Assembly (NCBI RefSeq): GCF_017833035.1
Contig: NZ_JAFIBM010000001.1
Location: 806,001-870,000, forward strand
Length of the DNA stretch: 64,000 nucleotides
Direction: 5' to 3'
Source of the DNA: Frigoribacterium sp. PvP032
GTDB lineage: Bacteria > Actinomycetota > Actinomycetes > Actinomycetales > Microbacteriaceae
Both the position numbers and the translations under genes were made by a program. The first letter of the stretch is position 1. Each line of letters starts with the position of its first letter. This document shows positions 1-64,000 of the stretch, piece after piece. Below the pieces are notes generated by a model. That model did no database searches, was not told the DNA's origin, and worked only from the letters and a program-made list of their open reading frames with translations.

Positions 1-1
1 G

Positions 2-376
2 GACGCGGGAGTCGACGGGATCGTGCTGTCGAACCACGGCGGGCGGCAGCTCGACCGGGCGCCGATCCCCTTCCACCTCCTCCCGGAGGTGGTGCGCGAG
101 GTGGGCGCTGACACCGACGTCCTCGTCGACACCGGCATCATGAACGGCGCCGACATCGTCGCGTCCGTCGCGCTCGGGGCCAAGACGACGCTGATCGGGC
201 GGGCGTACCTCTACGGGCTCATGGCCGGCGGGCGGCAGGGCGTCGACCGCACGATCGAGATCCTCTCGGACCAGGTCGTCCGGACGATGAAGCTGCTCGG
301 CGCGCACTCGCTCGAGGAGCTGGAGCCGCGGCACGTGACCCAGCTCGAGCGCCTCGGGCCGCGCGCCCGCAGCTGA
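2..376 (+). CDS. FMN-dependent alpha-hydroxy acid oxidase/dehydrogenase, C-terminal part (5' cut by window)
   Basis: The reading frame is open from the left edge and encodes 124 residues ending in TGA at 374-376. The start SNHGGRQLD is the hallmark FMN/active-site segment of the lactate oxidase, lactate 2-monooxygenase and LldD family. It is followed by the barrel strands [13 protein letters not shown] and [14 protein letters not shown], which bind the FMN phosphate, and the family's C-terminal helix ([19 protein letters not shown]). These enzymes oxidise 2-hydroxy acids such as L-lactate to 2-oxo acids in the cytoplasm. The substrate cannot be fixed from the C-terminus alone. The N-terminal two thirds lie outside the window. 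Family assignment is firm. Confidence 0.9.
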
Positions 377-388
377 CGTCGAGGCCGA

Positions 389-445
389 CGAGTTGCCCCG
401 AACTGCTGGCGGGAGGACGTGGGGGCAGCAGATCGGGGCAACTCG
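389..445. repeat. 57-bp long-arm palindromic element, copy 1
   Basis: Left arm 389-407 (CGAGTTGCCCCGAACTGCT) and right arm 427-445 are inverted repeats of 19 bp with one mismatch, around a 19-bp loop. The element starts 13 bp after the stop codon of the oxidase gene. A second copy of identical length lies at 21479-21535 with the same arms and an unrelated loop. It could act as a transcription terminator here, but reuse of the arm sequence at a distant site marks it as a dispersed repeat. Confidence 0.75.
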
Positions 446-539
446 CCTGGCCCACGACATGACCGGCGGCGAGCGAGCGGGTCGCGTCACGAGCCGTCAC
501 CGGCGTGCGGGTGTCGGCGGCGGCGGGCAGGGTGGGGGG

Positions 540-1517
540 ATGAGCTCCGCCGTGCCGAACGCCGTCACCCCGCAGCCCCTCGACCAGACGCCCGTGGTCC
601 ACGTGCTGCACGACAACGAGGAGTGGCTGCCGCCGCTGCTCGCCGCGCTCGACGACGCGGGGGTGCCGCACGCCGAGCACCTGCTCGACGGGAGCTCGTT
701 CGACCTCTCGTCCGCGCCTCCTGCGGGGGTGTTCTGGTCGCGCCTGAGCGCGTCGGCCGCGACCCGCGGCAGGGCGACCGCGAAGGAGGTGGCGCGCGCG
801 ACCCTGCGCTGGGCCGAGCGGCACGGTCGCCGGGTCGTGAACGGCAGCGGCGTGGTCGAGCTCGAGGTGAGCAAGGTCGCGCAGTACCTGGCCCTGTCGG
901 CGCACGGCTTCGACGTCCCGCGGACGGTCGCGGTCTTCGGCACCGACGACCTGAAGGCGCGGGCGCGCGAGCTGCCGACGCCGTTCATCACGAAGCACAA
1001 CCAGGGCGGCAAGGGCATCGGGGTCCGCCGGTTCGACGACCTCGAGTCGTTCGACGCCTGGGTCGACGGCCCCGACCCCGAGCAGCCCGCCGACGGCGTG
1101 ATGTTGCTGCAGGAGTACCTGCAGGCCGAGGAGCCGTTCGTCACCCGCGCCGAGTTCGTGGGCGGCCGCTTTGTCTACGCGGTCAGGGTCGACACGTCCG
1201 CCGGCAGCTTCGAGCTGTGCCCGGCGGACGCGTGCGTCGTCCCGGCGGGTGCCGACCCGGCGACCTGGGCCCCCTTCGCGGTGCGCCCGTCGGTGACGGC
1301 GGAGCACCCGCTCGTGGTCCGGCTCGAGGAGTTCCTCGCCGCCCAGGGCATCGAGGTCGCCGGCGTCGAGTTCATCGAGACCGTCGACGGCCGCGTCGTG
1401 CCCTACGACGTCAACACGAACACGAACTACAACCCCGACGTCGAGCGCGAGTCGTCGCTCTCGGCGACGGCGGCGCTCGCCGCGTTCCTCGGGGGCGCGC
1501 TGGCGGCCGCGGCGTAG
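540..1517 (+). CDS. ATP-grasp domain protein (RimK-like)
   Basis: The protein has 325 residues, starting at ATG 540 behind a G-rich Shine-Dalgarno tract. ATP-grasp features are visible: FITKHNQGGKGIGVRRFD resembles the ATP-binding lysine and glycine-rich loop, LLQEYLQ is the hinge strand, and GVEFIETVDGRVVPYDVNTNTNYN supplies the Glu/Asn metal ligands of the ligase fold. Family members join a carboxylate to an amine or thiol through an acyl-phosphate. The product of this enzyme cannot be told from sequence. It stands alone between the lactate-oxidase-like gene and the convergent haem operon, so context gives no substrate. Fold assignment is good; function is open. Confidence 0.85.
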   Translation: MSSAVPNAVTPQPLDQTPVVHVLHDNEEWLPPLLAALDDAGVPHAEHLLDGSSFDLSSAPPAGVFWSRLSASAATRGRATAKEVARATLRWAERHGRRVVNGSGVVELEVSKVAQYLALSAHGFDVPRTVAVFGTDDLKARARELPTPFITKHNQGGKGIGVRRFDDLESFDAWVDGPDPEQPADGVMLLQEYLQAEEPFVTRAEFVGGRFVYAVRVDTSAGSFELCPADACVVPAGADPATWAPFAVRPSVTAEHPLVVRLEEFLAAQGIEVAGVEFIETVDGRVVPYDVNTNTNYNPDVERESSLSATAALAAFLGGALAAAA

Positions 1518-1528
1518 CGCCGCCGAGG

Positions 1529-1606
1529 CCGCCGCGCGGGTCGCGCCGCGCGGGTCGCGCCGCGCGGGTCGCGCCGCGCGGGTCGCGCCGCGCGGGTCGC
1601 GCCGCG
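1529..1606. repeat. 14-bp tandem repeat (five copies plus a partial)
   Basis: The unit GCGCCGCGCGGGTC is repeated about five times from 1529 to 1598 and ends in a partial copy. It lies just past the stop of the ATP-grasp gene and directly abuts a 38-nt hairpin element (1610-1647). The period is not a multiple of three and it does not lie in a real gene. Confidence 0.8.
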
Positions 1607-1609
1607 AAG

Positions 1610-1647
1610 GCGACAAAGCGACGCGGGGCCCCGCGGAGGTTTGTCGC
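1610..1647. repeat. 38-nt hairpin repeat family, copy A
   Basis: The copy starts with GCGACAAAGCGACG and ends with GGAGGTTTGTCGC. The central part is a perfect 12-bp palindrome (GCGGGGCCCCGC, 1623-1634). The flanks CGCGAA (left) and TTCGCG (right) extend the stem. It lies between the convergent ATP-grasp and DUF2470 genes, where it could also end transcription. Other copies: 12041-12078, 12179-12216, 40906-40943, 49661-49698 (inverted) and 52335-52372. Confidence 0.8.
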
Positions 1648-1687
1648 ATTCGCGTCGGGACAGCCCGGGGGCGCGGCCGCCAGCGCG

Positions 1688-1981
1688 TCAGCGGCCGTCG
1701 AACAGCTCGACGACCTGGCGCCGCACCGAGGCGCGGTCGGTGATCGGCGCGGGCCACGGCACGGTGAGCACGCCCTCGGCGCCGTCGGCGTCCGTGACCG
1801 ACCAGGTCGTCTCGAGCGCGTCGAAGCCGAGCATCAGCGCGGCCGTCGCCCCCGGGGCCCCGTGCCGCCGCACGATCACGACCCCGTCCGAGGCGTGGTC
1901 GTCGCGCATGTGCGCGAGGACCGCCTCCACGACGTCGTCGCCGAAGGGCAGCCGCCGGGCGTCGGCGTCGGCGCGGCTCAC
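1688..1981 (-). CDS. DUF2470 domain protein of the haem operon
   Basis: The protein has 97 residues. It starts at GTG 1981, whose last two bases begin the stop codon of the haem oxygenase gene (GTGA overlap), so the two are translationally coupled. The sequence, with MRDDHASDGVVIVRRHG near residues 25-42 and a C-terminal VRRQVVELFDGR, matches the small DUF2470 family. The same domain is found as the C-terminal part of HugZ-type haem-utilisation proteins. As the last gene of an iron-regulated haem operon, it is probably a cytoplasmic accessory to haem binding or degradation. A catalytic role is not shown. Confidence 0.8.
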   Translation of the reverse strand: MSRADADARRLPFGDDVVEAVLAHMRDDHASDGVVIVRRHGAPGATAALMLGFDALETTWSVTDADGAEGVLTVPWPAPITDRASVRRQVVELFDGR

Positions 1982-2739
1982 GAGGCTGCTCCCGCCACGG
2001 CGACCGGGCGCACCGCGGCACCAGGGTCCGGCGAGGGCCCGAGGCCGCGTTCGGCGTCGAGCTCGGCCAGGAGGCGGGCGTTCAGGTCGTAGGCGTGCAG
2101 CACCTCCGTGACCACCGCCTCCTGGTCCGCCTCTCCCCAGGGGAGGGAGTCGAGCCGGGCGCGGTACTCGTCCTTGAAGGCGGTCGGGTCGGCGATCGCG
2201 TCGAACGTGAAGAACGAGGTCGCCTCGTCGGGCAGCCCGTAGCGCAGCCGCAGGGCGCGCCCGATGTGCTGCCCGCCCGACAGGTCGCCGAGGTAGCGCG
2301 TGTAGTGGTGCGCGACGAACGCGGTCGGCGACGACGAGCCGGCAGCCTTCTGCAGGCGGTCGACGTACTCGACCGTCGCGGGCACGGCGGCGAGGTGGTC
2401 GCGCCAGGCGGGCCCGACGAGGTGCCCGAGGTCGGCCTCGAGCGACGGCAGCCGCGTCAGCCGGTCGGTGACGAACGCGCCCGCGACCGGGTGTGCGGCC
2501 GCGATGACCGCCGCCTGTTCGAGCGCTCCGTACACGTGCCAGTACTGGGCGAGGAGGCGGACGAGGTCGTCCCTGCTGCAGGTGCCGCGCATCAGGTCGG
2601 ACATGAAGCTCGCCCGGCTGCTCGTCCCGTGGCCGCTGCGCGTGCGGGTGCGCAGCAGCTCGGAGAACGGTACGGGCGCCGGGGGCACGGCGAGGTCGGC
2701 CTCGGTGGGAGGTGCAGCGGCGGTGGTCGTGATCGTCAC
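1978..2739 (-). CDS. hmuO: Haem oxygenase, biliverdin-forming
   Basis: The protein has 253 residues. It starts at GTG 2739, which overlaps the upstream stop by four bases and is preceded by a GAGGAG ribosome-binding site. It aligns with corynebacterial HmuO. His37 in RSGHGTSSRASFMSDLM is the expected proximal haem ligand, WHVYGALEQA follows, and YLGDLSGGQHIGRALR carries the glycine-rich distal helix (GDLSGGQ). The enzyme opens haem to biliverdin, CO and Fe2+ in the cytoplasm, releasing iron from imported haem. The first 20 residues are a low-complexity extension. It is the third gene of the overlapping htaA operon and is presumably repressed by iron through the boxes at 6999-7032. Confidence 0.95.
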   Translation of the reverse strand: MTITTTAAAPPTEADLAVPPAPVPFSELLRTRTRSGHGTSSRASFMSDLMRGTCSRDDLVRLLAQYWHVYGALEQAAVIAAAHPVAGAFVTDRLTRLPSLEADLGHLVGPAWRDHLAAVPATVEYVDRLQKAAGSSSPTAFVAHHYTRYLGDLSGGQHIGRALRLRYGLPDEATSFFTFDAIADPTAFKDEYRARLDSLPWGEADQEAVVTEVLHAYDLNARLLAELDAERGLGPSPDPGAAVRPVAVAGAAS

Positions 2740-3677
2740 GGTGTCTCCTCGTCGTCGTGTGCGGTGGGGGATGCGCTGACGGCCAGTCGTCGACGGCGCA
2801 CGAGGAGCCACGCCAGCGCCCCGAGCAGGGCCCCGGCGGCGACCGCCGACCAGGCCAGGGCCGCGGTCGTCGGACCCGCGTCGGCGCTCGCGCTCGCGCC
2901 CTCTGAGCCCGACGCCGCCGCGGGCGCGGACGTGGCCGTCTGCGACGCTCCGGGGTCCGCGTCGGAGGCGACCGCCGCCTCCTCGACGTCGACCGGCGCG
3001 GTGCAGGCCACCGGCACGTCGGCGGTCAACGGGTCGAGGGCGGTGCCCGGCTCGTAGCTGCCGAACGCGGCGGCTCCCTCGGCGGTCAGCGTCGCCGGCG
3101 CGCCCGCGAACGAGAGCGCCCCCGTGGCCGGGTCGACGGGCGAGGCGGTGAGGTCGACGTCGGCGAACGGGACGTCCGGCGAGCTGACGGCCACCCCCTC
3201 CTGCGTCGTCCCGGCCACGTCGAGCAGCAGCTGCGCCGTGGTGGGCGACGTGAAGCGCAGCACCGGGTCGGCGATCGTCGTGTCGAGCACGCCCTGGTGG
3301 CCGGTGAAGCGGACGCTGCCGGTGAACGCGACGTCGCCGGTGGCGACGTCGCCAGCCGCGTCGTCGCCGAGCTCGCCGGCCCCGGACGACCAGCCGAACG
3401 CCGGCGTCGCGTAGGTCGCGCCTCCCTCGGGCGTCCAGGCACCCTTCGCGATCGAGCCGCTGATGTACGACCGGAACGACTCCTTGACGCCCCAGCTCAG
3501 GGTCGCCCCCGAGACGGTGCACGAGGAGGCGCCGGTCGCGGCGGCAGCACCGGGCACGGCTCCCGAGGGGGCCGGCAGCACCGCCGCGGCGGCCGCCAGG
3601 GCGAGAGCCCCGACGACCACCGCGGCGGTGCGGCGCCGGGCGGCGCCTGCAGCACGAGCAGCACGAGCCTCAGGCAC
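2736..3677 (-). CDS. Single-HtaA-domain membrane-anchored haem-binding protein
   Basis: The chosen start, GTG 3677, overlaps the end of the long htaA gene by 8 bp and gives 313 residues. A longer in-frame start at 3735-3737 is possible. A signal peptide is followed by one HtaA domain opening with GATLSWGVKESFRSYISGSI and containing FTGSVRFTGHQGVLDTTIADP. Next comes an Ala/Ser-rich stalk, then a transmembrane helix (about residues 271-293) and an RRRR stop-transfer end. HtaA domains bind haem at the cell surface. This copy has no LAxTG motif, so it is probably membrane-held and passes haem on to the binding lipoprotein. It overlaps hmuO by 4 bp. Confidence 0.85.
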   Translation of the reverse strand: MPEARAARAAGAARRRTAAVVVGALALAAAAAVLPAPSGAVPGAAAATGASSCTVSGATLSWGVKESFRSYISGSIAKGAWTPEGGATYATPAFGWSSGAGELGDDAAGDVATGDVAFTGSVRFTGHQGVLDTTIADPVLRFTSPTTAQLLLDVAGTTQEGVAVSSPDVPFADVDLTASPVDPATGALSFAGAPATLTAEGAAAFGSYEPGTALDPLTADVPVACTAPVDVEEAAVASDADPGASQTATSAPAAASGSEGASASADAGPTTAALAWSAVAAGALLGALAWLLVRRRRLAVSASPTAHDDEETP

Positions 3678-6600
3678 GGGCGACCTCGGGCGCAGCTGCG
3701 GCCTGGAACGAGGCCGCGGGTGCGGCCTGGAGCACACCGGCGCGACGACGGCGCACGGCCACCGCCCCGAGCCCGGTGAGCAGCAGCAGCGAGCCGAGCA
3801 GCAGGCCGCCGAGGCCCAGGCCGCCGCCCGTGAAGGCCAGGTCGGACCCGGATGCCGCGGTGCTGCCGTCGCAGGCGACGGTCGCGCCGAGCGGCAGCGA
3901 GAACGACACGGGGTCGAGCGCCTCGCCCGCGTCGTAGAACTCGCCGAACGCGACGGCGCCCGCCGCGGTCAGCGTCGCGGGGACGCCCGACCAGCCGAGC
4001 GTGCCGTCCGTGGCCGTGCGCGAGCCCTGGCCGAGGGCGAGGTTCGCGAGGGCGAGCCCCTTCGTCGTGACTGCTGCCCCGCCGGCCATCGGCTTGCTGG
4101 TCATGTCGACGACGAGTCTCGCCTGGCTGCCCGAGACGAGCTGCACGCGCGGTGCCGAGATCGTCATGTCGAGCGTGCCTCCGTGGCCGGTGAAGTGCAC
4201 CCCGCCGCCCCAGGCGACCGACCCACGGCCGGCCTCGGTGTTCACGGAGCCCGAGCCTCCCGACCAGGCATAGGCCCCGCCGGAGGTGGTGGTCACGCCG
4301 TCGAGGGACACGGCGCCCTTGGCGATCGGCCCCGTGATGTACGAGCGGTAGCTCTCCTTGACGCCCCAGCTCAGGGTCGCGCCGCTGACCGCGCGGGCCA
4401 CGCAGCGGTCCTGCCCGGCGGCGGTGCCGGTCGCGGTGCCGGTGCCGGCCGGGGCGACTCCGGTGCCCGTGCCGTTCCCGGATCCTGCACCCACGCCTCC
4501 GCCGGGCAGCGGGGCGACGATCGGGGTCTCGCCGCCGGGCTCGGCGACCGCGGTGCGGAAGCCGAACGACACGGGGTCGGCGGCCTGGCCGCGGTAGAGC
4601 TCCCAGCCTGCGGGCGAGAGGGAGTCGCTGAAGGTGCCGGCGACCGCGTCCCAGCGGTCGGTCGGCGCTGCGGCGGCGTCGAGGGCGGCGAGCAGGCTCA
4701 CGGCGGGAGCGCCGCCGGCCGAGGCCGCGGCCGCCGCGCCCGGGACCGCCGTGCTCGTCGCCAGGCGGACGAGCTCGATCCGCTCGGTCGAGTCGAGGCC
4801 GGCCGTGTCGCTGGTCGAGGTGCGCGCGGTCAGCACCGAGCCGCCGTCGGCGGTCGTCGTGACCCAGGGGTCGGCGAAGCCGATGCTGAAGCCGTGCGAG
4901 GCGCTCGTGAAGAGCACGGCGCCCGTGTAGCGGATGGTGCCGAGGCCCGTGGCGGGGTCGAAGTCGCCACCGTCGACCTGGTCGAAGACGAAGCGTCCGT
5001 CGGGGGCGATGGTGGCGCCTCCGGAGACCGCCGTGGTGCCGGCCGCGATGGTCGCGAGGTAGCCGCGCCACGAGTCCTTGAAGCCCCAGGCGAGGTTGCC
5101 CTGCCCGATCTCGGGCACGGTGCCGGGGTCGGGGGTCTCGCCGCCGGGCGTCTCGGGCTCGGGGGTCGTGACGGGCGCGGCGCCCCAGGCGAGCATGACG
5201 GGCGACGGCGGCTTGGTCGCGTTCGCGGCCGTGGTGCCCGACGTGTAGTAGAAGGCGCGGACGGCGCTCGGGACCTGCAGCACGAAGGCGTTCGACCAGG
5301 CGTCGTCGAAGTCGCGGCTCCAGGTGCCCTGCGCGGTGGTGCCCTCGTAGGCCAGGGGAGCGGTCAGCTCTCCGTCGGCGGCGAGGTCGGGGAACGAGGC
5401 TCCGGTCGCGGCCGCGACGACGGTCTCGACGGGCGCGGAGGAGTTCTCCGCGCCGACGCCGGTGCGGACGCCGGCGCTCCAGGTGCCGGTGCCGTCGGAC
5501 GCGATCGTCAGCGACGGGTCGACGAGCTCGACCCACTGGCCGGCGGGCGGGAAGAAGCTCGCGTAGGCCGCGACCTTCATGGTGCCGGTGAAGTCGACGA
5601 CGACGCAGTCCGCGTCGCCCGTCGCGGTGCCGCCGGTGAGGGCGAAGGTCTGGCCGTCCTCGGCGAGCGAGATGCCGCCTCCTGCGGTCTTGGTCCAGCC
5701 GGAGCTGTAGGCCGACCAGCCCCAGCGGGCCGTGACGTCGTCGGAGGTGCTGACGGCCGAGCTGCCCGGCGTGCACGCCGTGGGCTGCGACGCGTCGACG
5801 ACGGACCAGTTGGCCGCGGAGGTCGCGCCCTGGCCGGTGCCCGTCAGCTGAGCCGAGGAGGCGCGGAACGCGGTGCTGCCCGAGGTGCCGCCCGCGTAGG
5901 CGGCCGAGATCGCGTGGCCGCCGGGGGCGAGGGGCGTCGTGAGCGTCGCCGTTCCGTCGACGAGGGGCGCGCTGCCGAGGTCGACCGGCGTCGTGGATCC
6001 TGCCGGGGTCGCGCTGAAGGCGACGGTGCCGGTGGGCGTCGACGTGCCGTCGGCGGCGACCGTCGCGGTGAAGGTCGAGTGGGCAGGCGCGACGACCGGG
6101 GCGGGGGTGACCGCCGCCACCTTCGTCGTCGTGTCGAGCGTGGTGGTCGGCTCGGCCGGGGTCGTCGGGTCGGGCGTGCTCGGCTCGGGCGTCGGCTCGG
6201 GCTCGGTCGGAGTGCTCGGCTCGGGCGTGGGCTCGGGCTCGGCCGCGAGCGTGCGGTCGACCGTGATCGTGACGGGGTCGAGCGACGACCCGGTCGCGCG
6301 CACCTGCGGCGTCTGCGACGCGTCGGAGCCCGCGAGCAGCGCGAGCACCTGGGCGCCCTGGGCGGTGATCGCGGCGGGGGCGGCGGTCCAGGTGATCGAG
6401 GTCGGCGTGCTGACGGCCTGCACGGCCGAGAGGTCGACCGTCGCGAAGGTGCGCGTCGCCTTGGCCGCCGTCGGCAGTGCCGGGTTCAGGTCGTGCGACG
6501 AGCCGGCGGTGGTGCCGGAGATCGTGGCGACACCTCCGGAGATCGAGACCGTGGGGGAGCCGAGGTGCACGTAGTTGCCCTGGGCCGTGCCGACCTGGGC

Positions 6601-6933
6601 GTCGCTGCCGAGCACGTAGCCGATGCGCGCCGTGCCGCCGAAGGCGAGCTCGCCCTGCTGCGAGGCGTCGTCCCACGAGCCGCTCGTGAGGGGGAAGGTC
6701 GCGCGGTCGTCGACGAACGAGGCCGGTGCCGTGGCCGTGCGGTAGTTCGCGAAGGTCGCGCGGTAGTCGGCGTCGATCCCCCAGCTGAGGGAGCCGGCGG
6801 TCGCGTCGACGGGTGCCGCGGACGCGGGTTCGACGGGGCTCGCGAGGCCGACGAGGCCGGCGCCGGCGACGAGCGACGCGGCGACGAGGAGGGACAGGTG
6901 GCGGCGCGCCGAGGCGCGCGGGAGTGGTGTCAC
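3670..6933 (-). CDS. htaA: Multi-HtaA surface haem-binding protein with LAFTG sorting signal
   Basis: GTG 6933 is chosen because GGAG lies 8-9 nt upstream; an in-frame ATG at 6993 lacks a good site. The protein has 1087 residues: signal peptide, HtaA-like domain 1 (about 45-225, SLSWGIDADYRATF), a Pro/Glu/Thr linker (about 228-272) and an Ig-like domain (about 281-354). A divergent HtaA-like domain with WGWSAYSSGW follows (about 373-580), then GNLAWGFKDSWRGYL (about 608-800) and GATLSWGVKESYRSYI (about 848-1018). The end is LAFTG, a transmembrane helix and an Arg-rich tail. LAxTG is the sortase E signal, so wall anchoring is inferred. It leads a four-gene overlapping operon behind tandem iron boxes. 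Confidence 0.9.
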   Translation of the reverse strand: MTPLPRASARRHLSLLVAASLVAGAGLVGLASPVEPASAAPVDATAGSLSWGIDADYRATFANYRTATAPASFVDDRATFPLTSGSWDDASQQGELAFGGTARIGYVLGSDAQVGTAQGNYVHLGSPTVSISGGVATISGTTAGSSHDLNPALPTAAKATRTFATVDLSAVQAVSTPTSITWTAAPAAITAQGAQVLALLAGSDASQTPQVRATGSSLDPVTITVDRTLAAEPEPTPEPSTPTEPEPTPEPSTPDPTTPAEPTTTLDTTTKVAAVTPAPVVAPAHSTFTATVAADGTSTPTGTVAFSATPAGSTTPVDLGSAPLVDGTATLTTPLAPGGHAISAAYAGGTSGSTAFRASSAQLTGTGQGATSAANWSVVDASQPTACTPGSSAVSTSDDVTARWGWSAYSSGWTKTAGGGISLAEDGQTFALTGGTATGDADCVVVDFTGTMKVAAYASFFPPAGQWVELVDPSLTIASDGTGTWSAGVRTGVGAENSSAPVETVVAAATGASFPDLAADGELTAPLAYEGTTAQGTWSRDFDDAWSNAFVLQVPSAVRAFYYTSGTTAANATKPPSPVMLAWGAAPVTTPEPETPGGETPDPGTVPEIGQGNLAWGFKDSWRGYLATIAAGTTAVSGGATIAPDGRFVFDQVDGGDFDPATGLGTIRYTGAVLFTSASHGFSIGFADPWVTTTADGGSVLTARTSTSDTAGLDSTERIELVRLATSTAVPGAAAAASAGGAPAVSLLAALDAAAAPTDRWDAVAGTFSDSLSPAGWELYRGQAADPVSFGFRTAVAEPGGETPIVAPLPGGGVGAGSGNGTGTGVAPAGTGTATGTAAGQDRCVARAVSGATLSWGVKESYRSYITGPIAKGAVSLDGVTTTSGGAYAWSGGSGSVNTEAGRGSVAWGGGVHFTGHGGTLDMTISAPRVQLVSGSQARLVVDMTSKPMAGGAAVTTKGLALANLALGQGSRTATDGTLGWSGVPATLTAAGAVAFGEFYDAGEALDPVSFSLPLGATVACDGSTAASGSDLAFTGGGLGLGGLLLGSLLLLTGLGAVAVRRRRAGVLQAAPAASFQAAAAPEVARA

Positions 6934-6998
6934 AGAAGAGCTCCAGAAGTGTCGGAGGGGCAGGTCGATCTCGACCGCCGGGGACACCTGCACCGTAT

Positions 6999-7032
6999 TT
7001 AGGTAAGCCTCATTAAGGCAAGGCTTGCCTAA
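6999..7032 (-). promoter_or_regulatory. Tandem DtxR/IdeR iron boxes upstream of htaA
   Basis: The sequence at 7014-7032 (TAAGGCAAGGCTTGCCTAA) is an almost perfect 19-bp palindrome matching the IdeR/DtxR consensus. An overlapping, weaker box lies at 6999-7017 and keeps the GGCTTACCTAA half on the minus strand. The boxes lie 66-99 bp upstream of the htaA start, with TAAATA as a possible -10 element inside box one. Repression of the whole htaA-to-DUF2470 operon when iron is plentiful is inferred. Confidence 0.88.
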
Positions 7033-7089
7033 CTATTGCCTCCGCCTGTTACCGGACCGTGACGTTCGGTGCCGTCCGGCTGTCTCCTC

Positions 7090-7182
7090 ATTCAGGATGC
7101 TGAGTCCTGAGTCCGCGTCGTGCAGGAGTCGCGGTCCTGAGTCGTGCACGATTCAGGAGGTGCGGGTCGCGAACTCCCGAAT
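7090..7182 (+). repeat. 93-bp CAGGA/TCCTG element, copy 1
   Basis: This copy begins ATTCAGGA and ends CCCGAAT. It contains TGAGTCCTGAGT, a GTGCAC core and ATTCAGGAGG at the same offsets as the three copies at 26972-27415 and, in reverse, at 44873-44965. It fills most of the gap between the htaA promoter and the 3' end of hmuT. Confidence 0.8.
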
Positions 7183-7190
7183 TGCACGTG

Positions 7191-8381
7191 TCACTGCCCA
7201 GGGGCGTAGACCGCGCGGGCCAGCGCCTCGAGCACCTCCGGGGTGCGGGGGCCGAAGCTGAGCACCTGTCCGTCGGCCATGTCGACGAACCGCCGGTGCT
7301 CGCCCGCCGCGGTCATCGCCACGGCGGGCTTCGCCGCGAGCAGGCCGTCGACGCCCCCGGCGCTCTCGAGCCCGCCGGTCATCACGAGGAACACGTCGGG
7401 GTCGGCCGCGACGAGCGCCTCGTCGGTCATCGGCCGGGCGCCGACCCAGCCGATGTCCGCGGCGACGTCGACGCCGCCGAGGCCCTCGACGAGCGCGTCG
7501 GCACCCGTCCCCTCGCCGAGGAGGTAGTAGATGCCCGCGCTCCCGCGCAGGTAGAGGAACGCGATGCGCAGCCGGTCCGCCTCGGCGGCCGGGGCGAGCC
7601 CGGCGATCTGGGCCCGCACCTCCTTCGTCCTGGTGCCCACGGCGTCGGCCAGTGCCTCCCCGGCGGAGGGCACGCCGAGGGCCGCCCCGACCGACCGCGC
7701 CAGGTCGCCTGCCCCGGCCGGCGACGGCTCGTTCTCGACGTAGACGACGGTCACGCCCGACTGCCGGAGCTGCTGCACGACGTCGGTCGGCCCGATGCTG
7801 CCGTCGGTGATCACCAGCGTCGGCTCGAGCGAGAGCACGGCCTCGGCGTTGATCGAGTGGCCCTCCTTGGTGACGACGGGCAGGTCGGCGGCGCTGTCGA
7901 AGGTCGTCGAGACGTCGCGCCCGACGAGCAGGTCGCCGAGGCCGAGACCCGTGACCGTGGCGGCGAGCGCGCCCGAGATGTCGAGCGCGAGCAGCCGCGA
8001 CGTGTCGGTGACGACCTGCGCCGTGTCGCCGGTGAGGTCGCGCGAGGTCACCTCGACGGGGAGGCTCGCGACGCCCGGCTCGACGAGGGGCAGCACCTCG
8101 TCCGAGGCGAGCACCGCGGTCGACGGGCCCTCGAGCGCGCGCAGGTCGTCGGGCAGCTCGAGCTCGTCGAGCGGCGTCGCGGCTGCGGCTGCGGCTGCGG
8201 TGCCGGAGCCGGTTCCGGTGCCGGTGCCGCTCGTCCCGTCGCCGCTCGCCGCGCCTCCCGCGCCGGTGCAACCCGTCACGACGAGTGCGACGCCCAGGGC
8301 CAGCCCCGTCGCGACACCCGTCCGTCGTCGTCGTGAGCGGGCGGCGGCGGGCGTCGAGCGAGAGGAGGTGGGGGACGACAT
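7191..8381 (-). CDS. hmuT: Haem ABC transporter substrate-binding lipoprotein
   Basis: The protein has 396 residues with an Arg-rich start, a hydrophobic stretch and a lipobox (LVVTGC, Cys38), so it is a lipoprotein on the outer face of the membrane. A Gly/Thr/Ala-rich linker is followed by a FecB/HmuT-type periplasmic-binding fold: LALDISGAL, VVTKEGHSINAEAVLSLEPTLVI, GVTVVYVENEP and a C-terminal FGPRTPEVLEALARAVY. HmuT receives haem from HtaA proteins and delivers it to HmuUV. The gene diverges from hmuU, and the 23 bp between the start codons are almost entirely an iron box. The AAGGA upstream lies inside that box, so a leaderless transcript is likely. Confidence 0.93.
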   Translation of the reverse strand: MSSPTSSRSTPAAARSRRRRTGVATGLALGVALVVTGCTGAGGAASGDGTSGTGTGTGSGTAAAAAAATPLDELELPDDLRALEGPSTAVLASDEVLPLVEPGVASLPVEVTSRDLTGDTAQVVTDTSRLLALDISGALAATVTGLGLGDLLVGRDVSTTFDSAADLPVVTKEGHSINAEAVLSLEPTLVITDGSIGPTDVVQQLRQSGVTVVYVENEPSPAGAGDLARSVGAALGVPSAGEALADAVGTRTKEVRAQIAGLAPAAEADRLRIAFLYLRGSAGIYYLLGEGTGADALVEGLGGVDVAADIGWVGARPMTDEALVAADPDVFLVMTGGLESAGGVDGLLAAKPAVAMTAAGEHRRFVDMADGQVLSFGPRTPEVLEALARAVYAPGQ

Positions 8382-8402
8382 GTAGGTAAGGCTATCCTTA
8401 CC
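8382..8402. promoter_or_regulatory. Shared iron box and back-to-back leaderless promoters for hmuT and hmuU
   Basis: The sequence at 8382-8400 (GTAGGTAAGGCTATCCTTA) agrees with the 19-bp IdeR/DtxR consensus at about 15 positions. It lies between the hmuT ATG (8381) and the hmuU GTG (8405). On the plus strand TATCCT (8393-8398) is a -10 hexamer ending 6 nt before GTG. On the minus strand TAGCCT ends 7 nt before ATG. Both hexamers lie inside the box, so one bound dimer pair would block both genes. Leaderless transcription is inferred from the spacing. Confidence 0.85.
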
Positions 8403-8404
8403 GA

Positions 8405-9520
8405 GTGTCCCTCCGCATCGACCATCGCACCGACGACCACGTCGACCCGCGCACGGCCCGCCGTCTCGACCACCGCACCCGGCACCGCCGGCTGGTCTCG
8501 CTCACCCTCGTCGTGCTGGTGGTCCTCGTGGTCGTCGTGGCGGTGCTCTCGGCCGGCATCGGGCAGTACCCGGTCGCCCCACGCGACGTCGTCGGCGCGG
8601 TGCTGAGGGCCTGGGGCGCAGGAGGCGCCCCCAGCGACCCCGACGCCCGCTTCGTCGACCAGGTGGTCACCGGCATCCGGCTGCCGCGGGTGGCCCTCGC
8701 CCTCGTGGTGGGCGCCGCGCTCGCCGCCGCCGGCACGCTGATGCAGGCCGTGTTCGCGAACCCGCTGGCCGAGCCCGCGGTGATCGGGGTCAGCTCCGGG
8801 GCCGCACTCGGTGCCTCCTCGACGGTGGTGTTCGGCTGGGTGTCGGCCGGTCTCTGGGTGACGCCGACGGCGGCCTTCGCGTGCGGGCTCGTCACGACCC
8901 TGCTGGTCTACGGCCTCTCGCGCTCTGGCGGCAGGACCGAGGTCGTCACGCTCGTCCTCACGGGCATCGCCGTCAACGCGGTCGCGGGGGCCGGGATCGC
9001 GCTGCTGACGTTCCTCGCCGACACCCAGGCGCGCGAGCAGATCGTCTTCTGGCAGATGGGCAGCATCAACGGGGCGCTCTGGTCCGACGTCGCGGTGGCC
9101 CTGCCGATCGTCGTCGTCGGCGTGGGAGGCGCCGCCCTGCTGGTGCGGAAGCTCGACCTGCTGGCCCTCGGGGAGCGGAGCGCCGCGCACCTCGGCGTCG
9201 ACGTCGAGCGCCTGCGGATCGTCGCCATCGTGCTCGTCGCCCTGCTCGTCGGGGCCGGGGTCGCGTTCACCGGCATCATCGCGTTCGTCGGGCTCGTGGT
9301 GCCGCACCTGCTGCGCATGATCGTCGGCCCGTCGCACGGCGGGCTGCTCGCGACCAGCACGGTCGCGGGGGCGCTGCTCGTGCTCGTGGCCGACACCGCG
9401 GCCCGCGTCGTCGTGCCGAACGCCGACCTGCCGCTCGGGCTGCTGACCTCGCTCGTCGGCGGGCCGTTCTTCTTCTGGCTGCTGCGGCGCACGCGGCGCC
9501 GGGCCGGGGGCTGGGCGTGA
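8405..9520 (+). CDS. hmuU: Haem ABC transporter permease (FecCD family)
   Basis: The protein has 371 residues and starts at GTG 8405, six bases after a -10-like hexamer. Typical FecCD features are present: IRLPRVALALVVGAALAAAGTLMQAVFANPLAEPAVIGVSSGAALG, EQIVFWQMGSINGALW, and GAGVAFTGIIAFVGLVVPHLLRMIVGPSH, the motif that contacts the ATPase. About ten membrane spans can be traced. It forms the haem channel with HmuV and receives haem from HmuT. The stop codon overlaps the GTG of hmuV by four bases. An acidic/His-rich stretch at the N-terminus before the first span is a small extension. Confidence 0.95.
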   Translation: MSLRIDHRTDDHVDPRTARRLDHRTRHRRLVSLTLVVLVVLVVVVAVLSAGIGQYPVAPRDVVGAVLRAWGAGGAPSDPDARFVDQVVTGIRLPRVALALVVGAALAAAGTLMQAVFANPLAEPAVIGVSSGAALGASSTVVFGWVSAGLWVTPTAAFACGLVTTLLVYGLSRSGGRTEVVTLVLTGIAVNAVAGAGIALLTFLADTQAREQIVFWQMGSINGALWSDVAVALPIVVVGVGGAALLVRKLDLLALGERSAAHLGVDVERLRIVAIVLVALLVGAGVAFTGIIAFVGLVVPHLLRMIVGPSHGGLLATSTVAGALLVLVADTAARVVVPNADLPLGLLTSLVGGPFFFWLLRRTRRRAGGWA

Positions 9521-10395
9521 GGGCCGGGAGCTCGGCGGCCGTGGCCGCCGAGCGCGAGATCCCCGCCGCCGCCCTGCGCGTCCGCGGCCTCGGGGTCGAG
9601 CTCGAGGGCACGACGATCCTCGACGGCGTCGACCTCGACGTCGCCCCCGGCGAGGTCGTGGCCCTGCTCGGCCCGAACGGCGCGGGCAAGTCGACCCTGC
9701 TCGGCTGCGTGGCCGGCGATGTCGCGGCCGCTCGCGGCACCGTGGAGCTGGACGGGCGCCTCCTCGGCTCGTTCAGCTCCGGTGAGCGGGCCCGTCGTCG
9801 CGGCGTCATGACGCAGGAGGCGCACGTCGCGTTCCCCTTCACGGTCGCGGAGGTCGTCGCGCTCGGCCGTGCCCCGTGGTCGCGCAGCCCGGAGGCGGAC
9901 CGCGACGACGCCGTCGTCGACGAGGTGCTCGCCGCGACGGACACGACGGCGTTGCGCGACCGGCGGTTCCCGTCGCTGTCGGGGGGCGAGCGCGCCCGGG
10001 CCTCGTTCGCACGGCTGCTGGCACAACGGACGCCCGTGCTGCTGCTCGACGAGCCCACCGCCGCCCTCGACCTCGGCCACCAGGAGCAGCTGCTCGCCAC
10101 GCTCTGCGACCTCGCCTCGGCGGGCGCCTCCGTCGTCGTGGTGCTGCACGACCTCAGCCTCGCTGCGGCCTGGGCCGACCGGCTCGTGCTGCTCGAGCGG
10201 GGCCGCGTGGTCGCGGCGGGGACACCGGCCGAGGTGCTCACTGCCGAGCGGGTGTCGCAGGTGTACGGCCACCCGGTGACGATCGTGCCCGACCCGTCGA
10301 CCGGGGCGCCGCTCGTCGTGCCGGTGCGCGTGCACGGCGGGTCGCGCGAGCTACACCCCCGGACCCGCAGTACACCCCCTGTTCCGAGGGTGTAG
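9517..10395 (+). CDS. hmuV: Haem ABC transporter ATP-binding protein
   Basis: The protein has 292 residues and starts at GTG 9517, overlapping the hmuU stop. ABC motifs are complete: Walker A GPNGAGKST, Q-loop MTQEAH, signature LSGGE, Walker B VLLLDEPTAALD and the switch histidine in VVVLHDLS. It matches HmuV-type ATPases that power haem import. The last 15 or so residues (RELHPRTRSTPPVPRV) are encoded inside a large inverted repeat that spans the stop codon. The real conserved protein may end slightly earlier, with the tail gained by read-in to the terminator. Confidence 0.94.
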   Translation: MRAGSSAAVAAEREIPAAALRVRGLGVELEGTTILDGVDLDVAPGEVVALLGPNGAGKSTLLGCVAGDVAAARGTVELDGRLLGSFSSGERARRRGVMTQEAHVAFPFTVAEVVALGRAPWSRSPEADRDDAVVDEVLAATDTTALRDRRFPSLSGGERARASFARLLAQRTPVLLLDEPTAALDLGHQEQLLATLCDLASAGASVVVVLHDLSLAAAWADRLVLLERGRVVAAGTPAEVLTAERVSQVYGHPVTIVPDPSTGAPLVVPVRVHGGSRELHPRTRSTPPVPRV

Positions 10396-10417
10396 CGCGG
10401 GGCAGGGGGTGTAGCTC
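10348..10417 (+). terminator. Nested inverted repeat spanning the hmuV stop codon
   Basis: Outer arms GAGCTACACCCCC (10348-10360) and GGGGGTGTAGCTC (10405-10417) are perfect 13-bp inverted repeats. Inner arms TACACCC (10371-10377) and GGGTGTA (10388-10394) form a second stem. The TAG stop (10393-10395) lies in the inner stem. There is no T tail. It probably terminates the hmuUV transcript, although four repeats of the same (G)GGTGTA core could also be protein-binding half-sites. Confidence 0.6.
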
Positions 10418-10463
10418 GGCCGTCGCGCGCGCCGATACTGTCGACGGAGACCCGAGGAGGCCC

Positions 10464-11669
10464 ATGAGCACGCCCGCACCAGCCGACGCACCCGTGCCGG
10501 AGAGCACACGCGAGCGCTGGGACCACGTCGTCGTCGGCGCCGGCGTGATCGGCGCGGCGACCGCGCGGGCCCTCGCCCGACTCGGCGGCAGCAGCGGCGG
10601 CGGCAGCGACGGCGGCGCCCGCGTGCTGCTCGTCGAGCAGTTCGGCCGCGGCCACGACCGCGGCTCGTCGCACGGCGCCAGCCGGATCTTCCGTCGCGGC
10701 TACACCGCCGACGACTGGGTCGGGCTCACCGGCGACGCGATCGCGGCCTGGCAGCAGCTCGAGGCCGAGACGGGCCGCACCCTGCTCGACTTCACCGGCG
10801 CCCTCGACCACGGCGACCCTGTCGTGCTCGACGAGATCCAGGCGGCGCTCGAGCGCGGCGGCGTCGCCCACGAACGCCTCACCCCCGACGAAGCCGGCGC
10901 GCGCTGGCCGGGCCTCCGCTTCGACACGAGCGTGTTGTTCCACGCGCAGGCGGGCCGGGTCCGCTCGGCCGACGCGGTCGAGGCGCTGCTCGACAGCGCC
11001 GCCGCCGCGGGCGCCGAGCTCCGCTTCGAGACCGCCCTCGCGGGGATCGAGACCGAAGGCGGCGACGTCGTGCTCCGTCTCGAGGGCGCAGGAGGCGCCT
11101 CCTCGACGGTCGTGTCGACCAGCGTCGTGCTGGCGGTCGGCTCCTGGGCGCACTACCTCGCCGGCGATCTCGTGAGGCGCGGGGGAGCGTCGCTGCCCGA
11201 GGTCAGGGTCACGCAGGAGGAGCCCGCCCACTTCGCGACGGAGCTGCCCGACGACGCCTGGCCGAGCTTCGTGCACCACCCGACCGACCCGGCGCTGCGG
11301 GCCAGGGTCAGCACGATCTACGGGCTGCTCACCCCGGGCGAGGGCGTCAAGGTCGGGACCCACGGCACCGGTCGCGAGGTGCACCCCGACGCCCGCCTGC
11401 CGTCGCCCGGCGCGGACGGCCAGGCCGTGCTCCGCGACTACGTCTCCCAGTGGGTGCCCGGGGTCGACGTCGACACGCTCGCGCCGATCAGCTGCCTCTA
11501 CGACACGACCCCGACGGAGGACCCGGTGCTCGACCGAGTCGGCTCCGTCACGGTCGCGACGGGGTTCTCGGGGCACGGCTTCAAGTTCGGCGCCGTCTTC
11601 GGCGAGCTGCTGGCGGGGGTCGCGACAGGGACTCCCGCACCCGAGCGGTTCCGGCTGCGGCGCGGCTGA
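10464..11669 (+). CDS. Sarcosine oxidase / N-methyltryptophan oxidase-like FAD enzyme
   Basis: The protein has 401 residues; ATG 10464 follows GAGGAGG. The N-terminal Rossmann motif VVVGAGVIGAATARALA binds FAD, followed by the family segment GSSHGASRIFRRGY. ISCLYDTTPTEDPVLDR near residue 344 carries the Cys that holds FAD covalently in monomeric sarcosine oxidases, and ATGFSGHGFKFG is the conserved C-terminal signature. It is expected to oxidise a secondary N-methyl amine such as sarcosine to the amine, formaldehyde and H2O2. A Gly/Ser/Asp-rich insert (about residues 43-53) interrupts the first beta-alpha unit, which is unusual. Family is firm; substrate is open. Confidence 0.88.
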   Translation: MSTPAPADAPVPESTRERWDHVVVGAGVIGAATARALARLGGSSGGGSDGGARVLLVEQFGRGHDRGSSHGASRIFRRGYTADDWVGLTGDAIAAWQQLEAETGRTLLDFTGALDHGDPVVLDEIQAALERGGVAHERLTPDEAGARWPGLRFDTSVLFHAQAGRVRSADAVEALLDSAAAAGAELRFETALAGIETEGGDVVLRLEGAGGASSTVVSTSVVLAVGSWAHYLAGDLVRRGGASLPEVRVTQEEPAHFATELPDDAWPSFVHHPTDPALRARVSTIYGLLTPGEGVKVGTHGTGREVHPDARLPSPGADGQAVLRDYVSQWVPGVDVDTLAPISCLYDTTPTEDPVLDRVGSVTVATGFSGHGFKFGAVFGELLAGVATGTPAPERFRLRRG

Positions 11670-11708
11670 ACCCGGTCGGGGCCTGGGCCTCGCGCCGCTC
11701 GTGCCTCG

Positions 11709-11930
11709 TCAGTCGTCCGTGGGCCTCCGCCTGCTGCCCTTGAGCCCCTGGGCGACGAACACGATGCCGACGACGAGCATCGGCAGCCCCGCCCACGGCG
11801 TGTCGAGTGCGAGGAACAGCGTGAGGCCGAGCACGCCGGACACCACCCCGATCCCGACGGCGTCGCTGCGCTTCTTCTCCTCCGCGGCGGCCTTCGCACT
11901 CGCCTCGGTCTCGGGTCGCTCGTCGTCCAT
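11709..11930 (-). CDS. Small two-helix membrane protein, hypothetical
   Basis: The protein has 73 residues with a charged, Lys/Glu-rich N-terminus, then two hydrophobic helices (about 26-42 and 49-64) and a basic end. No family was recognised. It is transcribed toward the flavoenzyme gene (39 bp between the two 3' ends) and its composition fits a real coding region. The function is unknown. Confidence 0.6.
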   Translation of the reverse strand: MDDERPETEASAKAAAEEKKRSDAVGIGVVSGVLGLTLFLALDTPWAGLPMLVVGIVFVAQGLKGSRRRPTDD

Positions 11931-12040
11931 CGCTCCAGGCTAGGCAGGCGCTCGCGTCCGATCCTCCCCCTCCCGACGGACCCGACGAGGAGGAGGTCGT
12001 CCCGACCGCCTCCGCGGTCGCGCCGCGTCCCTCCGCGATG

Positions 12041-12078
12041 GCGACAAGGCGACGCGATCTTCCGCGGAGGTTCGTCGC
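12041..12078. repeat. 38-nt hairpin repeat family, copy B
   Basis: The copy has the GCGACAAGGCGACG left end and GGAGGTTCGTCGC right end; the flanks CCGCGA and TCGCGG extend the stem. It sits 138 bp before copy C in the intergenic stretch 11931-12263. That stretch otherwise holds only a GC-rich filler with no recognisable gene. Confidence 0.8.
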
Positions 12079-12178
12079 TTTCGCGGAGGTTCGCGCGGCG
12101 ACTGCCGGCGCGGGCGGCGGGCAGCGGGAGCGGCGGAGCGCGGCCGCGGAGGTCGGGCGGGGGAGTCCCTCCGCGATA

Positions 12179-12216
12179 GCGACAAGGCGACGTGATGTTC
12201 CGCGGAGTCTTGTCGC
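12179..12216. repeat. 38-nt hairpin repeat family, copy C
   Basis: The copy has the GCGACAAGGCGACG left end and GGAGTCTTGTCGC right end. Its flanks are CCGCGATA on the left and TATCGCGG on the right, so the stem continues perfectly outward for eight more base pairs. It lies just past the 3' end of the FMO-like gene. Confidence 0.82.
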
Positions 12217-12263
12217 TATCGCGGAGGTTCGCGCGGCTGCGGACGGCGGCGGGCGGCGGCGCG

Positions 12264-13406
12264 TCAGCCGGCGGGGCCGAGCAGGTCGCGCGCGAGCTCG
12301 CGCACGGCGGCGCGACCCGCGCGGTTCGCGCCCACGGTCGACTGCGACGGCCCGAAGCCGATCAGGTGCACCCGCCGGTCCCGCGCCGCCCGGGTGCCGA
12401 CGATCGGCACGCCGCCGAGCGGCCCGCGCAGGTCTAGCCCGTCGAGGTGCCCGACGCTCGGCCGGAACCCCGTCGCCCACAGCACGGCGTCGACGCTCGT
12501 CGTCGAGCCGTCGGCCTCGACGACGTGCCGCGGACCCATCGCGGTGAACATCGGTCGGCGGGCGAGGGCTCCCCGGCGCTCGGCGTCGCGGGCGTACCCG
12601 GTCCAGATCAGCCCCGTGTACGACACGATGCTGCCGGGGAGGCGCCCCGCGGCTGCGTCCTCGGCGACCCGTCGCTCGACGTCGACGCCGTCCGAGCCCG
12701 ACGTGAAGTCGTGGTCGAGGAACACCGGCTCGCGCCGCGTGTACCAGAGCGTCGTCGCGACGCGGCTGATCTCGTCGAGCAGCTGCACCGCAGAGATCCC
12801 GCCGCCGACCACGGCGACCCGCTGCCCCGCGAACTCGGCCGCGGACACGTACTCGCGCGTGTGCAGCTGGCGACCCGTGAACGAGGAGGCGCCGGGCACG
12901 TCCGGCAGCACCGGCTCGTCCCAGGTGCCGGTCGCGTTCACCAGCGCAGACGTCGTCCACGTCCCGGCGTCGCTCGCGACCCGCAGCAGCCCGGCGGGGT
13001 GGTCGTCCACGGGCTCGACCCTCGTGACGTGCACGGGGCGGTGCACTCGCAGCTGCTCCGCCTCCTCGTAGGCGGCGAAGTACCGCGGCACGGCGACCCG
13101 GCTCGGCTCGGCCTCGTCGACGGGCGGCAGAGCCATGCCCGGCAGGTCGAAGATGCCGTTGACGGTGGCCATCCGCAGCGACTCCCAGCGGTGCTGCCAC
13201 GCGCCTCCTGGTGCCTCGCCGGCGTCGACGACGACGAACGTCGGCGGACCGTCGACGTCGACGTCGCCCGAGCCCGAGCCCGCGTCGACACGGTCCACAG
13301 CGGGCACGAAACCGCGCAGGCGCAGGTGGTGCGCCGCCGACAGCCCCGCCTGCCCGGCCCCCACGACGGTGACCGTCGCGTGCCGCAGGTCGTGGAGTGG
13401 GTGCAC
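12264..13406 (-). CDS. FMO-like FAD/NAD(P)-dependent oxidoreductase
   Basis: The protein has 380 residues. The FAD-binding motif is VVGAGQAGLSAAHHL near residues 14-28, and PGGAWQHRWESLRM fits the family pattern after the first domain. The NADPH-binding motif VAVVGGGISAVQLL lies at about 210-225, and DAVLWATGFRPS is the usual ATG motif near the C-terminus. This layout matches flavin-containing monooxygenase or thioredoxin-reductase-fold enzymes of the CzcO type. The substrate is unknown. It is a single gene on the minus strand, divergent from the giant surface-protein gene. Confidence 0.85.
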   Translation of the reverse strand: MHPLHDLRHATVTVVGAGQAGLSAAHHLRLRGFVPAVDRVDAGSGSGDVDVDGPPTFVVVDAGEAPGGAWQHRWESLRMATVNGIFDLPGMALPPVDEAEPSRVAVPRYFAAYEEAEQLRVHRPVHVTRVEPVDDHPAGLLRVASDAGTWTTSALVNATGTWDEPVLPDVPGASSFTGRQLHTREYVSAAEFAGQRVAVVGGGISAVQLLDEISRVATTLWYTRREPVFLDHDFTSGSDGVDVERRVAEDAAAGRLPGSIVSYTGLIWTGYARDAERRGALARRPMFTAMGPRHVVEADGSTTSVDAVLWATGFRPSVGHLDGLDLRGPLGGVPIVGTRAARDRRVHLIGFGPSQSTVGANRAGRAAVRELARDLLGPAG

Positions 13407-13653
13407 GGGTCCACGCTACGGCCGTGCTCCGCGAGGCCCGTCGCGCAGCCCGCCGAGCCCCCGAGGAGCACCCGCTCGCGCACCCCCATTCCGGGGGTCG
13501 ACCGCTCGGATCGGGGGACATGCGGCGAAATAGGACGAGCGATCCTCGCCGACGTGCCCTATCGTCGGCCAGGTAGCGAGTCTGCTGCCTCGGTCTCACC
13601 AACCGACGGCGCGGACGCCAACCACCGCTGCCATGAGGATCAGGAGCGAGTCC

Positions 13654-16600
13654 ATGAGGACTGAAGCACTCGCGCGCGCCGAAAAAGGGCGACCGACCGC
13701 GCACCGTCACCACTCCAGGGCGAAGCAGGGCGTTGCCGTGCTCACGGCTGCCCTGCTGGGCATCGGCGGCAGCGTGCTCGCCGCGGCCCCGGCCACGGCC
13801 GCCCCGACGGCATCGATCGCGGAGGGGAGATTCCTCGGCGGCACGGCCCTCGGGCTCGACCTGGACGCGGTCCTCGCCCTGGCGCCGGCGGCCGCCGTCA
13901 ACGCGGGAGGCGCGACGGTCACCCAGGCCACGCCGCTCGACGTGACCGTGCTGAACGCGGCGCGTGCCGATCTCGGCAACGGGCTCCAGCTGCTCGGGCC
14001 GAACGGCCTGCTCACGGTGGGCGCGATCAACCAGTACGCCCAGGCGAACCCGAACGGCAGCTCGCTCGCCGCCACCGGTGCCGTCACGAACGCGGGCGCG
14101 ATCGGCGTCGGCGGACAGGGCGGCGTGCCCCAGGCGAACGCGAGCCTGAACCTCGGCTCGTTGACCGGCGGGCAGGGCAACGCCCTGACGAACCTCCAGC
14201 TCACGACGGGCGCGCTCTCGGCCACGGCGGCGCAGGCAGCGGGGGCGAACGGCGCCCAGACCGGCGATTACGCCATCGCCGACCTCGACATCGCCCTCAC
14301 GAGCCCCGTGCTCGGGACGACGGTCAACGGACTCCGCACGACCGTCAACGGACTCCAGCCCGTGGTGAACGGGCTGCCGGCCCTGATCAGGGCGCTGCCG
14401 GGGGTCGGTCCGCTCGCGACGGTCACCGGTCTCCCCAACCTCACCACGATCACCAACTCGCTCACGACCGTGACCACCCCGAACGGCGGCATCACCGCCG
14501 ACCTGCGGACCGGCGCGATCACGATCGACGTGCCGCTCGCGCTGCAGGCCGAGGGGCTCGACCTGAACTCCCTCGACCCGAACACCGAGCTGCTGCCGCT
14601 CATCACGCAGGCGCTGACGAACCAGCTGCTGCCCGCGATCACGGTCGCGCTGCAGAACGTCGTGACCCAGCTCACGAACGGCATCAACGGCATCTCGGTG
14701 AGCGTCCTCGGGGTCCCCGTCGCACTCGCCGTCCTCGCCCCCGTGCTCAACCCGGTCATCGCCCAGGTCGTCGCCCCGGTCAACGCGGTGATCAGCACCC
14801 TCGGAGCGACCGTCGTCACGCCTCTGGCGAGCGCGCTCACCGCCGTCGTCTCACTGCGGGCCAACACGCAGGCCCGCGCCGGCGGGGTCTTCACGCAGGG
14901 CGCGCTCCGCGTGGGCCTGCTGGGCGGTCTCCAGGCCGGCACCGCCGTCGAGCTCGCCTCCGCCTCCGTCGGCCCGAACGCCGGCCCGCTCGCCGCGCCG
15001 ACGCTCACCGGCATCACGCCCGTCGAGGGTCCGGTCGCGGGCGGCACCTCCGTCACGCTCACCGGCACGACCTTCACCGCCGACTCGCGCGTGAGCGTCG
15101 ACGGCGGCGCGCCGATCACGCCCACGGCGGTCTCGGACGACGGCACCTCGCTCACCTTCGCCACGCCGGCCCACGCCGCAGGACCGGTGCCCGTCACCGT
15201 CACCACCGCGGTCGGCACCTCCGGACCGCAGACCTTCACGTACCTCGCGGTCCCCGCGATCACGGGCCTCACGCCCGCGCAGGGCCCCGTCGGAGGCGGC
15301 ACCTCGGTGACCGTCGCCGGCTCCGGCTTCATCGCGGGCTCGACGGTCTCGGTCGACGGCTCCGCGCCGATCACGCCCGACGCCGTCGCGGCCGACGGCA
15401 CCTCGCTGACGTTCACGACGCCGGCGCACGCGGTCGGCGGCGCGCCCGTCACCGTCACCACGCGCGGCGGCACCAGCGCCCCGCAGACCTTCACCTACCA
15501 GCCCGCACCCGCCGGCGCACCCGTCCTGACCGGCATCACGCCGGTCGAGGGCCCGGCAGGAGGCGGCACCGTCGTCACCCTCACCGGCACCGGCTTCACC
15601 GCAGGCTCCACGGTCTCGGTCGACGGCTCCGACCCGATCACGCCCGACACGATCGTCGGCGGCACGACGCTGACCTTCACGACGCCCGCCCACGTCGCCG
15701 GCCCCGTGCCGGTGACCGTCACGAACGGCACGGGCACCTCCGCGCCCCAGACGTTCACCTACCTCGCGCCTCCGCTCGCCGCTCCCGTCCTGGCCACGAT
15801 CGTCCCTGACGAGGGCCCGGTAGGAGGCGGCACCTCCGTCACGATCACCGGCACCGGCTTCACCGCCGGCTCGACGGTCTCGGTGGACGGGTCCGACCCG
15901 ATCACGCCCGACACGATCGACCCCGCAGGCACGTCGCTGACCTTCACGACGCCCGCGCACGTCGAGGGCACCGTCCCGGTGACGGTGACGAACGCCGGGG
16001 GCACGTCCGCCCCGCTGGACTTCACCTACACGCCCGCCCCGGCCGCAGCGCCGGTGCTGACCGACATCGATCCCGAGGTCGGTCCGGCAGGAGGCGGCAC
16101 CTCCGTCACGATCACCGGCACCGGCTTCACGGCGGGCTCGACGGTCTCGGTCGACGGCTCGGCCGCGATCACGCCCGACACGATCGACCCCGACGGCACC
16201 TCGCTGACGTTCACGACGCCCGCGCACGTCGAGGGCACCGTCCCCGTCACGGTGACGAACGCAGGCGGCACCTCCGCCCCGCTCGACTTCACCTACCAGC
16301 CCGCACCCGCCGCCGCGCCCGTGCTCGAGACCATCGACCCCGCCCAGGGCCCGGCAGGAGGTGGCACCTCCGTCACGATCACCGGCACCGGCTTCACGGC
16401 CGGCTCGACGGTCTCGGTCGACGGCTCCGGCCCGATCACGCCCGACACGATCGACCCCGCAGGCACGTCGCTGACGTTCACGACGCCCGCGCACGTCGAG
16501 GGCACCGTCCCCGTCACGGTGACGAGCACGGGCGGCACGTCCGCCCCGCTCGACTTCACCTACCAGCCGGCCCCGCCGACGGCGCCCGTGCTCGAGACCA

Positions 16601-19600
16601 TCGACCCCGCCCAGGGACCGGCAGGAGGCGGCACCACCGTCACCGTGACCGGCACCGGCTTCACCGCCGACTCGACCGTCACCATCGGCGACACGACGGG
16701 CGTCGTGCCCGACTCGATCGACCCGGCGGGGACGTCGCTGACGTTCACCACGCCGCCGAACGCCGCCGGCGACGTGACCGTCACGGTCACCACCGCGGGG
16801 GGCACGTCCGCACCGCTGCCGTTCACGTACACCGCTCCTCCTGCGGGTGCCCCGGTGCTCACGGCCATCGATCCCGTCGAGGGACCGGCGGGCGGCGGCA
16901 CCGAGGTGACGATCACCGGCTCGGGCTTCCTGCCCGGCTCGACGGTCTCGATCGGCGACACCACGGGCGTCGTGCCCGACTCGATCGACCCGGCCGGCAC
17001 GACCCTGACGTTCACCACGCCGCCGAACCCCGTCGGCCCCGTGAGCGTCACGGTGTCGAACCTGGCCGGCACGAGCGCGCCGCTCGGCTTCACGTACCTG
17101 CCTGCCCCCGCGGGCGCGCCGGTGCTGACGACGATCGTCCCCGACGAGGGACCGGTCGGCGGCGGCACCGCCGTGACGATCACCGGCACCGGCTTCACGG
17201 CCGGCTCGACGGTCTCGATCGGCGACACCACGGGTCTCGTGCCCGACTCGATCGACCCGGCCGGCACGAGCCTCACGTTCACCACCCCGCCGAACGCCGT
17301 CGGTCCAGTGACGGTCACGGTGACGAACGGCGCGGGCACGAGTGCTCCGCTGACCTTCACCTACCTGCCTGCCCCGGCTGACGCTCCGGTGCTGACGACG
17401 ATCGACCCTGCTGAGGGCCCGGCCGGAGGCGGCACCGTCGTCACCGTGACGGGCACCGGCTTCACCGACGACTCGACCGTGTCCATCGGCGACACGGCGG
17501 GCATCGTGCCCGACTCGATCGACCCGGCGGGGACGTCGCTGACGTTCACCACCCCGCCGAACGCGGTCGGTCCCGTGAGCGTGACGGTGACCAACGGCGC
17601 GGGCACGTCCGCACCGCTGCCGTTCACCTACACCGCGCCTCCTGCGGGTGCCCCGGTGCTCACGGCGATCGATCCCACCTCGGGACCGGTCGGCGGCGGC
17701 ACCGTGGTGACGGTCACCGGCTCGGGCTTCCTGCCCGGCTCGACGGTCTCGATCGGCGACACCACGGGCATCGTGCCCGACTCGATCGACCCCGCAGGCA
17801 CGTCGCTCACCTTCACGACCCCGCCGAACGTCGCGGGCGACGTGACCGTCACGGTGACGAGCCTGGCGGGCACGAGCGCGCCGCTCGGCTTCACGTACCT
17901 GCCTGCCCCGGCCGGCGCACCCGTGCTGACCTCGGCCACCCCGGCCGAGGGACCGGTCGGCGGCGGCACGGTCGTCACCGTCGCCGGCTCGGGCTTCACG
18001 CCAGGCTCGACGGTCTCGATCGGCGACACGACCGGCATCGTGCCCGACTCGATCGACCCGGCAGGGACGTCGCTGACGTTCACCACCCCGCCGAACGCGG
18101 CGGGCGACGTGAGCATCACGGTGACGAACGGCGCGGGCACGAGTGCCCCGCTGTCCTTCACCTACCTGCCCGCTCCGGCTGACGCTCCCGTGCTCACCAC
18201 GATCGACCCGACCTCGGGCCCGGTCGGCGGCGGGACCGTCGTGACCATCACCGGCACCGGCTTCACGGACGGGTCGACGGTCTCGATCGGCGACACGGCG
18301 GGCATCGAGCCCGACTCGATCTCGACGGACGGCACGGAGCTGACCTTCACGACCCCGCCGAACGTCGCGGGCCCCGTGAGCGTCACGGTGACGAACGACG
18401 CGGGCACCAGTGCCCCGCTGCCCTTCACCTACGTGGCGGCCCCGGCCGGCGCACCCGTGCTCACGGCGATCGACCCCGTCGAGGGACCGGCAGGAGGCGG
18501 CACCACGGTGACCGTCACCGGCACCGGCTTCACCGCCGGGTCGACCGTCACCATCGGCGACACGACGGGCGTCGTGCCCGACTCGATCGACCCCGCGGGG
18601 ACGAGCCTGACCTTCACGACCCCGCCGAACGCCGTGGGCCCCGTCAGCGTCACGGTGACGAACGGCGCGGGCACGAGTGCCCCGCTGCCCTTCGCCTACC
18701 TGCCTGCCCCCGCCACCGCACCCGTGCTGACGACGCTGACGCCCGACTCGGGCCCGGTCGGCGGCGGCACCTCGGTGACGATCACCGGCACCGGCTTCAC
18801 CTCCGAGGCCACGGTGACGATCGGCGGCACGGCCGGCATCGTGCCGGACGGCGTCTCGGACGACGGCACCGAGCTCACCTTCACGACGCCGCCCGGCGTC
18901 GCGGGCGACGTGCCGGTCACGGTGACGACCGACGGCGGCACCTCCGCGCCGCTGACCTTCACCTATGAGGCGGCACCGGTCGGCGCACCTGTCCTGGCGT
19001 CGCTGACGCCGGAGACCGGTCCGGCCGGCGGCGGCACCTCCGTCACGATCACGGGCTCCGGCTTCCTGCCCGGCTCGACGGTCACGGTGGGCGGCACCGA
19101 CGGCATCGTCCCCGACGCCATCGGCGTCGGCGGCACGACGCTGACGTTCACGACGCCCCCCGGCGTCGCGGGCGACGTGCCGGTCACGGTCACGAACCAG
19201 GCGGGCACCAGCGCTCCGCTCACGTTCACGTACGTGGCGCCTCCTGCGGGCTCGCCCGTGCTGACGGCCATCGAGCCCGACGCCGGACCGGCCGCGGGCG
19301 GCACCTCGGTGACGCTCACGGGCACCGGCTTCACCGCCGGGTCGATCATCACGATCGGCGACACGACGGGCATCGTCGGCACCCTCTCGCCCGACGGCAC
19401 GCAGCTCACGTTCACGACCCCCGGCGGCACCGCCGGCGGCGTGCCCGTGACGGTGACGAACGGGACGGGCACCAGCGCGCCCCTGACGTTCACCTACCAG
19501 GCAGCGCCCGTCGCCGCACCGGTGCTGACGAGCCTGACGCCCGACGAGGGCCCTGCAGGAGGCGGCACCCAGGTCACGATCGTGGGCACCGGCTTCACGG

Positions 19601-21384
19601 GCGACTCGACGGTCACGGTCGGCACCACGACGGGCATCGTGCCCGTCTCGGTCTCGACCGACGGCACCACGCTGGTCTTCGAGACGCCGGCCGGCGCCCC
19701 GGGCACGGCGGACGTCTCGGTGACGAACCCGGCAGGCACGAGCGGCACCCTGCCGTTCACCTACCAGCCGGCCCCGGCGGGTGCGCCCGTGCTGACGACG
19801 CTGGCACCGACGAGCGGCCCTGCAGGAGGCGGCACCCCGGTGACGATCACCGGCACCGGCTTCACCGCCGGGTCGACGGTCTCCGTCGACGGCTCCGCGC
19901 CGATCACGCCGACCGTCATCAGCCCCGACGGCACGTCGCTGACCTTCACGACCCCGGCCCACGCCGCGGGCCCCGTGCAGGTCACGGTGACCAACGACGC
20001 GGGCACCTCCGCGCCGCTGCCCTTCCGCTACCTCGCACCTGCCTCGACGGCGCCCCTGCTGCTCGGCCTGACGCCCGCGTCGGGCCCGGTCGGCGGAGGC
20101 ACCGTGGTGACGATCACCGGCTCGGGCTTCGTGGTCGGCGCGACGACGGTCTCGATCGACGGAGGCGCCCCCCTGACGCCCTCGTCCGTCGCCCTCGACG
20201 GCACGTCGCTGACCTTCACCACGACGGCGCACGTCGCCGGCGGGGTGCCGGTCACGGTGACGACCGCGGGCGGCACCAGCGCCCCGCTGCCCTTCACCTA
20301 CGTCGCGGCTCCCGCCGGGGCGCCTGTGCTGGCCTCGCTGACGCCGAGCTCCGGCCCGGTCGGGGGCGGCACCTCGGTGACGATCACGGGCACCGGCTTC
20401 ACGGCCGGCTCGACGGTCTCGGTCGACGGCTCCGCGCCGATCACGCCGACGACCATCAGCGCGGACGGCACGTCGCTCACCTTCACGACCCCGGCGCACG
20501 CTGCCGGTCTCGTGGGAGTGACCGTGACGAACGCCACGGGGACGAGCGCCCCGCTGACGTTCTCGTACCAGGCCGCAGCCGCGCTGGCTCCGTCGCTGAC
20601 GTCGCTGACGCCTCCCTCGGGACCGACCGTCGGCGGGACCGTCGTCACCGTGACGGGCACCGGGTTCACGCCCGGCTCGACCGTCTCGGTCGGCGGCTCC
20701 GCCCCGATCACGCCGGACAGCATCTCGCCCGACGGCACGACGCTGACGTTCACGACCCCGGCCGGCACGGCGGGCAGCACGACCGTCACCGTGACGAACG
20801 GCGCGGGCACCAGCGCTCCGCTGCCCTTCGTCTACGCCGACGCGGACGCCGTGCCCGTGATCACCTCGCCCGTGCAGGGCCAGGTCGTCACGACGGCGAA
20901 CCCGGTCGTCACGGGAACGGGCACGCCCGGCTACACGGTCACCGTGACCATCCCCGGCCGGGTGCTCTGCACCACGGTCGTGGCGGTCGACGGCACCTGG
21001 GCCTGCGCGCCGCTCGGCGGGCTGCCCGACGGCGAGTACACGCTGACCGCGACGCAGACCGGTCCTGACGGGGTCGAGTCGGCCGCGTCGGAGCCCGTCG
21101 AGTTCGTGGTCGACCTGCCGGTCGACGGCGGCCCCGGCGACGGCGGCACGCCTGGTACGCCCGGCACGCCTGGGACGCCTGGGACGCCCGGCACGCCTGG
21201 GACGCCTGGTGCAGGCGGCAACGGCGGCTCGGGCTCGGGCTCTGGCGGCTACTCCGGCGGCACCGCCGGCAACGGCCCCCTGGCCTTCACGGGCAGCGAC
21301 ACCGCGCCGGTCCTGCTGGCCGCGCTGCTGCTGATGGTCGCCGGCGGGTTCCTCACCCTGCGGAGGAGGTCGCACCGCAGCTGA
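13654..21384 (+). CDS. Giant cell-wall protein with 22 IPT/TIG repeats and LAFTG anchor
   Basis: ATG 13654 is preferred over 13633 because GGAG sits 7 nt upstream. The protein has 2576 residues: a signal peptide ending near APATAAPTA, then an N-terminal region resembling 'choice-of-anchor G' proteins (about 45-445). Next come 22 tandem IPT/TIG domains of about 88 residues (about 448-2394), each with a PxxGPxGGGTxVTxTGTGF core and a TSAPLxFTY end. After these are one further Ig-like domain, a TPG-rich linker (about 2498-2521), LAFTG at 2543-2547, a transmembrane helix and RRRSH. Repeats 1-6 and 19-22 carry VDGSxPITP; repeats 7-18 carry mostly IGDTTGIVP. It is likely a sortase-E-anchored adhesin or stalk; the ligand is unknown. 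Confidence 0.93.
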   Translation: MRTEALARAEKGRPTAHRHHSRAKQGVAVLTAALLGIGGSVLAAAPATAAPTASIAEGRFLGGTALGLDLDAVLALAPAAAVNAGGATVTQATPLDVTVLNAARADLGNGLQLLGPNGLLTVGAINQYAQANPNGSSLAATGAVTNAGAIGVGGQGGVPQANASLNLGSLTGGQGNALTNLQLTTGALSATAAQAAGANGAQTGDYAIADLDIALTSPVLGTTVNGLRTTVNGLQPVVNGLPALIRALPGVGPLATVTGLPNLTTITNSLTTVTTPNGGITADLRTGAITIDVPLALQAEGLDLNSLDPNTELLPLITQALTNQLLPAITVALQNVVTQLTNGINGISVSVLGVPVALAVLAPVLNPVIAQVVAPVNAVISTLGATVVTPLASALTAVVSLRANTQARAGGVFTQGALRVGLLGGLQAGTAVELASASVGPNAGPLAAPTLTGITPVEGPVAGGTSVTLTGTTFTADSRVSVDGGAPITPTAVSDDGTSLTFATPAHAAGPVPVTVTTAVGTSGPQTFTYLAVPAITGLTPAQGPVGGGTSVTVAGSGFIAGSTVSVDGSAPITPDAVAADGTSLTFTTPAHAVGGAPVTVTTRGGTSAPQTFTYQPAPAGAPVLTGITPVEGPAGGGTVVTLTGTGFTAGSTVSVDGSDPITPDTIVGGTTLTFTTPAHVAGPVPVTVTNGTGTSAPQTFTYLAPPLAAPVLATIVPDEGPVGGGTSVTITGTGFTAGSTVSVDGSDPITPDTIDPAGTSLTFTTPAHVEGTVPVTVTNAGGTSAPLDFTYTPAPAAAPVLTDIDPEVGPAGGGTSVTITGTGFTAGSTVSVDGSAAITPDTIDPDGTSLTFTTPAHVEGTVPVTVTNAGGTSAPLDFTYQPAPAAAPVLETIDPAQGPAGGGTSVTITGTGFTAGSTVSVDGSGPITPDTIDPAGTSLTFTTPAHVEGTVPVTVTSTGGTSAPLDFTYQPAPPTAPVLETIDPAQGPAGGGTTVTVTGTGFTADSTVTIGDTTGVVPDSIDPAGTSLTFTTPPNAAGDVTVTVTTAGGTSAPLPFTYTAPPAGAPVLTAIDPVEGPAGGGTEVTITGSGFLPGSTVSIGDTTGVVPDSIDPAGTTLTFTTPPNPVGPVSVTVSNLAGTSAPLGFTYLPAPAGAPVLTTIVPDEGPVGGGTAVTITGTGFTAGSTVSIGDTTGLVPDSIDPAGTSLTFTTPPNAVGPVTVTVTNGAGTSAPLTFTYLPAPADAPVLTTIDPAEGPAGGGTVVTVTGTGFTDDSTVSIGDTAGIVPDSIDPAGTSLTFTTPPNAVGPVSVTVTNGAGTSAPLPFTYTAPPAGAPVLTAIDPTSGPVGGGTVVTVTGSGFLPGSTVSIGDTTGIVPDSIDPAGTSLTFTTPPNVAGDVTVTVTSLAGTSAPLGFTYLPAPAGAPVLTSATPAEGPVGGGTVVTVAGSGFTPGSTVSIGDTTGIVPDSIDPAGTSLTFTTPPNAAGDVSITVTNGAGTSAPLSFTYLPAPADAPVLTTIDPTSGPVGGGTVVTITGTGFTDGSTVSIGDTAGIEPDSISTDGTELTFTTPPNVAGPVSVTVTNDAGTSAPLPFTYVAAPAGAPVLTAIDPVEGPAGGGTTVTVTGTGFTAGSTVTIGDTTGVVPDSIDPAGTSLTFTTPPNAVGPVSVTVTNGAGTSAPLPFAYLPAPATAPVLTTLTPDSGPVGGGTSVTITGTGFTSEATVTIGGTAGIVPDGVSDDGTELTFTTPPGVAGDVPVTVTTDGGTSAPLTFTYEAAPVGAPVLASLTPETGPAGGGTSVTITGSGFLPGSTVTVGGTDGIVPDAIGVGGTTLTFTTPPGVAGDVPVTVTNQAGTSAPLTFTYVAPPAGSPVLTAIEPDAGPAAGGTSVTLTGTGFTAGSIITIGDTTGIVGTLSPDGTQLTFTTPGGTAGGVPVTVTNGTGTSAPLTFTYQAAPVAAPVLTSLTPDEGPAGGGTQVTIVGTGFTGDSTVTVGTTTGIVPVSVSTDGTTLVFETPAGAPGTADVSVTNPAGTSGTLPFTYQPAPAGAPVLTTLAPTSGPAGGGTPVTITGTGFTAGSTVSVDGSAPITPTVISPDGTSLTFTTPAHAAGPVQVTVTNDAGTSAPLPFRYLAPASTAPLLLGLTPASGPVGGGTVVTITGSGFVVGATTVSIDGGAPLTPSSVALDGTSLTFTTTAHVAGGVPVTVTTAGGTSAPLPFTYVAAPAGAPVLASLTPSSGPVGGGTSVTITGTGFTAGSTVSVDGSAPITPTTISADGTSLTFTTPAHAAGLVGVTVTNATGTSAPLTFSYQAAAALAPSLTSLTPPSGPTVGGTVVTVTGTGFTPGSTVSVGGSAPITPDSISPDGTTLTFTTPAGTAGSTTVTVTNGAGTSAPLPFVYADADAVPVITSPVQGQVVTTANPVVTGTGTPGYTVTVTIPGRVLCTTVVAVDGTWACAPLGGLPDGEYTLTATQTGPDGVESAASEPVEFVVDLPVDGGPGDGGTPGTPGTPGTPGTPGTPGTPGAGGNGGSGSGSGGYSGGTAGNGPLAFTGSDTAPVLLAALLLMVAGGFLTLRRRSHRS

Positions 21385-21399
21385 GCTCCGCTCGGCCCC

Positions 21400-21440
21400 G
21401 AGGAGGTGCCCGTCCGGCCATGCCGGACGGGCACCTCCTC
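21400..21440 (+). terminator. 18-bp hairpin terminator after the giant surface-protein gene
   Basis: GAGGAGGTGCCCGTCCGG (21400-21417) and its exact complement (21423-21440) enclose the 5-nt loop CCATG, 16 bp after the stop codon. A perfect 18-bp GC-rich stem without a U tract is typical of terminators in this GC range. Confidence 0.85.
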
Positions 21441-21478
21441 GTCCGCGTCCGCCCGCCCGCCCACGACTCGCTCTACGG

Positions 21479-21535
21479 CGAGTTGCCCCGATCTGCTGTC
21501 TCGGCCCGCTGCGAGCAGCAGATCGGGGCAACTCG
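21479..21535. repeat. 57-bp long-arm palindromic element, copy 2
   Basis: The arms CGAGTTGCCCCGATCTGCTG (21479-21498) and 21516-21535 are perfect 20-bp inverted repeats around a 17-bp loop. Length and arms match the element at 389-445; the loop does not. It lies between the hairpin terminator and the permease promoter. Confidence 0.8.
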
Positions 21536-21556
21536 ATCCTCCGAGAGGCGGGTTCG

Positions 21557-21592
21557 TTGACACGCCCGGGCGGCGGGACTACGTTCTGGCCA
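21557..21592 (+). promoter_or_regulatory. Consensus -35/-10 promoter of a leaderless permease mRNA
   Basis: TTGACA (21557-21562), a 17-bp spacer and TACGTT (21580-21585) precede the ATG at 21592 by 6 nt. The predicted transcription start is the A of the start codon, and no Shine-Dalgarno sequence is seen. This is the clearest leaderless promoter in the window. Confidence 0.8.
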
Positions 21593-23178
21593 TGAGCGGT
21601 CCCGACGCCCAGCCCGGCCGCGTGCCGACCTCCTCCTCGCGCCCTGACGGCGCCGACACCCCGTCCGCAGGCAAGGGCCTCGCGGCCGGCACCCTCGGCC
21701 TCTGGGGCTCGACCGTCATCGGCCTCGCGAGCACCGCGCCCGTCTACTCGCTCGTCGCGACCCTCGGCTTCGTCGTCGCCGCCATCGGGGCGCAGGCGCC
21801 GATCGCGTTCATCGTGGCGTTCATCCCGATGCTGTTCATCGCCTTCGCCTACCGCGAGCTGAACAGGGCAGTGCCCGACTGCGGCACGACGTTCACCTGG
21901 GTGACGAAGGCCTTCGGCCCGCGGGTCGGCTGGATGGGCGGCTGGGGAGTCGCCATCGCCGGCATCGTCGTGCTGGCGAACCTCTCGCAGATCGCCGGGC
22001 AGTACACCTGGCTGATGGTCGGCGACGGCTCGCTGGCCGAGAACGTGCCGCTGGTCACCGCCACCGGCGTCGTGTTCATCGCGCTGATGACCTGGATCAG
22101 CTACCGCGGGCTCGAGCTCGGCGAGCGCGTGCAGAACGTCCTGCTCGCCGTCCAGTACGTGGCCCTCGCGCTGTTCGTCGTCGTCGCGCTCTACAAGATC
22201 GCCACAGGCGACGCCCCGAACGCGACCCCGGTCGAGTGGAGCTGGTTCGACCCGACCGCGTTCACCGACTGGTCGGGCTTCGTCGAGGCCGTGCTGCTCG
22301 CCCTCTTCATCTACTGGGGCTGGGACGCGTGCCTCGCCCTCACCGAGGAGACGAAGGACCCGCAGCGCACCCCCGGCCGCGCCGCCGTCCTGTCGACGGC
22401 GATCCTGCTCGTCACCTACGTCGGCGTCACCGTCGTCGCGATGTCGTTCGCGGGCCTCGGCAGCACGGGCATCGGCCTCGCGAACGAGGCGAACGCCGAC
22501 GACGTGTTCCTCGCCCTGAAGGACCCGGTGCTCGGCCCGCTCTCGGTCGTGCTCGTGATCTCGGTGCTCGTCTCGGCGGTGTCGTCGACGCAGACCACCA
22601 TCCTGCCGACGGCCCGCGGCACCCTCGCCATGGCCGTCTACGGCGCCCTGCCCGCCCGGTTCGGCCGGGTGCACCCGAGGTTCCGCACCCCGTCCTTCTC
22701 GACCTTCGTGATGGGCGTCGTCGCGATCGTGTTCTACGTCGTCATGACCCTGGTCAGCGCGAACGTGCTGCAGGACTCGATCCTCTCGCTCGGCCTCGCC
22801 ATCGCCTTCTACTACGGGCTGACCGGCTACGCGTGCGTCTGGTACTTCCGCCGCGAGCTGACGTCGTCGTGGCAGGCGTTCCTCTTCAAGGGGCTGCTGC
22901 CGCTGCTCGGCGCGCTGATGCTCACGTACGCGTTCGTGCAGTCGGTGGTCGACATGCTCGCGCCCGACTACGGCTACACGGTGCTGCTCGGCATCGGCGG
23001 CACCTTCGTGATCGGCATCGGCTCGCTGCTGCTCGGCGCCGTGCTGATGGTGGTCCGGTCGGCCTTCGCCGAGTCCCGGCCGTTCTTCCGCGGCGAGAGC
23101 CTCAACCGCGACACGGAGGTGCTCGTGCCCGACGAGCCCGAGATCTACACGCGTTCCATCGATGGAGGACTGGCATGA
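21592..23178 (+). CDS. APC-superfamily amino acid/polyamine permease
   Basis: The protein has 528 residues and about 12 membrane spans. The first helix region GLWGSTVIGLASTAPVYSLVATLG and the segment FIAFAYRELNRAVPDCGTTFTWVTKAFGPRVGWMGGW match APC permeases. EAVLLALFIYWGWDACLALTEETKDPQRTPGRAAV is the typical helix 6 substrate region. It should import an amino acid or amine with a cation. The stop codon overlaps the start of the saccharopine-dehydrogenase-like gene by four bases, so the transported compound is probably the substrate of that enzyme or a precursor. The transcript looks leaderless (promoter 21557-21592). Confidence 0.92.
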   Translation: MSGPDAQPGRVPTSSSRPDGADTPSAGKGLAAGTLGLWGSTVIGLASTAPVYSLVATLGFVVAAIGAQAPIAFIVAFIPMLFIAFAYRELNRAVPDCGTTFTWVTKAFGPRVGWMGGWGVAIAGIVVLANLSQIAGQYTWLMVGDGSLAENVPLVTATGVVFIALMTWISYRGLELGERVQNVLLAVQYVALALFVVVALYKIATGDAPNATPVEWSWFDPTAFTDWSGFVEAVLLALFIYWGWDACLALTEETKDPQRTPGRAAVLSTAILLVTYVGVTVVAMSFAGLGSTGIGLANEANADDVFLALKDPVLGPLSVVLVISVLVSAVSSTQTTILPTARGTLAMAVYGALPARFGRVHPRFRTPSFSTFVMGVVAIVFYVVMTLVSANVLQDSILSLGLAIAFYYGLTGYACVWYFRRELTSSWQAFLFKGLLPLLGALMLTYAFVQSVVDMLAPDYGYTVLLGIGGTFVIGIGSLLLGAVLMVVRSAFAESRPFFRGESLNRDTEVLVPDEPEIYTRSIDGGLA

Positions 23179-24467
23179 CCCCCGCACCGACCCCGCCCGC
23201 ACCAGGCAGCGCTGCCCCGGCGGACGCACCCGCACCGACCACCCCCGCCCGCATCCTGATCGTCGGCGCGGGGGGCGTCGGCTCGGCCGCCGTCCGCATC
23301 GCCGTGCGGCGCGCGTTCTTCGAGCTGCTTGTCGTCGCGGACCACGACCCGGCCCGCCCGCAGGCGCTGGTGGACTCGTTGGCCGACCCGCGCCTCCTGG
23401 GCGCCTCGGTCGACGCGTCGAACGCCGACTCGGTCACGGCCCTGATCCGCGAGCACGGCATCACGCACGTGCTGAACGCCGTCGACCCGCGCTTCGTGAT
23501 GCCGATCTTCGAGGGCGCCTTCGCGGGCGGCGCCGTCTACCTCGACATGGCGATGAGCCTGTCGAGCCCGCACCCCGAGAAGCCGCACGAGCTGACCGGG
23601 GTCATGCTCGGCGACGAGCAGTTCGCGCAGGAGGCGCGGTGGCGGGACGCAGGACGCCTCGCCCTCGTGGGCATGGGCGTCGAGCCGGGCATGTCCGACG
23701 TCTTCGCGCGCTGGGCCGAGGACGAGCTGTTCAGCGAGATCGACGAGCTCGGCGTGCGCGACGGGGCGAACCTCGTGGTCGAGGGCTACGACTTCGCCCC
23801 CTCGTTCTCGATCTGGACGACCATCGAGGAGTGCCTGAACCCCCCGGTCGTCTGGGAGGAGGGGCGCGGCTGGTACACCACCGCGCCGTTCAGCGAGCCC
23901 GAGGTCTTCGAGTTCCCCGAGGGCATCGGCCCGGTCGAGTGCGTCAACGTCGAGCACGAGGAGGTGCTGCTCATGCCCCGCTGGACGGCCGCGAAGCGCG
24001 TCACCTTCAAGTACGGCCTCGGCCAGGAGTTCATCGACGTGCTGCGGACGCTGAACAAGCTCGGGCTCGACAAGACGGCCCCGGTCGACGTCAAGGGCGT
24101 GCAGGTCTCGCCGCGCGACGTGGTCGCGGCGGTGCTGCCCGACCCGGCGACGCTGGGCGACGTGATGTCGGGCAAGACCTGCGCCGGCGTCTGGGTGCGG
24201 GGCACGGGCAAGGACGGCAAGCCGCGGTCGACGTACCTCTACCACGTGGCCGACAACGAGACCTCGATGCGCGAGTACGGCTCGCAGGCCGTCGTCTGGC
24301 AGACGGCGCTCGGGCCCGTGACCGCGCTCGAGCTGCTCGCGACCGGCGTCTGGTCGGGCGTCGGGATCCTCGGGCCGGAGGCGTTCCCGGCCGGGCCGTT
24401 CCTCGACCTGCTCGCCTCGCCGGAGGGGCACGACTCGCCCTGGGGGATGGTCGAGAAGCCGCTCTGA
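23175..24467 (+). CDS. Saccharopine dehydrogenase-like NAD(P) oxidoreductase
   Basis: The protein has 430 residues; ATG 23175 overlaps the permease stop and has GGAGGA upstream. Residues 25-45 (ARILIVGAGGVGSAAVRIAVRR) form the NAD(P)-binding motif. HGITHVLNAVDPRFVMPIFEGAF, VYLDMAMS and MGVEPGMSDVFARWAEDELF match the saccharopine dehydrogenase / carboxynorspermidine synthase family, with the C-terminal domain from about 180 onward. Family enzymes make or break a secondary amine between an amino acid and an oxo-acid or aldehyde. Coupling to an APC permease suggests breakdown of an imported amino acid or polyamine. A Pro/Ala-rich N-terminal tail of about 22 residues is extra. Confidence 0.85.
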   Translation: MTPAPTPPAPGSAAPADAPAPTTPARILIVGAGGVGSAAVRIAVRRAFFELLVVADHDPARPQALVDSLADPRLLGASVDASNADSVTALIREHGITHVLNAVDPRFVMPIFEGAFAGGAVYLDMAMSLSSPHPEKPHELTGVMLGDEQFAQEARWRDAGRLALVGMGVEPGMSDVFARWAEDELFSEIDELGVRDGANLVVEGYDFAPSFSIWTTIEECLNPPVVWEEGRGWYTTAPFSEPEVFEFPEGIGPVECVNVEHEEVLLMPRWTAAKRVTFKYGLGQEFIDVLRTLNKLGLDKTAPVDVKGVQVSPRDVVAAVLPDPATLGDVMSGKTCAGVWVRGTGKDGKPRSTYLYHVADNETSMREYGSQAVVWQTALGPVTALELLATGVWSGVGILGPEAFPAGPFLDLLASPEGHDSPWGMVEKPL

Positions 24468-24468
24468 C

Positions 24469-24511
24469 CGGAGGGGCGGCGCGGCCTCGGCCCGGCCGCG
24501 GCGGCCCTCCG
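24469..24511 (+). terminator. GC-rich hairpin after the saccharopine-dehydrogenase-like gene
   Basis: CGGAGGG (24469-24475) pairs with CCCTCCG (24505-24511), and GGCC-rich sequence between them can extend or rearrange the stem. It begins 2 bp after the stop codon and ends before the next ATG at 24538. It is weaker than the other terminators in the window. Confidence 0.45.
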
Positions 24512-24537
24512 TCGGCGGCGACCGCCAGGATGGGCGG

Positions 24538-25710
24538 ATGGCCCTCTCCCACCGTGCTCGCTCCGTGCGCCGCTCGACGGCGACCTCCGACGCCTCCTCG
24601 ACGTCGTCCGGCTCGACGTCGTCCGCGGGCTCGTCCGCGACCCGTGACCAGTCGTCCAGCCCGCTGCGGCGGCCCGGGGCGTTCCGCTTCGGCCTGATCG
24701 CGACGCTCGGCGGCGGGCTCGGCGTCGGCATCATCGTCGCCCTGATGGCGCTGTCGACGATCCTCGTCTACATCGGCCTCGCGTTCTTCCTCGCCCTGGC
24801 CTTCGAGCCCGTCGTGCGCCGCCTGGCTCGCGCGGGCGCCCCGCGCTGGGTCGGAGTGGTGGTCTCCGTCGTGCTCGTGCTCGGCGCGGTCGTGGGCATC
24901 CTCGCCGCCGTCGTGCCTGCGCTCGTCGAGCAGGTCGGGCACGTGATCCGCACCGCGCCCGCCGCCCTGCAGGACATCTCGCGCCAGCCCTGGGTGCAGC
25001 AGGCCGTCGAGACCCTGGGCCTCGAGGTCGACGTCGACGACGCGGTCGCCGCCGTGAGCTCGTACCTGCTCGATCCCGACCGCCTGCTCGCCCTCGGCGG
25101 CGGAGTGCTCGCCGTCGGCCAGGGCATCACGAACGGCATCACCGCGGTGATCATCGTCGCGATCCTCACCATCTACTTCGCCGTCACGCTGCCGCAGATG
25201 CTCCGCTCGCTCAGCCGGGCCGTGCCGCGCAGCCACCGTGAGCGCGTGATGGACATCTCGGACGAGATCTTCCTGTCGGTCGGCCGCTACGTCGCCGGGC
25301 AGGTGGCGCTGGCGGCGATAAACGCCGTGTTCGTGTTCCTGGTGCTGACGATCGCGGGCGGGCCGGTGCCCGTGCTGTTCGCGGCCCTGGCGTTCCTCGG
25401 GGCGCTCATCCCCGTCGTCGGCACCGTGGTGGCGTACGCGATCATCATCGCCGCGACGCTCAGCGTCTCACCGGTGACGGCGATCGTCGTCGGAGTGGTG
25501 CTGCTCGTCTACGCGCAGGTCGAGGCGTACGTGCTGACCCCGCGGGTCATGTCCAAGGCGGTCGCGGTGCCGGGCGCGCTGGTGATCGTGGCGGCGTTCG
25601 GCGGAGGCGCGCTCGGCGGCGTGCTGGGCGCGCTCGTGGCCATCCCGATCGCGACGGCCGGGGTCGTCGTGTTCGAGCGTGTCGTGGTGCCGCGCCAGCA
25701 GAAGGTCTAG
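24538..25710 (+). CDS. AI-2E family (TqsA/PerM-type) membrane transporter
   Basis: The protein has 390 residues with a Ser/Thr-rich cytoplasmic N-terminus of about 48 residues, then about eight membrane spans. VYIGLAFFLALAFEPVVRRLARAGAPRWVGVVVSVV, FLSVGRYVAGQVALAAINAVFVFL and FLGALIPVVGTVVAYAIIIAATL match the AI-2E transporter (UPF0118) family. PRVMSKAVAVPGALVIVAAFGGGALGGVLGALVAIP is the typical last-helix region. Members include TqsA (quorum signal export) and sodium/proton antiporters, so the cargo cannot be named. It is a single gene, convergent with the hypothetical gene at 25742-26212. Confidence 0.9.
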   Translation: MALSHRARSVRRSTATSDASSTSSGSTSSAGSSATRDQSSSPLRRPGAFRFGLIATLGGGLGVGIIVALMALSTILVYIGLAFFLALAFEPVVRRLARAGAPRWVGVVVSVVLVLGAVVGILAAVVPALVEQVGHVIRTAPAALQDISRQPWVQQAVETLGLEVDVDDAVAAVSSYLLDPDRLLALGGGVLAVGQGITNGITAVIIVAILTIYFAVTLPQMLRSLSRAVPRSHRERVMDISDEIFLSVGRYVAGQVALAAINAVFVFLVLTIAGGPVPVLFAALAFLGALIPVVGTVVAYAIIIAATLSVSPVTAIVVGVVLLVYAQVEAYVLTPRVMSKAVAVPGALVIVAAFGGGALGGVLGALVAIPIATAGVVVFERVVVPRQQKV

Positions 25711-25741
25711 GTCCGGCGGCGGCGGTGGTGGCGGCGGCGGC

Positions 25742-26212
25742 TCAGGTCGAGGGAGCGTCGTCGGCCCAGCCCGCAGGACGGGCAGGGCGAGCCGGCCGGA
25801 AGGCGGGCGCCGGCTGGGCGCCGCCCTGGCCCCCGCGGGGCTCGGGCGGGAGGGTGCGGAGCGGTGCGTCCTCGCCGGGCTCCGCCGCGTGCTCCTCCTC
25901 GTCGACCGAGCTGCCGGAGGCGGCGTCGACGAAGCGGGCGCCTCCCACGGCGGCCGCGCGACGCACGAGCTCGGCGACGAGGGCGTCGTCCTCGGGCTCG
26001 AGCTCGTCGTCGGGGGCCGTCTCGATCATCAGCTGGCTGGCGGGGCCGAGCAGCAGCTCGGCGGTGGTCGCAGACCCGTGCTCGTCGCTCGTGGGCACGT
26101 CGACGATGTCCGTCGTGCCGTTCTGCCCGAGCGCCGCGGCGTAGGCGATGACGGCCTCGGCGATGGCGTCGCCCGTCATCACGCGGTTCTCGCCGTAGAC
26201 GATGTACTTCAT
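25742..26212 (-). CDS. Hypothetical protein with acidic middle and Pro/Arg-rich tail
   Basis: The protein has 156 residues; ATG 26212 follows a GAGGGGG ribosome-binding site. The first 95 residues look folded (MKYIVYGENRVMTGDAIAEAVIAYAAALGQNGTTDIVDVP and LLLGPASQLMIETAPDDELEPEDDALVAELVRRAAAVG). The last 60 are acidic, then Pro/Arg/Gly-rich and probably disordered. The N-terminal part may be a small nucleotide- or tag-binding domain, but no family was recognised. It is convergent with the AI-2E gene. Confidence 0.6.
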   Translation of the reverse strand: MKYIVYGENRVMTGDAIAEAVIAYAAALGQNGTTDIVDVPTSDEHGSATTAELLLGPASQLMIETAPDDELEPEDDALVAELVRRAAAVGGARFVDAASGSSVDEEEHAAEPGEDAPLRTLPPEPRGGQGGAQPAPAFRPARPARPAGWADDAPST

Positions 26213-26333
26213 GTGCCCCCTCGGTAGGTCTCCAGCATGCTCTGTGGCGCGTGTGCGCGCCCGTGGGAGGCGCCTCCTGGGGGACAGCGGGAAAGTCACC
26301 CAATCGGGGGGTGCCTCGGCTCCGAAGACATGC

Positions 26334-26556
26334 CCGGGTGTTCCCTAGGCACCCGGCGCAGTTCCTGGCTGCGCACCTCCGGGAGCCCGAACTCCCGGCG
26401 GACGCCGAGAGACCCGACTCTCGGCACGGGCTCCTGCGTCAAGGGCGACGCACGGGCCTGCCAGGGGGTAGTCAGCGGCGTCGAGCCCTGCCGCGAGGGC
26501 GATCTGGACCCTTGCACGGGGACCAGTTCCGGACAAGAGCCCAAACTGAGTGCAAG
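26334..26556 (+). ncRNA. Run of seven small hairpins upstream of the GlsB gene: candidate structured RNA
   Basis: The 409-bp gap 26213-26621 has no convincing gene but holds consecutive perfect stems. They are 26334-26340/26350-26356, 26356-26361/26369-26374, 26379-26385/26392-26398, 26404-26411/26418-26425, 26435-26440/26447-26452, 26485-26489/26496-26500, and CTTGCAC 26511-26517 with GTGCAAG 26550-26556. Loops one and two (TTCCCTAGG, TTCCTGG) and three and four (CCCGAA, ACCCGA) resemble each other. It does not match RNase P, tmRNA or SRP RNA by eye. It could be a 5' leader of the downstream gene or a free RNA. Strand is inferred from the plus-strand gene that follows. Confidence 0.4.
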
Positions 26557-26621
26557 CTAGGAATCTGCACACGGTCGCCTGCCCCGAAGCGGCCCCTCAT
26601 CATCTTAAGAAAGGGCTCATC

Positions 26622-26891
26622 ATGGGCTTCCTCGCCTTCATCCTCCTCGGCCTCATCGCCGGCGCCATCGCCAAGCTCATCCTCCCCGGCCGTCAGGGCG
26701 GCGGATGGCTCGCCACCCTCGTCCTCGGCGTCATCGGCGCCCTCATCGGCGGCTGGATCGGCGGCGCCGTGTTCGGCGTCGGCTACGACGGCTTCTTCTC
26801 CATCCAGAGCTGGCTCATCGCCATCGTCGGCGCCATCGTCGTCCTGCTCATCTGGGGCCTCATCACCGGTCGTCGCGGCGCCAAGCGCTGA
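26622..26891 (+). CDS. GlsB/YeaQ/YmgE family small stress membrane protein
   Basis: The protein has 89 residues; ATG 26622 has GAAAGG upstream. It has three hydrophobic helices: MGFLAFILLGLIAGAIAKLI, then WLATLVLGVIGALIGGWIGGAVFG and WLIAIVGAIVVLLIWGLI. The glycine spacing and the LPGRQGGGW turn are typical of the transglycosylase-associated / GlsB family. These proteins are induced by stress in many bacteria, but their activity is unknown. A strong hairpin terminator follows directly, so the gene is probably transcribed alone, perhaps behind the hairpin-rich leader at 26334-26556. Confidence 0.88.
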   Translation: MGFLAFILLGLIAGAIAKLILPGRQGGGWLATLVLGVIGALIGGWIGGAVFGVGYDGFFSIQSWLIAIVGAIVVLLIWGLITGRRGAKR

Positions 26892-26907
26892 CTCGACCCG
26901 CAGCACC

Positions 26908-26942
26908 CGAAGGCCCCCGTCGCTCTGCGGCGGGGGCCTTCG
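26908..26942 (+). terminator. 12-bp hairpin terminator after the GlsB gene
   Basis: CGAAGGCCCCCG (26908-26919) and CGGGGGCCTTCG (26931-26942) pair perfectly around an 11-nt loop, 16 bp after the stop codon. Confidence 0.85.
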
Positions 26943-26971
26943 CCGTCCCTGCCCGCCCCGCTGCTCTCCTC

Positions 26972-27064
26972 ATTCAGGAACATGAGTCCTGAGTTTCGCG
27001 GCGGGGGGACTCTCGCGCCTGATTCGTGCACGACTCAGGAGAACGGGTCAGCCAGTTCCTGAAT
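26972..27064 (+). repeat. 93-bp CAGGA/TCCTG element, copy 2
   Basis: The element is bounded by ATTCAGGAAC (26972-26981) and GTTCCTGAAT (27055-27064), perfect 10-bp terminal inverted repeats. Internal TCCTGAGT (26987-26994) pairs with ACTCAGGA (27033-27040). First of three copies between the GlsB gene and the lacI-family gene. Confidence 0.88.
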
Positions 27065-27080
27065 CACGCAAGTCCCGAGC

Positions 27081-27142
27081 CGAGAAGGCGAGGGGCCTAG
27101 AAGGCGAGGGGCCGAGAAGTCGAGGGGCCGAGAAGTCGGGGA
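27081..27142. repeat. 16-bp tandem repeat
   Basis: Three and a half copies of a 16-bp unit close to CGAGAAGGCGAGGGGC lie between the first and second 93-bp elements. No coding sense is apparent. Confidence 0.65.
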
Positions 27143-27175
27143 GGCGCGGGTCGCGTCGCGCGGGTTGGTCTCGCA

Positions 27176-27268
27176 ATTCAGGAACCTGAGTCCTGAATTT
27201 CGCGGCGGCAGGAGTCTCAGTCCTGATTCGTGCACGTTTCAGGAGAACGGGTCAGCGAGTTCCTGAAT
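27176..27268 (+). repeat. 93-bp CAGGA/TCCTG element, copy 3
   Basis: The terminal inverted repeats ATTCAGGAAC (27176-27185) and GTTCCTGAAT (27259-27268) are identical to those of copy 2, and the copy aligns to it over 93 bp without gaps. Confidence 0.88.
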
Positions 27269-27322
27269 CACGAGAGCACGAGTCGAGGAGGCGCGGGTCG
27301 CGTTGCGCGGGTCGGTCTCGCA

Positions 27323-27415
27323 ATTCAGGAACGCGAGTCCTGAGTTGCGCAGCAGCAGGAGTCTCGCGCCTGAGTTGTGCACGATTCAGGCAAACGGGTC
27401 AGCCAGTTCCTGAAT
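27323..27415 (+). repeat. 93-bp CAGGA/TCCTG element, copy 4
   Basis: Terminal inverted repeats at 27323-27332 and 27406-27415 are identical to copies 2 and 3. The element ends 15 bp before the 3' end of the lacI-family gene. The central GTGCAC is conserved. Confidence 0.88.
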
Positions 27416-27430
27416 CACGAGAGCGCTCGG

Positions 27431-28462
27431 CTACCCGCGCCCACGCTCGCGTGCAGGCACCGGTCCCGTCGTGCCGCGCACGACGAGCTTCGTCGGCAGC
27501 TGCACCTCCGGCCGGTCGATCACGCCGCCCTCGAGCAGCGTGAAGAGCATGGTCGTGGCGACGGTCCCGAGGCGGTGCATCGGCTGCCGCACGGTCGTCA
27601 GCGCCGGCTGCTCGCGCGAGGCCTCGGGGATGTCGTCGAAGCCGACGAGGCTGAGGTCGTCGGGCACGCGCAGCCCGAGCTCGTGGGCGGTGCGCAGCAC
27701 GGCGATCGCCGACAGGTCGTTGGCGGCGAAGACAGCCGTCGGGCGATCGGCGGGCCGCACGTCGAGCAGCTCCCGCGCCGCGCGGCGTGCCGCGCCCATC
27801 TCGAAGTCGCCGTCGCGCGTCAGCGCGGGGTCGCGCACGATGGCTGCCGCCCTCAAGGCGTCCGCGTAGCCGGCCTCGCGCAGCGACGCCGAGCGCAGGT
27901 CGGGCCGCCCGGCGAGGAACCCGATGCGCCGGTGCCCCAGGGACACGAGGTGCTCGACCGCCTGCACCGCGCCTCCTCGGCTGTCGGCCTCGACGCTCGG
28001 CAGGTCGGCGCGCCCCTTGTGCGGGTCGACCGCGACGACCGGCACGCTCGTGGTCGTCGTGAGGACCGACGGGGTGACGAGGATCGCCCCGTCGATCAGC
28101 GTGCCGCTCAGGCGGCTGAGCGAGCGACGCTCCCAGCCGTCGGCCCCGCCCTGGTGCGCCCCGCTGTAGGCGAGCAGGTCGTACTCGGCGCCGAGCTGGC
28201 GCACGGCGGTGCCGACGCCCTTGAGCACCTCCGAGCTGAACGGCTCGAAGTCGGCCACGAGCACGCCGATGACCCCGGTGCGCCTGGCGCGCATGCTGCT
28301 GGCGACGAGGCTCGACTCGTAGCCGAGGGCGTCGACCACGGCCATCACCTTCGCCGTCGTCTCGGGCGACACCCCGTAGCGGCCGTTGACCGCCTTCGAC
28401 ACGGTCGCGAGCGAGACGCCCGCCGCCGCGGCGACGTCGTGGATGGTCGGACGGGCGTTCAC
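27431..28462 (-). CDS. LacI-family transcriptional regulator of the glycan operon
   Basis: GTG 28462 gives 343 residues, the usual LacI length, beginning NARPTIHDVAAAAGVSLATVSKAVNGRYGVS, the canonical helix-turn-helix and hinge-helix region. The sugar-binding core has RTGVIGVLVADF, HLVSLGHRRIGFLAG, AVFAANDLSAIAVLRTAHELGLRVPDDLSLVGFDDIP and LTTVRQPM. It diverges from the ABC transporter/GH3/GH38 operon, and a perfect 12-bp LacI-type operator half-way between them (28490-28501) should serve both promoters. The natural inducer is probably a mannoside or beta-glycoside released by the operon enzymes. Confidence 0.92.
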   Translation of the reverse strand: MNARPTIHDVAAAAGVSLATVSKAVNGRYGVSPETTAKVMAVVDALGYESSLVASSMRARRTGVIGVLVADFEPFSSEVLKGVGTAVRQLGAEYDLLAYSGAHQGGADGWERRSLSRLSGTLIDGAILVTPSVLTTTTSVPVVAVDPHKGRADLPSVEADSRGGAVQAVEHLVSLGHRRIGFLAGRPDLRSASLREAGYADALRAAAIVRDPALTRDGDFEMGAARRAARELLDVRPADRPTAVFAANDLSAIAVLRTAHELGLRVPDDLSLVGFDDIPEASREQPALTTVRQPMHRLGTVATTMLFTLLEGGVIDRPEVQLPTKLVVRGTTGPVPARERGRG

Positions 28463-28489
28463 GAGCGCGAGCCTAGCCCCGTCGAAATG

Positions 28490-28532
28490 GTTTTCGAAAA
28501 CGTTTGACACCCTGCGGCGCGTTTCTGACACT
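28490..28532 (+). promoter_or_regulatory. LacI-type operator and promoter of the glycan operon
   Basis: GTTTTCGAAAAC (28490-28501) is a perfect palindrome with the central CG of LacI-family operators. TTGACA (28504-28509) begins three bases later and is the likely -35; GACACT at 28527-28532 is a modest -10 at 17 bp spacing. A repressor on the operator would cover the -35 and also the region just upstream of the regulator's own start. Confidence 0.8.
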
Positions 28533-28608
28533 GGTCCGACGCAGCACGCCGGAGCGCTGCGTCACGGGCCGACCACGGCCGCTCAACGACGAGGGACAGG
28601 TGTCAACG

Positions 28609-29910
28609 ATGACGACCACGACGAGAACGACCAGGCGCCTCCTGGCAGGGTCCGCAGCCTTGCTGATGGGAGCAGGCCTCCTGACCGGCTGCAGCGCAGG
28701 AGGCGGCGGAGGCGGCGCCGACGACGGCACCCTCACCCTGTGGCAGAACAGCACCACGGGCCCGGGCCAGGACTTCTGGACGAAGGCGGCGGCCGACTTC
28801 ACGAAGGCGAATCCGGACGTCGCGATCGACGTCCAGACCGTCCAGAACGAGGACTTCGACAGCAAGCTGCAGACCGCCCTCAACTCGGGCGACGCCCCCG
28901 ACGTCTTCCTTCAGCGTGGCGGCGGCAAGCTGCAGGCGATGGTCCAGGCCGGCCAGGTCAAGGACATCACCGACGGCATCTCCGACGACGCCCGTGCCGA
29001 CATCAGCGAGGGCACCTTCGGCGCCGGCTCGATCGACGGCAAGGTCTACTCGATGCCGATCGCGGTGCTGCCCGGCGGCTTCTGGTACAGCCAGGACGTG
29101 TTCGACGCGGCGGGCATCACGACGCCCCCGACGACGATCGACGAGCTCGACGACGCCGTCACCGCGCTGAAGGACTCGGGCAGGCAGCCCGTCGCCCTCG
29201 GCGCCAAGGACGCCTGGCCCGCCGCGCACTGGTACTTCTTCTTCGCCCTGCGCTCGTGCAGCAGCGACGTGCTCGAGCAGGCCGCGACCGACCGCGACTT
29301 CAGCGACCCGTGCTGGGTCGACGCGGCGCAGGACCTCGCCGACTTCCGCGACACCGAGCCCTTCAACGACGGCTTCCTCACCACGGCCGCCCAGCAGGGC
29401 GCCGGCAGCTCGGCCGGCCTGATCGCCAACAAGCAGGCCGGCATGGAGCTGATGGGCGCCTGGGACCCGGGCGTCATCGCCTCGCTCACCCCCGACGCGA
29501 AGCCGCTGCCCGACCTCGGCTGGTTCCCGTTCCCCGCGATCGACGGCGGCGACGGCGAGCCCGGCGCCATCATGGGCGGCGTCGACGGCTACTCGTGCTC
29601 GGCCGGTGCACCCGACTCGTGCGTCGACTTCCTGAACTACCTCGCGACCCCTGACGTGCAGGAGGCGTACTACAAGGCCTTCAACGCGCCTCCGGTGAAC
29701 ACGGTGGCCCAGCAGGCCGTCACCGAGCCCTACCTGCAGGAGGTGCTGGCCGCCTACAACGACGCCCCGTTCGTCTCGCAGTGGCTCGACACCGTCTACG
29801 GCCTGAACGTCGGCAACGCGATGAACGTCGCCGTGGTCGACCTGCTCTCGGGCGACGGCACGCCGCAGGAGTTCGTGGACGCCGTCGACGCGGCCGCCAA
29901 GAAGGCGTAG
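28609..29910 (+). CDS. Carbohydrate ABC transporter substrate-binding lipoprotein
   Basis: The protein has 433 residues. A signal peptide ends in the lipobox LLTGC (Cys28), followed by a Gly-rich linker. GTLTLWQNSTTGPGQDFWTKAAADFTKANPDVAIDVQTVQNEDFDSKLQTAL and GDAPDVFLQRGGGKL are the N-terminal lobe of a family-1 extracellular solute-binding protein. KQAGMELMGAWDPGVI and FLNYLATPDVQEAYYKAFNAPPVN are typical of the C-terminal lobe. It captures an oligosaccharide outside the membrane for the two permeases that follow. The next gene starts 7 bp downstream. A GTG at 28600 is an alternative start. Confidence 0.93.
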   Translation: MTTTTRTTRRLLAGSAALLMGAGLLTGCSAGGGGGGADDGTLTLWQNSTTGPGQDFWTKAAADFTKANPDVAIDVQTVQNEDFDSKLQTALNSGDAPDVFLQRGGGKLQAMVQAGQVKDITDGISDDARADISEGTFGAGSIDGKVYSMPIAVLPGGFWYSQDVFDAAGITTPPTTIDELDDAVTALKDSGRQPVALGAKDAWPAAHWYFFFALRSCSSDVLEQAATDRDFSDPCWVDAAQDLADFRDTEPFNDGFLTTAAQQGAGSSAGLIANKQAGMELMGAWDPGVIASLTPDAKPLPDLGWFPFPAIDGGDGEPGAIMGGVDGYSCSAGAPDSCVDFLNYLATPDVQEAYYKAFNAPPVNTVAQQAVTEPYLQEVLAAYNDAPFVSQWLDTVYGLNVGNAMNVAVVDLLSGDGTPQEFVDAVDAAAKKA

Positions 29911-29917
29911 GCCCCTC

Positions 29918-30940
29918 GTGAGCCTCCGCGAACCTCCCGTGCGGCCCGCCGCACCAGCCGGGGCTCACGCCACCGCCGGGGGCGAGGCAGTCGCCTCGCC
30001 CCCGGCGGCCTCCCGGGCCGTGTCCCGGCAGGGGCGTGGCGCCCGCGGCCTCGAGATCGCGCTGCTGGTCGGCCCGGCCCTCGTGGTCTTCCTGGCCTTC
30101 GTGGTCTTCCCGATCGTGATGGCCGCCTACTACGGCTTCTTCAGCTGGCAGGGCTTCGGCCCGCCGACCGACTTCGTCGGGTTCCGCAACTACCTGACGA
30201 TCTTCCAGGACACGACGTTCCTCGACGCGCTCCGCCACAACGCCACGATCGTGGTGCTCTCGCTCGTGCTGCAGGGTCCGGTCGCGATCGGCCTCGCGCT
30301 GCTGCTCAACCGCAAGCTGCGCGGGCAGTCGCTGATCCGGGTGCTGATCTTCGTTCCCTACGTGATCAGCGAGGTCGTCGTCGGCACCGGCTGGAGCCTG
30401 ATGCTCCAGGGCAGCGGCGCCGTCAACGACGTGCTGACGAAGGTCGGCCTCGGCGCCTTCACGCAGGACTGGCTCGCCGACCCGAGCATCGCCATCTGGA
30501 CGCTGCTCGTCATCATCACCTGGAAGTACGTCGGCTTCGCCGTCATCCTCTTCCTCGCCGGCCTGCAGGGCGTGCCCGAGGAGCTCAGCGAGGCAGCGGC
30601 CATCGACGGCGCGAGCTGGTGGCAGATCCAGCGCCGCATCACGCTGCCGCTGCTCGGGCCGACCCTCCGCATCTGGGCATTCCTGTCGATCATCGGCTCG
30701 CTGCAGCTGTTCGACCTCGTCTACATCATCTGGGGCCAGTACATCGCGGCCACCGCCGGCACCTCGACCATGGCGACGTACATGGTCGCCAACGGCCGCA
30801 CCTCGGGCAGCTACGGCTACGGCAACGCCGTCGCGGTCGTGCTGTTCCTCATCTCGCTCGTCGTCGCCCTCGTCTACCAGCGCTTCGTGCTGCGGCGCGA
30901 CACGGCCGGGGCCCTCACCACGTCAGGAGACGAGTCATGA
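29918..30940 (+). CDS. Sugar ABC transporter permease, MalF/UgpA type
   Basis: The protein has 340 residues: an Ala/Pro-rich cytoplasmic start of about 43 residues and then six membrane spans. RNYLTIFQDTTFLDALRHNATIVVLSLVLQGPVAIGLALLLNRKLRGQSLIRVLIFVPYVIS is a standard MalF-like segment. EELSEAAAIDGASWWQIQRRITLPLLGP is the EAA loop that docks the ATPase. It pairs with the next gene, whose start overlaps the stop here by four bases. No ATPase gene is present nearby, which is common for systems using a shared MsiK-type ATPase (inference). Confidence 0.93.
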   Translation: MSLREPPVRPAAPAGAHATAGGEAVASPPAASRAVSRQGRGARGLEIALLVGPALVVFLAFVVFPIVMAAYYGFFSWQGFGPPTDFVGFRNYLTIFQDTTFLDALRHNATIVVLSLVLQGPVAIGLALLLNRKLRGQSLIRVLIFVPYVISEVVVGTGWSLMLQGSGAVNDVLTKVGLGAFTQDWLADPSIAIWTLLVIITWKYVGFAVILFLAGLQGVPEELSEAAAIDGASWWQIQRRITLPLLGPTLRIWAFLSIIGSLQLFDLVYIIWGQYIAATAGTSTMATYMVANGRTSGSYGYGNAVAVVLFLISLVVALVYQRFVLRRDTAGALTTSGDES

Positions 30941-31845
30941 CCGCCAGCACCCTGCCTGCCCCGGCCGGGCCTGCCCCGACCCGGCCGACCCCGACCCGGC
31001 CAGCACCGACCCGCAGGAGGCGCGGCATCGCCGACCCCGGACGCGGCGTCGCGTACGTGGTCGCGGCGGTCGTCATCGTGGCCATGCTCGCGCCCGTCGC
31101 GTTCATCGTGATCGGCGGCTTCCGCACCAACGCGCAGATCACGACCGACCCCTCCGGCTTCCCGAGCCCCTGGCAGGTCGGCAACTACCTCGACGTGCTG
31201 ACCGGCGGCACCTTCTGGCGGCAGGTCGGCAACTCGCTGATCTCGGCCGGCGCCACGACGATCGGCACGGTCGCGCTCGGCCTCGCCGCGAGCTACGTGC
31301 TGGCGCGCTACCGGTTCGCCGGGCGAGGTGTGCTCTACGCGCTGTTCGCTGCCGGGCTGATGTTCCCGATGACCGTCGCCATCACGCCCCTCTACCTCGT
31401 GATCCGCGACCTCGGGCTGACGAACTCGCTGGCCGGCGTGATCCTGCCGCAGATCGCGTTCGCGCTGCCGACGACGATCATCATCCTCGTGCCGTTCCTC
31501 CGCGCGATCCCCGACGAGATCGAGGAGGCCGCGTTCATCGACGGCTGCAGCCGCCTCGGCTTCTTCTTCCGCATGGTCGTGCGCCTGTCGCTGCCCGGCG
31601 TGATCACGGTCGGCATCCTCGCCTTCATCGGCGCGTGGAACTCGTACCTGCTGCCGCTGTTCATCCTCAACGACCCGTCGACGTTCACCCTGCCGCTCGG
31701 CGTGCAGGCGTTCTCGTCGCAGTACTCGGTAGACACGGCACGCGTGCTCGCCTTCACGGCGCTGTCGATGCTGCCTGCGCTGATCTTCTTCAGCCTGTTC
31801 GAGCGCCGCATCGTCGGCGGCCTGACGGGGGCGGTGAAGGGATGA
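30937..31845 (+). CDS. Sugar ABC transporter permease, MalG type
   Basis: The protein has 302 residues with a short run of Thr-Arg-Pro repeats at the N-terminus, then six spans. ADPGRGVAYVVAAVVIVAMLAPVAFIVIGGF is the first span, and IPDEIEEAAFIDGCSRLGFFFRMVVRLSLPG is the EAA loop. It forms the second half of the sugar channel with the preceding permease. It overlaps both neighbours by four bases (ATGA), so it is translated as part of one operon with the GH3 enzyme. Confidence 0.93.
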   Translation: MTASTLPAPAGPAPTRPTPTRPAPTRRRRGIADPGRGVAYVVAAVVIVAMLAPVAFIVIGGFRTNAQITTDPSGFPSPWQVGNYLDVLTGGTFWRQVGNSLISAGATTIGTVALGLAASYVLARYRFAGRGVLYALFAAGLMFPMTVAITPLYLVIRDLGLTNSLAGVILPQIAFALPTTIIILVPFLRAIPDEIEEAAFIDGCSRLGFFFRMVVRLSLPGVITVGILAFIGAWNSYLLPLFILNDPSTFTLPLGVQAFSSQYSVDTARVLAFTALSMLPALIFFSLFERRIVGGLTGAVKG

Positions 31846-34274
31846 CCATCGAGATGCAGCACACGACGGGCCGCCCCGGCGACGAGGGCCGAGCCGAGGG
31901 CCGAGCCGAGGAGGCGCGGGCCGCGACGAGCGCGACCGGTCTCGTCCTCAGCGACCGCGTCCGTCGTCTCCTCGAGGACATGTCACTCGACGAGAAGCTG
32001 GCCCAGCTGGTCGGCTGGTGGGTCGACCAGGGCGGCGGAGCCGTCGCGCCGATGCAGGGCGCGATGACCCCGAGCGACGACTACGGCGCCGCGACCGAGC
32101 ACGGCCTGGGCCACCTGACCCGGGTCTACGGGACGCGGCCGGTCGACCCCGTCCAGCGCGCCTCCTGGCTCTGGGAGGAGCAGCGCCGGCTGCGTGCCGA
32201 GACGCGTCTCGGCATCCCGGCGATCGTGCACGAGGAGTGCCTGACCGGGCTGGCCGCCTGGCAGGCCGCGACGTTCCCGACGCCTCTCGCGTGGGGCGCC
32301 TCCTTCGATCCCGACCTGGTCGAGCGGATGGCGGCGCTGATCGGCGGCTCGATGCGCGAGCTCGGCGTGCACCAGGGCCTCGCGCCGGTGCTCGACGTGA
32401 TCCGTGACCCGCGGTGGGGACGCGTCGACGAGTGCATCGCCGAGGACCCGTACGTCGTGGGGACCATCGGCACCGCCTACGTGCGCGGCCTCCAGTCGGC
32501 GGGCGTGCACGCCACGCTCAAGCACTTCGTCGGCTACTCGCTCTCGGACGCGGGCCGCAACCACGCCCCCGCCAACATCGGGCCGCGCTACCTCGCCGAC
32601 GTGCTGCTGCCGCCGTTCGAGATGGCCGTGCGCGACGGCGGGGTGCGCTCGGTGATGAACTCGTACGCCGAGGTCGACGGCGTGCCCGTCGGGTCGACGC
32701 CCGAGTACCTGACCGACCTGCTGCGCGGTGAGTGGGGCTTCGACGGCGTCGTCGTCTCCGACTACTTCGCCGTCGCCTTCCTCGAGGTGATGCACGCCGT
32801 CGCCGCCGATCGCGGCGAGGCCGCCGCGCTCGCGCTCGAGGCCGGCATCGACGTCGAGCTGCCCACCGGAGACGCCTACCTCGCCCCGCTCGCCGAGCGC
32901 GTGCGGGCCGGGCTGGTCGACGAGACGCTGGTCGACCTCGCGGTCGCCCGCGTGCTCGCGCAGAAGGATGAGCTCGGCCTGCTCGACGAGGCCGCCCTCG
33001 ACGCCGCGGAGGCAGCGGGGCCGCCGACCGAGATCGACCTCGACAGCCCGGCGCACCGTGCGGTCGCCCGCCGCCTGGCCGACGAGTCGGTCGTGCTGCT
33101 GACCAACGACGGTGTGCTGCCGCTGGCCGCGCCGGCGCGCGTCGCGCTGATCGGCCCGAACGCGGACAGCACCGAGGCGCTGATGGGCTGCTACTCGTTC
33201 GTCAACCACGTGCTGGCGCACCACCCGGGGGTGCCCACGGGCATCGCCGTGCCGACGGTCGCCGAGGCGCTCCGTGACGAGCTGCCCGCCGCCGAGCTCG
33301 TCGTCGTGCGCGGCTGCGAGGTCGAGGGCTCCGACGACGGCGACGACCTCGCGGGCATCGCCGAGGCGGTCCGCGAGGCAGCCGCCTCCGACGTGGCCGT
33401 CGTGGTGGTCGGCGACCGCGCAGGGCTCTTCGGCCGCGGCACCGTCGGCGAGGGCAACGATGTCGAGAGCCTCGAGCTGCCGGGGCCGCAGCGCGACCTC
33501 GTGGAGGCGGTCGTCGCCTCCGGCACCCCGGTCGTGCTGGTCGTGCTGTCCGGTCGTCCCTACGCCATCGGCTGGGCCGTCTCGGGGCCGAGCGCCCCGG
33601 CGGCGGTCGTCCAGGCGTTCTTCCCGGGGGAGCAGGGCGGGCCCGCGATCGCCGGCGTGCTCTCGGGCAGCGTCGTGCCGTCGGGCCGGCTGCCCGTGTC
33701 GCTGCCACGATCGGCAGGCGCACAGCCCTTCTCGTACCTGCACCCGCCGCTCGGCGGCCCGAGCGAGGTGACGAGTGCCGACAGCACGCCCGTGCTGCCG
33801 TTCGGCCACGGCCTCTCGTACACGACGTTCGAGCGGTCGGGGCTCGTCGTCGGGGGCTCCGACTCGGGCGCAGGCGCGGGCTCGGGTGCGGCCGAGGTGC
33901 CCGCAGGAGGCGCGTTCAGCGCGACCGTGACGGTGCGGAACACGGGCGGCCGGGCCGGCGCCGACGTGGTGCAGCTCTACGCGCACGACGTCGTCGCCTC
34001 GGTGACCCGCCCGGTCGCGCAGCTGCTCGGCTACGCCAGGGTCGAGCTAGAGCCGGGGCAGGAGGCGCAGGTGACGTTCCGCGTGCCGACGCAGCGCCTC
34101 GCGTTCAGCGACCGCCGGATGCGCCGCGTGGTCGAGCCCGGAGCCGTCGAGCTCTGGGTGGGCCCCTCGTGCGCCGAGCGCGAGACGGAGGCGGCGCTCG
34201 CGATCACCGGCCCCGTGCACCTCGTCGGGCTCGACGACGCCCGCGTCGTCGCCGTCGAGGTCGAGCGCCGCTGA
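31842..34274 (+). CDS. Glycoside hydrolase family 3 enzyme (beta-glycosidase)
   Basis: The protein has 810 residues and no signal peptide, so it is intracellular. The GH3 N-terminal barrel includes LGIPAIVHEECLTGL, DPRWGRVDECIAEDPY, the KHFVGYS loop (Lys227-His228) and VVVSDYFAV, in which Asp307 is the expected nucleophile. The C-terminal sandwich domain follows (SVVLLTNDGVLPL, VVLSGRPYAIGW, LPFGHGLSYTTFE), and a fibronectin-III-like domain with TVRNTGGRAGADVVQLY closes the chain. Family members are beta-glucosidases, xylosidases and related enzymes; the exact specificity is unknown. Co-translation with the permeases means it cleaves the imported oligosaccharide. Confidence 0.92.
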   Translation: MTIEMQHTTGRPGDEGRAEGRAEEARAATSATGLVLSDRVRRLLEDMSLDEKLAQLVGWWVDQGGGAVAPMQGAMTPSDDYGAATEHGLGHLTRVYGTRPVDPVQRASWLWEEQRRLRAETRLGIPAIVHEECLTGLAAWQAATFPTPLAWGASFDPDLVERMAALIGGSMRELGVHQGLAPVLDVIRDPRWGRVDECIAEDPYVVGTIGTAYVRGLQSAGVHATLKHFVGYSLSDAGRNHAPANIGPRYLADVLLPPFEMAVRDGGVRSVMNSYAEVDGVPVGSTPEYLTDLLRGEWGFDGVVVSDYFAVAFLEVMHAVAADRGEAAALALEAGIDVELPTGDAYLAPLAERVRAGLVDETLVDLAVARVLAQKDELGLLDEAALDAAEAAGPPTEIDLDSPAHRAVARRLADESVVLLTNDGVLPLAAPARVALIGPNADSTEALMGCYSFVNHVLAHHPGVPTGIAVPTVAEALRDELPAAELVVVRGCEVEGSDDGDDLAGIAEAVREAAASDVAVVVVGDRAGLFGRGTVGEGNDVESLELPGPQRDLVEAVVASGTPVVLVVLSGRPYAIGWAVSGPSAPAAVVQAFFPGEQGGPAIAGVLSGSVVPSGRLPVSLPRSAGAQPFSYLHPPLGGPSEVTSADSTPVLPFGHGLSYTTFERSGLVVGGSDSGAGAGSGAAEVPAGGAFSATVTVRNTGGRAGADVVQLYAHDVVASVTRPVAQLLGYARVELEPGQEAQVTFRVPTQRLAFSDRRMRRVVEPGAVELWVGPSCAERETEAALAITGPVHLVGLDDARVVAVEVERR

Positions 34275-34321
34275 GCGGTCCGGGGTGTCGTCGACCGCAC
34301 GGGGCGTCCATGCTGGGGTGC

Positions 34322-37300
34322 ATGCACGACGACATCCCCCTGACCATCGGACGCGCCCGCCGGGTGCTGGACGAGCGCATCGTGCCGGCCGTGCACGCGA
34401 CGTCGGTGCCGCTCGAGGTCGCCTGGCACGTGCTGCCGGGCGAGCCGGTGCCGCCGACGGAGGGGCTCGCACTCGACTACGAGCCCTACGAGGTCGGCAC
34501 CCCGTGGGGCGCGGCCTGGGGCACGACCTGGTTCCGGCTGCGGGGCACGGTCCCCGCCGGGTGGGCCGGACGCCGGGTCGAGGCCGTCGTCGACCTCGGG
34601 TTCGACGTCGACATGACCGGGTTCCAGTGCGAGGGCCTCGTCTACCGCGCCGACGGCACGCCGGTGAAGTCGATCGCCCCGCGCAACCAGTGGGTGCTCG
34701 TCAGCGAGGAGGCGGGGGCCGGCGACGAGGTCGAGTGGTTCGTCGAGTGCGCGTCGAACCCGGTGCTGCTCGACCACCACCCCTTCCTGCCGACCGACGA
34801 GGGCGACGTGCGGACGTCGTCGCCCCGACCGCTCTACACGAGCCGTCGCATGGACCTCGCCCTGTTCGAGTCCGAGCTGCACGAGCTGGCGCTCGACGTC
34901 GAGGTGCTGCTCGAGCTGCAGGCCGAGCTGCCGCAGGGCCCGCGGCGCATGCGGGTGCTCCAGGCCCTCGACGACGCCCTCGACGCGCTCGACCTGCAGC
35001 ACCTCGCCCAGACGGCCCCCGCCGCGCGGGCGGCCCTGGCGCCGGCGCTCGCGTCGCCCGCCGAGGCGTCGGCGCACCGGATCTCGGCGGTCGGGCACGC
35101 GCACATCGACTCGGCCTGGCTCTGGCCGGTACGTGAGACGATCCGCAAGGTGGCTCGCACCGCGTCGTCGGTCACCGAGCTGATCGACCAGACCGACGAC
35201 TTCGTCTACGGCATGTCGAGCGCCCAGCAGTACGCCTGGATCAAGGAGCACCGCCCCGAGGTGTGGGCACGCGTCGTGGCGGCCGTCGAGGCCGGCCGCT
35301 TCCTGCCGCTCGGCGGCATGTGGGTCGAGTCCGACACGGTGATGCCCTCCGGCGAGTCGATCGTGCGCCAGTTCTCGCAGGGCCAGCGGTTCTTCGAGCG
35401 CGAGTTCGGCATCCGGCCCGCCGGCGTCTGGCTGCCCGACAGCTTCGGGTACTCGCCGGCCCTGCCGCAGCTGATGAACCGCGCGGGGTTCCGCTGGTTC
35501 TTCACGCAGAAGATCTCGTGGAACCAGGTCAACAAGTTCCCGCACCACACCTTCGAGTGGGAGGGGATCGACGGGTCGCGCACGTTCTCGCACTTCCCGT
35601 CGATGGACACGTACAACTCGCAGCTGTCCGGAGCCGAGGTCGCGAAGGCGTCGGTGCAGTTCCGCGAGAACCGGCTCGCCAGCGGCTCGATCGCCCCGGT
35701 GGGCTGGGGCGACGGCGGCGGCGGCACGACGCGCGAGATGACGGGCAAGGCCGCCCGGCTGGCCGATCTCGAGGGCAGTGCGCGGGTGGCCTGGGAGCAC
35801 CCGGACGCGTTCTTCGAGCGGGCGCGGGGCGAGCTGGTCGACCCGCCCGTCTGGGTGGGCGAGCTCTACCTCGAGCTGCACCGGGCGACCCTGACCTCGC
35901 AGCACCAGACCAAGCAGGGCAACCGGCGCACCGAGCACCTCCTCGTCGAGGCCGAGCTGTGGGCGACCACCGCGGCGGTGCGCGTCGGTGCCGACTACCC
36001 GTACGACGAGCTGGACTCGCTCTGGCAGACCGTGCTGCTGCACCAGTTCCACGACATCCTGCCGGGCACGTCCATCGCCTGGGTGCACCGCGAGGCCGTC
36101 GCCGAGTACGCGCGCGTCGAGGCCGCGGCCAGGGCGATCGTCGAGCGGTCGCAGGCCGCCGTCGTCGGCGAGGGCGACCTCGAGGTCGAGGTCAACTCGT
36201 CGCCGGTCGCCCGCGACGGGGTGCCCGCGTTCTCGGCCCGCGTCGTCGAGCCGCGCGAGGTGCGCCCGGTCGACCTCGTCGCCCGGGACGGCGGCTTCGT
36301 GCTGACCAACGACCTGGTCCGCGTCGTGGTGGACGCGCAGGGCCTCGTCGTCTCCGCGGTCGACCTCACGACCGGACGCGACGCCGTCGCCCCCGGCCAG
36401 GTCGCCGGGCTGCTCCAGCTGCACCAGGACTTCCCGAACATGTGGGACGCGTGGGACGTCGACCGGTACTACCGCAACAAGGTCACGGACCTGCGCGACC
36501 TCGACGACATCGAGGCGCACGTCGACGGGACCGGCACGGCGCGGATCGTCGTCCGGCGCTCGTTCTCGGCGTCGTCGGTGGTGCAGACCCTCACCCTCGC
36601 GCCGGGCCGGCGCACCCTCGAGTGGGCCCAGCAGACCGAGTGGCACGAGACCGAGAAGTTCCTCAAGGTCGCGTTCCCGCTCGACGTCCGGGCCGAGCAC
36701 ACGATGGCCGAGACGCAGTTCGGCGCCGTCCGACGGCCCACCCACGTGAACACCTCGTGGGAGGCGGCGAAGTTCGAGACCTCGATGCACCGGTTCGTGC
36801 TGGTCGACGAGCCCGGCTTCGGCGTCGCGCTCGTCAACGACTCGGTCTACGGCTTCGACACCACCCGCGACAGCGCCGACGGCGCCGTCAGCACGACGGT
36901 GCGCCTGTCGCTGCTGCGGGCGCCGAGGTTCCCCGACCCGGCGACCGACCAGGGCACGCAGACGCACCGCTTCGGCCTGGTGATCGGCACCGACCTCGCC
37001 GGCGCGACGGCCGAGGGGCTCTGGATGAACGTCGACCCGACGACGACGACGGGTGCCAGGGGCGCGCTGCCTCTCGTGACGGCGTCGGACGGCGTCCTCG
37101 TGTCGAGCGTCAAGCTGGCAGACGACCGGTCGGGCGACCTCGTCGTCAGGCTCTGGGAACCGGTCGGCCGCCGGGTGCGGGCGACTGTCCGGGTCGATGC
37201 GCCCGCCGCGGCCGTCCGGGCCGTCTCGCTGCTCGAGGAGGCCCTGCCGGACGTCGGGGCCCAGGCAGGCCTGGGCCCCGACGGCTCCGTCGAGATCGCC

Positions 37301-37351
37301 CTCGGCGGCTTCGAGGTCCGGACGCTGCGCTTCGTGCTCGGGTGCCGCTGA
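34322..37351 (+). CDS. Alpha-mannosidase, glycoside hydrolase family 38
   Basis: The protein has 1009 residues from ATG 34322 (ATG 34310 is an alternative) and has no signal peptide. The GH38 catalytic site is clear. HAHIDSAWLWPV supplies zinc ligands His261 and Asp263, WLPDSFGYSPALPQLM contains the nucleophile Asp373, and HQFHDILPGTS (His574, His577, Asp578) completes the metal site. The C-terminal beta domains contain LTNDLVRVVVD and HETEKFLKVAFPLDV. It removes alpha-mannose from glycans using zinc. It lies 47 bp after the GH3 gene and probably belongs to the same LacI-controlled operon, suggesting that mannosylated glycans such as N-glycan fragments or mannan are the substrate. Confidence 0.94.
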   Translation: MHDDIPLTIGRARRVLDERIVPAVHATSVPLEVAWHVLPGEPVPPTEGLALDYEPYEVGTPWGAAWGTTWFRLRGTVPAGWAGRRVEAVVDLGFDVDMTGFQCEGLVYRADGTPVKSIAPRNQWVLVSEEAGAGDEVEWFVECASNPVLLDHHPFLPTDEGDVRTSSPRPLYTSRRMDLALFESELHELALDVEVLLELQAELPQGPRRMRVLQALDDALDALDLQHLAQTAPAARAALAPALASPAEASAHRISAVGHAHIDSAWLWPVRETIRKVARTASSVTELIDQTDDFVYGMSSAQQYAWIKEHRPEVWARVVAAVEAGRFLPLGGMWVESDTVMPSGESIVRQFSQGQRFFEREFGIRPAGVWLPDSFGYSPALPQLMNRAGFRWFFTQKISWNQVNKFPHHTFEWEGIDGSRTFSHFPSMDTYNSQLSGAEVAKASVQFRENRLASGSIAPVGWGDGGGGTTREMTGKAARLADLEGSARVAWEHPDAFFERARGELVDPPVWVGELYLELHRATLTSQHQTKQGNRRTEHLLVEAELWATTAAVRVGADYPYDELDSLWQTVLLHQFHDILPGTSIAWVHREAVAEYARVEAAARAIVERSQAAVVGEGDLEVEVNSSPVARDGVPAFSARVVEPREVRPVDLVARDGGFVLTNDLVRVVVDAQGLVVSAVDLTTGRDAVAPGQVAGLLQLHQDFPNMWDAWDVDRYYRNKVTDLRDLDDIEAHVDGTGTARIVVRRSFSASSVVQTLTLAPGRRTLEWAQQTEWHETEKFLKVAFPLDVRAEHTMAETQFGAVRRPTHVNTSWEAAKFETSMHRFVLVDEPGFGVALVNDSVYGFDTTRDSADGAVSTTVRLSLLRAPRFPDPATDQGTQTHRFGLVIGTDLAGATAEGLWMNVDPTTTTGARGALPLVTASDGVLVSSVKLADDRSGDLVVRLWEPVGRRVRATVRVDAPAAAVRAVSLLEEALPDVGAQAGLGPDGSVEIALGGFEVRTLRFVLGCR

Positions 37352-37377
37352 GCCCCGGCAGCCGGCATCAGTCCCCG

Positions 37378-39258
37378 CTACGCCCGCGTGCGGGCCACCG
37401 TGACGAGGGCGTCGACCACGACGAACAGCACGAGCCCGAGGCCGACCATCGGCAGGAACAGCCCGACGACGAGGCCGACGGCGACCACCGCGACGAGGCC
37501 CTGCCACGGGGCGCGGACGAGGGCGCCTGCGGCAGCAGGGCGTCCGGCACGGAGGCGGCCCGCGCCTCCTGCAGGGCCTCGTCGCCACCACATCAGGTAG
37601 CCGAACACGACCATCGTGGCGACGCCGATGGCCGTGACCACCAGGAGGAGCTGGTTCGGCAGCCCGAACATGGTGCCCATGTGCGTGTCGACGCCCCACC
37701 GCGCGAGCTTCGCCATGACCGGGTAGTCCGCGAAGTCGGTGCGGTCGACGACGGCGAGCGTCGTGCCGTCGACCGCCGTGGAGTCGACCTGGGTCGGCCA
37801 GCTCCGCTCGATCTCGGTGACGGTCCAGGCGCTGTCGGCGTCGGCGGGCGGCTTGATCTCGACGAGACCCGTGTCGACGTTCACCGTCTGCGCGACGGCG
37901 AGCACGTCGTCGAACAGGTCAGGGTCGACCTCGGAGACGCCGGGGGCGGCGGCTCCGTGGTGGCCGGCGTGGGGGTCGACCGCGACGTCCTCGGCGTCGG
38001 GTGCCGCGCCTCCTGCGCTCGTGCCCTCGCCTCCTGCGCTCGTGCCCTCGGCGGGCAGGGCGGTGTCGAGCGCCGGAGCGGTCCAGCTGAGCGCGGCCCT
38101 CAGCGCGGTGACGTTGTCGCCCGCGTGCTGCGACCAGGTGATGCCCGTCGCCGAGAGGAACAGCGCCCCGATCGTCAGCCCGATGCCGATCGACGCGTGC
38201 CACGAGAAGTACCGACGCAGGCCGGTCGCGCGGAGGTCGGGCCGCACGAGGTCGCGGCGTGCACGCTCCCTCGCCGTCCCCGGCCCACGTGCCCGCAGGC
38301 GGCGGGCGATCCACAGGCCGAGGCCCGCCAGCACCACGACGCCGAGCCAGCTGGCGGCGAGCTCGCTGTAGAGGCGGCCGGCGTCGCCGAGCCCGAGGCT
38401 GCGGTGCAGGTCGGAGATCGTCGTCCGCAGCGGCAGCGAGCCGCTCGTGCCGTAGACGGGCAGGTCGCCGCGGATCTCGGCCGTGGCCGGGTCCACGAAG
38501 ATCGCCCGGGTCTGGCTCTCGATCAGGTCGTCACCGGTGAAGAGCACGCGCGTGGTGTCGCCCGGCTCGGGCGCGGGACGCACGGCGACGAGCTCGCCGC
38601 CGTCTCCGACGACCCGTTCAGCGGCCGCGACCTGGTCGGCGAGGGGGAGCGCGGCGCGCGTGCCCGGCGCCGTCACCGGCGCCGTCAGCTCGTCGGCGTA
38701 GACGACCTCCTCGAGCGTCGGCGCGAGCGCGTACGCCGCCCCGGTCAGCGCTGCGGCGAGGATGAACGGCCCCACCACGATCGCGGCCCAGAAGTGCAGC
38801 CGGAGCAGCAGCGGGCCGAGCCAGCTGCCGATGCCGCCGCCCGTCGCCCCGCCCGGGCGGGGCGCGCTCGGGACGCCGGGCTCGCGGACGGGGGTGCTGT
38901 CCCGCTCAGGCGCTGATCCGTCACGTGACGGATCAGCCGGAGGCGTGGGGGACGTGCCCGCTGATCCGTCTCGTGACGAATCAGCCGGAGGCGTGGGGGA
39001 CGTGCCCGCTGATCCGTCTCGTGACGGATCAGCCGGAGGCGTGGGGGACGTGCCCGCTGATCCGTCTCGTGACGGATCAGCCTTAGGCGTGGGGGACGTG
39101 CCCGCTGATCCGTCTCGTGACGGATCAGCCGGAGGCGTGGGGGACGTGCCCGCTGATCCGTCTCGTGACGGATCAGCCTTAGGCGTGGGGGACGTGCCCG
39201 GTGATCCGTCTCGTGACGGATCAGCCGGAGCGGCGACAGGAGGGGTGGTCGCGCTCAT
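37378..39258 (-). CDS. PepSY-domain membrane protein with hairpin-encoded N-terminal repeats
   Basis: The protein has 626 residues; ATG 39258 overlaps the ycnI-like stop. Residues about 12-115 are seven copies of a 16-residue unit (ADPSRDGSAGTSPTPP), encoded by a 48-bp DNA repeat. The rest matches PepSY-associated (PiuB-type) membrane proteins: LRLHFWAAIVVGPFILAAALTGAAYALAPTLEEVVYADEL, TTISDLHRSLGLGDAGRLYSELAASWLGVVVLAGL, LRRYFSWHASIGIGLTIGALFLSATGITWSQHAGDNV and WGVDTHMGTMFGLPNQLLLVVTAIGVATMVVFGYLMWW. A His-rich segment (DPHAGHH) sits in the extracellular part. These proteins are linked to iron or copper uptake. A start inside or after the repeats cannot be excluded. Confidence 0.88.
   Translation of the reverse strand: MSATTPPVAAPADPSRDGSPGTSPTPKADPSRDGSAGTSPTPPADPSRDGSAGTSPTPKADPSRDGSAGTSPTPPADPSRDGSAGTSPTPPADSSRDGSAGTSPTPPADPSRDGSAPERDSTPVREPGVPSAPRPGGATGGGIGSWLGPLLLRLHFWAAIVVGPFILAAALTGAAYALAPTLEEVVYADELTAPVTAPGTRAALPLADQVAAAERVVGDGGELVAVRPAPEPGDTTRVLFTGDDLIESQTRAIFVDPATAEIRGDLPVYGTSGSLPLRTTISDLHRSLGLGDAGRLYSELAASWLGVVVLAGLGLWIARRLRARGPGTARERARRDLVRPDLRATGLRRYFSWHASIGIGLTIGALFLSATGITWSQHAGDNVTALRAALSWTAPALDTALPAEGTSAGGEGTSAGGAAPDAEDVAVDPHAGHHGAAAPGVSEVDPDLFDDVLAVAQTVNVDTGLVEIKPPADADSAWTVTEIERSWPTQVDSTAVDGTTLAVVDRTDFADYPVMAKLARWGVDTHMGTMFGLPNQLLLVVTAIGVATMVVFGYLMWWRRGPAGGAGRLRAGRPAAAGALVRAPWQGLVAVVAVGLVVGLFLPMVGLGLVLFVVVDALVTVARTRA
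38913..39224. repeat. 48-bp tandem repeat, seven units, each with a 24-bp hairpin
   Basis: Units start at 38913, 38961, 39009, 39057, 39105, 39153 and 39201, an exact 48-bp period. Each unit opens with CTGATCCGTC, a 4-nt loop (usually TCGT) and GACGGATCAG, a 10-bp perfect stem. In the first unit the loop is ACGT, making the whole 24 bp a perfect palindrome. The remaining 24 bp (GGAGGCGTGGGGGACGTGCC and variants) do not pair. The repeat is in frame with the PepSY gene. Confidence 0.92.
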
Positions 39259-40073
39259 CGGCCGGCCTCCGTGCCGCGGCGACGGAGGGTCGTCGTGAGC
39301 AGGACGAGCCCGACGACTCCGACGACGAGCGCCCCGACGGCGAGGGCCCTGGCCGTCTCGTCGACGGGGGTCGGTGCGGAGGAGGCGGCGACCGCCTCCT
39401 GCGTGCCTGTCGCTGTGGTGTCGGTTCCGGTTCCGGTTCCGGTGCCGGTGCCGGTGCTGGTGCCGGCGCTGCTGGGGTCGGTGAGGGTGAGGACCGGTGC
39501 AGGCGAGGCGGGCTCGGCGTCGGAGCCCGGCTCCGCGACCTCGACCCAGTCGTACGAGCCGACCTCGCAGGACTGCACGGTGGGGAACGCGACGACGTCA
39601 CCGGGCCTGCCCTGGACCGGGAGCAGGGCCGAGACGGCGACCGTGTCGCGGAAGCCCTCGGGGAGGGCCGATCCCGGGTCGGCGGTCCAGGTGACCGTGG
39701 TGCCTGTGGTGCCTGTGGTGCCGGCGGTGCCGGCTGCCGGTGCCTCGGTGATCGACCAGCCGGGCTTGATCGTCGGCGTGACTGCCTGCACCTCGGCGGG
39801 GAACGTGACGGCGAGGGAGGTGGTGGGGGATCCCTCGCAGCCGTGGCCGACCGCGAAGGTCAGCACGCTGAGCGCCGCAGGGGCGGTCGACGAGGCCTCG
39901 AGCTCGACGTGGGCCCGGGCGGCCAGCGGTGCGGCGAGTGCGAGCCCGAGCCCGGTGGCGGTCGCGACGGCCGTGCCGAGGAGGCGGATGCGGGCAGGGG
40001 AGGTGCGGGCGGCGGAGGAGGAGCGGGCGGAGGAGGAACGGGCAGGGGAGGAGGTGCGGGCGCGTGGGCGCAT
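39255..40073 (-). CDS. YcnI-like copper-binding membrane protein (DUF1775)
   Basis: The protein has 272 residues. A Ser/Arg-rich start and signal peptide end at LAARA, leaving HVELEASSTAPAALSVLTFAVGHGCEGSPTTSLAVTFP as the mature start. His55 would be the first residue, as in YcnI copper proteins that hold Cu(II) with the N-terminal histidine brace. The domain includes SYDWVEV with a conserved Trp. A Thr-Gly repeat linker and one C-terminal membrane helix ending RRRG follow. It is probably exported and anchored, acting in copper handling with the PepSY protein (4-bp overlap) and the upstream His-rich membrane protein. Confidence 0.9.
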   Translation of the reverse strand: MRPRARTSSPARSSSARSSSAARTSPARIRLLGTAVATATGLGLALAAPLAARAHVELEASSTAPAALSVLTFAVGHGCEGSPTTSLAVTFPAEVQAVTPTIKPGWSITEAPAAGTAGTTGTTGTTVTWTADPGSALPEGFRDTVAVSALLPVQGRPGDVVAFPTVQSCEVGSYDWVEVAEPGSDAEPASPAPVLTLTDPSSAGTSTGTGTGTGTGTDTTATGTQEAVAASSAPTPVDETARALAVGALVVGVVGLVLLTTTLRRRGTEAGR

Positions 40074-40197
40074 GGAGGTGTCCTTCGGGCAGGCGGGGCG
40101 GACCCCGCGGCGACGGGGGAGGCCGTGCCGTGCCGGACCGGCGTGAGCGGTCGGGCACGGACGACGCCGCGCCCGCCGTCAGGAGGCGAGCGCGGCT

Positions 40198-40818
40198 CTA
40201 GGTCGTCGCCGGGGCCGGCGGGCCCCTCAGGGCACGCGTGGTCGCGAGCAGCAGCGTCACGAGCGGCCGAGGCGCGCGCTCGACGCGGACAGCCCCGCGC
40301 GGACGGTGCGGCACCACGAGCGCGACCACGCGGGCCACGAGCCGCACGAGCACCAGCCTGAGCGCCCGCACGAGCTGCCGCACGGCCGAGGTCCCCGCAC
40401 GGAGCGACGCGATCGTGACGAGACCGGCCACGACGTGCGCGCCGACCATGCTGCCGTCGTGGGCTCCGGCGGCGAGCTCGGGCAGCACGGCGGTCGCTCC
40501 GGGGAGGTGGTGGCCGGCGTGCGCGCCGCCCGCGCCTCCTGCGGGCTGGTCGTCGGCCATCGGGGCCATGCCGCCCGCGAGCGTGAAGACGGCGTGCAGC
40601 AGGCCCTGGGTCGCCGCGACGGCGACGACCAGCCGGGGCAGCGTCACGCGACGCCCGCCGAGGGCGAAGCAGAGGAGCACGCTCACGACGACGGCGGTGC
40701 CGAGCAGCAGCGCGGGCGGGAACGTGCCGCCGCCGAGCGCGTGCGCGGCGGCCGTGACGAGGGTGCTGACGCCCGCGGACAGCGCGGCGCGCAGCATGCG
40801 CTGCCGGCGTGCGTCCAC
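40198..40818 (-). CDS. His-rich multi-span membrane protein of the copper cluster
   Basis: GTG 40818 is chosen because AGGAGG lies 6 nt upstream; this gives 206 residues. About four or five hydrophobic helices can be traced (for example FPPALLLGTAVVVSVLLCFALGG and VVAVAATQGLLHAVFTLAGG). The loop AGGAGGAHAGHHLPG contains a His cluster, with another near AGAHDGSMVGAHVV, both suited to metal binding. The tail is very basic. No family name is certain. The position, 124 bp upstream of the YcnI-like gene on the same strand, supports a part in copper acquisition. Confidence 0.7.
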   Translation of the reverse strand: MDARRQRMLRAALSAGVSTLVTAAAHALGGGTFPPALLLGTAVVVSVLLCFALGGRRVTLPRLVVAVAATQGLLHAVFTLAGGMAPMADDQPAGGAGGAHAGHHLPGATAVLPELAAGAHDGSMVGAHVVAGLVTIASLRAGTSAVRQLVRALRLVLVRLVARVVALVVPHRPRGAVRVERAPRPLVTLLLATTRALRGPPAPATT

Positions 40819-40905
40819 GGGGGCCTCCTGGGGGTCTCGTCCCACGGTAGCCGAGCGCGGGGCCGAGGCCGCGCCGCCGCCTCCTGCGTGAAAGACGACC
40901 CGGAA

Positions 40906-40943
40906 GCGACAAGACGACGTGATGTTCCGCGCCGTCTTGTCGC
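40906..40943. repeat. 38-nt hairpin repeat family, copy D
   Basis: The copy has the GCGACAAGACGACG left end and GCCGTCTTGTCGC right end; the outer flanks GGAA and TTCC extend the stem. It lies in the 197-bp gap between the divergent His-rich membrane protein and SDR genes, which otherwise shows no clear feature. Confidence 0.82.
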
Positions 40944-41015
40944 TTCCGCGTTGGTTCTTCGTGGACGAGGGGTGAGCGGGCCGTGGTGTCGGGGGCCGGG
41001 TGCAGGATGGGGCGC

Positions 41016-41753
41016 ATGGCACATCTCCTCGTCACCGGTTCCTCCGACGGCCTCGGGCACGGCTCGGCCGCCGCCCTCCTCGAGCAGGGGCACGACGTCG
41101 TCGTGCACGTGCGGGGCGAGCAGCGGAAGGAGGCGGTGGCCGGCCTCCTCGAGCGGGGCGCGCGCCTGCTCGTCGCCGACTTCGGGGTGCGCGACGACGT
41201 GCTGCGCGCCGTCGGCGAGCTGAACGACGGCCCGGCCCTCGACGGCGTCGTGCACAACGCGGGCGTCTACTCGGGCGCACCGCTGATCCCGGTCAACGTC
41301 GTGGCGCCGTACCTGCTCACCACGCTGCTCGAGCACCCGACCCGGCACGTGTACCTCAGCAGCGGCATGCACCGCAGCGGCACCGACTCACTCGACGGGA
41401 TCGACTGGAGCGGCGCCCGCGCGACGGGCAGCTACTCTGACAGCAAGCTGATGGTGACGGCCCTCTCGGCCGCGGTCGCGCGCCGGTCGCCCGGCCTGTT
41501 CACCGCCTCCGTCGACCCCGGCTGGGTGGCGACCAAGATGGGCGGCCCCTCGGCCCCCGACGACTTCGAGCTGGGTCACCGCACGCAAGACCGGCTGGTG
41601 GTCGGCGAAGGCGCCGACGCCGACGTCAGCGGCGCCTACTGGCACCACGACCGGCAGCAGCAGCCTGAGGCGGCGGCGCTCGACGAGTCCTTCCAGGACG
41701 AGCTGCTCGCGGCGCTCGCCGCGGCGACCGGGGTGGAGCTGCCCGAGCGCTGA
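41016..41753 (+). CDS. Short-chain dehydrogenase/reductase (SDR)
   Basis: The protein has 245 residues; ATG 41016 follows AGGATGGGG. The cofactor motif is LVTGSSDGLGHGSAAALL near residues 5-22, followed by HNAGVYSG (the NAG motif) and the catalytic serines in VYLSSGMH. SYSDSKLMVTAL carries the Tyr-xxx-Lys pair, and SVDPGWVATKMGG is the usual PG motif. Substrate unknown. The protein is on the short side for the family, and the loop before the active site is compact. No operon partner is evident; a low-complexity spacer separates it from the next SDR. Confidence 0.87.
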   Translation: MAHLLVTGSSDGLGHGSAAALLEQGHDVVVHVRGEQRKEAVAGLLERGARLLVADFGVRDDVLRAVGELNDGPALDGVVHNAGVYSGAPLIPVNVVAPYLLTTLLEHPTRHVYLSSGMHRSGTDSLDGIDWSGARATGSYSDSKLMVTALSAAVARRSPGLFTASVDPGWVATKMGGPSAPDDFELGHRTQDRLVVGEGADADVSGAYWHHDRQQQPEAAALDESFQDELLAALAAATGVELPER

Positions 41754-41756
41754 CCT

Positions 41757-41860
41757 GGCGCCGCGGCTGCGGCTGCGGCTGCACCTGTGGCTGCTGCTGC
41801 TGCTGCTCCTGCCGGTGCCGGTGCCGGTGCCGCTGCCGAGGCCAGCGCCGCGCCTCCTGC
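41757..41860. repeat. Simple-sequence tract (GGCTGC/GCTGCT and CCGGTG runs)
   Basis: Runs of GGCTGC, GCTGCT and CCGGTG hexamers fill most of the first half of the 242-bp gap between two SDR genes. Further on, CGACAGGTG occurs twice (41874-41882 and 41893-41901), 19 bp apart. A TAGCGT at 41902-41907 could be a -10 hexamer for the next gene. Confidence 0.6.
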
Positions 41861-41995
41861 CGCTGCCGCAGGACGACAGGTGATGCCAATGCCGACAGGT
41901 GTAGCGTATGAGCCGATCTCGTGCGTGAGCACGCGGTCAGGACTCGCCGCACCGCCGAGCTCCGAGCCCTTCATCGTCGAAGTCAGGAGACCACC

Positions 41996-42814
41996 ATGAC
42001 CACCACGCCCGCGCCCGCGCCCACGCCCGCCGTCGACCGCTTCGCCGGCAAGGTCGTCCTCATCACCGGCGGGGGCTCCGGCCTCGGCCGTGCCGCCGCC
42101 GTCCGTCTCGCCGCGGAGGGCGCCTCGCTCGCCCTCGTCGACGTCAGCGAGAAGGGCCTCGTCGACAGCGTCGAGGCGATCCGTTCGTCCACGCCCGACG
42201 CCGAGGTGCTGACCGTCGTCGCCGACGTGTCGAAGGAGGCGGAGGTCGACTCCTACGTCGCCGCCACCCTCGAGCGCTTCTCGCGCGTCGACGGCTTCTT
42301 CAACAACGCCGGCATCGAGGGCCGACAGAACCTCACCGAGGACTTCACCGCCGACGAGTTCGACAAGGTCGTCGCGATCAACCTGCGCGGCGTGTTCCTC
42401 GGGCTCGAGAAGGTGCTCGCGGTGATGCGTCGCCAGGGCTCCGGCATGGTCGTCAACACGGCGAGCGTCGGCGGGATCCGCGGCGTCGGCAACCAGTCGG
42501 GCTACGCGGCGGCCAAGCACGGCGTCGTCGGCCTGACCCGCAACTCGGCCGTCGAGTACGGCCGGTTCGGCATCCGCATCAACGCGATCGCGCCCGGCGC
42601 CATCTGGACGCCGATGGTCGAGGCCTCCATGAAGCAGATCAGCGCGGACGACCCGCGTGGCGCGGCGGAGCAGTTCATCCAGGGCAACCCCACCAAGCGC
42701 TACGGCGAGGCGACCGAGATCGCGTCCGTCGTCGCGTTCCTCCTCTCGGACGACTCCTCCTACGTGAACGCCGCCGTCGTGCCGATCGACGGCGGGCAGT
42801 CCTCCGCGTACTGA
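41996..42814 (+). CDS. SDR family oxidoreductase
   Basis: The protein has 272 residues; ATG 41996 has AGGAG upstream. Classical SDR motifs are complete: VLITGGGSGLGRAAAVRLA binds NAD(P), FFNNAGIEG is the NNAG motif, and MVVNTASVGGI supplies the catalytic Ser. SGYAAAKHGVVGLTRNSAVEY holds Tyr and Lys, and AIAPGAIWTPMVE and SYVNAAVVPIDGGQ are the usual end. It resembles glucose-1-dehydrogenase or 3-oxoacyl reductase-like SDRs. A Pro/Ala N-terminal tail of about 13 residues precedes the fold. Substrate unknown. Confidence 0.9.
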   Translation: MTTTPAPAPTPAVDRFAGKVVLITGGGSGLGRAAAVRLAAEGASLALVDVSEKGLVDSVEAIRSSTPDAEVLTVVADVSKEAEVDSYVAATLERFSRVDGFFNNAGIEGRQNLTEDFTADEFDKVVAINLRGVFLGLEKVLAVMRRQGSGMVVNTASVGGIRGVGNQSGYAAAKHGVVGLTRNSAVEYGRFGIRINAIAPGAIWTPMVEASMKQISADDPRGAAEQFIQGNPTKRYGEATEIASVVAFLLSDDSSYVNAAVVPIDGGQSSAY

Positions 42815-42964
42815 CGCCGCCTGCCGAGGCCCGTCGCCGTCATCGTCCCGGGAGCGGGCAGGGGAGCGGGCGAGTTCGTCGGTCGCGGGCCGTCGTGGTC
42901 GCCCGGCCGCGATGGACCCGCCCGTCTGCGGCACACCGTGCGCGGCACGGCGTAGAACGGAGCC

Positions 42965-43660
42965 GTGTCCGCCGCCCCGCCGCTCCCGCACCGACCCGTC
43001 ACGCAGCACGACTGGCGCGAGGTGGTCGGCCTGCACTGGCGTGTCGAGCCCGACCGAGTCGCCCCTCTCGTGCCGCCCGGCACGCGCCCCGACGAGCACG
43101 ACGGCGCCGCCTGGGCCAGCCTCGTCGCCTACCGCTTCGTCGACAGCACGGTGCCGCCCCTGCCGAGGCTCGGGCGGCTCGGCACGATGACCGAGATCGT
43201 CGTGCAGCTCGCGACGGTCGACGACCGGGGCCGACGGGGCGTCGCGTACCGCTCGATCGACACGCAGCACCTCCCGGCCGTGCTTGCCGCCCGCACGATC
43301 GGCCTGCCCTACGTCTGGGCCCGAGCAGGCTCACGAGTGCGGCCGGACGACGTCGCGCACCGCACCCGGCGGCACCGAGGAGGCGCGGGCAGCTTCGTCC
43401 GGGTCGCCCCGGGCGACGAGGCGGTCGCGCCCGACCCGGCCCTCGAGTTCCTGACGGAGCGCTGGGGCGTGCACGCCGCCTCCTTCGGCTCGACCCGCTG
43501 GTGGCGGAGGGCACACGAGCCGTGGCCGCTCCGCACCGCGACCGTGACCCGCGTCGACGACGAGCTGCTCGCGGCGGCCGGCCTGCCCGGCCTCGTCGAC
43601 CGCGAGCCCGACGTCGCGACGTGGTCGCCCGGCGTCGTCGTCCGCTACTCGCGCGGCTGA
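42965..43660 (+). CDS. DUF2071 (YqjF-like) protein
   Basis: The protein has 231 residues and starts at GTG 42965, with GGAG close upstream. WREVVGLHWRVEPDRVAPLVPPGTRPDEHDGAAWASLVAYRF is the conserved start of DUF2071. VQLATVDDRGRRGVAYRSIDTQHLPAVLAARTIGLPYVWA and FLTERWGVH follow the family pattern of an acetoacetate-decarboxylase-like fold. Function is unknown for the family. It lies between two SDR genes in the same direction, 150 bp after the first with no clear signal in the gap. Confidence 0.82.
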   Translation: MSAAPPLPHRPVTQHDWREVVGLHWRVEPDRVAPLVPPGTRPDEHDGAAWASLVAYRFVDSTVPPLPRLGRLGTMTEIVVQLATVDDRGRRGVAYRSIDTQHLPAVLAARTIGLPYVWARAGSRVRPDDVAHRTRRHRGGAGSFVRVAPGDEAVAPDPALEFLTERWGVHAASFGSTRWWRRAHEPWPLRTATVTRVDDELLAAAGLPGLVDREPDVATWSPGVVVRYSRG

Positions 43661-43719
43661 CCCTCCGCGCCGAGGCTCCGCGCGGCGGACGCTCAGCCTT
43701 CGCCCCTACCCTCGCCAAA

Positions 43720-43738
43720 ACGAGACAATCAGTCTCGT
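43720..43738. promoter_or_regulatory. 19-bp palindromic operator upstream of the third SDR gene
   Basis: ACGAGAC and GTCTCGT form perfect 7-bp arms (43720-43726, 43732-43738) around AATCA, 24 bp before the SDR ATG. Size and symmetry fit a TetR-family operator. The TetR gene at 45011-45604, two features downstream, is the obvious candidate regulator (inference). Confidence 0.65.
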
Positions 43739-43761
43739 AACACGCGAGGGAGCGAGACACC

Positions 43762-44805
43762 ATGACCACGAACGACCGCCCGCTGACCGGCTCCACCACC
43801 ATCGGCGACTGGCTCGACCACCCCGAGGGCGGCGCCCTCGTCCGTGAGGTCCTCGGGCAGGGAGGCGCGTTCGACGAGTCGTCGCTCGCTCCCGTCCGCG
43901 GCCTGCCGCTGCAGCAGCTCGTCGCGCTGAGCCAGGGCCAGCTGCCCCAGGCGGTGGTCGACGACCTGGTGCTCAGGGCCAACGACGGCGTCTTCCCCGA
44001 GGAGGCGGCGGTCGGGGCCGACGACGCGACCGGTCCCTGGCGCGAGAAGACCACCCCTGGCCGCTTCGCGGGGAAGACCGTCGTCGTCACCGGCGCGGCC
44101 TCCGGGATCGGCCGTGCCACCGCCTCCCGCGTGGCTCGCGAGGGCGGCCGCGTGGTCGCTGTCGACCTGTTCGCCGACAAGCTGGAGGCGCTCGTCGCCG
44201 ACCTGGCGGACGTCGACGTCGCCCTCGTCACCGTCGCGGGCGACATCACGGCGCAGGACGACGTCGACCGCATCGTCGCCGCCGCCGACGGGCGCATCGA
44301 CGCCCTGGCCAACATCGCCGGCATCAACGACGACTTCTCGCCGCTGCACGAGACGACCGACGCCATGTGGGACAGGGTCATCGCCGTCAACCTCACCGGC
44401 GCCTTCAAGCTCTCGCGGGCCGTGCTGCCGGTCATGCAGGAGGCGGGCCGCGGCTCGATCGTGAACGTCGCGTCCGAGGCGGGGCTGCGCGGCAACGCCT
44501 CGGGCAACGCCTACACGGTGTCGAAGCACGGCGTGGTGGGCCTGACGAAGTCGGCGGCGTTCATGTACGCGGGCCAGGGCATCCGGGTGAACGCGGTGGC
44601 GCCCGGCGGCGTCGCGACGGGGATCCCGTTCCCGGCGAACGTGTCCGAGGTCGGCTCGGCGCGGCTGCGACCGTTCCAGGCGGCGATCCCGAGCGTCGCG
44701 ACCGCCGAGGAGCTCGCCGCGTCGATCACGTTCCTGCTGAGCGACGACGCCGTCAACATCAACGGCGCGATCCTCGCGAGCGACGGCGGCTGGTCCGTGC
44801 AGTAG
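43762..44805 (+). CDS. SDR oxidoreductase with about 95-residue N-terminal extension
   Basis: The protein has 347 residues; ATG 43762 follows GAGGGAG. Residues 1-95 form a separate N-terminal region (IGDWLDHPEGGALVREVLGQGG and LPLQQLVALSQGQLPQAVVDDLVLRAN) that may be a small helical oligomerisation domain. The SDR fold follows: VVVTGAASGIGRATASRVA, ANIAGINDD, IVNVASEAG, NAYTVSKHGVVGLTKSAAF and AVAPGGVATGIPFP. The N-terminal domain resembles the extra region of some SDRs found next to beta-glycosidase genes. A palindromic operator lies just upstream and a TetR gene follows. Substrate unknown. Confidence 0.88.
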   Translation: MTTNDRPLTGSTTIGDWLDHPEGGALVREVLGQGGAFDESSLAPVRGLPLQQLVALSQGQLPQAVVDDLVLRANDGVFPEEAAVGADDATGPWREKTTPGRFAGKTVVVTGAASGIGRATASRVAREGGRVVAVDLFADKLEALVADLADVDVALVTVAGDITAQDDVDRIVAAADGRIDALANIAGINDDFSPLHETTDAMWDRVIAVNLTGAFKLSRAVLPVMQEAGRGSIVNVASEAGLRGNASGNAYTVSKHGVVGLTKSAAFMYAGQGIRVNAVAPGGVATGIPFPANVSEVGSARLRPFQAAIPSVATAEELAASITFLLSDDAVNINGAILASDGGWSVQ

Positions 44806-44872
44806 CGCGACGCGGGTCCGCGCTCGCGGGGCTGCGGATCCGTGCGTGTGCGCGTGTGCGCGTGTGCGCAGG

Positions 44873-44965
44873 ATTCAGGAATACGCGCGTGCCGCCTCCT
44901 GATCTGTGCACGATCCAGGACCGCGAGTCCTGCACGACGCCAACTCAGGACTCAACGTCCTGAAT
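44873..44965 (-). repeat. 93-bp CAGGA/TCCTG element, copy 5 (inverted)
   Basis: Read on the minus strand this copy aligns over all 93 bp with the others, closest to the copy at 7090-7182. It shares TGAGTCCTGAGT, GTCGTGCAGGA, TCGCGGTCCTG and GTGCAC. It lies between the SDR gene and the TetR gene. Confidence 0.8.
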
Positions 44966-45010
44966 GAGGAGAGAGAGAGACACGAGTCGCGGATGGGCGA
45001 AGCTGGAGGC

Positions 45011-45604
45011 ATGGTGACGACACGACCCGGCCGGGTCCGCAGCGAAGACGCGCGCCGGGCGATCCTGCTCGCGGCCCGCGACGAGCTCGCCGAGCGCGGC
45101 TACGACAAGCTCTCGCTCGACCGGGTCGCGGCCGCCGCCGGCGTCGGCAAGCAGACGATCTACCGCTGGTGGTCGTCGAAGGCGGCGCTGGTGGCCGAGG
45201 GCGTCCTCGAGGGGCACCTGATGCCAGGGCTCGCCGTGCCGACTCCCGAGACCGACAGCGACGACGTGTGGGCCGACGTCGCCGGGTGGCTGCGCGACTT
45301 CGGTCGGGCGCTCGCGTCGCCGTCGACCGCCGCCCTGCTGAGGGCGACGTCGGCGGCGACAGCTGAGGACGACGAGGTGGCCGCCCGCTACGACGAGCAG
45401 CTCACGACGGTGACGAGGGTCGCCCTGGAGGCGCGGTTCGGCCGAGCCGTCGCGTCCGGCCAGGTGCGTGCCGACGCCCCGACCGCGACGGCGGTCGAGG
45501 CGTTGGTGGGGCTGCTGAGCTACCACATCGTCACGCGCCGCGACCTGACGGAGCAGTCGATCGACGGAGTCGTGCGGCTCCTCCGGGACGGCGTCGGGGC
45601 CTGA
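45011..45604 (+). CDS. TetR-family transcriptional regulator
   Basis: The start is uncertain. ATG 45011 gives 197 residues, but GGAGG is only 1 nt before it (4 nt before the adjacent GTG 45014); ATG 44993 is an alternative. The helix-turn-helix is RRAILLAARDELAERGYDKLSLDRVAAAAGVGKQTIYRWWSSKAALVAEGVL. The remaining helical domain binds an unknown effector (LRDFGRALASPSTAALLRATSAATAEDDEVAARY). It may control the neighbouring SDR gene through the palindrome at 43720-43738, though its own promoter region carries a 93-bp repeat element instead. Confidence 0.88.
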   Translation: MVTTRPGRVRSEDARRAILLAARDELAERGYDKLSLDRVAAAAGVGKQTIYRWWSSKAALVAEGVLEGHLMPGLAVPTPETDSDDVWADVAGWLRDFGRALASPSTAALLRATSAATAEDDEVAARYDEQLTTVTRVALEARFGRAVASGQVRADAPTATAVEALVGLLSYHIVTRRDLTEQSIDGVVRLLRDGVGA

Positions 45605-45656
45605 GCGAGCGGGCCTGAGCGAGTTGGCCTGAGCGAGCGGGCCTGGACGCGCGGGC
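45601..45656. repeat. 14-bp tandem repeat between convergent genes
   Basis: Four copies of a unit close to CTGAGCGAGCGGGC run from the TetR stop codon to the end of the small acidic gene on the other strand. Confidence 0.6.
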
Positions 45657-45940
45657 TAGTGCTTGGGCGGGCCCGGCTTCGGGTGCCCGGGGATCGAGTC
45701 GCCCGAGAGGTTCAGGTCGGCAGGGTCCACGTCGATCGTGCCGACGTCGTCGGGACCGCCGGAGCCGGGCAGCGTCTTGACGGCGTCCTGGTCGATGTCG
45801 TCGTCGATCGCGGGGGAGTCCGACACGGGCGTCGACTGCATCTCCTCGACGGTCTCCTCGCTGGTCGCGGTCGAGGTGGTGGGGTCGTCGGTCTCGTGCT
45901 TCGCCTCGGAGGGGCGAGTGGTGTGATCGTCGTTGGTCAT
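45656..45940 (-). CDS. Small acidic hypothetical protein
   Basis: The protein has 94 residues, rich in Asp, Glu, Thr and Ser, with a Pro/Gly/His-rich end (IPGHPKPGPPKH). No hydrophobic helix, signal peptide or known motif is visible, and it is probably largely disordered. The codon bias fits its neighbours. It is convergent with the TetR gene. No function can be proposed. Confidence 0.55.
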   Translation of the reverse strand: MTNDDHTTRPSEAKHETDDPTTSTATSEETVEEMQSTPVSDSPAIDDDIDQDAVKTLPGSGGPDDVGTIDVDPADLNLSGDSIPGHPKPGPPKH

Positions 45941-46046
45941 GGGCGCGAGCGTACGCCGGGCCCAGGAGCCGACACCCAGGTCGCGGGAGGCGGCGCGCGC
46001 GTCCCGAGGGTGGGCCGCCGCCTCCTGCGGGGCCGGCCGCCGCCTC

Positions 46047-48230
46047 CTACAGGGCCCGCGCGCGCAGCAGCAGCAGCTGCTCCGGGTGCAGCGCGGGCAG
46101 CTGCAGCCCCTGCTCGGCGAGCACGCCGCCCGACAGCACGACGCCCCCGTCGGTCATCCACGGCGGCGGCGAGTCGGACCGCGTGCGGGGCGCGTCGCCG
46201 GGCGCCTGCAGCTCGACTCGGTAGCGGCGGGCAGGGTCGAGCCCGGGCAGCGGGACGGACCCCGTCGCCGAGGTGAGCGGCGTCGTCAGCTGGACGAAGG
46301 CGAAGAGGGCCTCCGAGCCGTCCTGCGAGACGACGCCGTGCAGCAGCGACGACTCGTCGACGTGGTCGGCGCGCACGACGCGACCGGTGTGCACGAGCGG
46401 GCGCACCTCCCTGTACAGGTCCACCCAGCGGGCGAGCTCGGCGCGCTCGTCGGCGGAGGCGCGGGAGACGTCCCACTCGATGCCGAAGTGGCTGAACAGC
46501 GCGGTGCCGGCACGGAAGGCCAGGTTGTGCGTGCGGCCGGTCGAGTGCGAGTGCGGCGAGCCGACGTGCGAGCCCGTGATCTCGCCGGGCAGCAGCTGCG
46601 ACGTCCAGCGCTGGATCTGCTGGCGCTCGAGCGGGTCGATGTTGTCGCTGGCCCAGACCCGGTCGGTGCGCTCGAGCACGCCGAGGTCGGCACGGGCGCC
46701 GCCCGACGAGCACGACTCGATCTCGACGGCCGGGAACCGCGCGCGCAGCTCGTCGAGCAGGCGGTAGAGCGCGAGGGTCTGGTCGTGCACGCCCGGCGTC
46801 CCGGTCGGCGAGTGGCCCGCCTCGAGCAGGTCGCGGTTGTGGTCCCACTTGACGTAGGCGACGTCGTGCGAGCCGAGCAGGTCGGTCAGGCGCTCGAGCA
46901 GGTAGTCGTACGCCTCGGGGTGCCCGAGGTCGAGCACCTGCTGGCTGCGGCCGGTCATCGGGAGGCGGCCGGCCGGCGCGAGCATCCACTCGGGGTGGGC
47001 GCGGGCCAGGTCGCTGTCGGGGTTGACCATCTCGGGCTCGACCCAGATGCCGAAGTCGAGGCCGAGCTCGCGGACGGCGCTGATCAGCGGCTCGAGGCCG
47101 TCGGGCCAGACCGTCTCGTCGACGAACCAGTCGCCGAGACCCGCCGTGTCGTCGCGGCGTCCGCGGAACCAGCCGTCGTCGAGCACGAACCGCTCCGCGC
47201 CGACCTCGGCGGCCGCACGGGCGAGCTCGAGCAGACGGTCGAGGTCGTGGTCGAAGTAGACGGCCTCCCAGGTGTTGAGGACGACGGGTCGGGGCGACGA
47301 CGGGTGCCCGGGGCGCGACCGCAGGTGCTCGTGGAACCGTGCCGCCGCGGCGTCGAGGCCGCGCCCCCACGAGGCGTAGACCCACGGGCCCTCGTACGAC
47401 TCGCCGGCCGCGAGCCGCACCTCGCCGGGCAGCAACAGCTCGCCGCCGCCGATCACGCTCGCGCCGCTCGCCATGCGCTCGGCGTACTCGCGGTGGTCGC
47501 CGCTCCAGGCGACGTGCAGCGTCCAGACCTCACCCGACGAGAAGCCGAAGCCGGGCGTGCCGGCGGCCAGCACCAAGGAGGCGTCGGCCCCGGTGCGACC
47601 GCGCCTCGAGTCGCGCAGGTGCGCGCCCACCACGAACGGCAGCCGCTGCGGGGCGCGCTCGCGTCCCCACCGGCCGGCGAGGTCGAGCACTTCCTGGGCC
47701 CGGCGGGGCACCGGCAGCGCGAGCTGCAGCGAGTCGACGACGAACTCGTCGCCTGCCGTGCGGGTGACCGCGGCCCGGCTGCGCAGCAGGCCCGACTCGA
47801 GCAGCTCGACGACGACGTCGACTGCGAGGCCCGACTGCTCGTCGACACCGTGCACGGTGAGCACGCGCCCCTCGAGCGTGGTGCGCTCGGCCCGGAACAG
47901 GGGCGTCCAGGAGGTGCCGGCGCTGTGCCCCTCGAGCCCCGGCTGGCCTCGCCAGCCGCCCGAGGCGAGCGGCAGCAGCTCGACGATCTCGGGCTCGTCG
48001 AGCTCGTTCGGCACGACCCCGGCGAGGCCGCTGCGGACGACGGCGTCGAGCTCGCCCGCCGACAGGTCGCCGAGGGCCGCGCCCCACCAGGCGACGACCG
48101 GGAGGCGGCCCGCGGTGAGGTCGAGCACCAGGCTGACCCCGCCGGACGAGAGGTGGACGACGGGGGGAGCCGCGGCTGCGCTCGTGGGTCCGTTCGTCGG
48201 CGCGGGCGTGGGATCGGACGTCGTCGTCAT
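46047..48230 (-). CDS. Alpha-galactosidase, glycoside hydrolase family 36
   Basis: The protein has 727 residues; ATG 48230 has GGAGGAG upstream. GH36 features: RPVVLNTWEAVYFDHDLDRLLELARAAAEVGAERFVLDDGWF, FGIWVEPEMVNPDSDLARAHPEW, and VAYVKWDHNRD with the nucleophile Asp near residue 462. ESCSSGGARADLGVLERTDRVWASDNIDPLERQQIQ contains the acid/base Asp of SDNID near 528, and EITGSHVGSPHSHSTGRTHNLAFRAGTALF follows. There is no signal peptide, so it is cytoplasmic. It releases galactose from alpha-galactosides such as raffinose or melibiose. It diverges from a ROK regulator, with shared operator-like arms between them. Confidence 0.94.
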   Translation of the reverse strand: MTTTSDPTPAPTNGPTSAAAAPPVVHLSSGGVSLVLDLTAGRLPVVAWWGAALGDLSAGELDAVVRSGLAGVVPNELDEPEIVELLPLASGGWRGQPGLEGHSAGTSWTPLFRAERTTLEGRVLTVHGVDEQSGLAVDVVVELLESGLLRSRAAVTRTAGDEFVVDSLQLALPVPRRAQEVLDLAGRWGRERAPQRLPFVVGAHLRDSRRGRTGADASLVLAAGTPGFGFSSGEVWTLHVAWSGDHREYAERMASGASVIGGGELLLPGEVRLAAGESYEGPWVYASWGRGLDAAAARFHEHLRSRPGHPSSPRPVVLNTWEAVYFDHDLDRLLELARAAAEVGAERFVLDDGWFRGRRDDTAGLGDWFVDETVWPDGLEPLISAVRELGLDFGIWVEPEMVNPDSDLARAHPEWMLAPAGRLPMTGRSQQVLDLGHPEAYDYLLERLTDLLGSHDVAYVKWDHNRDLLEAGHSPTGTPGVHDQTLALYRLLDELRARFPAVEIESCSSGGARADLGVLERTDRVWASDNIDPLERQQIQRWTSQLLPGEITGSHVGSPHSHSTGRTHNLAFRAGTALFSHFGIEWDVSRASADERAELARWVDLYREVRPLVHTGRVVRADHVDESSLLHGVVSQDGSEALFAFVQLTTPLTSATGSVPLPGLDPARRYRVELQAPGDAPRTRSDSPPPWMTDGGVVLSGGVLAEQGLQLPALHPEQLLLLRARAL

Positions 48231-48283
48231 GGTGCTCCTCCGGCGGGGTCGCGTGCTGCCGAGGGGGTCGACCTCGACGCTTA

Positions 48284-48335
48284 TTTGTAGTGCGCAACGA
48301 TGTGATCGGTCAAGGCGGTGGGCCGTCACTACACT
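48284..48335. promoter_or_regulatory. Divergent promoters and inverted arms between alpha-galactosidase and ROK genes
   Basis: TGTAGTG (48286-48292) and CACTACA (48327-48333) are perfect inverted arms 41 bp apart, about four helical turns. For the minus gene, TTGACC (48313-48308) and TACAAA (48289-48284) are spaced 18 bp. For the plus gene, TACACT (48330-48335) is a -10 with CGGTCA as a weak -35. Each arm overlaps one -10 hexamer, which would let one regulator silence both genes. Confidence 0.65.
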
Positions 48336-48357
48336 GCTGATCGTCGGAGGAGGCGCC

Positions 48358-49593
<1,236 letters not shown>

Positions 49594-49660
49594 GCGTTGA
49601 GCGCTGATCGCAGGCTGCTCGGCGCGGCCGGCGCGGCCTGCGGTCTGAAGCGACGCGAGA

Positions 49661-49698
49661 GCGACGAACCTCCGTGGAACACCGCGTCGCTTTGTCGC
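49661..49698. repeat. 38-nt hairpin repeat family, copy F (inverted)
   Basis: Read on the minus strand it has the GCGACAAAGCGACG left end and GGAGGTTCGTCGC right end of the family. It lies in the 187-bp gap after the ROK gene. Confidence 0.78.
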
Positions 49699-49745
49699 TT
49701 CCGTGTTGCTTCGTGTGACCGAGTCCGCCGAGTTCTCCAGATCGG

Positions 49746-49781
49746 CTGACTTGTTCCGGAATTGTCGTTATGGTGGAGGCA
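49746..49781 (+). promoter_or_regulatory. Leaderless-type promoter of the HTH / serine hydrolase operon
   Basis: CTGACT (49746-49751), a 17-bp spacer and TATGGT (49769-49774) place the predicted transcription start at the ATG 49781. The GGAGG between them is only 1 nt from ATG, too close to act as a usual ribosome-binding site. Confidence 0.6.
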
Positions 49782-50389
49782 TGACTCCTCGCGATCCCGT
49801 CCGAGCCGAGCTCGACGAGCTCCGCACGACCCTGGCCGGTGCGCTCGCGCGGCTCGACCTGCTCGAGCAGCGGGCTGCCGACGCCGGTCCCGGCGAGCCG
49901 GCGCGAGCCTCCTCCGATGGCGTCGGCGCTGGCGCCGCTGCTGCTGCCGATGGCGCTGCCGCTGCCGTCGCCGCGTCGTCGGGTGATGTCTTCTGGGCGC
50001 TCGACGGCGTCAAGCAGCGCCTCGACCCGCCGGGAGGGATCGTGTTCGCCGGTTCCGTCGCGGTGCCCGCTGGTCCCGTCGACTGGCAGATCACGCTGAC
50101 GACCGACGGGCTGCTCGCCGCGGACTGGTCGCAGGCTGCACCGTCGCTCGCGGCGCTCGGCAACGCGACGCGGCTCGGCCTGCTGCACGCGGTCGTGGGA
50201 GGCGCGGACACGGTCGCGCAGATCTCGGCTGAAGGGGGCCTCGGGTCGACCGGGCAGCTGTACCACCACCTCGGCCAGCTCGTCGCGACGGGGTGGCTCG
50301 TGGCCGCCGGGCGGGGGCGGTACGCCGTGCCTCCCGAGCGGGTCGTGCCGCTGCTCGTCGTGCTCGGCGCCGTGGGGAGGGCCTCGTGA
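49781..50389 (+). CDS. ArsR-like winged-helix regulator
   Basis: The protein has 202 residues. The start (RAELDELRTTLAGALARLDLLEQRAA) is a likely short coiled coil, followed by an Ala/Gly-rich linker. A beta-rich middle (GGIVFAGSVAVPAGPVDWQITLTTDGLL) precedes the winged helix LAALGNATRLGLLHAVVGGADTVAQISAEGGLGSTGQLYHHLGQLVATGWLVAAGRGRYAVP, typical of ArsR-type repressors. It overlaps the serine hydrolase gene by four bases, so it probably regulates that operon including itself. The signal it senses is unknown. Confidence 0.82.
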   Translation: MTPRDPVRAELDELRTTLAGALARLDLLEQRAADAGPGEPARASSDGVGAGAAAAADGAAAAVAASSGDVFWALDGVKQRLDPPGGIVFAGSVAVPAGPVDWQITLTTDGLLAADWSQAAPSLAALGNATRLGLLHAVVGGADTVAQISAEGGLGSTGQLYHHLGQLVATGWLVAAGRGRYAVPPERVVPLLVVLGAVGRAS

Positions 50390-51537
50390 GCGGGCGCACC
50401 GGCGGCACCGGGCGCAGCGGCCGTGGCGGCAACGAGCGCAGCGGGCGTCGCGTCGCCGCCGCCGTGGTCGCGGGCGTGGTGACGCTCGCCCTCGGTGCCG
50501 CGGCGATCCCGCGTCCGCCGTCGCTCTCGCCCGAGGTGACCGGCGACGAGGCCCTGATCGGGCAGGTCCGTGACGAGCTGCCCGCCGGCGCCTTCGACCG
50601 GCTCGCCGTCGCGGTCGTCGACGGCGACGAGGTCACGCGTGCCGAGTTCGGCACGGCCACGGGGCCGGGGGCCGACGAGTTCGAGATCGGGTCGGTGACG
50701 AAGACGATCACCGCCTCCTTGTACGCGGTGGCCCTGCAGCGCGGCGAGGTGCAGCGCGAGAGCACGCTCGGCGACGTCCTCGGGGTGACGGGCGCCGCCT
50801 CCTCGATCACCCTCGAGGAGCTGGCGACGCAGCACAGCGGCCTGCCGCGGCTGCCCGCCGACCTGCGGTTCACGGGGCGGGTGCTGCTCGCGAACCTCTC
50901 GGGCGCCGACCCCTACACGGACGACGTCGCCGCCCTCGTCGGGCAGGCCTCGCGGGCCGAGGTCGACGACGACAAGCCCTACGGCTACTCCAACTTCGGG
51001 ATGGCGCTGCTCGGGCAGGCGCTCGCCACAGCGGCCGACACCCCCTGGGAGCAGCTCGTCGCCGAGCGCGTCGCGGAGCCGCTCGGGCTCGCGGACACGT
51101 ACGCGCCGGGCGATCCGGAGGGGCTCCGTCCGGACGCGCCGACGGGCTTCACGTCGAGCGGCCGACATGCGGACGCCTGGACGATGCGCGCCTTCGGGCC
51201 CGCCGGCAGCGTGCGCTCGACCCTCGACGACATGGTCGCGTACACGGTGGCGCAGCGGGACGACCGGGCTCCTGGAGTGATCGCGACGGAGCCGCTCGTC
51301 GAGGCGGGCGACGGCGGGGGCGAGATCGGCTGGGCGTGGCAGACCACGCCGCGCGAGGGCGACGGCGGCGGCGACGGCGACGGCGGCGGCACCGTGACCT
51401 GGCACGACGGGATGACGGGCGGCTACGCGAGCTTCGTCGGCTTCGACCGTGACTCCGACCGGGCGGTCGTGGTGCTGAGCAGCTCGGCCGTCAGCCTCGA
51501 CGACCTCGCCTTCGAGCTGCTGGAGGAGGAGAAGTGA
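50386..51537 (+). CDS. Serine hydrolase, beta-lactamase/PBP4* family
   Basis: The protein has 383 residues and starts at GTG 50386 overlapping the regulator stop. A basic start and one hydrophobic helix (about 23-41) act as signal anchor. Catalytic motifs: SVTK (Ser103, Lys106), YSN (Tyr201-Asn203), and HDGMTGGY in place of the usual HTG/KTG. The family comprises class C beta-lactamase-like enzymes, D-amino-acid esterases and peptidases; true beta-lactamase activity is not implied. It likely acts outside the membrane on cell-wall-related peptides or esters. The following gene overlaps by four bases. Confidence 0.88.
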   Translation: MSGRTGGTGRSGRGGNERSGRRVAAAVVAGVVTLALGAAAIPRPPSLSPEVTGDEALIGQVRDELPAGAFDRLAVAVVDGDEVTRAEFGTATGPGADEFEIGSVTKTITASLYAVALQRGEVQRESTLGDVLGVTGAASSITLEELATQHSGLPRLPADLRFTGRVLLANLSGADPYTDDVAALVGQASRAEVDDDKPYGYSNFGMALLGQALATAADTPWEQLVAERVAEPLGLADTYAPGDPEGLRPDAPTGFTSSGRHADAWTMRAFGPAGSVRSTLDDMVAYTVAQRDDRAPGVIATEPLVEAGDGGGEIGWAWQTTPREGDGGGDGDGGGTVTWHDGMTGGYASFVGFDRDSDRAVVVLSSSAVSLDDLAFELLEEEK

Positions 51538-51899
51538 CCTGGATCCCCGCCGTCGTCATCGGCCTGCTGGCCCTGTTCGTGACGGGTGCGTTCGCGCTCT
51601 CCGCCTGGTCCGACAAGGAGGCGCGGCGGGCCCGCAGCCGCGTCGACCTGCTGATCGCCGCGCTGAACTCCGCCGTCGTCCTGGTGGTGCTGCACCAGCT
51701 GCTGCCCTGGAGCTCGGTCCCCGTGGCGCTCTGGCTGCTGCCGGTGCTGCTCGTCGCGGGCGGTGTGACGGGCGCCGTGCTGCGCTGGCCGGGCCTGCCG
51801 TGGCGGCGGCCCGACCGTGCGCGCTGGCGGGTCGTCGCGAACGTCGTGCTCGAGGTCGTCGTCGCCGCTGCGGTCGTGGTCGTGCTCGTCGTCCTCTGA
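51534..51899 (+). CDS. Four-helix small membrane protein of the serine hydrolase operon
   Basis: The protein has 121 residues and starts at GTG 51534, overlapping the hydrolase stop. Hydrophobic helices lie at about 4-25, 40-58, 65-82 and 100-121. The loops are basic (SDKEARRARSR, WRRPDRARWR). No family was recognised. Strict coupling with the regulator and hydrolase suggests a partner or signal relay in the membrane, but nothing in the sequence shows an activity. Confidence 0.7.
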   Translation: MTWIPAVVIGLLALFVTGAFALSAWSDKEARRARSRVDLLIAALNSAVVLVVLHQLLPWSSVPVALWLLPVLLVAGGVTGAVLRWPGLPWRRPDRARWRVVANVVLEVVVAAAVVVVLVVL

Positions 51900-51903
51900 G
51901 CCT

Positions 51904-51984
51904 GACACCGCCACCCCGCCCTCTGAGCGCGACGCCGGCACCCCGCCCTCTGAGCGCGACACCGCCACCCCGCCCTCTCGCGTC
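51904..51984. repeat. 27-bp tandem repeat, three copies
   Basis: Three units close to GACACCGCCACCCCGCCC plus CTCTGAGCGC follow the stop codon of the small membrane protein gene almost directly. The intergenic stretch 51900-52395 is otherwise made of the nested inverted repeat, the 9-bp repeat and the hairpin copy listed below. Confidence 0.75.
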
Positions 51985-52108
51985 CGACCCCCTGCGGCCC
52001 GGCCCGTAATTTGAGCGTGATCTGCCCCGTCGGCCCCGCGAGATCAGCTTCCCGTGGCGCCGCGGGCACCGATCTCTCTCGCTTTGCGGGCTGACCCGTG
52101 CCTCTGCA

Positions 52109-52193
52109 CCGCAAATGCCGACCGGGGAAGCTGCAATACGGTGAAATCCACGTGTTGCAGGGTCGTCGGGGCGCGAACGGTCGGCATTTGCGG
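52109..52193. repeat. 85-bp nested inverted repeat
   Basis: The outer 15-bp arms CCGCAAATGCCGACC (52109-52123) and GGTCGGCATTTGCGG (52179-52193) are perfect. Inner arms CTGCAA (52131-52136) and TTGCAG (52155-52160) enclose an AT-richer loop. No promoter-like partner gene is close; it stands 200 bp from both flanking genes. Confidence 0.75.
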
Positions 52194-52200
52194 ACCACTC

Positions 52201-52281
52201 CGCGTGACCCGCGTGACCCGCGTGATCAGTGTGACCGGCGTGACCGGCGTGAGCCGCGTGAGCCGCGTGACCCGCGTGAAC
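52201..52281. repeat. 9-bp tandem repeat, nine copies
   Basis: Nine units of a CGCGTGACC-type 9-mer (with GTGA conserved in all) run without a break. It begins 7 bp after the nested inverted repeat. Confidence 0.8.
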
Positions 52282-52334
52282 AGCCCAGGCCGCAGGAGGC
52301 GCCGCCCGCGTCTCGCGCGCTGGGCGACGCGGGA

Positions 52335-52372
52335 GCGACAAGACGACGGGGAACATCGCGTCGTCTTGTCGC
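52335..52372. repeat. 38-nt hairpin repeat family, copy E
   Basis: The copy has the GCGACAAGACGACG left end and GTCGTCTTGTCGC right end. The flanks GCGGGA and TCCCGC extend the stem perfectly. It ends 23 bp before the 3' end of the SGNH-GAF gene on the minus strand. Confidence 0.82.
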
Positions 52373-52395
52373 TCCCGCGTCGTCGTGGCGCGTCG

Positions 52396-53799
52396 TCAGG
52401 CGGCCGCGCGGCGGAACAGCTCGCGCTCGATGTCGAGCGCGAACGCGCGCAGCCTCTCGACCTGCACGCCGGAGACGTCGCGGGGTCGCGGATCGAAGAC
52501 GCAGACGGCGCCGATGCGCGTGCCGTCCGCCGTGTGGACGGGCCAGCCGGCGTAGAACCGGATGTCGTTCCGGGGCAGGTCGAGCCCCTCCTGCCAGGCG
52601 TCGGCGACGACGAACGGCTCCTCCGAGCGGATCGTCGTGACGCAGAATGACTCGCTCAGGGGCATGGCCCGAGCGGACCCGAGCGTGCTGACGACGGCCC
52701 ACTGGTGGTCGTCGAGGATGAGGTCGAACGCGGCTCCGTCGGTCGAGAAGGCCTCCCGGGCCCTGTCCGTGATGTCGTGCAGCGCGGCGGTCGGCGCGGC
52801 CTGCTCGAGCCCCGCGGCGCTGATCGCGGCGAGTCGCGCGCGCTCGGGCTGGGGGCGGCTGCGTGCTCGCTGCGGCGAGTCGGTCCGGGCGCGCTGGGCG
52901 TGCAGCAGCGGCGCAACGTGCTCGCTGAGGGCCTCGGCCCACTGCTCGTAGAGACGCCCGGTCGGGTCGTCGACGGCGGGGGGCGCCTCCTCGGACCTGG
53001 GCCCCTGCGGCGTCGCGGCCGGCACGGGTGCGAGGAGCACGGCCGGAAGCGCGAGGTGCGTCACGCGCGCGTGGGCGGAACAGACGTCGTCGGCGACGTC
53101 GCGCAGCAGCTGCGAGTGACGCTCGGACGTGGCCGAGGGATGCAGCCCGAAGGTCGAGAGCGCGTCGGGGAGCGGAGCGGAGACGACCACCACCCGCGCA
53201 CAGGGCCGGAGCCGTCCGAGCAGCGAGACGACGAGAGCGTCGAGCTCGCGGGCCCAGGCGCGCGGCGATCGCAGGGTGAGGGCGTCAGCTGCTCCGAGGG
53301 TGACGACGACGACGTCCCAGTTCTCGAGGAAGACGTCGTCGAGGGCTGCCCGGATCGCCGGCAGCCGGTGGGTCGGCTCCGAGAGCGCCGCCACGTGCGA
53401 GCCGCGACCCGTGCGGCGCGCGAGCCGCCGGGAGACGCGTCCCGGCAGGGCGAGGTCGTGCGAGCTGGTGCCCCAGCCGACGGCCGGCCCGGCTCCGACG
53501 ACGAGCACCCGGTCGGGGTCGACGCCGGCACCGGCGCCGAAGGGCACGTCGCTCGGACGCGGCGTCGAGGTCGCCCTGGCGCGGAGCCTCGCGTACCGTG
53601 CGGCCGAGGCAGGGGCACGAAGGAGGCGGCCGGCGGCCGTCGCGAACCGGTCCGGTCTGCCGGCGGTCGGCCCGGTCGGGCCGGTCGCGCTGGTCGGGCC
53701 GGTCGCGCTGGCCGTGCGCGGGCTGGCAGGGTCGCCGCCGCCGCCGCCGCCGTTGCCGTCGCTGCCGCTCTCGTTGCCCGTGTTCGTCGTCGTCGACAT
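52396..53799 (-). CDS. SGNH-hydrolase-like / GAF fusion protein lacking the catalytic Ser
   Basis: The protein has 467 residues. A disordered Gly/Thr/Pro-rich start (about 50 residues) leads to an SGNH-like domain (about 97-290): VLVVGAGPAVGWGTSSHDLALPGRVSRRLARRTGRG, WDVVVVTLGAADALTLRSPRAW and RVVVVSAPLP. The usual GDS block reads Gly102-Ala103-Gly104 and the GxND block reads GAAD, so both the nucleophile Ser and the oxyanion Asn appear lost. From about residue 325 a GAF domain follows (AREAFSTDGAAFDLILDDHQWAVV, LSESFCVTTIRSEEPFVVADAWQ, IRFYAGWPVHTADGTRIGAVCVFDPRPRDVSG). A cytoplasmic sensor or scaffold role is inferred. Confidence 0.82.
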   Translation of the reverse strand: MSTTTNTGNESGSDGNGGGGGGDPASPRTASATGPTSATGPTGPTAGRPDRFATAAGRLLRAPASAARYARLRARATSTPRPSDVPFGAGAGVDPDRVLVVGAGPAVGWGTSSHDLALPGRVSRRLARRTGRGSHVAALSEPTHRLPAIRAALDDVFLENWDVVVVTLGAADALTLRSPRAWARELDALVVSLLGRLRPCARVVVVSAPLPDALSTFGLHPSATSERHSQLLRDVADDVCSAHARVTHLALPAVLLAPVPAATPQGPRSEEAPPAVDDPTGRLYEQWAEALSEHVAPLLHAQRARTDSPQRARSRPQPERARLAAISAAGLEQAAPTAALHDITDRAREAFSTDGAAFDLILDDHQWAVVSTLGSARAMPLSESFCVTTIRSEEPFVVADAWQEGLDLPRNDIRFYAGWPVHTADGTRIGAVCVFDPRPRDVSGVQVERLRAFALDIERELFRRAAA

Positions 53800-53974
53800 G
53801 GTCCGTCTCCCTGATCTCGTGCCCGCGAGTCGGTGAGCAGCAGGGCTGCCTCGCGTGCGGCACCCCCCCGGTGCCGTGCCTCAACGGTAGCCACGGGGGT
53901 GCGGACGGACAAGGCTGTCCGCCCCTCTCGCAGCCAGCTGTCGGCCACGGCGTCCCCCGGCTCGACGCCGTCTC

Positions 53975-54047
53975 CGTCGAGGGCGGGTCGCTTGCGTCGA
54001 GGGCGGGTGCGCAGCGACCCGCCCTCGACGCAGTCGACCCGCCCTCG
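53975..54047. repeat. GTCGAGGGCGGGTC hairpin cluster upstream of the uvrA-like gene
   Basis: CGTCGAGGGCGGGTCGCT (53975-53992) and its exact complement (54013-54030) form an 18-bp stem. The loop itself contains another copy of the same core, and a further inverted copy follows at about 54034-54047. The core recurs at 60361-60600. The rest of the gap 53800-54081 shows only the weak promoter before the uvrA-like gene. Confidence 0.8.
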
Positions 54048-54081
54048 GCATCGCGCGGCCGCACCGCCTACGATCGCCCGG
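54045..54081 (+). promoter_or_regulatory. Leaderless-type promoter of the uvrA-like gene
   Basis: TACGAT (54069-54074) ends 7 nt before ATG 54082, and TCGGCA (54045-54050) is a moderate -35 at 18 bp. There is no Shine-Dalgarno sequence. The -35 lies at the edge of the hairpin cluster. Confidence 0.5.
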
Positions 54082-56697
54082 ATGCCCTCCTCACGCTCGC
54101 GCGCCTCCTCGACACCTGCCGACGCACCTGCTGACGCACCCGCCGACGCACCTGCCGACGCGTCCGCGAACGCCCCCGCCCCCGTACCGGCCGACGCACC
54201 CGGCGCGCCCGTGCCCGCCGGCGCGCCCGCGCCCGGGACCGGCGCGCTCGCCGACGGCTTCGTCCGCGTCCGCGGCGCCCGCGAGAACAACCTGCGCGAC
54301 GTCGACGTCGACGTGCCCCGAGACCGCATCGTCGCGTTCACGGGAGTCTCGGGATCGGGCAAGTCGTCGCTCGCGTTCGGCACGATCTTCGCGGAGGCGC
54401 AGCGCCGGTTCCTGGAGTCGGTCGCGCCCTACGCCCGTCGCCTCATCGCGCAGGGCAGCACCCCGCACGTCGCGTCGATCACGGGCCTGCCGCCGGCCGT
54501 CGCCCTGCAGCAGCGCCGTGGGGCGCCGAGCTCCCGCTCGACCGTCGGCACGCTCACGACCCTCTCGAACTCCACCCGCATGCTCTGGTCGCGGGCAGGC
54601 AGCTACCCCGCGGGCGCCGAGCGGCTCGAGTCCGATTCCTTCTCGCCGAACACCGTCGCCGGCGCCTGTCCGCGCTGCCACGGGCTCGGCATCGCGCACG
54701 AGGTCACCGAGGCCTCGGCCGTGCACGACGACTCGCTGAGCATCCGCGACGGAGCCATCGCCGCCTGGCCCGGCGCCTGGCAGGGCAAGAACCTCCGCGA
54801 CGTCACCGCGGTGCTCGGCTACGACATCGACCGGCCGTGGCGCGAGCTGCCGAGGGCCGACCGCGACTGGCTCCTCTTCACCGAGGAGCAGCCCGTCGTC
54901 GAGGTGGTGCCCCAGCGCGACCGCGTCGCGAAGCCCTACAAGGGCCGGTTCTGGAGCGCCCGCGCCTTCGTGCTGCACACCCTCGCCGACTCCCAGAGCG
55001 AGACGCAGCGCGCCAAGGTGCTCCAGTTCGTCGAGTCGGGCCCGTGCTCGCTCTGCGGCGGCACCGGCCTGACGAGGGCGGCGCTCGCCGTGACCTTCGC
55101 CGGCCGCACGATCGCCGAGCTGAACGGGCTGCCCCTGTCCGAGGTCGCCGAGGTGCTGCGGCCGACCGCCTCGTTGGCGCACGCGACCGCGGCGACCTCG
55201 CGCGCCTCCTCGGGCGAGGGCACCGAGGTCGCCGTGACCATCGCTCGGGACCTGCTGTCGAGGGTCGAGGTGCTCACGGGGCTCGGGCTCGGCTACCTCA
55301 GCCTCGACCGCGCGACGCCGACGCTGTCGCCGGGCGAGATGCAGCGGCTGCGCATCGCGACGCAGCTGCGCTCCGGCCTGTTCGGCGTGGTCTACGTGCT
55401 CGACGAGCCGAGCGCCGGCCTGCACCCGGCCGACGCGGAGTCGCTGGTCGAGGTGCTCGAGGCCCTCCGCGCCGGGGGCAACAGCGTGTTCGTCGTCGAG
55501 CACGACATGGAGATCGTCCGTCGCGCCGACTGGGTCGTCGACGTCGGGCCCGGCGCCGGCACCGGGGGAGGAGAGGTGCTCTACAGCGGCCCCGTCGACG
55601 GCCTCGCCGACGTCGAGGCGTCGGTCACGCGACGGTTCCTCGCACCGCGCCGTGACGCAGGTGTCGTGCGTCAGGGCCGGGGCGACGCAGCCGAGGAGGC
55701 GCGCGGCACCCCCGAGGACGCACCGACCGAGCGTGCCCCCCGCGTCCCGACCGCGTGGCTCGAGCTGCGCGACGTCGCCCGGCACAACCTCCGCGCCCTC
55801 GACGTCGACGTGCCGCTCGGGGTGCTCACCGCCGTCACGGGCGTGTCCGGCTCGGGCAAGTCGAGCCTCGTCGGCGGCGTCCTCGCCGAGCGCGCGACCG
55901 ACCACCCGCTGGTCGACCGCGTGGTGCAGGTCGACCAGGCGCCGATCGGGCGCACCCCGCGGTCGAACCTCGCGACCTACACCGGCCTGTTCGACGCGGT
56001 GCGCGCCTCCTTCGCGGCCACCGACGAGGCGAGGGCCAGGGGCTGGGGCGCCGGGCGGTTCTCGTTCAACGTGGTCGGCGGCCGCTGTGAGGTCTGCCAG
56101 GGCGAGGGCTCGGTCACGGTCGAGCTGTTGTTCCTGCCGGGCAGCTGGGCGCCGTGCCCGGAGTGCCACGGTGCGCGCTACACCGCCGAGACCCTCGAGG
56201 TGACCTGGCACGGAGCGACGATCGCGGACGTGCTCGGGATGACCGTCGACGAGGCCGAGGGGTTCCTCGGCGACGTGCCGGCCGCCTCCCGCGCGCTCTC
56301 GACCCTGCGGCAGGTGGGCCTCGGCTACCTGCGGCTGGGGCAGCCGGCGCCGGAGCTGTCGGGCGGCGAGGCGCAGCGGATCAAGCTCGCGACCGAGCTG
56401 CAGCGGATGCGAGGCGGCAACACCCTGTACCTGCTCGACGAGCCGACCACCGGCCTGCACCCGGCCGACGTGGAGCTGCTCGTCGCGCAGCTGCAGCGCC
56501 TCGTCGACGCGGGCAGCACGGTCGTCGTTGTCGAGCACGCGATGGACGTCGTCGCGGCCGCCGACCACGTGATCGACCTCGGGCCCGGCGGGGGAGACGC
56601 GGGCGGGCAGGTCGTCGCGACGGGCACGCCGCGCGAGGTCGCCGCGTCGCGTGCCAGCCGCACGGCGCCGTACCTGGCGCGAGCCCTCGCCCGCTGA
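54082..56697 (+). CDS. UvrA-like ABC ATPase (UvrA2/DrrC type)
   Basis: The protein has 871 residues, shorter than UvrA (about 950). An Ala/Pro/Asp low-complexity start (about 55 residues) is followed by two ABC halves. Walker A is FTGVSGSGKSSLAFGTIF and TGVSGSGKSSLVGGVL; signatures are LSPGEMQRLRIA and LSGGEAQRIKLA; Walker B is VYVLDEPSAGLH and LYLLDEPTTGLH. Zinc motifs CPRCHGLG, CSLCGGTG, CEVCQGEG and CPECHGARY are intact. The reduced length fits UvrA2-type proteins that lack part of the UvrB-binding region and are linked to drug tolerance. It precedes a TetR regulator and an MMPL transporter, supporting a resistance role over general repair. Confidence 0.92.
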   Translation: MPSSRSRASSTPADAPADAPADAPADASANAPAPVPADAPGAPVPAGAPAPGTGALADGFVRVRGARENNLRDVDVDVPRDRIVAFTGVSGSGKSSLAFGTIFAEAQRRFLESVAPYARRLIAQGSTPHVASITGLPPAVALQQRRGAPSSRSTVGTLTTLSNSTRMLWSRAGSYPAGAERLESDSFSPNTVAGACPRCHGLGIAHEVTEASAVHDDSLSIRDGAIAAWPGAWQGKNLRDVTAVLGYDIDRPWRELPRADRDWLLFTEEQPVVEVVPQRDRVAKPYKGRFWSARAFVLHTLADSQSETQRAKVLQFVESGPCSLCGGTGLTRAALAVTFAGRTIAELNGLPLSEVAEVLRPTASLAHATAATSRASSGEGTEVAVTIARDLLSRVEVLTGLGLGYLSLDRATPTLSPGEMQRLRIATQLRSGLFGVVYVLDEPSAGLHPADAESLVEVLEALRAGGNSVFVVEHDMEIVRRADWVVDVGPGAGTGGGEVLYSGPVDGLADVEASVTRRFLAPRRDAGVVRQGRGDAAEEARGTPEDAPTERAPRVPTAWLELRDVARHNLRALDVDVPLGVLTAVTGVSGSGKSSLVGGVLAERATDHPLVDRVVQVDQAPIGRTPRSNLATYTGLFDAVRASFAATDEARARGWGAGRFSFNVVGGRCEVCQGEGSVTVELLFLPGSWAPCPECHGARYTAETLEVTWHGATIADVLGMTVDEAEGFLGDVPAASRALSTLRQVGLGYLRLGQPAPELSGGEAQRIKLATELQRMRGGNTLYLLDEPTTGLHPADVELLVAQLQRLVDAGSTVVVVEHAMDVVAAADHVIDLGPGGGDAGGQVVATGTPREVAASRASRTAPYLARALAR

Positions 56698-56763
56698 GGA
56701 GGCCGGCCGAACTTCCCAGCGATTCCCCACCCTGGCGCCGTGCACCGAGTGCGTCGCTGCACT

Positions 56764-56776
56764 TAGTGTAGGCAGG
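56764..56776 (+). promoter_or_regulatory. -10 hexamer of a leaderless tetR mRNA
   Basis: TAGTGT (56764-56769) ends 6 nt before GTG 56776; TGCACC at 56741-56746 is a poor -35 at 17 bp. CACTTAGTG around the hexamer is a small inverted repeat that could be part of an autoregulatory operator. Confidence 0.4.
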
Positions 56777-57426
56777 TGCCCTCGACCGCCCCCGCCCTCG
56801 ACCGACGTGCCGCCCTCAAGGCGCGGCACCGTCAGGCGATCCTCGACGCGGCCGACGCCCTGATCGCCGAGCAGGGCGCCCCGCGCTTCAGCGTCGACGA
56901 GCTGGCCGACCGGGCCGACGTGTCGCGCCGCACGATCTTCAACCACTTCGCGAGCCTCGACGAGGTCGTGATGACGCTCTGCACGGCGGCGCTGACCGAC
57001 GCCATCGACGAGTTCCAGACGGCCACGGCGGCCGTGGCGACCTCCGAGGTCGCCGGGACCCGCTCCTCCTTGTTCGACGAGGTGGTGCTCGCCCTGCGCA
57101 GCATCGACCTGCCCGCCGTGGTCGCGTACCTCTGGCGCGTGCTCGACGGCGATGCCGAGGCGAACGGGGCGAACAAGGGCGTGCAGGACGTCTTCTCCCG
57201 CGCGACCGAGCACCTCGCCGCCGACGCCGCCCGGCGCAGCATCGCGGTCGACCAGCTCGACGTCGAGCTCCTCGTGAGCTCGCTGCTGCACGGCATCGCC
57301 GTGATCGCCGAGCACTGGGTGCGCCGTACCGACGGCGCCCTCGACGACGAGGGCCGGGCCGTCTGGGCCGAGCTGCTCGACCGCCTCGTGACCAGCGTGC
57401 GCACCGGCTACGCGCCTCCCGACTGA
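56776..57426 (+). CDS. TetR-family regulator of the MMPL transporter
   Basis: The protein has 216 residues, starting at GTG 56776. The DNA-binding domain is RHRQAILDAADALIAEQGAPRFSVDELADRADVSRRTIFNHFASLDEVVMTLCTAAL. The C-terminal helices (about 75-216) form the ligand pocket and dimer face. It sits 78 bp after the uvrA-like gene and 123 bp before the MMPL gene, all in one direction. The usual logic is repression of the exporter until a toxic compound binds; that is inference from position. Confidence 0.9.
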   Translation: MPSTAPALDRRAALKARHRQAILDAADALIAEQGAPRFSVDELADRADVSRRTIFNHFASLDEVVMTLCTAALTDAIDEFQTATAAVATSEVAGTRSSLFDEVVLALRSIDLPAVVAYLWRVLDGDAEANGANKGVQDVFSRATEHLAADAARRSIAVDQLDVELLVSSLLHGIAVIAEHWVRRTDGALDDEGRAVWAELLDRLVTSVRTGYAPPD

Positions 57427-57549
57427 CCCGCCCAGCCCGACCCCCACCCCCTGCCCGACCCCCACCTCCTTCCCGACGACGCGACGCGAGGCTCCACCAC
57501 CCCACGGACCGACCACCGGCCCACCGCACCACCAGGAGGACGACCGCCC

Positions 57550-60180
57550 ATGGCATCCCTGCTCTACCGACTCGGCCGGCTCTCGGCCCGACGCGCCTGG
57601 GTGGTGATCGCCGCGTGGATCGTCGTGCTCGGCCTCGCCGGCGGCTCGTTCGCCCTCTTCGGCGGCACCCTCACCACCGCCGTGAGCATCCCCGGGACGA
57701 AGACGCAGGAGGTGTCGGACCAGCTGGCGGACGAGTTCCCGCAGGCGAGCGGAGGCACGGGCTCGGTCGTCTTCACGACCAGCGACGACAGCGCCTTCAC
57801 CGCCGACCAGCAGGCCGACATCGTCTCGCTGCTCGGCAGCATGACCGACCTCGACGACGTCAAGGGCACGGTCGACCCGTTCGCCACGCAGGCGCAGCTC
57901 GCCGACTCGCAGTCGCAGATCGACTCCGGTCGTCAGCAGATCGCGGACGGCCGCACCCAGATCGAGTCCGGCCAGGCGCAGATCGACGCCGCGCAGGCGC
58001 AGCTGACCGCGGGCCAGCAGCAGCTCGACGCCGCTCGGGCCCAGGCGGAGGCCGCCGGCCAGCTCGACGCCGCGCAGGCGCAGCTCGACGCGCAGCAGGC
58101 ACAGCTCACGGCTGGTCAGCAGCAGATCGACACGCAGCAGTCCACCCTCGACTCGAGCCTCTCCGAGCTCGAGACGCAGGAGACGACCCTCGAGGACGGC
58201 GCCTCGCTGCTCGACCTCTCGTCCGGCATCCGCCAGGTGTCCGAGGACGGCACCACGGCCGTCGCGACCGTCCAGTTCGACAAGGCGCTCAACCTGGTGC
58301 CCTCCGAGGCGAAGGAGGCGGTCGTCTCGCACCTGGAGGACGCCGACATCGCCGGCGTCGACGTCGAGGTCTCGAACGACATCGCCGCCACGATCCCCGA
58401 GATCCTCGGCCCTGGCGAGGTGGGCGGCGTGATCATCGCCGCGATCGTCCTGTTCGTCATGCTCGGCACCCTGATCGGCGCAGGCCTGCCCCTGCTCAAC
58501 GCCCTGATCGGCGTCGGCGTCGGCGTGCTCGCGTCGCTGTCGCTGTCGGGCGCCGTCGAGATGCTGTCGGTCACGCCCGTGCTGGGCGTGATGCTGGGCC
58601 TCGCGGTCGGCATCGACTACTCGCTCTTCATCCTCAACAGGCACCGGACGCAGCTCAAGGCCGGCGTGCCGCTCGACGAGTCGATCGGGCTCGCCAACGG
58701 CACCTCGGGCAACGCCGTCGTGTTCGCCGGCTCGACCGTGCTCATCGCCCTGCTCGCCCTCAACCTGACGGGGATCCCCTTCCTCGGCCTGATGGGCACC
58801 GTCGGCGCGGTCTGCGTGTTCGTCGCCATCCTCATCGCGATCACGCTGACCCCGGCGCTGCTGCGCCTCGTCGGCCCGCGCATCCTCACCAAGAAGGCGC
58901 GTGCCGCGGTCGGCCGCACCGGTGCCGTGAAGGTGCCGTCGAAGCCCATGGGCACCGGTCGTGCCGTGCTGACGCTGGTCGCCGGCGTCGCCGTGCTGCT
59001 GATCATCGCGATCCCGGCGCTCTCGATGCGCCTCGGGCTGCCCGCCGGCTCGTCCGAGCCCGTCGACTCGAGCGCCTACAAGGCGTACAAGATCGTCGAG
59101 GACAAGTTCGGGGCCGGCGTCAACGGGCCCCTGCTCGTCGTCGCCGACCTCGACGAGGCAGTCTCGGAGGACGACCTCGTCGCCGAGCAGGTGCGCGTCG
59201 GCACCGAGCTGGCCGCCCAGGACGACGTCGCCGCGATCGCCCCCATCGGCGCCTCGGACGACGACACCCTGCTCGCGTTCCAGGTCGTGCCGGAGGGCGG
59301 GCCGACGGCCGAGTCGACCGAGCAGCTCGTCCGCGACCTGCGCGCGCTCGACGTCGAGGGCGTCTCGTCGCTCGGCGTCGCCGGGAACGCCTCAGGCAAC
59401 ATCGACGTCAGCGAGAAGCTCGCCGCGGCCCTGCCGCTGTACCTGCTCGTCGTCGTCGGGCTGTCGCTGATCATCCTGATCTTCGTGTTCCGGTCGATCC
59501 TCGTGCCGGTGACGGCGACGCTCGGGTTCGTGCTCTCGCTGTTCGCCGCGTTCGGCGGCGTGACCGCGGTGTTCCAGTGGGGCTGGCTGGGGCCGGTGTT
59601 CGGGGTGCACGACCCCGGGCCGATCCTGAGCTTCCTGCCGATCCTGATGGTCGGCGTGCTGTTCGGGCTCGCGATGGACTACCAGCTGTTCCTGGTGAGC
59701 GGCATGCGGGAGTCGTACGCCCACGGGTCGCCGGCACGGCTCGCCGTCCAGCGCGGCGTGCACGCGGGACGCACCGTGGTCGTCGCCGCGGCGCTGATCA
59801 TGGCGGCGGTCTTCTCGGGCTTCGTGTTCTCGAACTCCGTGATGATCCAGTCCATCGGGCTGGGGCTCGCCCTCGGCGTGCTCGTCGACGCGTTCGTCGT
59901 CCGCCTGCTGCTCATCCCCGCGGTGATGCACCTGCTCGGCGACGCCGCCTGGTGGATCCCGAAGTGGCTCGACCGCATCCTGCCCGACGTCGACGTGGAG
60001 GGCGCGTCGCTCGAGCGCTCGCACCCGGGCGCCGGTGCTGATGGCTCGGGTCAGGGCGCGGGTTCGGGCTCCGGCTCGAGCTCCGGCTCGGCGGACGCCG
60101 TGTCGCACGTCGCGGCCGAGGCTCCCCTCGACGCCGAGACGTCGACCCGGCACCACGGGGACGGCGCCCACCGGGCCTGA
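57550..60180 (+). CDS. MMPL/RND-family membrane transporter with coiled-coil insert
   Basis: The protein has 876 residues; ATG 57550 follows AGGAGG. The N-terminal helix LSARRAWVVIAAWIVVLGLAGGSFALFGGTL starts an MMPL protein with two homologous halves of six spans. GVMLGLAVGIDYSLFILNRHRTQLKAGVPLDESIGLANGTSGNAVVFAGSTVLIALLAL and ILMVGVLFGLAMDYQLFLVSGMRES carry the GxxxDY motif of the proton relay in each half. Between helix 1 and 2 a Gln/Ala heptad stretch (about 115-225) forms a coiled coil in the extracellular domain. The C-terminus is Gly/Ser-rich. It exports lipids, siderophores or drugs; cargo unknown. A 13-bp hairpin terminator follows. Confidence 0.93.
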   Translation: MASLLYRLGRLSARRAWVVIAAWIVVLGLAGGSFALFGGTLTTAVSIPGTKTQEVSDQLADEFPQASGGTGSVVFTTSDDSAFTADQQADIVSLLGSMTDLDDVKGTVDPFATQAQLADSQSQIDSGRQQIADGRTQIESGQAQIDAAQAQLTAGQQQLDAARAQAEAAGQLDAAQAQLDAQQAQLTAGQQQIDTQQSTLDSSLSELETQETTLEDGASLLDLSSGIRQVSEDGTTAVATVQFDKALNLVPSEAKEAVVSHLEDADIAGVDVEVSNDIAATIPEILGPGEVGGVIIAAIVLFVMLGTLIGAGLPLLNALIGVGVGVLASLSLSGAVEMLSVTPVLGVMLGLAVGIDYSLFILNRHRTQLKAGVPLDESIGLANGTSGNAVVFAGSTVLIALLALNLTGIPFLGLMGTVGAVCVFVAILIAITLTPALLRLVGPRILTKKARAAVGRTGAVKVPSKPMGTGRAVLTLVAGVAVLLIIAIPALSMRLGLPAGSSEPVDSSAYKAYKIVEDKFGAGVNGPLLVVADLDEAVSEDDLVAEQVRVGTELAAQDDVAAIAPIGASDDDTLLAFQVVPEGGPTAESTEQLVRDLRALDVEGVSSLGVAGNASGNIDVSEKLAAALPLYLLVVVGLSLIILIFVFRSILVPVTATLGFVLSLFAAFGGVTAVFQWGWLGPVFGVHDPGPILSFLPILMVGVLFGLAMDYQLFLVSGMRESYAHGSPARLAVQRGVHAGRTVVVAAALIMAAVFSGFVFSNSVMIQSIGLGLALGVLVDAFVVRLLLIPAVMHLLGDAAWWIPKWLDRILPDVDVEGASLERSHPGAGADGSGQGAGSGSGSSSGSADAVSHVAAEAPLDAETSTRHHGDGAHRA

Positions 60181-60210
60181 CCCCACCCCGGGCTCCGGCC
60201 CGACCAGCGT

Positions 60211-60253
60211 CGAGGAGGCGCGGTGCGGCACCCAGCCGCGCCGCGCCTCCTCG
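60211..60253 (+). terminator. 13-bp hairpin terminator after the MMPL gene
   Basis: CGAGGAGGCGCGG (60211-60223) and CCGCGCCTCCTCG (60241-60253) are perfect inverted repeats around a 17-nt loop that contains a small internal stem. It lies 30 bp after the stop codon. Confidence 0.8.
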
Positions 60254-60360
60254 TCTGCGTGCGTCGTGCCGTGCCGGGCCGGGCCGTCGGGGGCGCGACC
60301 GGGCACAGTGTGGGGCATGTCCTCCCGTCGCTCCCGCGCCTCCTCTGCCCTCGTGACCCG

Positions 60361-60600
60361 AGGGTCGAGGGCGGGTCACCGCGGACCCGCCCTCGACCCC
60401 GATGACCCGCCCTCGACATCTCGGCGGGTCCCCGTCGTGCTCGGCGGGTCAGAGCAGGTGTCGGCGGGTCGCTGTCGTGCTCGGCGGGTTGCTGGCGTGC
60501 CCGGCGGGTCACAGCGGGTGTCGGCGGGTTCCCGGCGCTCGCGGCGGGTCCGCGCTGACCCGCCGCGGGGCACGGGAACCCGCCGACATCCAGTTCGGGC
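60361..60600. repeat. GGCGGGT-rich hairpin array after the MMPL gene
   Basis: GGGTCGAGGGCGGGTC (60362-60377) and its exact complement (60384-60399) form a 16-bp stem with a 6-nt loop. After it, GGCGGGT(C/T) recurs about ten times to 60600, many copies behind TGTC, GCTC or similar, and inverted copies (GACCCGCC) allow several alternative stems. No gene fits this stretch. The core is shared with 53975-54047. The 556-bp gap 60181-60736 contains only this array and the terminator. Confidence 0.82.
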
Positions 60601-60736
60601 AGGCGGGCGTACCCCGGCAGGAGGCGGCTGGCTGGGAGGCCGGTCAGCCGCTCGTTCGTAATGTCGGCGGTGCCTCGTAGTGTCCGTCGTGGCCCCGCTG
60701 TCCGGGGGCACCGCGCCGAGGCCCCGAGGAGCAACC

Positions 60737-62179
60737 GTGAACACACCCGTCGACGCGTCCCGTCCGACCATCTTCTTCCTGCACGCGCTCGGCATGAGCG
60801 CGCGCGAGTTCGACGGCGTCGCCGCCCGGCTCGCCGACACGGCCGACGTGGTCGCGCTCGACCTGCCCGGCTTCGGCGACGCGAGCGCCGCCTCCGGCGT
60901 CACGGTCGACGACATGGTCGCGCTCGTCGTCCGCAAGGTGCGGCGTCACGCGCCCGGCCGGTGGGTGCTGGTCGGCCACAGCATGGGCGGCAAGATCGCG
61001 TCGGTGGTGGCCTCGCGTGCCCTCGCCGGCGAACACGGGCTCTTCGGCCTGAGCGGCGTCGTGCTGCTCGCGGCCTCGCCGCCGACCCCCGAGCCGATGA
61101 GCGACGCCGACCGTGCCGAGAAGCGGGCGATGGCCGACGGAGGCGCGCTCGACGCCGCGTCGGCGCGTGCGTTCGTCGACGCGAACGTGGGCGCGCCGCT
61201 CGACCCGACGTCCGACGCGACGGCGGTCGGCGACGTGCAGCGCGCCTCCGCCGAGGCCTGGACGGCCTGGTTCGACCGCGGCAGCCGAGAAGACTGGTCA
61301 GAGGCGGTCGGCGTGCTCGACGTGCCCGCCGTCATCCTCGCGGGCGGCAGCGACGGCGACCTCGGCGAGGCGGCACAGCGAGAGCTCAACAGCCGGGTCT
61401 ACCCGCGGGCCCAGGTGCACGTGCTCGAGGGCGCCGGGCACCTGCTGCCCCTCGAGCGTCCCGAGGAGGTCGCAGCCGCGATCCTCGACTTCTGGCGCGA
61501 CGAGGCGGGCACCGGCCCGGTCGTGCCCGTCGACGTGGTCCGCACCCTCGCCTCCTCACGGGTCAGCACGCAGACGCGGGCGCTGCACGCGCGGCGGGTC
61601 CTGGCCGACGACCCCCGGTACGCCCCCACCGTGCTCGACGAGGTGCAGCTGCGCACCCTGCGCGAGCTGAGCGACCGCATCGTGCCGCAGCGGGCTCCCG
61701 AGCCGCACCAGGCGATCGACCTGGCCGCACGGGTCGACGCGCAGGTCGGCTCCGGCCGCGGCGACGGCTGGCGCAACGCCGCGCTGCCGCCCGACCCTGA
61801 GGCCTACCGCCGCGGGCTCGACGAGCTGGCAGGGTTCGGCGACCTGCCGCGGGCCGAGCAGGACGCCCTCGTCACGGCGATCATCGCAGGCGAGCACGAG
61901 CCCCGTGCCGACGACTTCACCGCCGAGCAGATGACCCTCTGGTTCGAGGACTGCCGGGTCGACCTCGTCCGCACGTGGCTCTCCCACCCGGCGACGATGT
62001 CGCGCATCGGCTACGACGGCTACGCGAACGGTGGCGACGGGCCGCGGTTCCAGGGCTTCCAGCTGCTGGCCGCCGACGCCCGAGAAGCGTGGGAACCGAC
62101 CATGGGGGCAGCACCCACGCAAGCAGCACCCACGCAGGCAGCATCGACGCAAGCAGCACCGACGGAGGCAGCACGATGA
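60737..62179 (+). CDS. Alpha/beta-hydrolase fused to gluconate 2-dehydrogenase subunit 3-like domain
   Basis: GTG 60737, with GAGGAG 5 nt upstream, gives 480 residues. Residues 10-255 are an alpha/beta hydrolase: TIFFLHALGMSAREFDG (oxyanion loop), LVGHSMGGKIAS (nucleophile Ser82), LAGGSDGDLG (probable Asp206) and LEGAGHLLPLERP (His235). From about 270 to 455 a helical domain (LDEVQLRTLRELSDRIVPQ, IDLAARVDAQVG, DALVTAIIAGEHEP, LWFEDCRVDLVRTWLSHPATMSRIGYDGYANGG) matches the small subunit of gluconate-type dehydrogenases. The tail is a short APTQA repeat. No Tat signal. The next gene, the flavin subunit, overlaps by four bases. The hydrolase may open a lactone product (inference). Confidence 0.85.
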   Translation: MNTPVDASRPTIFFLHALGMSAREFDGVAARLADTADVVALDLPGFGDASAASGVTVDDMVALVVRKVRRHAPGRWVLVGHSMGGKIASVVASRALAGEHGLFGLSGVVLLAASPPTPEPMSDADRAEKRAMADGGALDAASARAFVDANVGAPLDPTSDATAVGDVQRASAEAWTAWFDRGSREDWSEAVGVLDVPAVILAGGSDGDLGEAAQRELNSRVYPRAQVHVLEGAGHLLPLERPEEVAAAILDFWRDEAGTGPVVPVDVVRTLASSRVSTQTRALHARRVLADDPRYAPTVLDEVQLRTLRELSDRIVPQRAPEPHQAIDLAARVDAQVGSGRGDGWRNAALPPDPEAYRRGLDELAGFGDLPRAEQDALVTAIIAGEHEPRADDFTAEQMTLWFEDCRVDLVRTWLSHPATMSRIGYDGYANGGDGPRFQGFQLLAADAREAWEPTMGAAPTQAAPTQAASTQAAPTEAAR

Positions 62180-63825
62180 AGCTCGACGACATGACCACCT
62201 ACGGGCACGACGAGGTCGTCGACGCCGTCGTCGTGGGCACCGGAGCCGGAGGCGCGCCCCTGCTGGCGAAGCTGGCCGCGGCCGGCCTGCGAGTCGTCGC
62301 GATCGAGGCAGGGCCGAACTTCGAGCCCGAGCAGTACACGAACGACGAGGACGCGGGCACGGCCATCAACTGGATGGACGAGCGCCTCAGCGACGGTGAC
62401 GACCCGAACGCGTTCGGCCCGAACAACTCCGGTCGCGGCGTCGGCGGCTCGACCCTGCACTGGGGCGCCTTCGTGCCCCGGCCCGACGAGCGCGACCTGC
62501 ACCTGAAGTCCGTCACGGGCTCGGGCGTCGACTGGCCCGTCGACTCCGCCGAGGTGACGCGCTACATCGAGCAGGTCGAGGCGTTCGTCGGCGTCTCGGG
62601 GCCGAGCGACTACCCGTGGGATCCCTCGCGGCACTATGCGTACCCGCCCGCCGGGCGCAACGCGGCGGCCGACATGATGGTGCGCGGCTGCGACGCCGTC
62701 GGCATCCGCACTGCCGACGCCCCCGAGGCGCTCATCACCCACGACCACCACCAGGAGCACGCGGGCCTCCGCCATGCCTGCGTCAGCTGCGGCAGCTGCC
62801 ACCAGGGCTGCCGCAACGGCGCCAAGGTCAGCATGGACGTCACGTACCTGCCGAGCGCGGTCGCCCACGGCGCCGAGATCCGTCCCGACTCGACGGTGAC
62901 GGGGATCGAGACCGACGAGCACGGCGAGGTCACGGCCGTCGTCTACGTGCACGACGGCGTCGAGCACCGGCAGCGCACCGCTGCCCTGTTCCTCTGCGCC
63001 GGCGGCGTCGAGACCCCACGGCTGTTGCTGCACACGGGGCTCGCGAACAGCAGCGACCAGGTCGGTCGCAACTTCATGTGCCACGGTGCCACCCAGGTCT
63101 GGGGCACCTTCGAGGGCGAGATGCGCGGGCACCGCGGCTACCCGTCGTCGATCATCACCGAAGACCTGCGGGCGCCTGCCGACGCCGACTTCGTCGGGGG
63201 CTACCTGATCCAGAGCCTCGGCGTCCCGCCGCTCACCCTCGCCACCACGTTGGTGCGCGGCGGCGGGCTCTGGGGCGACGAGCTGGCCGACGTCATCGGC
63301 GGCTACCGCCACCTGTCGGGCATCGGCATCAACGCCGAGTGCCTGCCGAGCGACGACAACCGCCTCGTCCTCTCCGACGAGCTCGACGAGGTCGGCGTGC
63401 CCAAGGCGCGCATCTCGTTCACGGCGGGCCCGAACGAGCAGGCCATCGACGAGCACGCCATCCGCACGATGACGTCGATCGTCGAGGCCGCGGGCGGCAC
63501 CGACATCCGGGTCCTGGCGCGCACCGCGCACACCCTCGGCACCTGCCGGATGGGCGACGACGCGGCAGACGCCGTGGTCGACCCCGACGGCCGCAGCTTC
63601 GACGTCGCGAACCTGTGGGTCTGCGACAACTCGACGTTCCCCAGCGCCGTCGTCGCGAACCCGGCGCTGTTGCAGATGGCGATGTCGCTCCGCACGGCCG
63701 ACCGGTTCCTGGCGCAGCACCCGACCGCCTCGATCGTCGAGGTGCGCGACGGCGGGGCCGACAGCGGGGCCGACGGCGACGCGGCGCAGGACGACGCGGC
63801 CGACCGCCGTACCCTGGTCTCATGA
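62176..63825 (+). CDS. GMC oxidoreductase, gluconate/glucose dehydrogenase flavin subunit type
   Basis: The protein has 549 residues. [30 protein letters not shown] (about 17-46) binds FAD, and [21 protein letters not shown] is the GMC signature. Cys202, Cys205, Cys208 and Cys212 form a CxxCxxCxxxC motif ([17 protein letters not shown]), in the region where bacterial FAD glucose dehydrogenases carry an Fe-S cluster. [40 protein letters not shown] and the [12 protein letters not shown] end hold the catalytic His and Asn. It probably oxidises a sugar or sugar acid; its electron acceptor is unknown because no cytochrome gene is seen. It overlaps deoC by four bases. Confidence 0.92.
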
Positions 63826-64000
63826 CCGAGAAGACCCTCACCAGCGCCGACGCGGCGCGCCTGATCGACCACACCCTGCTCAAGCCCGAGGCGACACGTG
63901 CCGACGTCGACGCACTGATCGCCGAGGCCGTCGAGCTCGGCACGTACTCGGTCTGCGTCTCGCCGTCGATGCTGCCCCTCGTGCTCCCTGAAGGCACCGA
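63822..64000 (+). CDS. deoC: Deoxyribose-phosphate aldolase, N-terminal part (3' cut by window)
   Basis: About 59 residues are present before the window ends. ATG 63822 overlaps the GMC stop (ATGA). [43 protein letters not shown] contains the DHTLLKP motif and VCVSP strand of DeoC. The enzyme splits 2-deoxyribose-5-phosphate into glyceraldehyde-3-phosphate and acetaldehyde. Coupling to a GMC dehydrogenase is unusual and may mean deoxyribose or a related sugar feeds both enzymes (inference). The catalytic lysine lies outside the window. Confidence 0.92.

Follow-up and report, generated by a model that had tools for sequence, protein, structure and literature searches.

The window, i.e. the whole stretch of 64,000 nucleotides that was analysed, corresponds to C1:806001-870000 of a 3.33-Mb single-contig genome. 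Three genes on the forward strand occupy its last part: a gene that fuses an alpha/beta-hydrolase to a Gluconate_2-dh3 (Gdh3) domain, a gene for a GMC flavoprotein, and the beginning of deoC (Table 1). The gene upstream of the fusion stops at 60180 and a GAGGAG ribosome-binding site precedes the GTG codon. deoC continues past the window to C1:870520, and the discernible genes beyond it are on the opposite strand. The preliminary description counted three stop codons overlapping the next starts; there are two such overlaps, both ATGA, at 62176-62179 (fusion/GMC) and 63822-63825 (GMC/deoC).

Table 1. Features of the fusion/GMC locus (window coordinates).
Feature	Position	Strand	Remarks
Fusion gene, alpha/beta-hydrolase + Gluconate_2-dh3	60737..62179	+	480 aa, GTG start
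Hydrolase domain	60752..61501	+	residues ~6-255
Triad codons Ser82, Asp206, His235	60980-60982, 61352-61354, 61439-61441	+	from the sequence
Gdh3 (PF13618) domain	61532..62104	+	residues ~266-456
GMC flavoprotein gene	62176..63825	+	549 aa
Cys202/205/208/212, probable Fe-S ligands	62779..62811	+	alignment with BcGDH
deoC	63822..64000 (gene cut by the window end)	+	adjoins in close relatives only; not counted in the system

The first half of the fusion protein is recognised by Pfam as Abhydrolase_6 (PF12697, residues 12-248, E 2.6e-22, 81 bits for a cut-off of 26.3). The intact Ser82-Asp206-His235 triad announced for a hydrolase fused to a Gdh3 domain is borne out, both in its residues and in its coordinates. 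Ser82 and His235 are found in all of the 66 full fusions collected below and Asp206 in 65 of them, the exception (L053) having an Asp two residues off; this conservation points to catalysis. The fusion was modelled over 456 residues from an alignment of fusions (A1) with a mean pLDDT of 91.2 and a pTM of 0.89. The matches listed in structure searches with the whole model are all hydrolases. Among the 50 matches listed, residues 1-256 resemble esterases, haloperoxidases and an enol-lactonase (Z 25.8-29.6, 16-27% identity); the fold and the nucleophile elbow are alike in 5h3h, 2xua and 7dq9 but, unlike the hydrolase studied here, these proteins are not fused to Gdh3. The best match is a feruloyl esterase, by sequence as well as by Foldseek. 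No NCBIfam cut-off was reached among the families listed, PcaD 3-oxoadipate enol-lactonase (TIGR02427) scoring 67.3 bits, under its equivalog cut-off of 255.85.

The second half matches Gluconate_2-dh3 (PF13618) at residues 304-423 with an E of 1e-7 (32.8 bits, cut-off 23.4), and ten of eleven aligned Gdh3 domains match this family. Compared by sequence with solved structures, the small subunit/Gdh3 half gave no credible match. A profile of the domain, assayed on 20 other Gdh3/GMC loci, matched one of them, weakly.

Twenty loci emerged from a first scan of genome contigs. Eighteen of them, each with a GMC gene, came from Frigoribacterium, Frondihabitans and Rathayibacter; the remaining two were stand-alone Hymenobacter hydrolases. 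The census of 398 Microbacteriaceae genomes was then made with A1 (22 fusions), because PF13618 alone missed most loci (it recovers 22 of 72). Some A1 match was present in 119 genomes at E 1e-15, and the loci holding the Gdh3 half, 72 in number, form the census class. They comprise at least 66 full fusions and at least six loci with an eroded hydrolase half, up to four candidates having been scored per genome, so that further copies may be missed. A GMC gene adjoins on the same strand in 72 of 72 loci; in 69 of them the fusion frame ends at most 36 bases from where the GMC match begins, and in the others this distance is 119, 296 and 467 bases. The loci span 19 of the 85 genera of the family sample. 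All ten sampled Frigoribacterium genomes have the locus, in an eroded form for two of them. Beyond Microbacteriaceae, samples of the order and of the phylum, with 396 genomes each and both overlapping the family sample, were searched at E 1e-20; the fusion turned up in a single genome, from a different family (G562, locus L114).

Sixty-six Microbacteriaceae genomes, and one genome belonging to a different family, thus share the same in-frame fusion. This recurrence and the confident fusion model make it extremely improbable that an assembly error or a frameshift joined two normally separate genes, as the preliminary description had envisaged, even though close stand-alone hydrolases do occur in other genomes. 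The latter are found in five other genomes of the order (L115-L119), with no Gdh3/GMC match within 9 kb, and in three genomes of the family (G087, G384 and G056), with no Gdh3/GMC match within 5.8-7.5 kb. Their existence suggests that a Gdh3 gene may have acquired a hydrolase gene of the ordinary kind. Three frames of 819-853 aa (L047, L071 and L075) had the appearance of triple fusions; this candidate was rejected, since their additional residues come from reading across an SDR gene in a different frame, the L077 SDR being 87-88% alike.

The nearest solved relatives of the GMC protein are the catalytic subunits of the FAD glucose dehydrogenase of B. cepacia (BcGDH; 6a2u, 8grj) and of the Gluconobacter-type fructose dehydrogenase (FDH; 7w2j), with E ~1e-39. 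Both systems associate a GMC catalytic subunit with a small subunit of the Gdh3/hitchhiker type, as here. According to PMC6719666, BcGDH binds a [3Fe-4S] cluster by Cys212, Cys218 and Cys222 and has Cys213 disulfide-bonded to the small subunit; His105 is probably FAD-linking, the catalytic pair is likely His476/Asn519, and Asn475/Asn474 are the counterparts of ligand-touching residues of cellobiose dehydrogenase. In the alignment the three cluster ligands coincide with Cys202, 208 and 212 of our GMC protein, His105 with His95, and His476/Asn519 with His452/Asn495. These last three residues are present in every readable row of the 72 loci (70/70, 71/71 and 69/69 respectively, one to three rows being without letters at some sites). 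Differences nevertheless appear. Val203 takes the place of Cys213, i.e. the disulfide cysteine is absent, and the sugar-contact Asn pair is lost, Asn475/Asn474 being replaced by Ala451/Thr450. At 451, 70 of the 71 relatives that can be read have Ala and none has Asn, which does not favour the sugar substrate proposed earlier.

The CxxCxxCxxxC motif reported for the GMC partner is indeed present, as Cys202/205/208/212. Over the 72 loci four motif cysteines are found in 41, none in 28 and three in 3; these last miss just the equivalent of Cys205 and so retain the exact ligand set of BcGDH. Equivalents of Cys202, 208 and 212 each occur in 44 loci. On the Gdh3+GMC tree the presence or absence of the cysteines requires two changes, for a minimum of 16 with shuffled labels (the state of L019 was unreadable). 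Cys202, 208 and 212 are thus gained or lost together, which is good indirect evidence that they jointly hold one cofactor. Cys205 is probably a fourth ligand, which would give a [4Fe-4S] cluster in place of the BcGDH type. As 28 of the 72 partners have no such cysteines, the Fe-S cluster would be dispensable for the enzyme. The motif also contains a CxxCH (CGSCHQ), considered as a possible heme-c site. Its His is kept in 72 of 72 loci, including the 28 that have lost the cysteines, and heme c attachment occurs outside the cytoplasm; we infer that CGSCHQ is not a heme-c site.

A scan for RR motifs found no twin-arginine pair near the N-terminus of the fusion or of the GMC protein, the first RR being at residue 69 and residue 544 respectively. 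No cytochrome c gene was seen in C1:862001-882000 (20 kb), where CxxCH is confined to the GMC motif, a UvrA-like frame and a single antisense frame. The absence of a Tat signal and of a cytochrome c gene, both reported in the preliminary description, is therefore upheld. Tat start, triheme cytochrome c gene and Cys213 being all absent, the system falls outside the exported BcGDH/FDH-type complex, from which the fourth cysteine and the hydrolase on the small subunit also separate it.

Other arrangements exist in the same family. Gdh3 and GMC may be paired as two genes (L086-L092) that encode separate, cytoplasmic-looking proteins with ~39% GMC identity and a Cx5Cx3C motif, and have no hydrolase. 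Single-chain Gdh3-GMC proteins of ~710 aa (L038, L039, L041 and others) unite the same two domains with a cysteine-rich motif, CxxCxxCxxxxC, also without hydrolase. The fusion and its GMC partner are a variant of these Gdh3/GMC dehydrogenases, in a widespread and conserved arrangement. In Microbacteriaceae the GMC genes that lie beside the strongest PF13618 matches lack these cysteines.

The catalytic Ser is lost and the cap deleted in eight loci, namely the six eroded ones plus L018 and L019 of Rathayibacter; their Asp and His regions cannot be aligned or have gone. Still in open frame are a stretch around beta5-alphaC-beta6, whose consensus is ...LSGxxGLFGLAGLVL, and the final helix ahead of Gdh3. 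Open frames are by themselves weak evidence in such G+C-rich DNA. On the Gdh3+GMC tree of 74 rows at least five changes between intact and eroded are needed, against a mean of 7.7 and a minimum of 6 when the labels are shuffled. The five eroded groups correspond to five genera, i.e. g1, g12, g17, g45 with the named Rathayibacter, and g85, some nearby branches being weak. In a separate tree of loci, from which eleven (same genomes or near-duplicates) were left out by hand, L020 bears a 'noSer' mark for the sole reason that its contig begins inside the gene. Judged from these comparisons, the hydrolase has been pared to an apparently dead remnant in at least five lineages, with Gdh3 and GMC kept.

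The constraint on the remnant was estimated by dN/dS on 15 pairs, two of which gave no value and one of which was identical. Between eroded copies the values are 0.33-0.55 for the beta5-beta6 stretch and 0.31-0.40 for Gdh3, against 0.34-1.49 for the N-terminal piece and 0.45-0.72 for the tail. Between eroded and intact copies the beta5-beta6 stretch gives 0.24-0.71. We read this as a constraint that is relaxed, not absent. The eroded protein of L192, modelled with seven others as alignment, is predicted to form a small alpha/beta domain followed by the Gdh3 helices (pLDDT 82); Foldseek found no match to this model among structures at E 0.001.

Such data raise the question of whether the hydrolase fold has become chiefly a structural part of a complex, with catalysis marginal. 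The repeated trimming to a remnant that retains the same beta5-alphaC-beta6, the dN/dS of this stretch between eroded copies and the predicted folding of the remnant all fit this explanation. Yet the near-invariance of the triad in the full fusions, the looser values obtained against intact copies, the dN/dS of up to 1.49 for the N-terminal piece and the lack of a significant Foldseek match for the remnant argue in the other direction, and we regard it as distinctly unlikely.

The genes around the locus were also considered. The preliminary description took the coupled deoC as a sign of a deoxy sugar or a nucleoside-derived substrate. Of the 59 family-sample loci with enough flank (13 of the 90 rows were too short for this), four have deoC directly downstream, and all four belong to a single Frigoribacterium subclade. 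deoC is also directly downstream in three of the 18 named loci, apparently among the same four. As the adjacency is limited to this subclade the deoxysugar idea falls, and deoC, the only copy in the genome, was rejected as a pathway partner. The other neighbours vary among genera and none is common to all lineages, which leaves them without value as a substrate clue. Genera g12, g77 and g84 have an SDR gene next to the locus. Rathayibacter and genus g45, perhaps one and the same, have an NMT1-type ABC transporter there.

The reading that we favour, and hold to be reasonably probable, is that of a cytoplasmic Fe-S flavodehydrogenase whose small subunit carries an auxiliary esterase or lactonase. 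The fusion and the GMC protein would form a cytoplasmic two-subunit FAD dehydrogenase, like the alpha/gamma core of Burkholderia GDH. The GMC subunit would oxidise an alcohol, FAD being held by His95 and the His452/Asn495 pair being catalytic, and electrons would pass to the Fe-S cluster on Cys202/208/212, probably completed by Cys205. The small subunit, a Tat hitchhiker in the known exported relatives, would here bear an N-terminal hydrolase instead of an export signal. This hydrolase probably acts beside the oxidation step, on an ester before it or on a lactone after it, and may also help to hold the protein together. Counted against this reading are the 28 partners without cysteines, the loss of the hydrolase active site in at least five lineages, a Gdh3 half that matches no solved structure by sequence, and neighbours silent about the substrate.

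The order of the two steps can be argued both ways. If oxidation came first, the GMC subunit would make a lactone that the fused hydrolase opens at once. Glucose dehydrogenase is a lactone-forming relative and an enol-lactonase (2xua) is among the structural matches. Moreover many lactones open spontaneously, which would account for the loss of the hydrolase in some lineages. But the sugar-contact Asn pair is not retained, the hydrolase is as near to esterases as to lactonases and no sugar genes are common to the loci, so that we find this order rather unlikely. If hydrolysis came first, the hydrolase would free an alcohol from an ester for the GMC subunit to oxidise. The rank of feruloyl esterase as best match and the frequency of esterases among the structural matches agree with this, and the free alcohol would still be usable after loss of the hydrolase; the chances that we give to this second order are nevertheless low as well. 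Lactone opening is thus possible, without preference over ester hydrolysis. A bolder picture would have a cytoplasmic [4Fe-4S] GMC dehydrogenase with a hydrolase-carrying small subunit, hydrolysis and oxidation within one complex, and a hydrolase that has gained a structural role as well and that, once its chemistry is dispensable, is repeatedly pared to a similar dead alpha/beta mini-domain rather than eliminated. We put it forward as tentative, its whole being somewhat doubtful.

In the open-licence PubMed Central papers found (preprints excluded) the fusion is not described. PMC13083937 was discarded, 'GMC' being a strain name there. The possibility that the arrangement is common and has a known substrate, raised in the preliminary description, is thus half confirmed: common it is, but no known substrate was found.

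If our favoured reading of a dehydrogenase with a hydrolase-bearing small subunit is right, it shows how the hitchhiker small subunit of a sugar-dehydrogenase-type complex can come to carry a second enzyme. A misleading clue is also removed, deoC being uninformative on the substrate. Lastly, Microbacteriaceae provide natural variants with four, three or no cysteines and with a live or a dead hydrolase. Since these variants coexist in one family, a comparison of natural proteins could test what the Fe-S cluster and the hydrolase each contribute.

The iron-sulfur motif of the GMC flavoprotein contains the string CGSCH, which mimics a heme-c site (CxxCH). Its histidine is kept in 72 of the 72 related Microbacteriaceae loci, including those that lack the cysteines, and it therefore has another role.

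In two Rathayibacter contigs (L022 and L019) the GMC gene adjacent to the gene of the alpha/beta-hydrolase-Gdh3 fusion is broken across two reading frames, which suggests either that the whole system has been lost there or that these are sequence errors.

The surroundings of the pair were also read (see table). The UvrA-like frame upstream of the fusion has zinc-finger-type CxxC pairs, seen by eye in its translation. Downstream of the window, the frames at L003:9718-15293 look like a metal uptake locus. In two genera (g12 and g84) an SDR oxidoreductase gene, whose top NCBIfam name is PRK06128 with a score below its cut-off, adjoins the fusion/GMC pair, and g77 has a similar SDR there.

Genes and motif in and near the window and at other loci (positions in the window unless a locus is named)
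Feature	Position	Strand	Basis of name
UvrA-like frame	within 53833-60180, upstream of fusion	as fusion	translation read
TetR-type regulator frame	56776-57426	as fusion	translation read
MMPL-type transporter frame	57550-60180	as fusion	translation read
CGSCH in GMC motif	62788-62802		
ABC-3 type permease	L003:10413-11405, downstream of window		
ABC ATPase	within L003:9718-15293, downstream of window		reading
Lipoprotein-like frames	within L003:9718-15293, downstream of window		reading
SDR oxidoreductase	L076:1049-1945; L079:5988-6884; L077:5005-5901		
Gdh3-GMC single chains	L038, L039, L041-L044, L046, L048, L052 and similar loci		

Many Microbacteriaceae genomes also encode single chains of about 710 aa that join Gdh3 to GMC and carry CxxCxxCxxxxC. 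These proteins are a further cysteine-rich GMC group.
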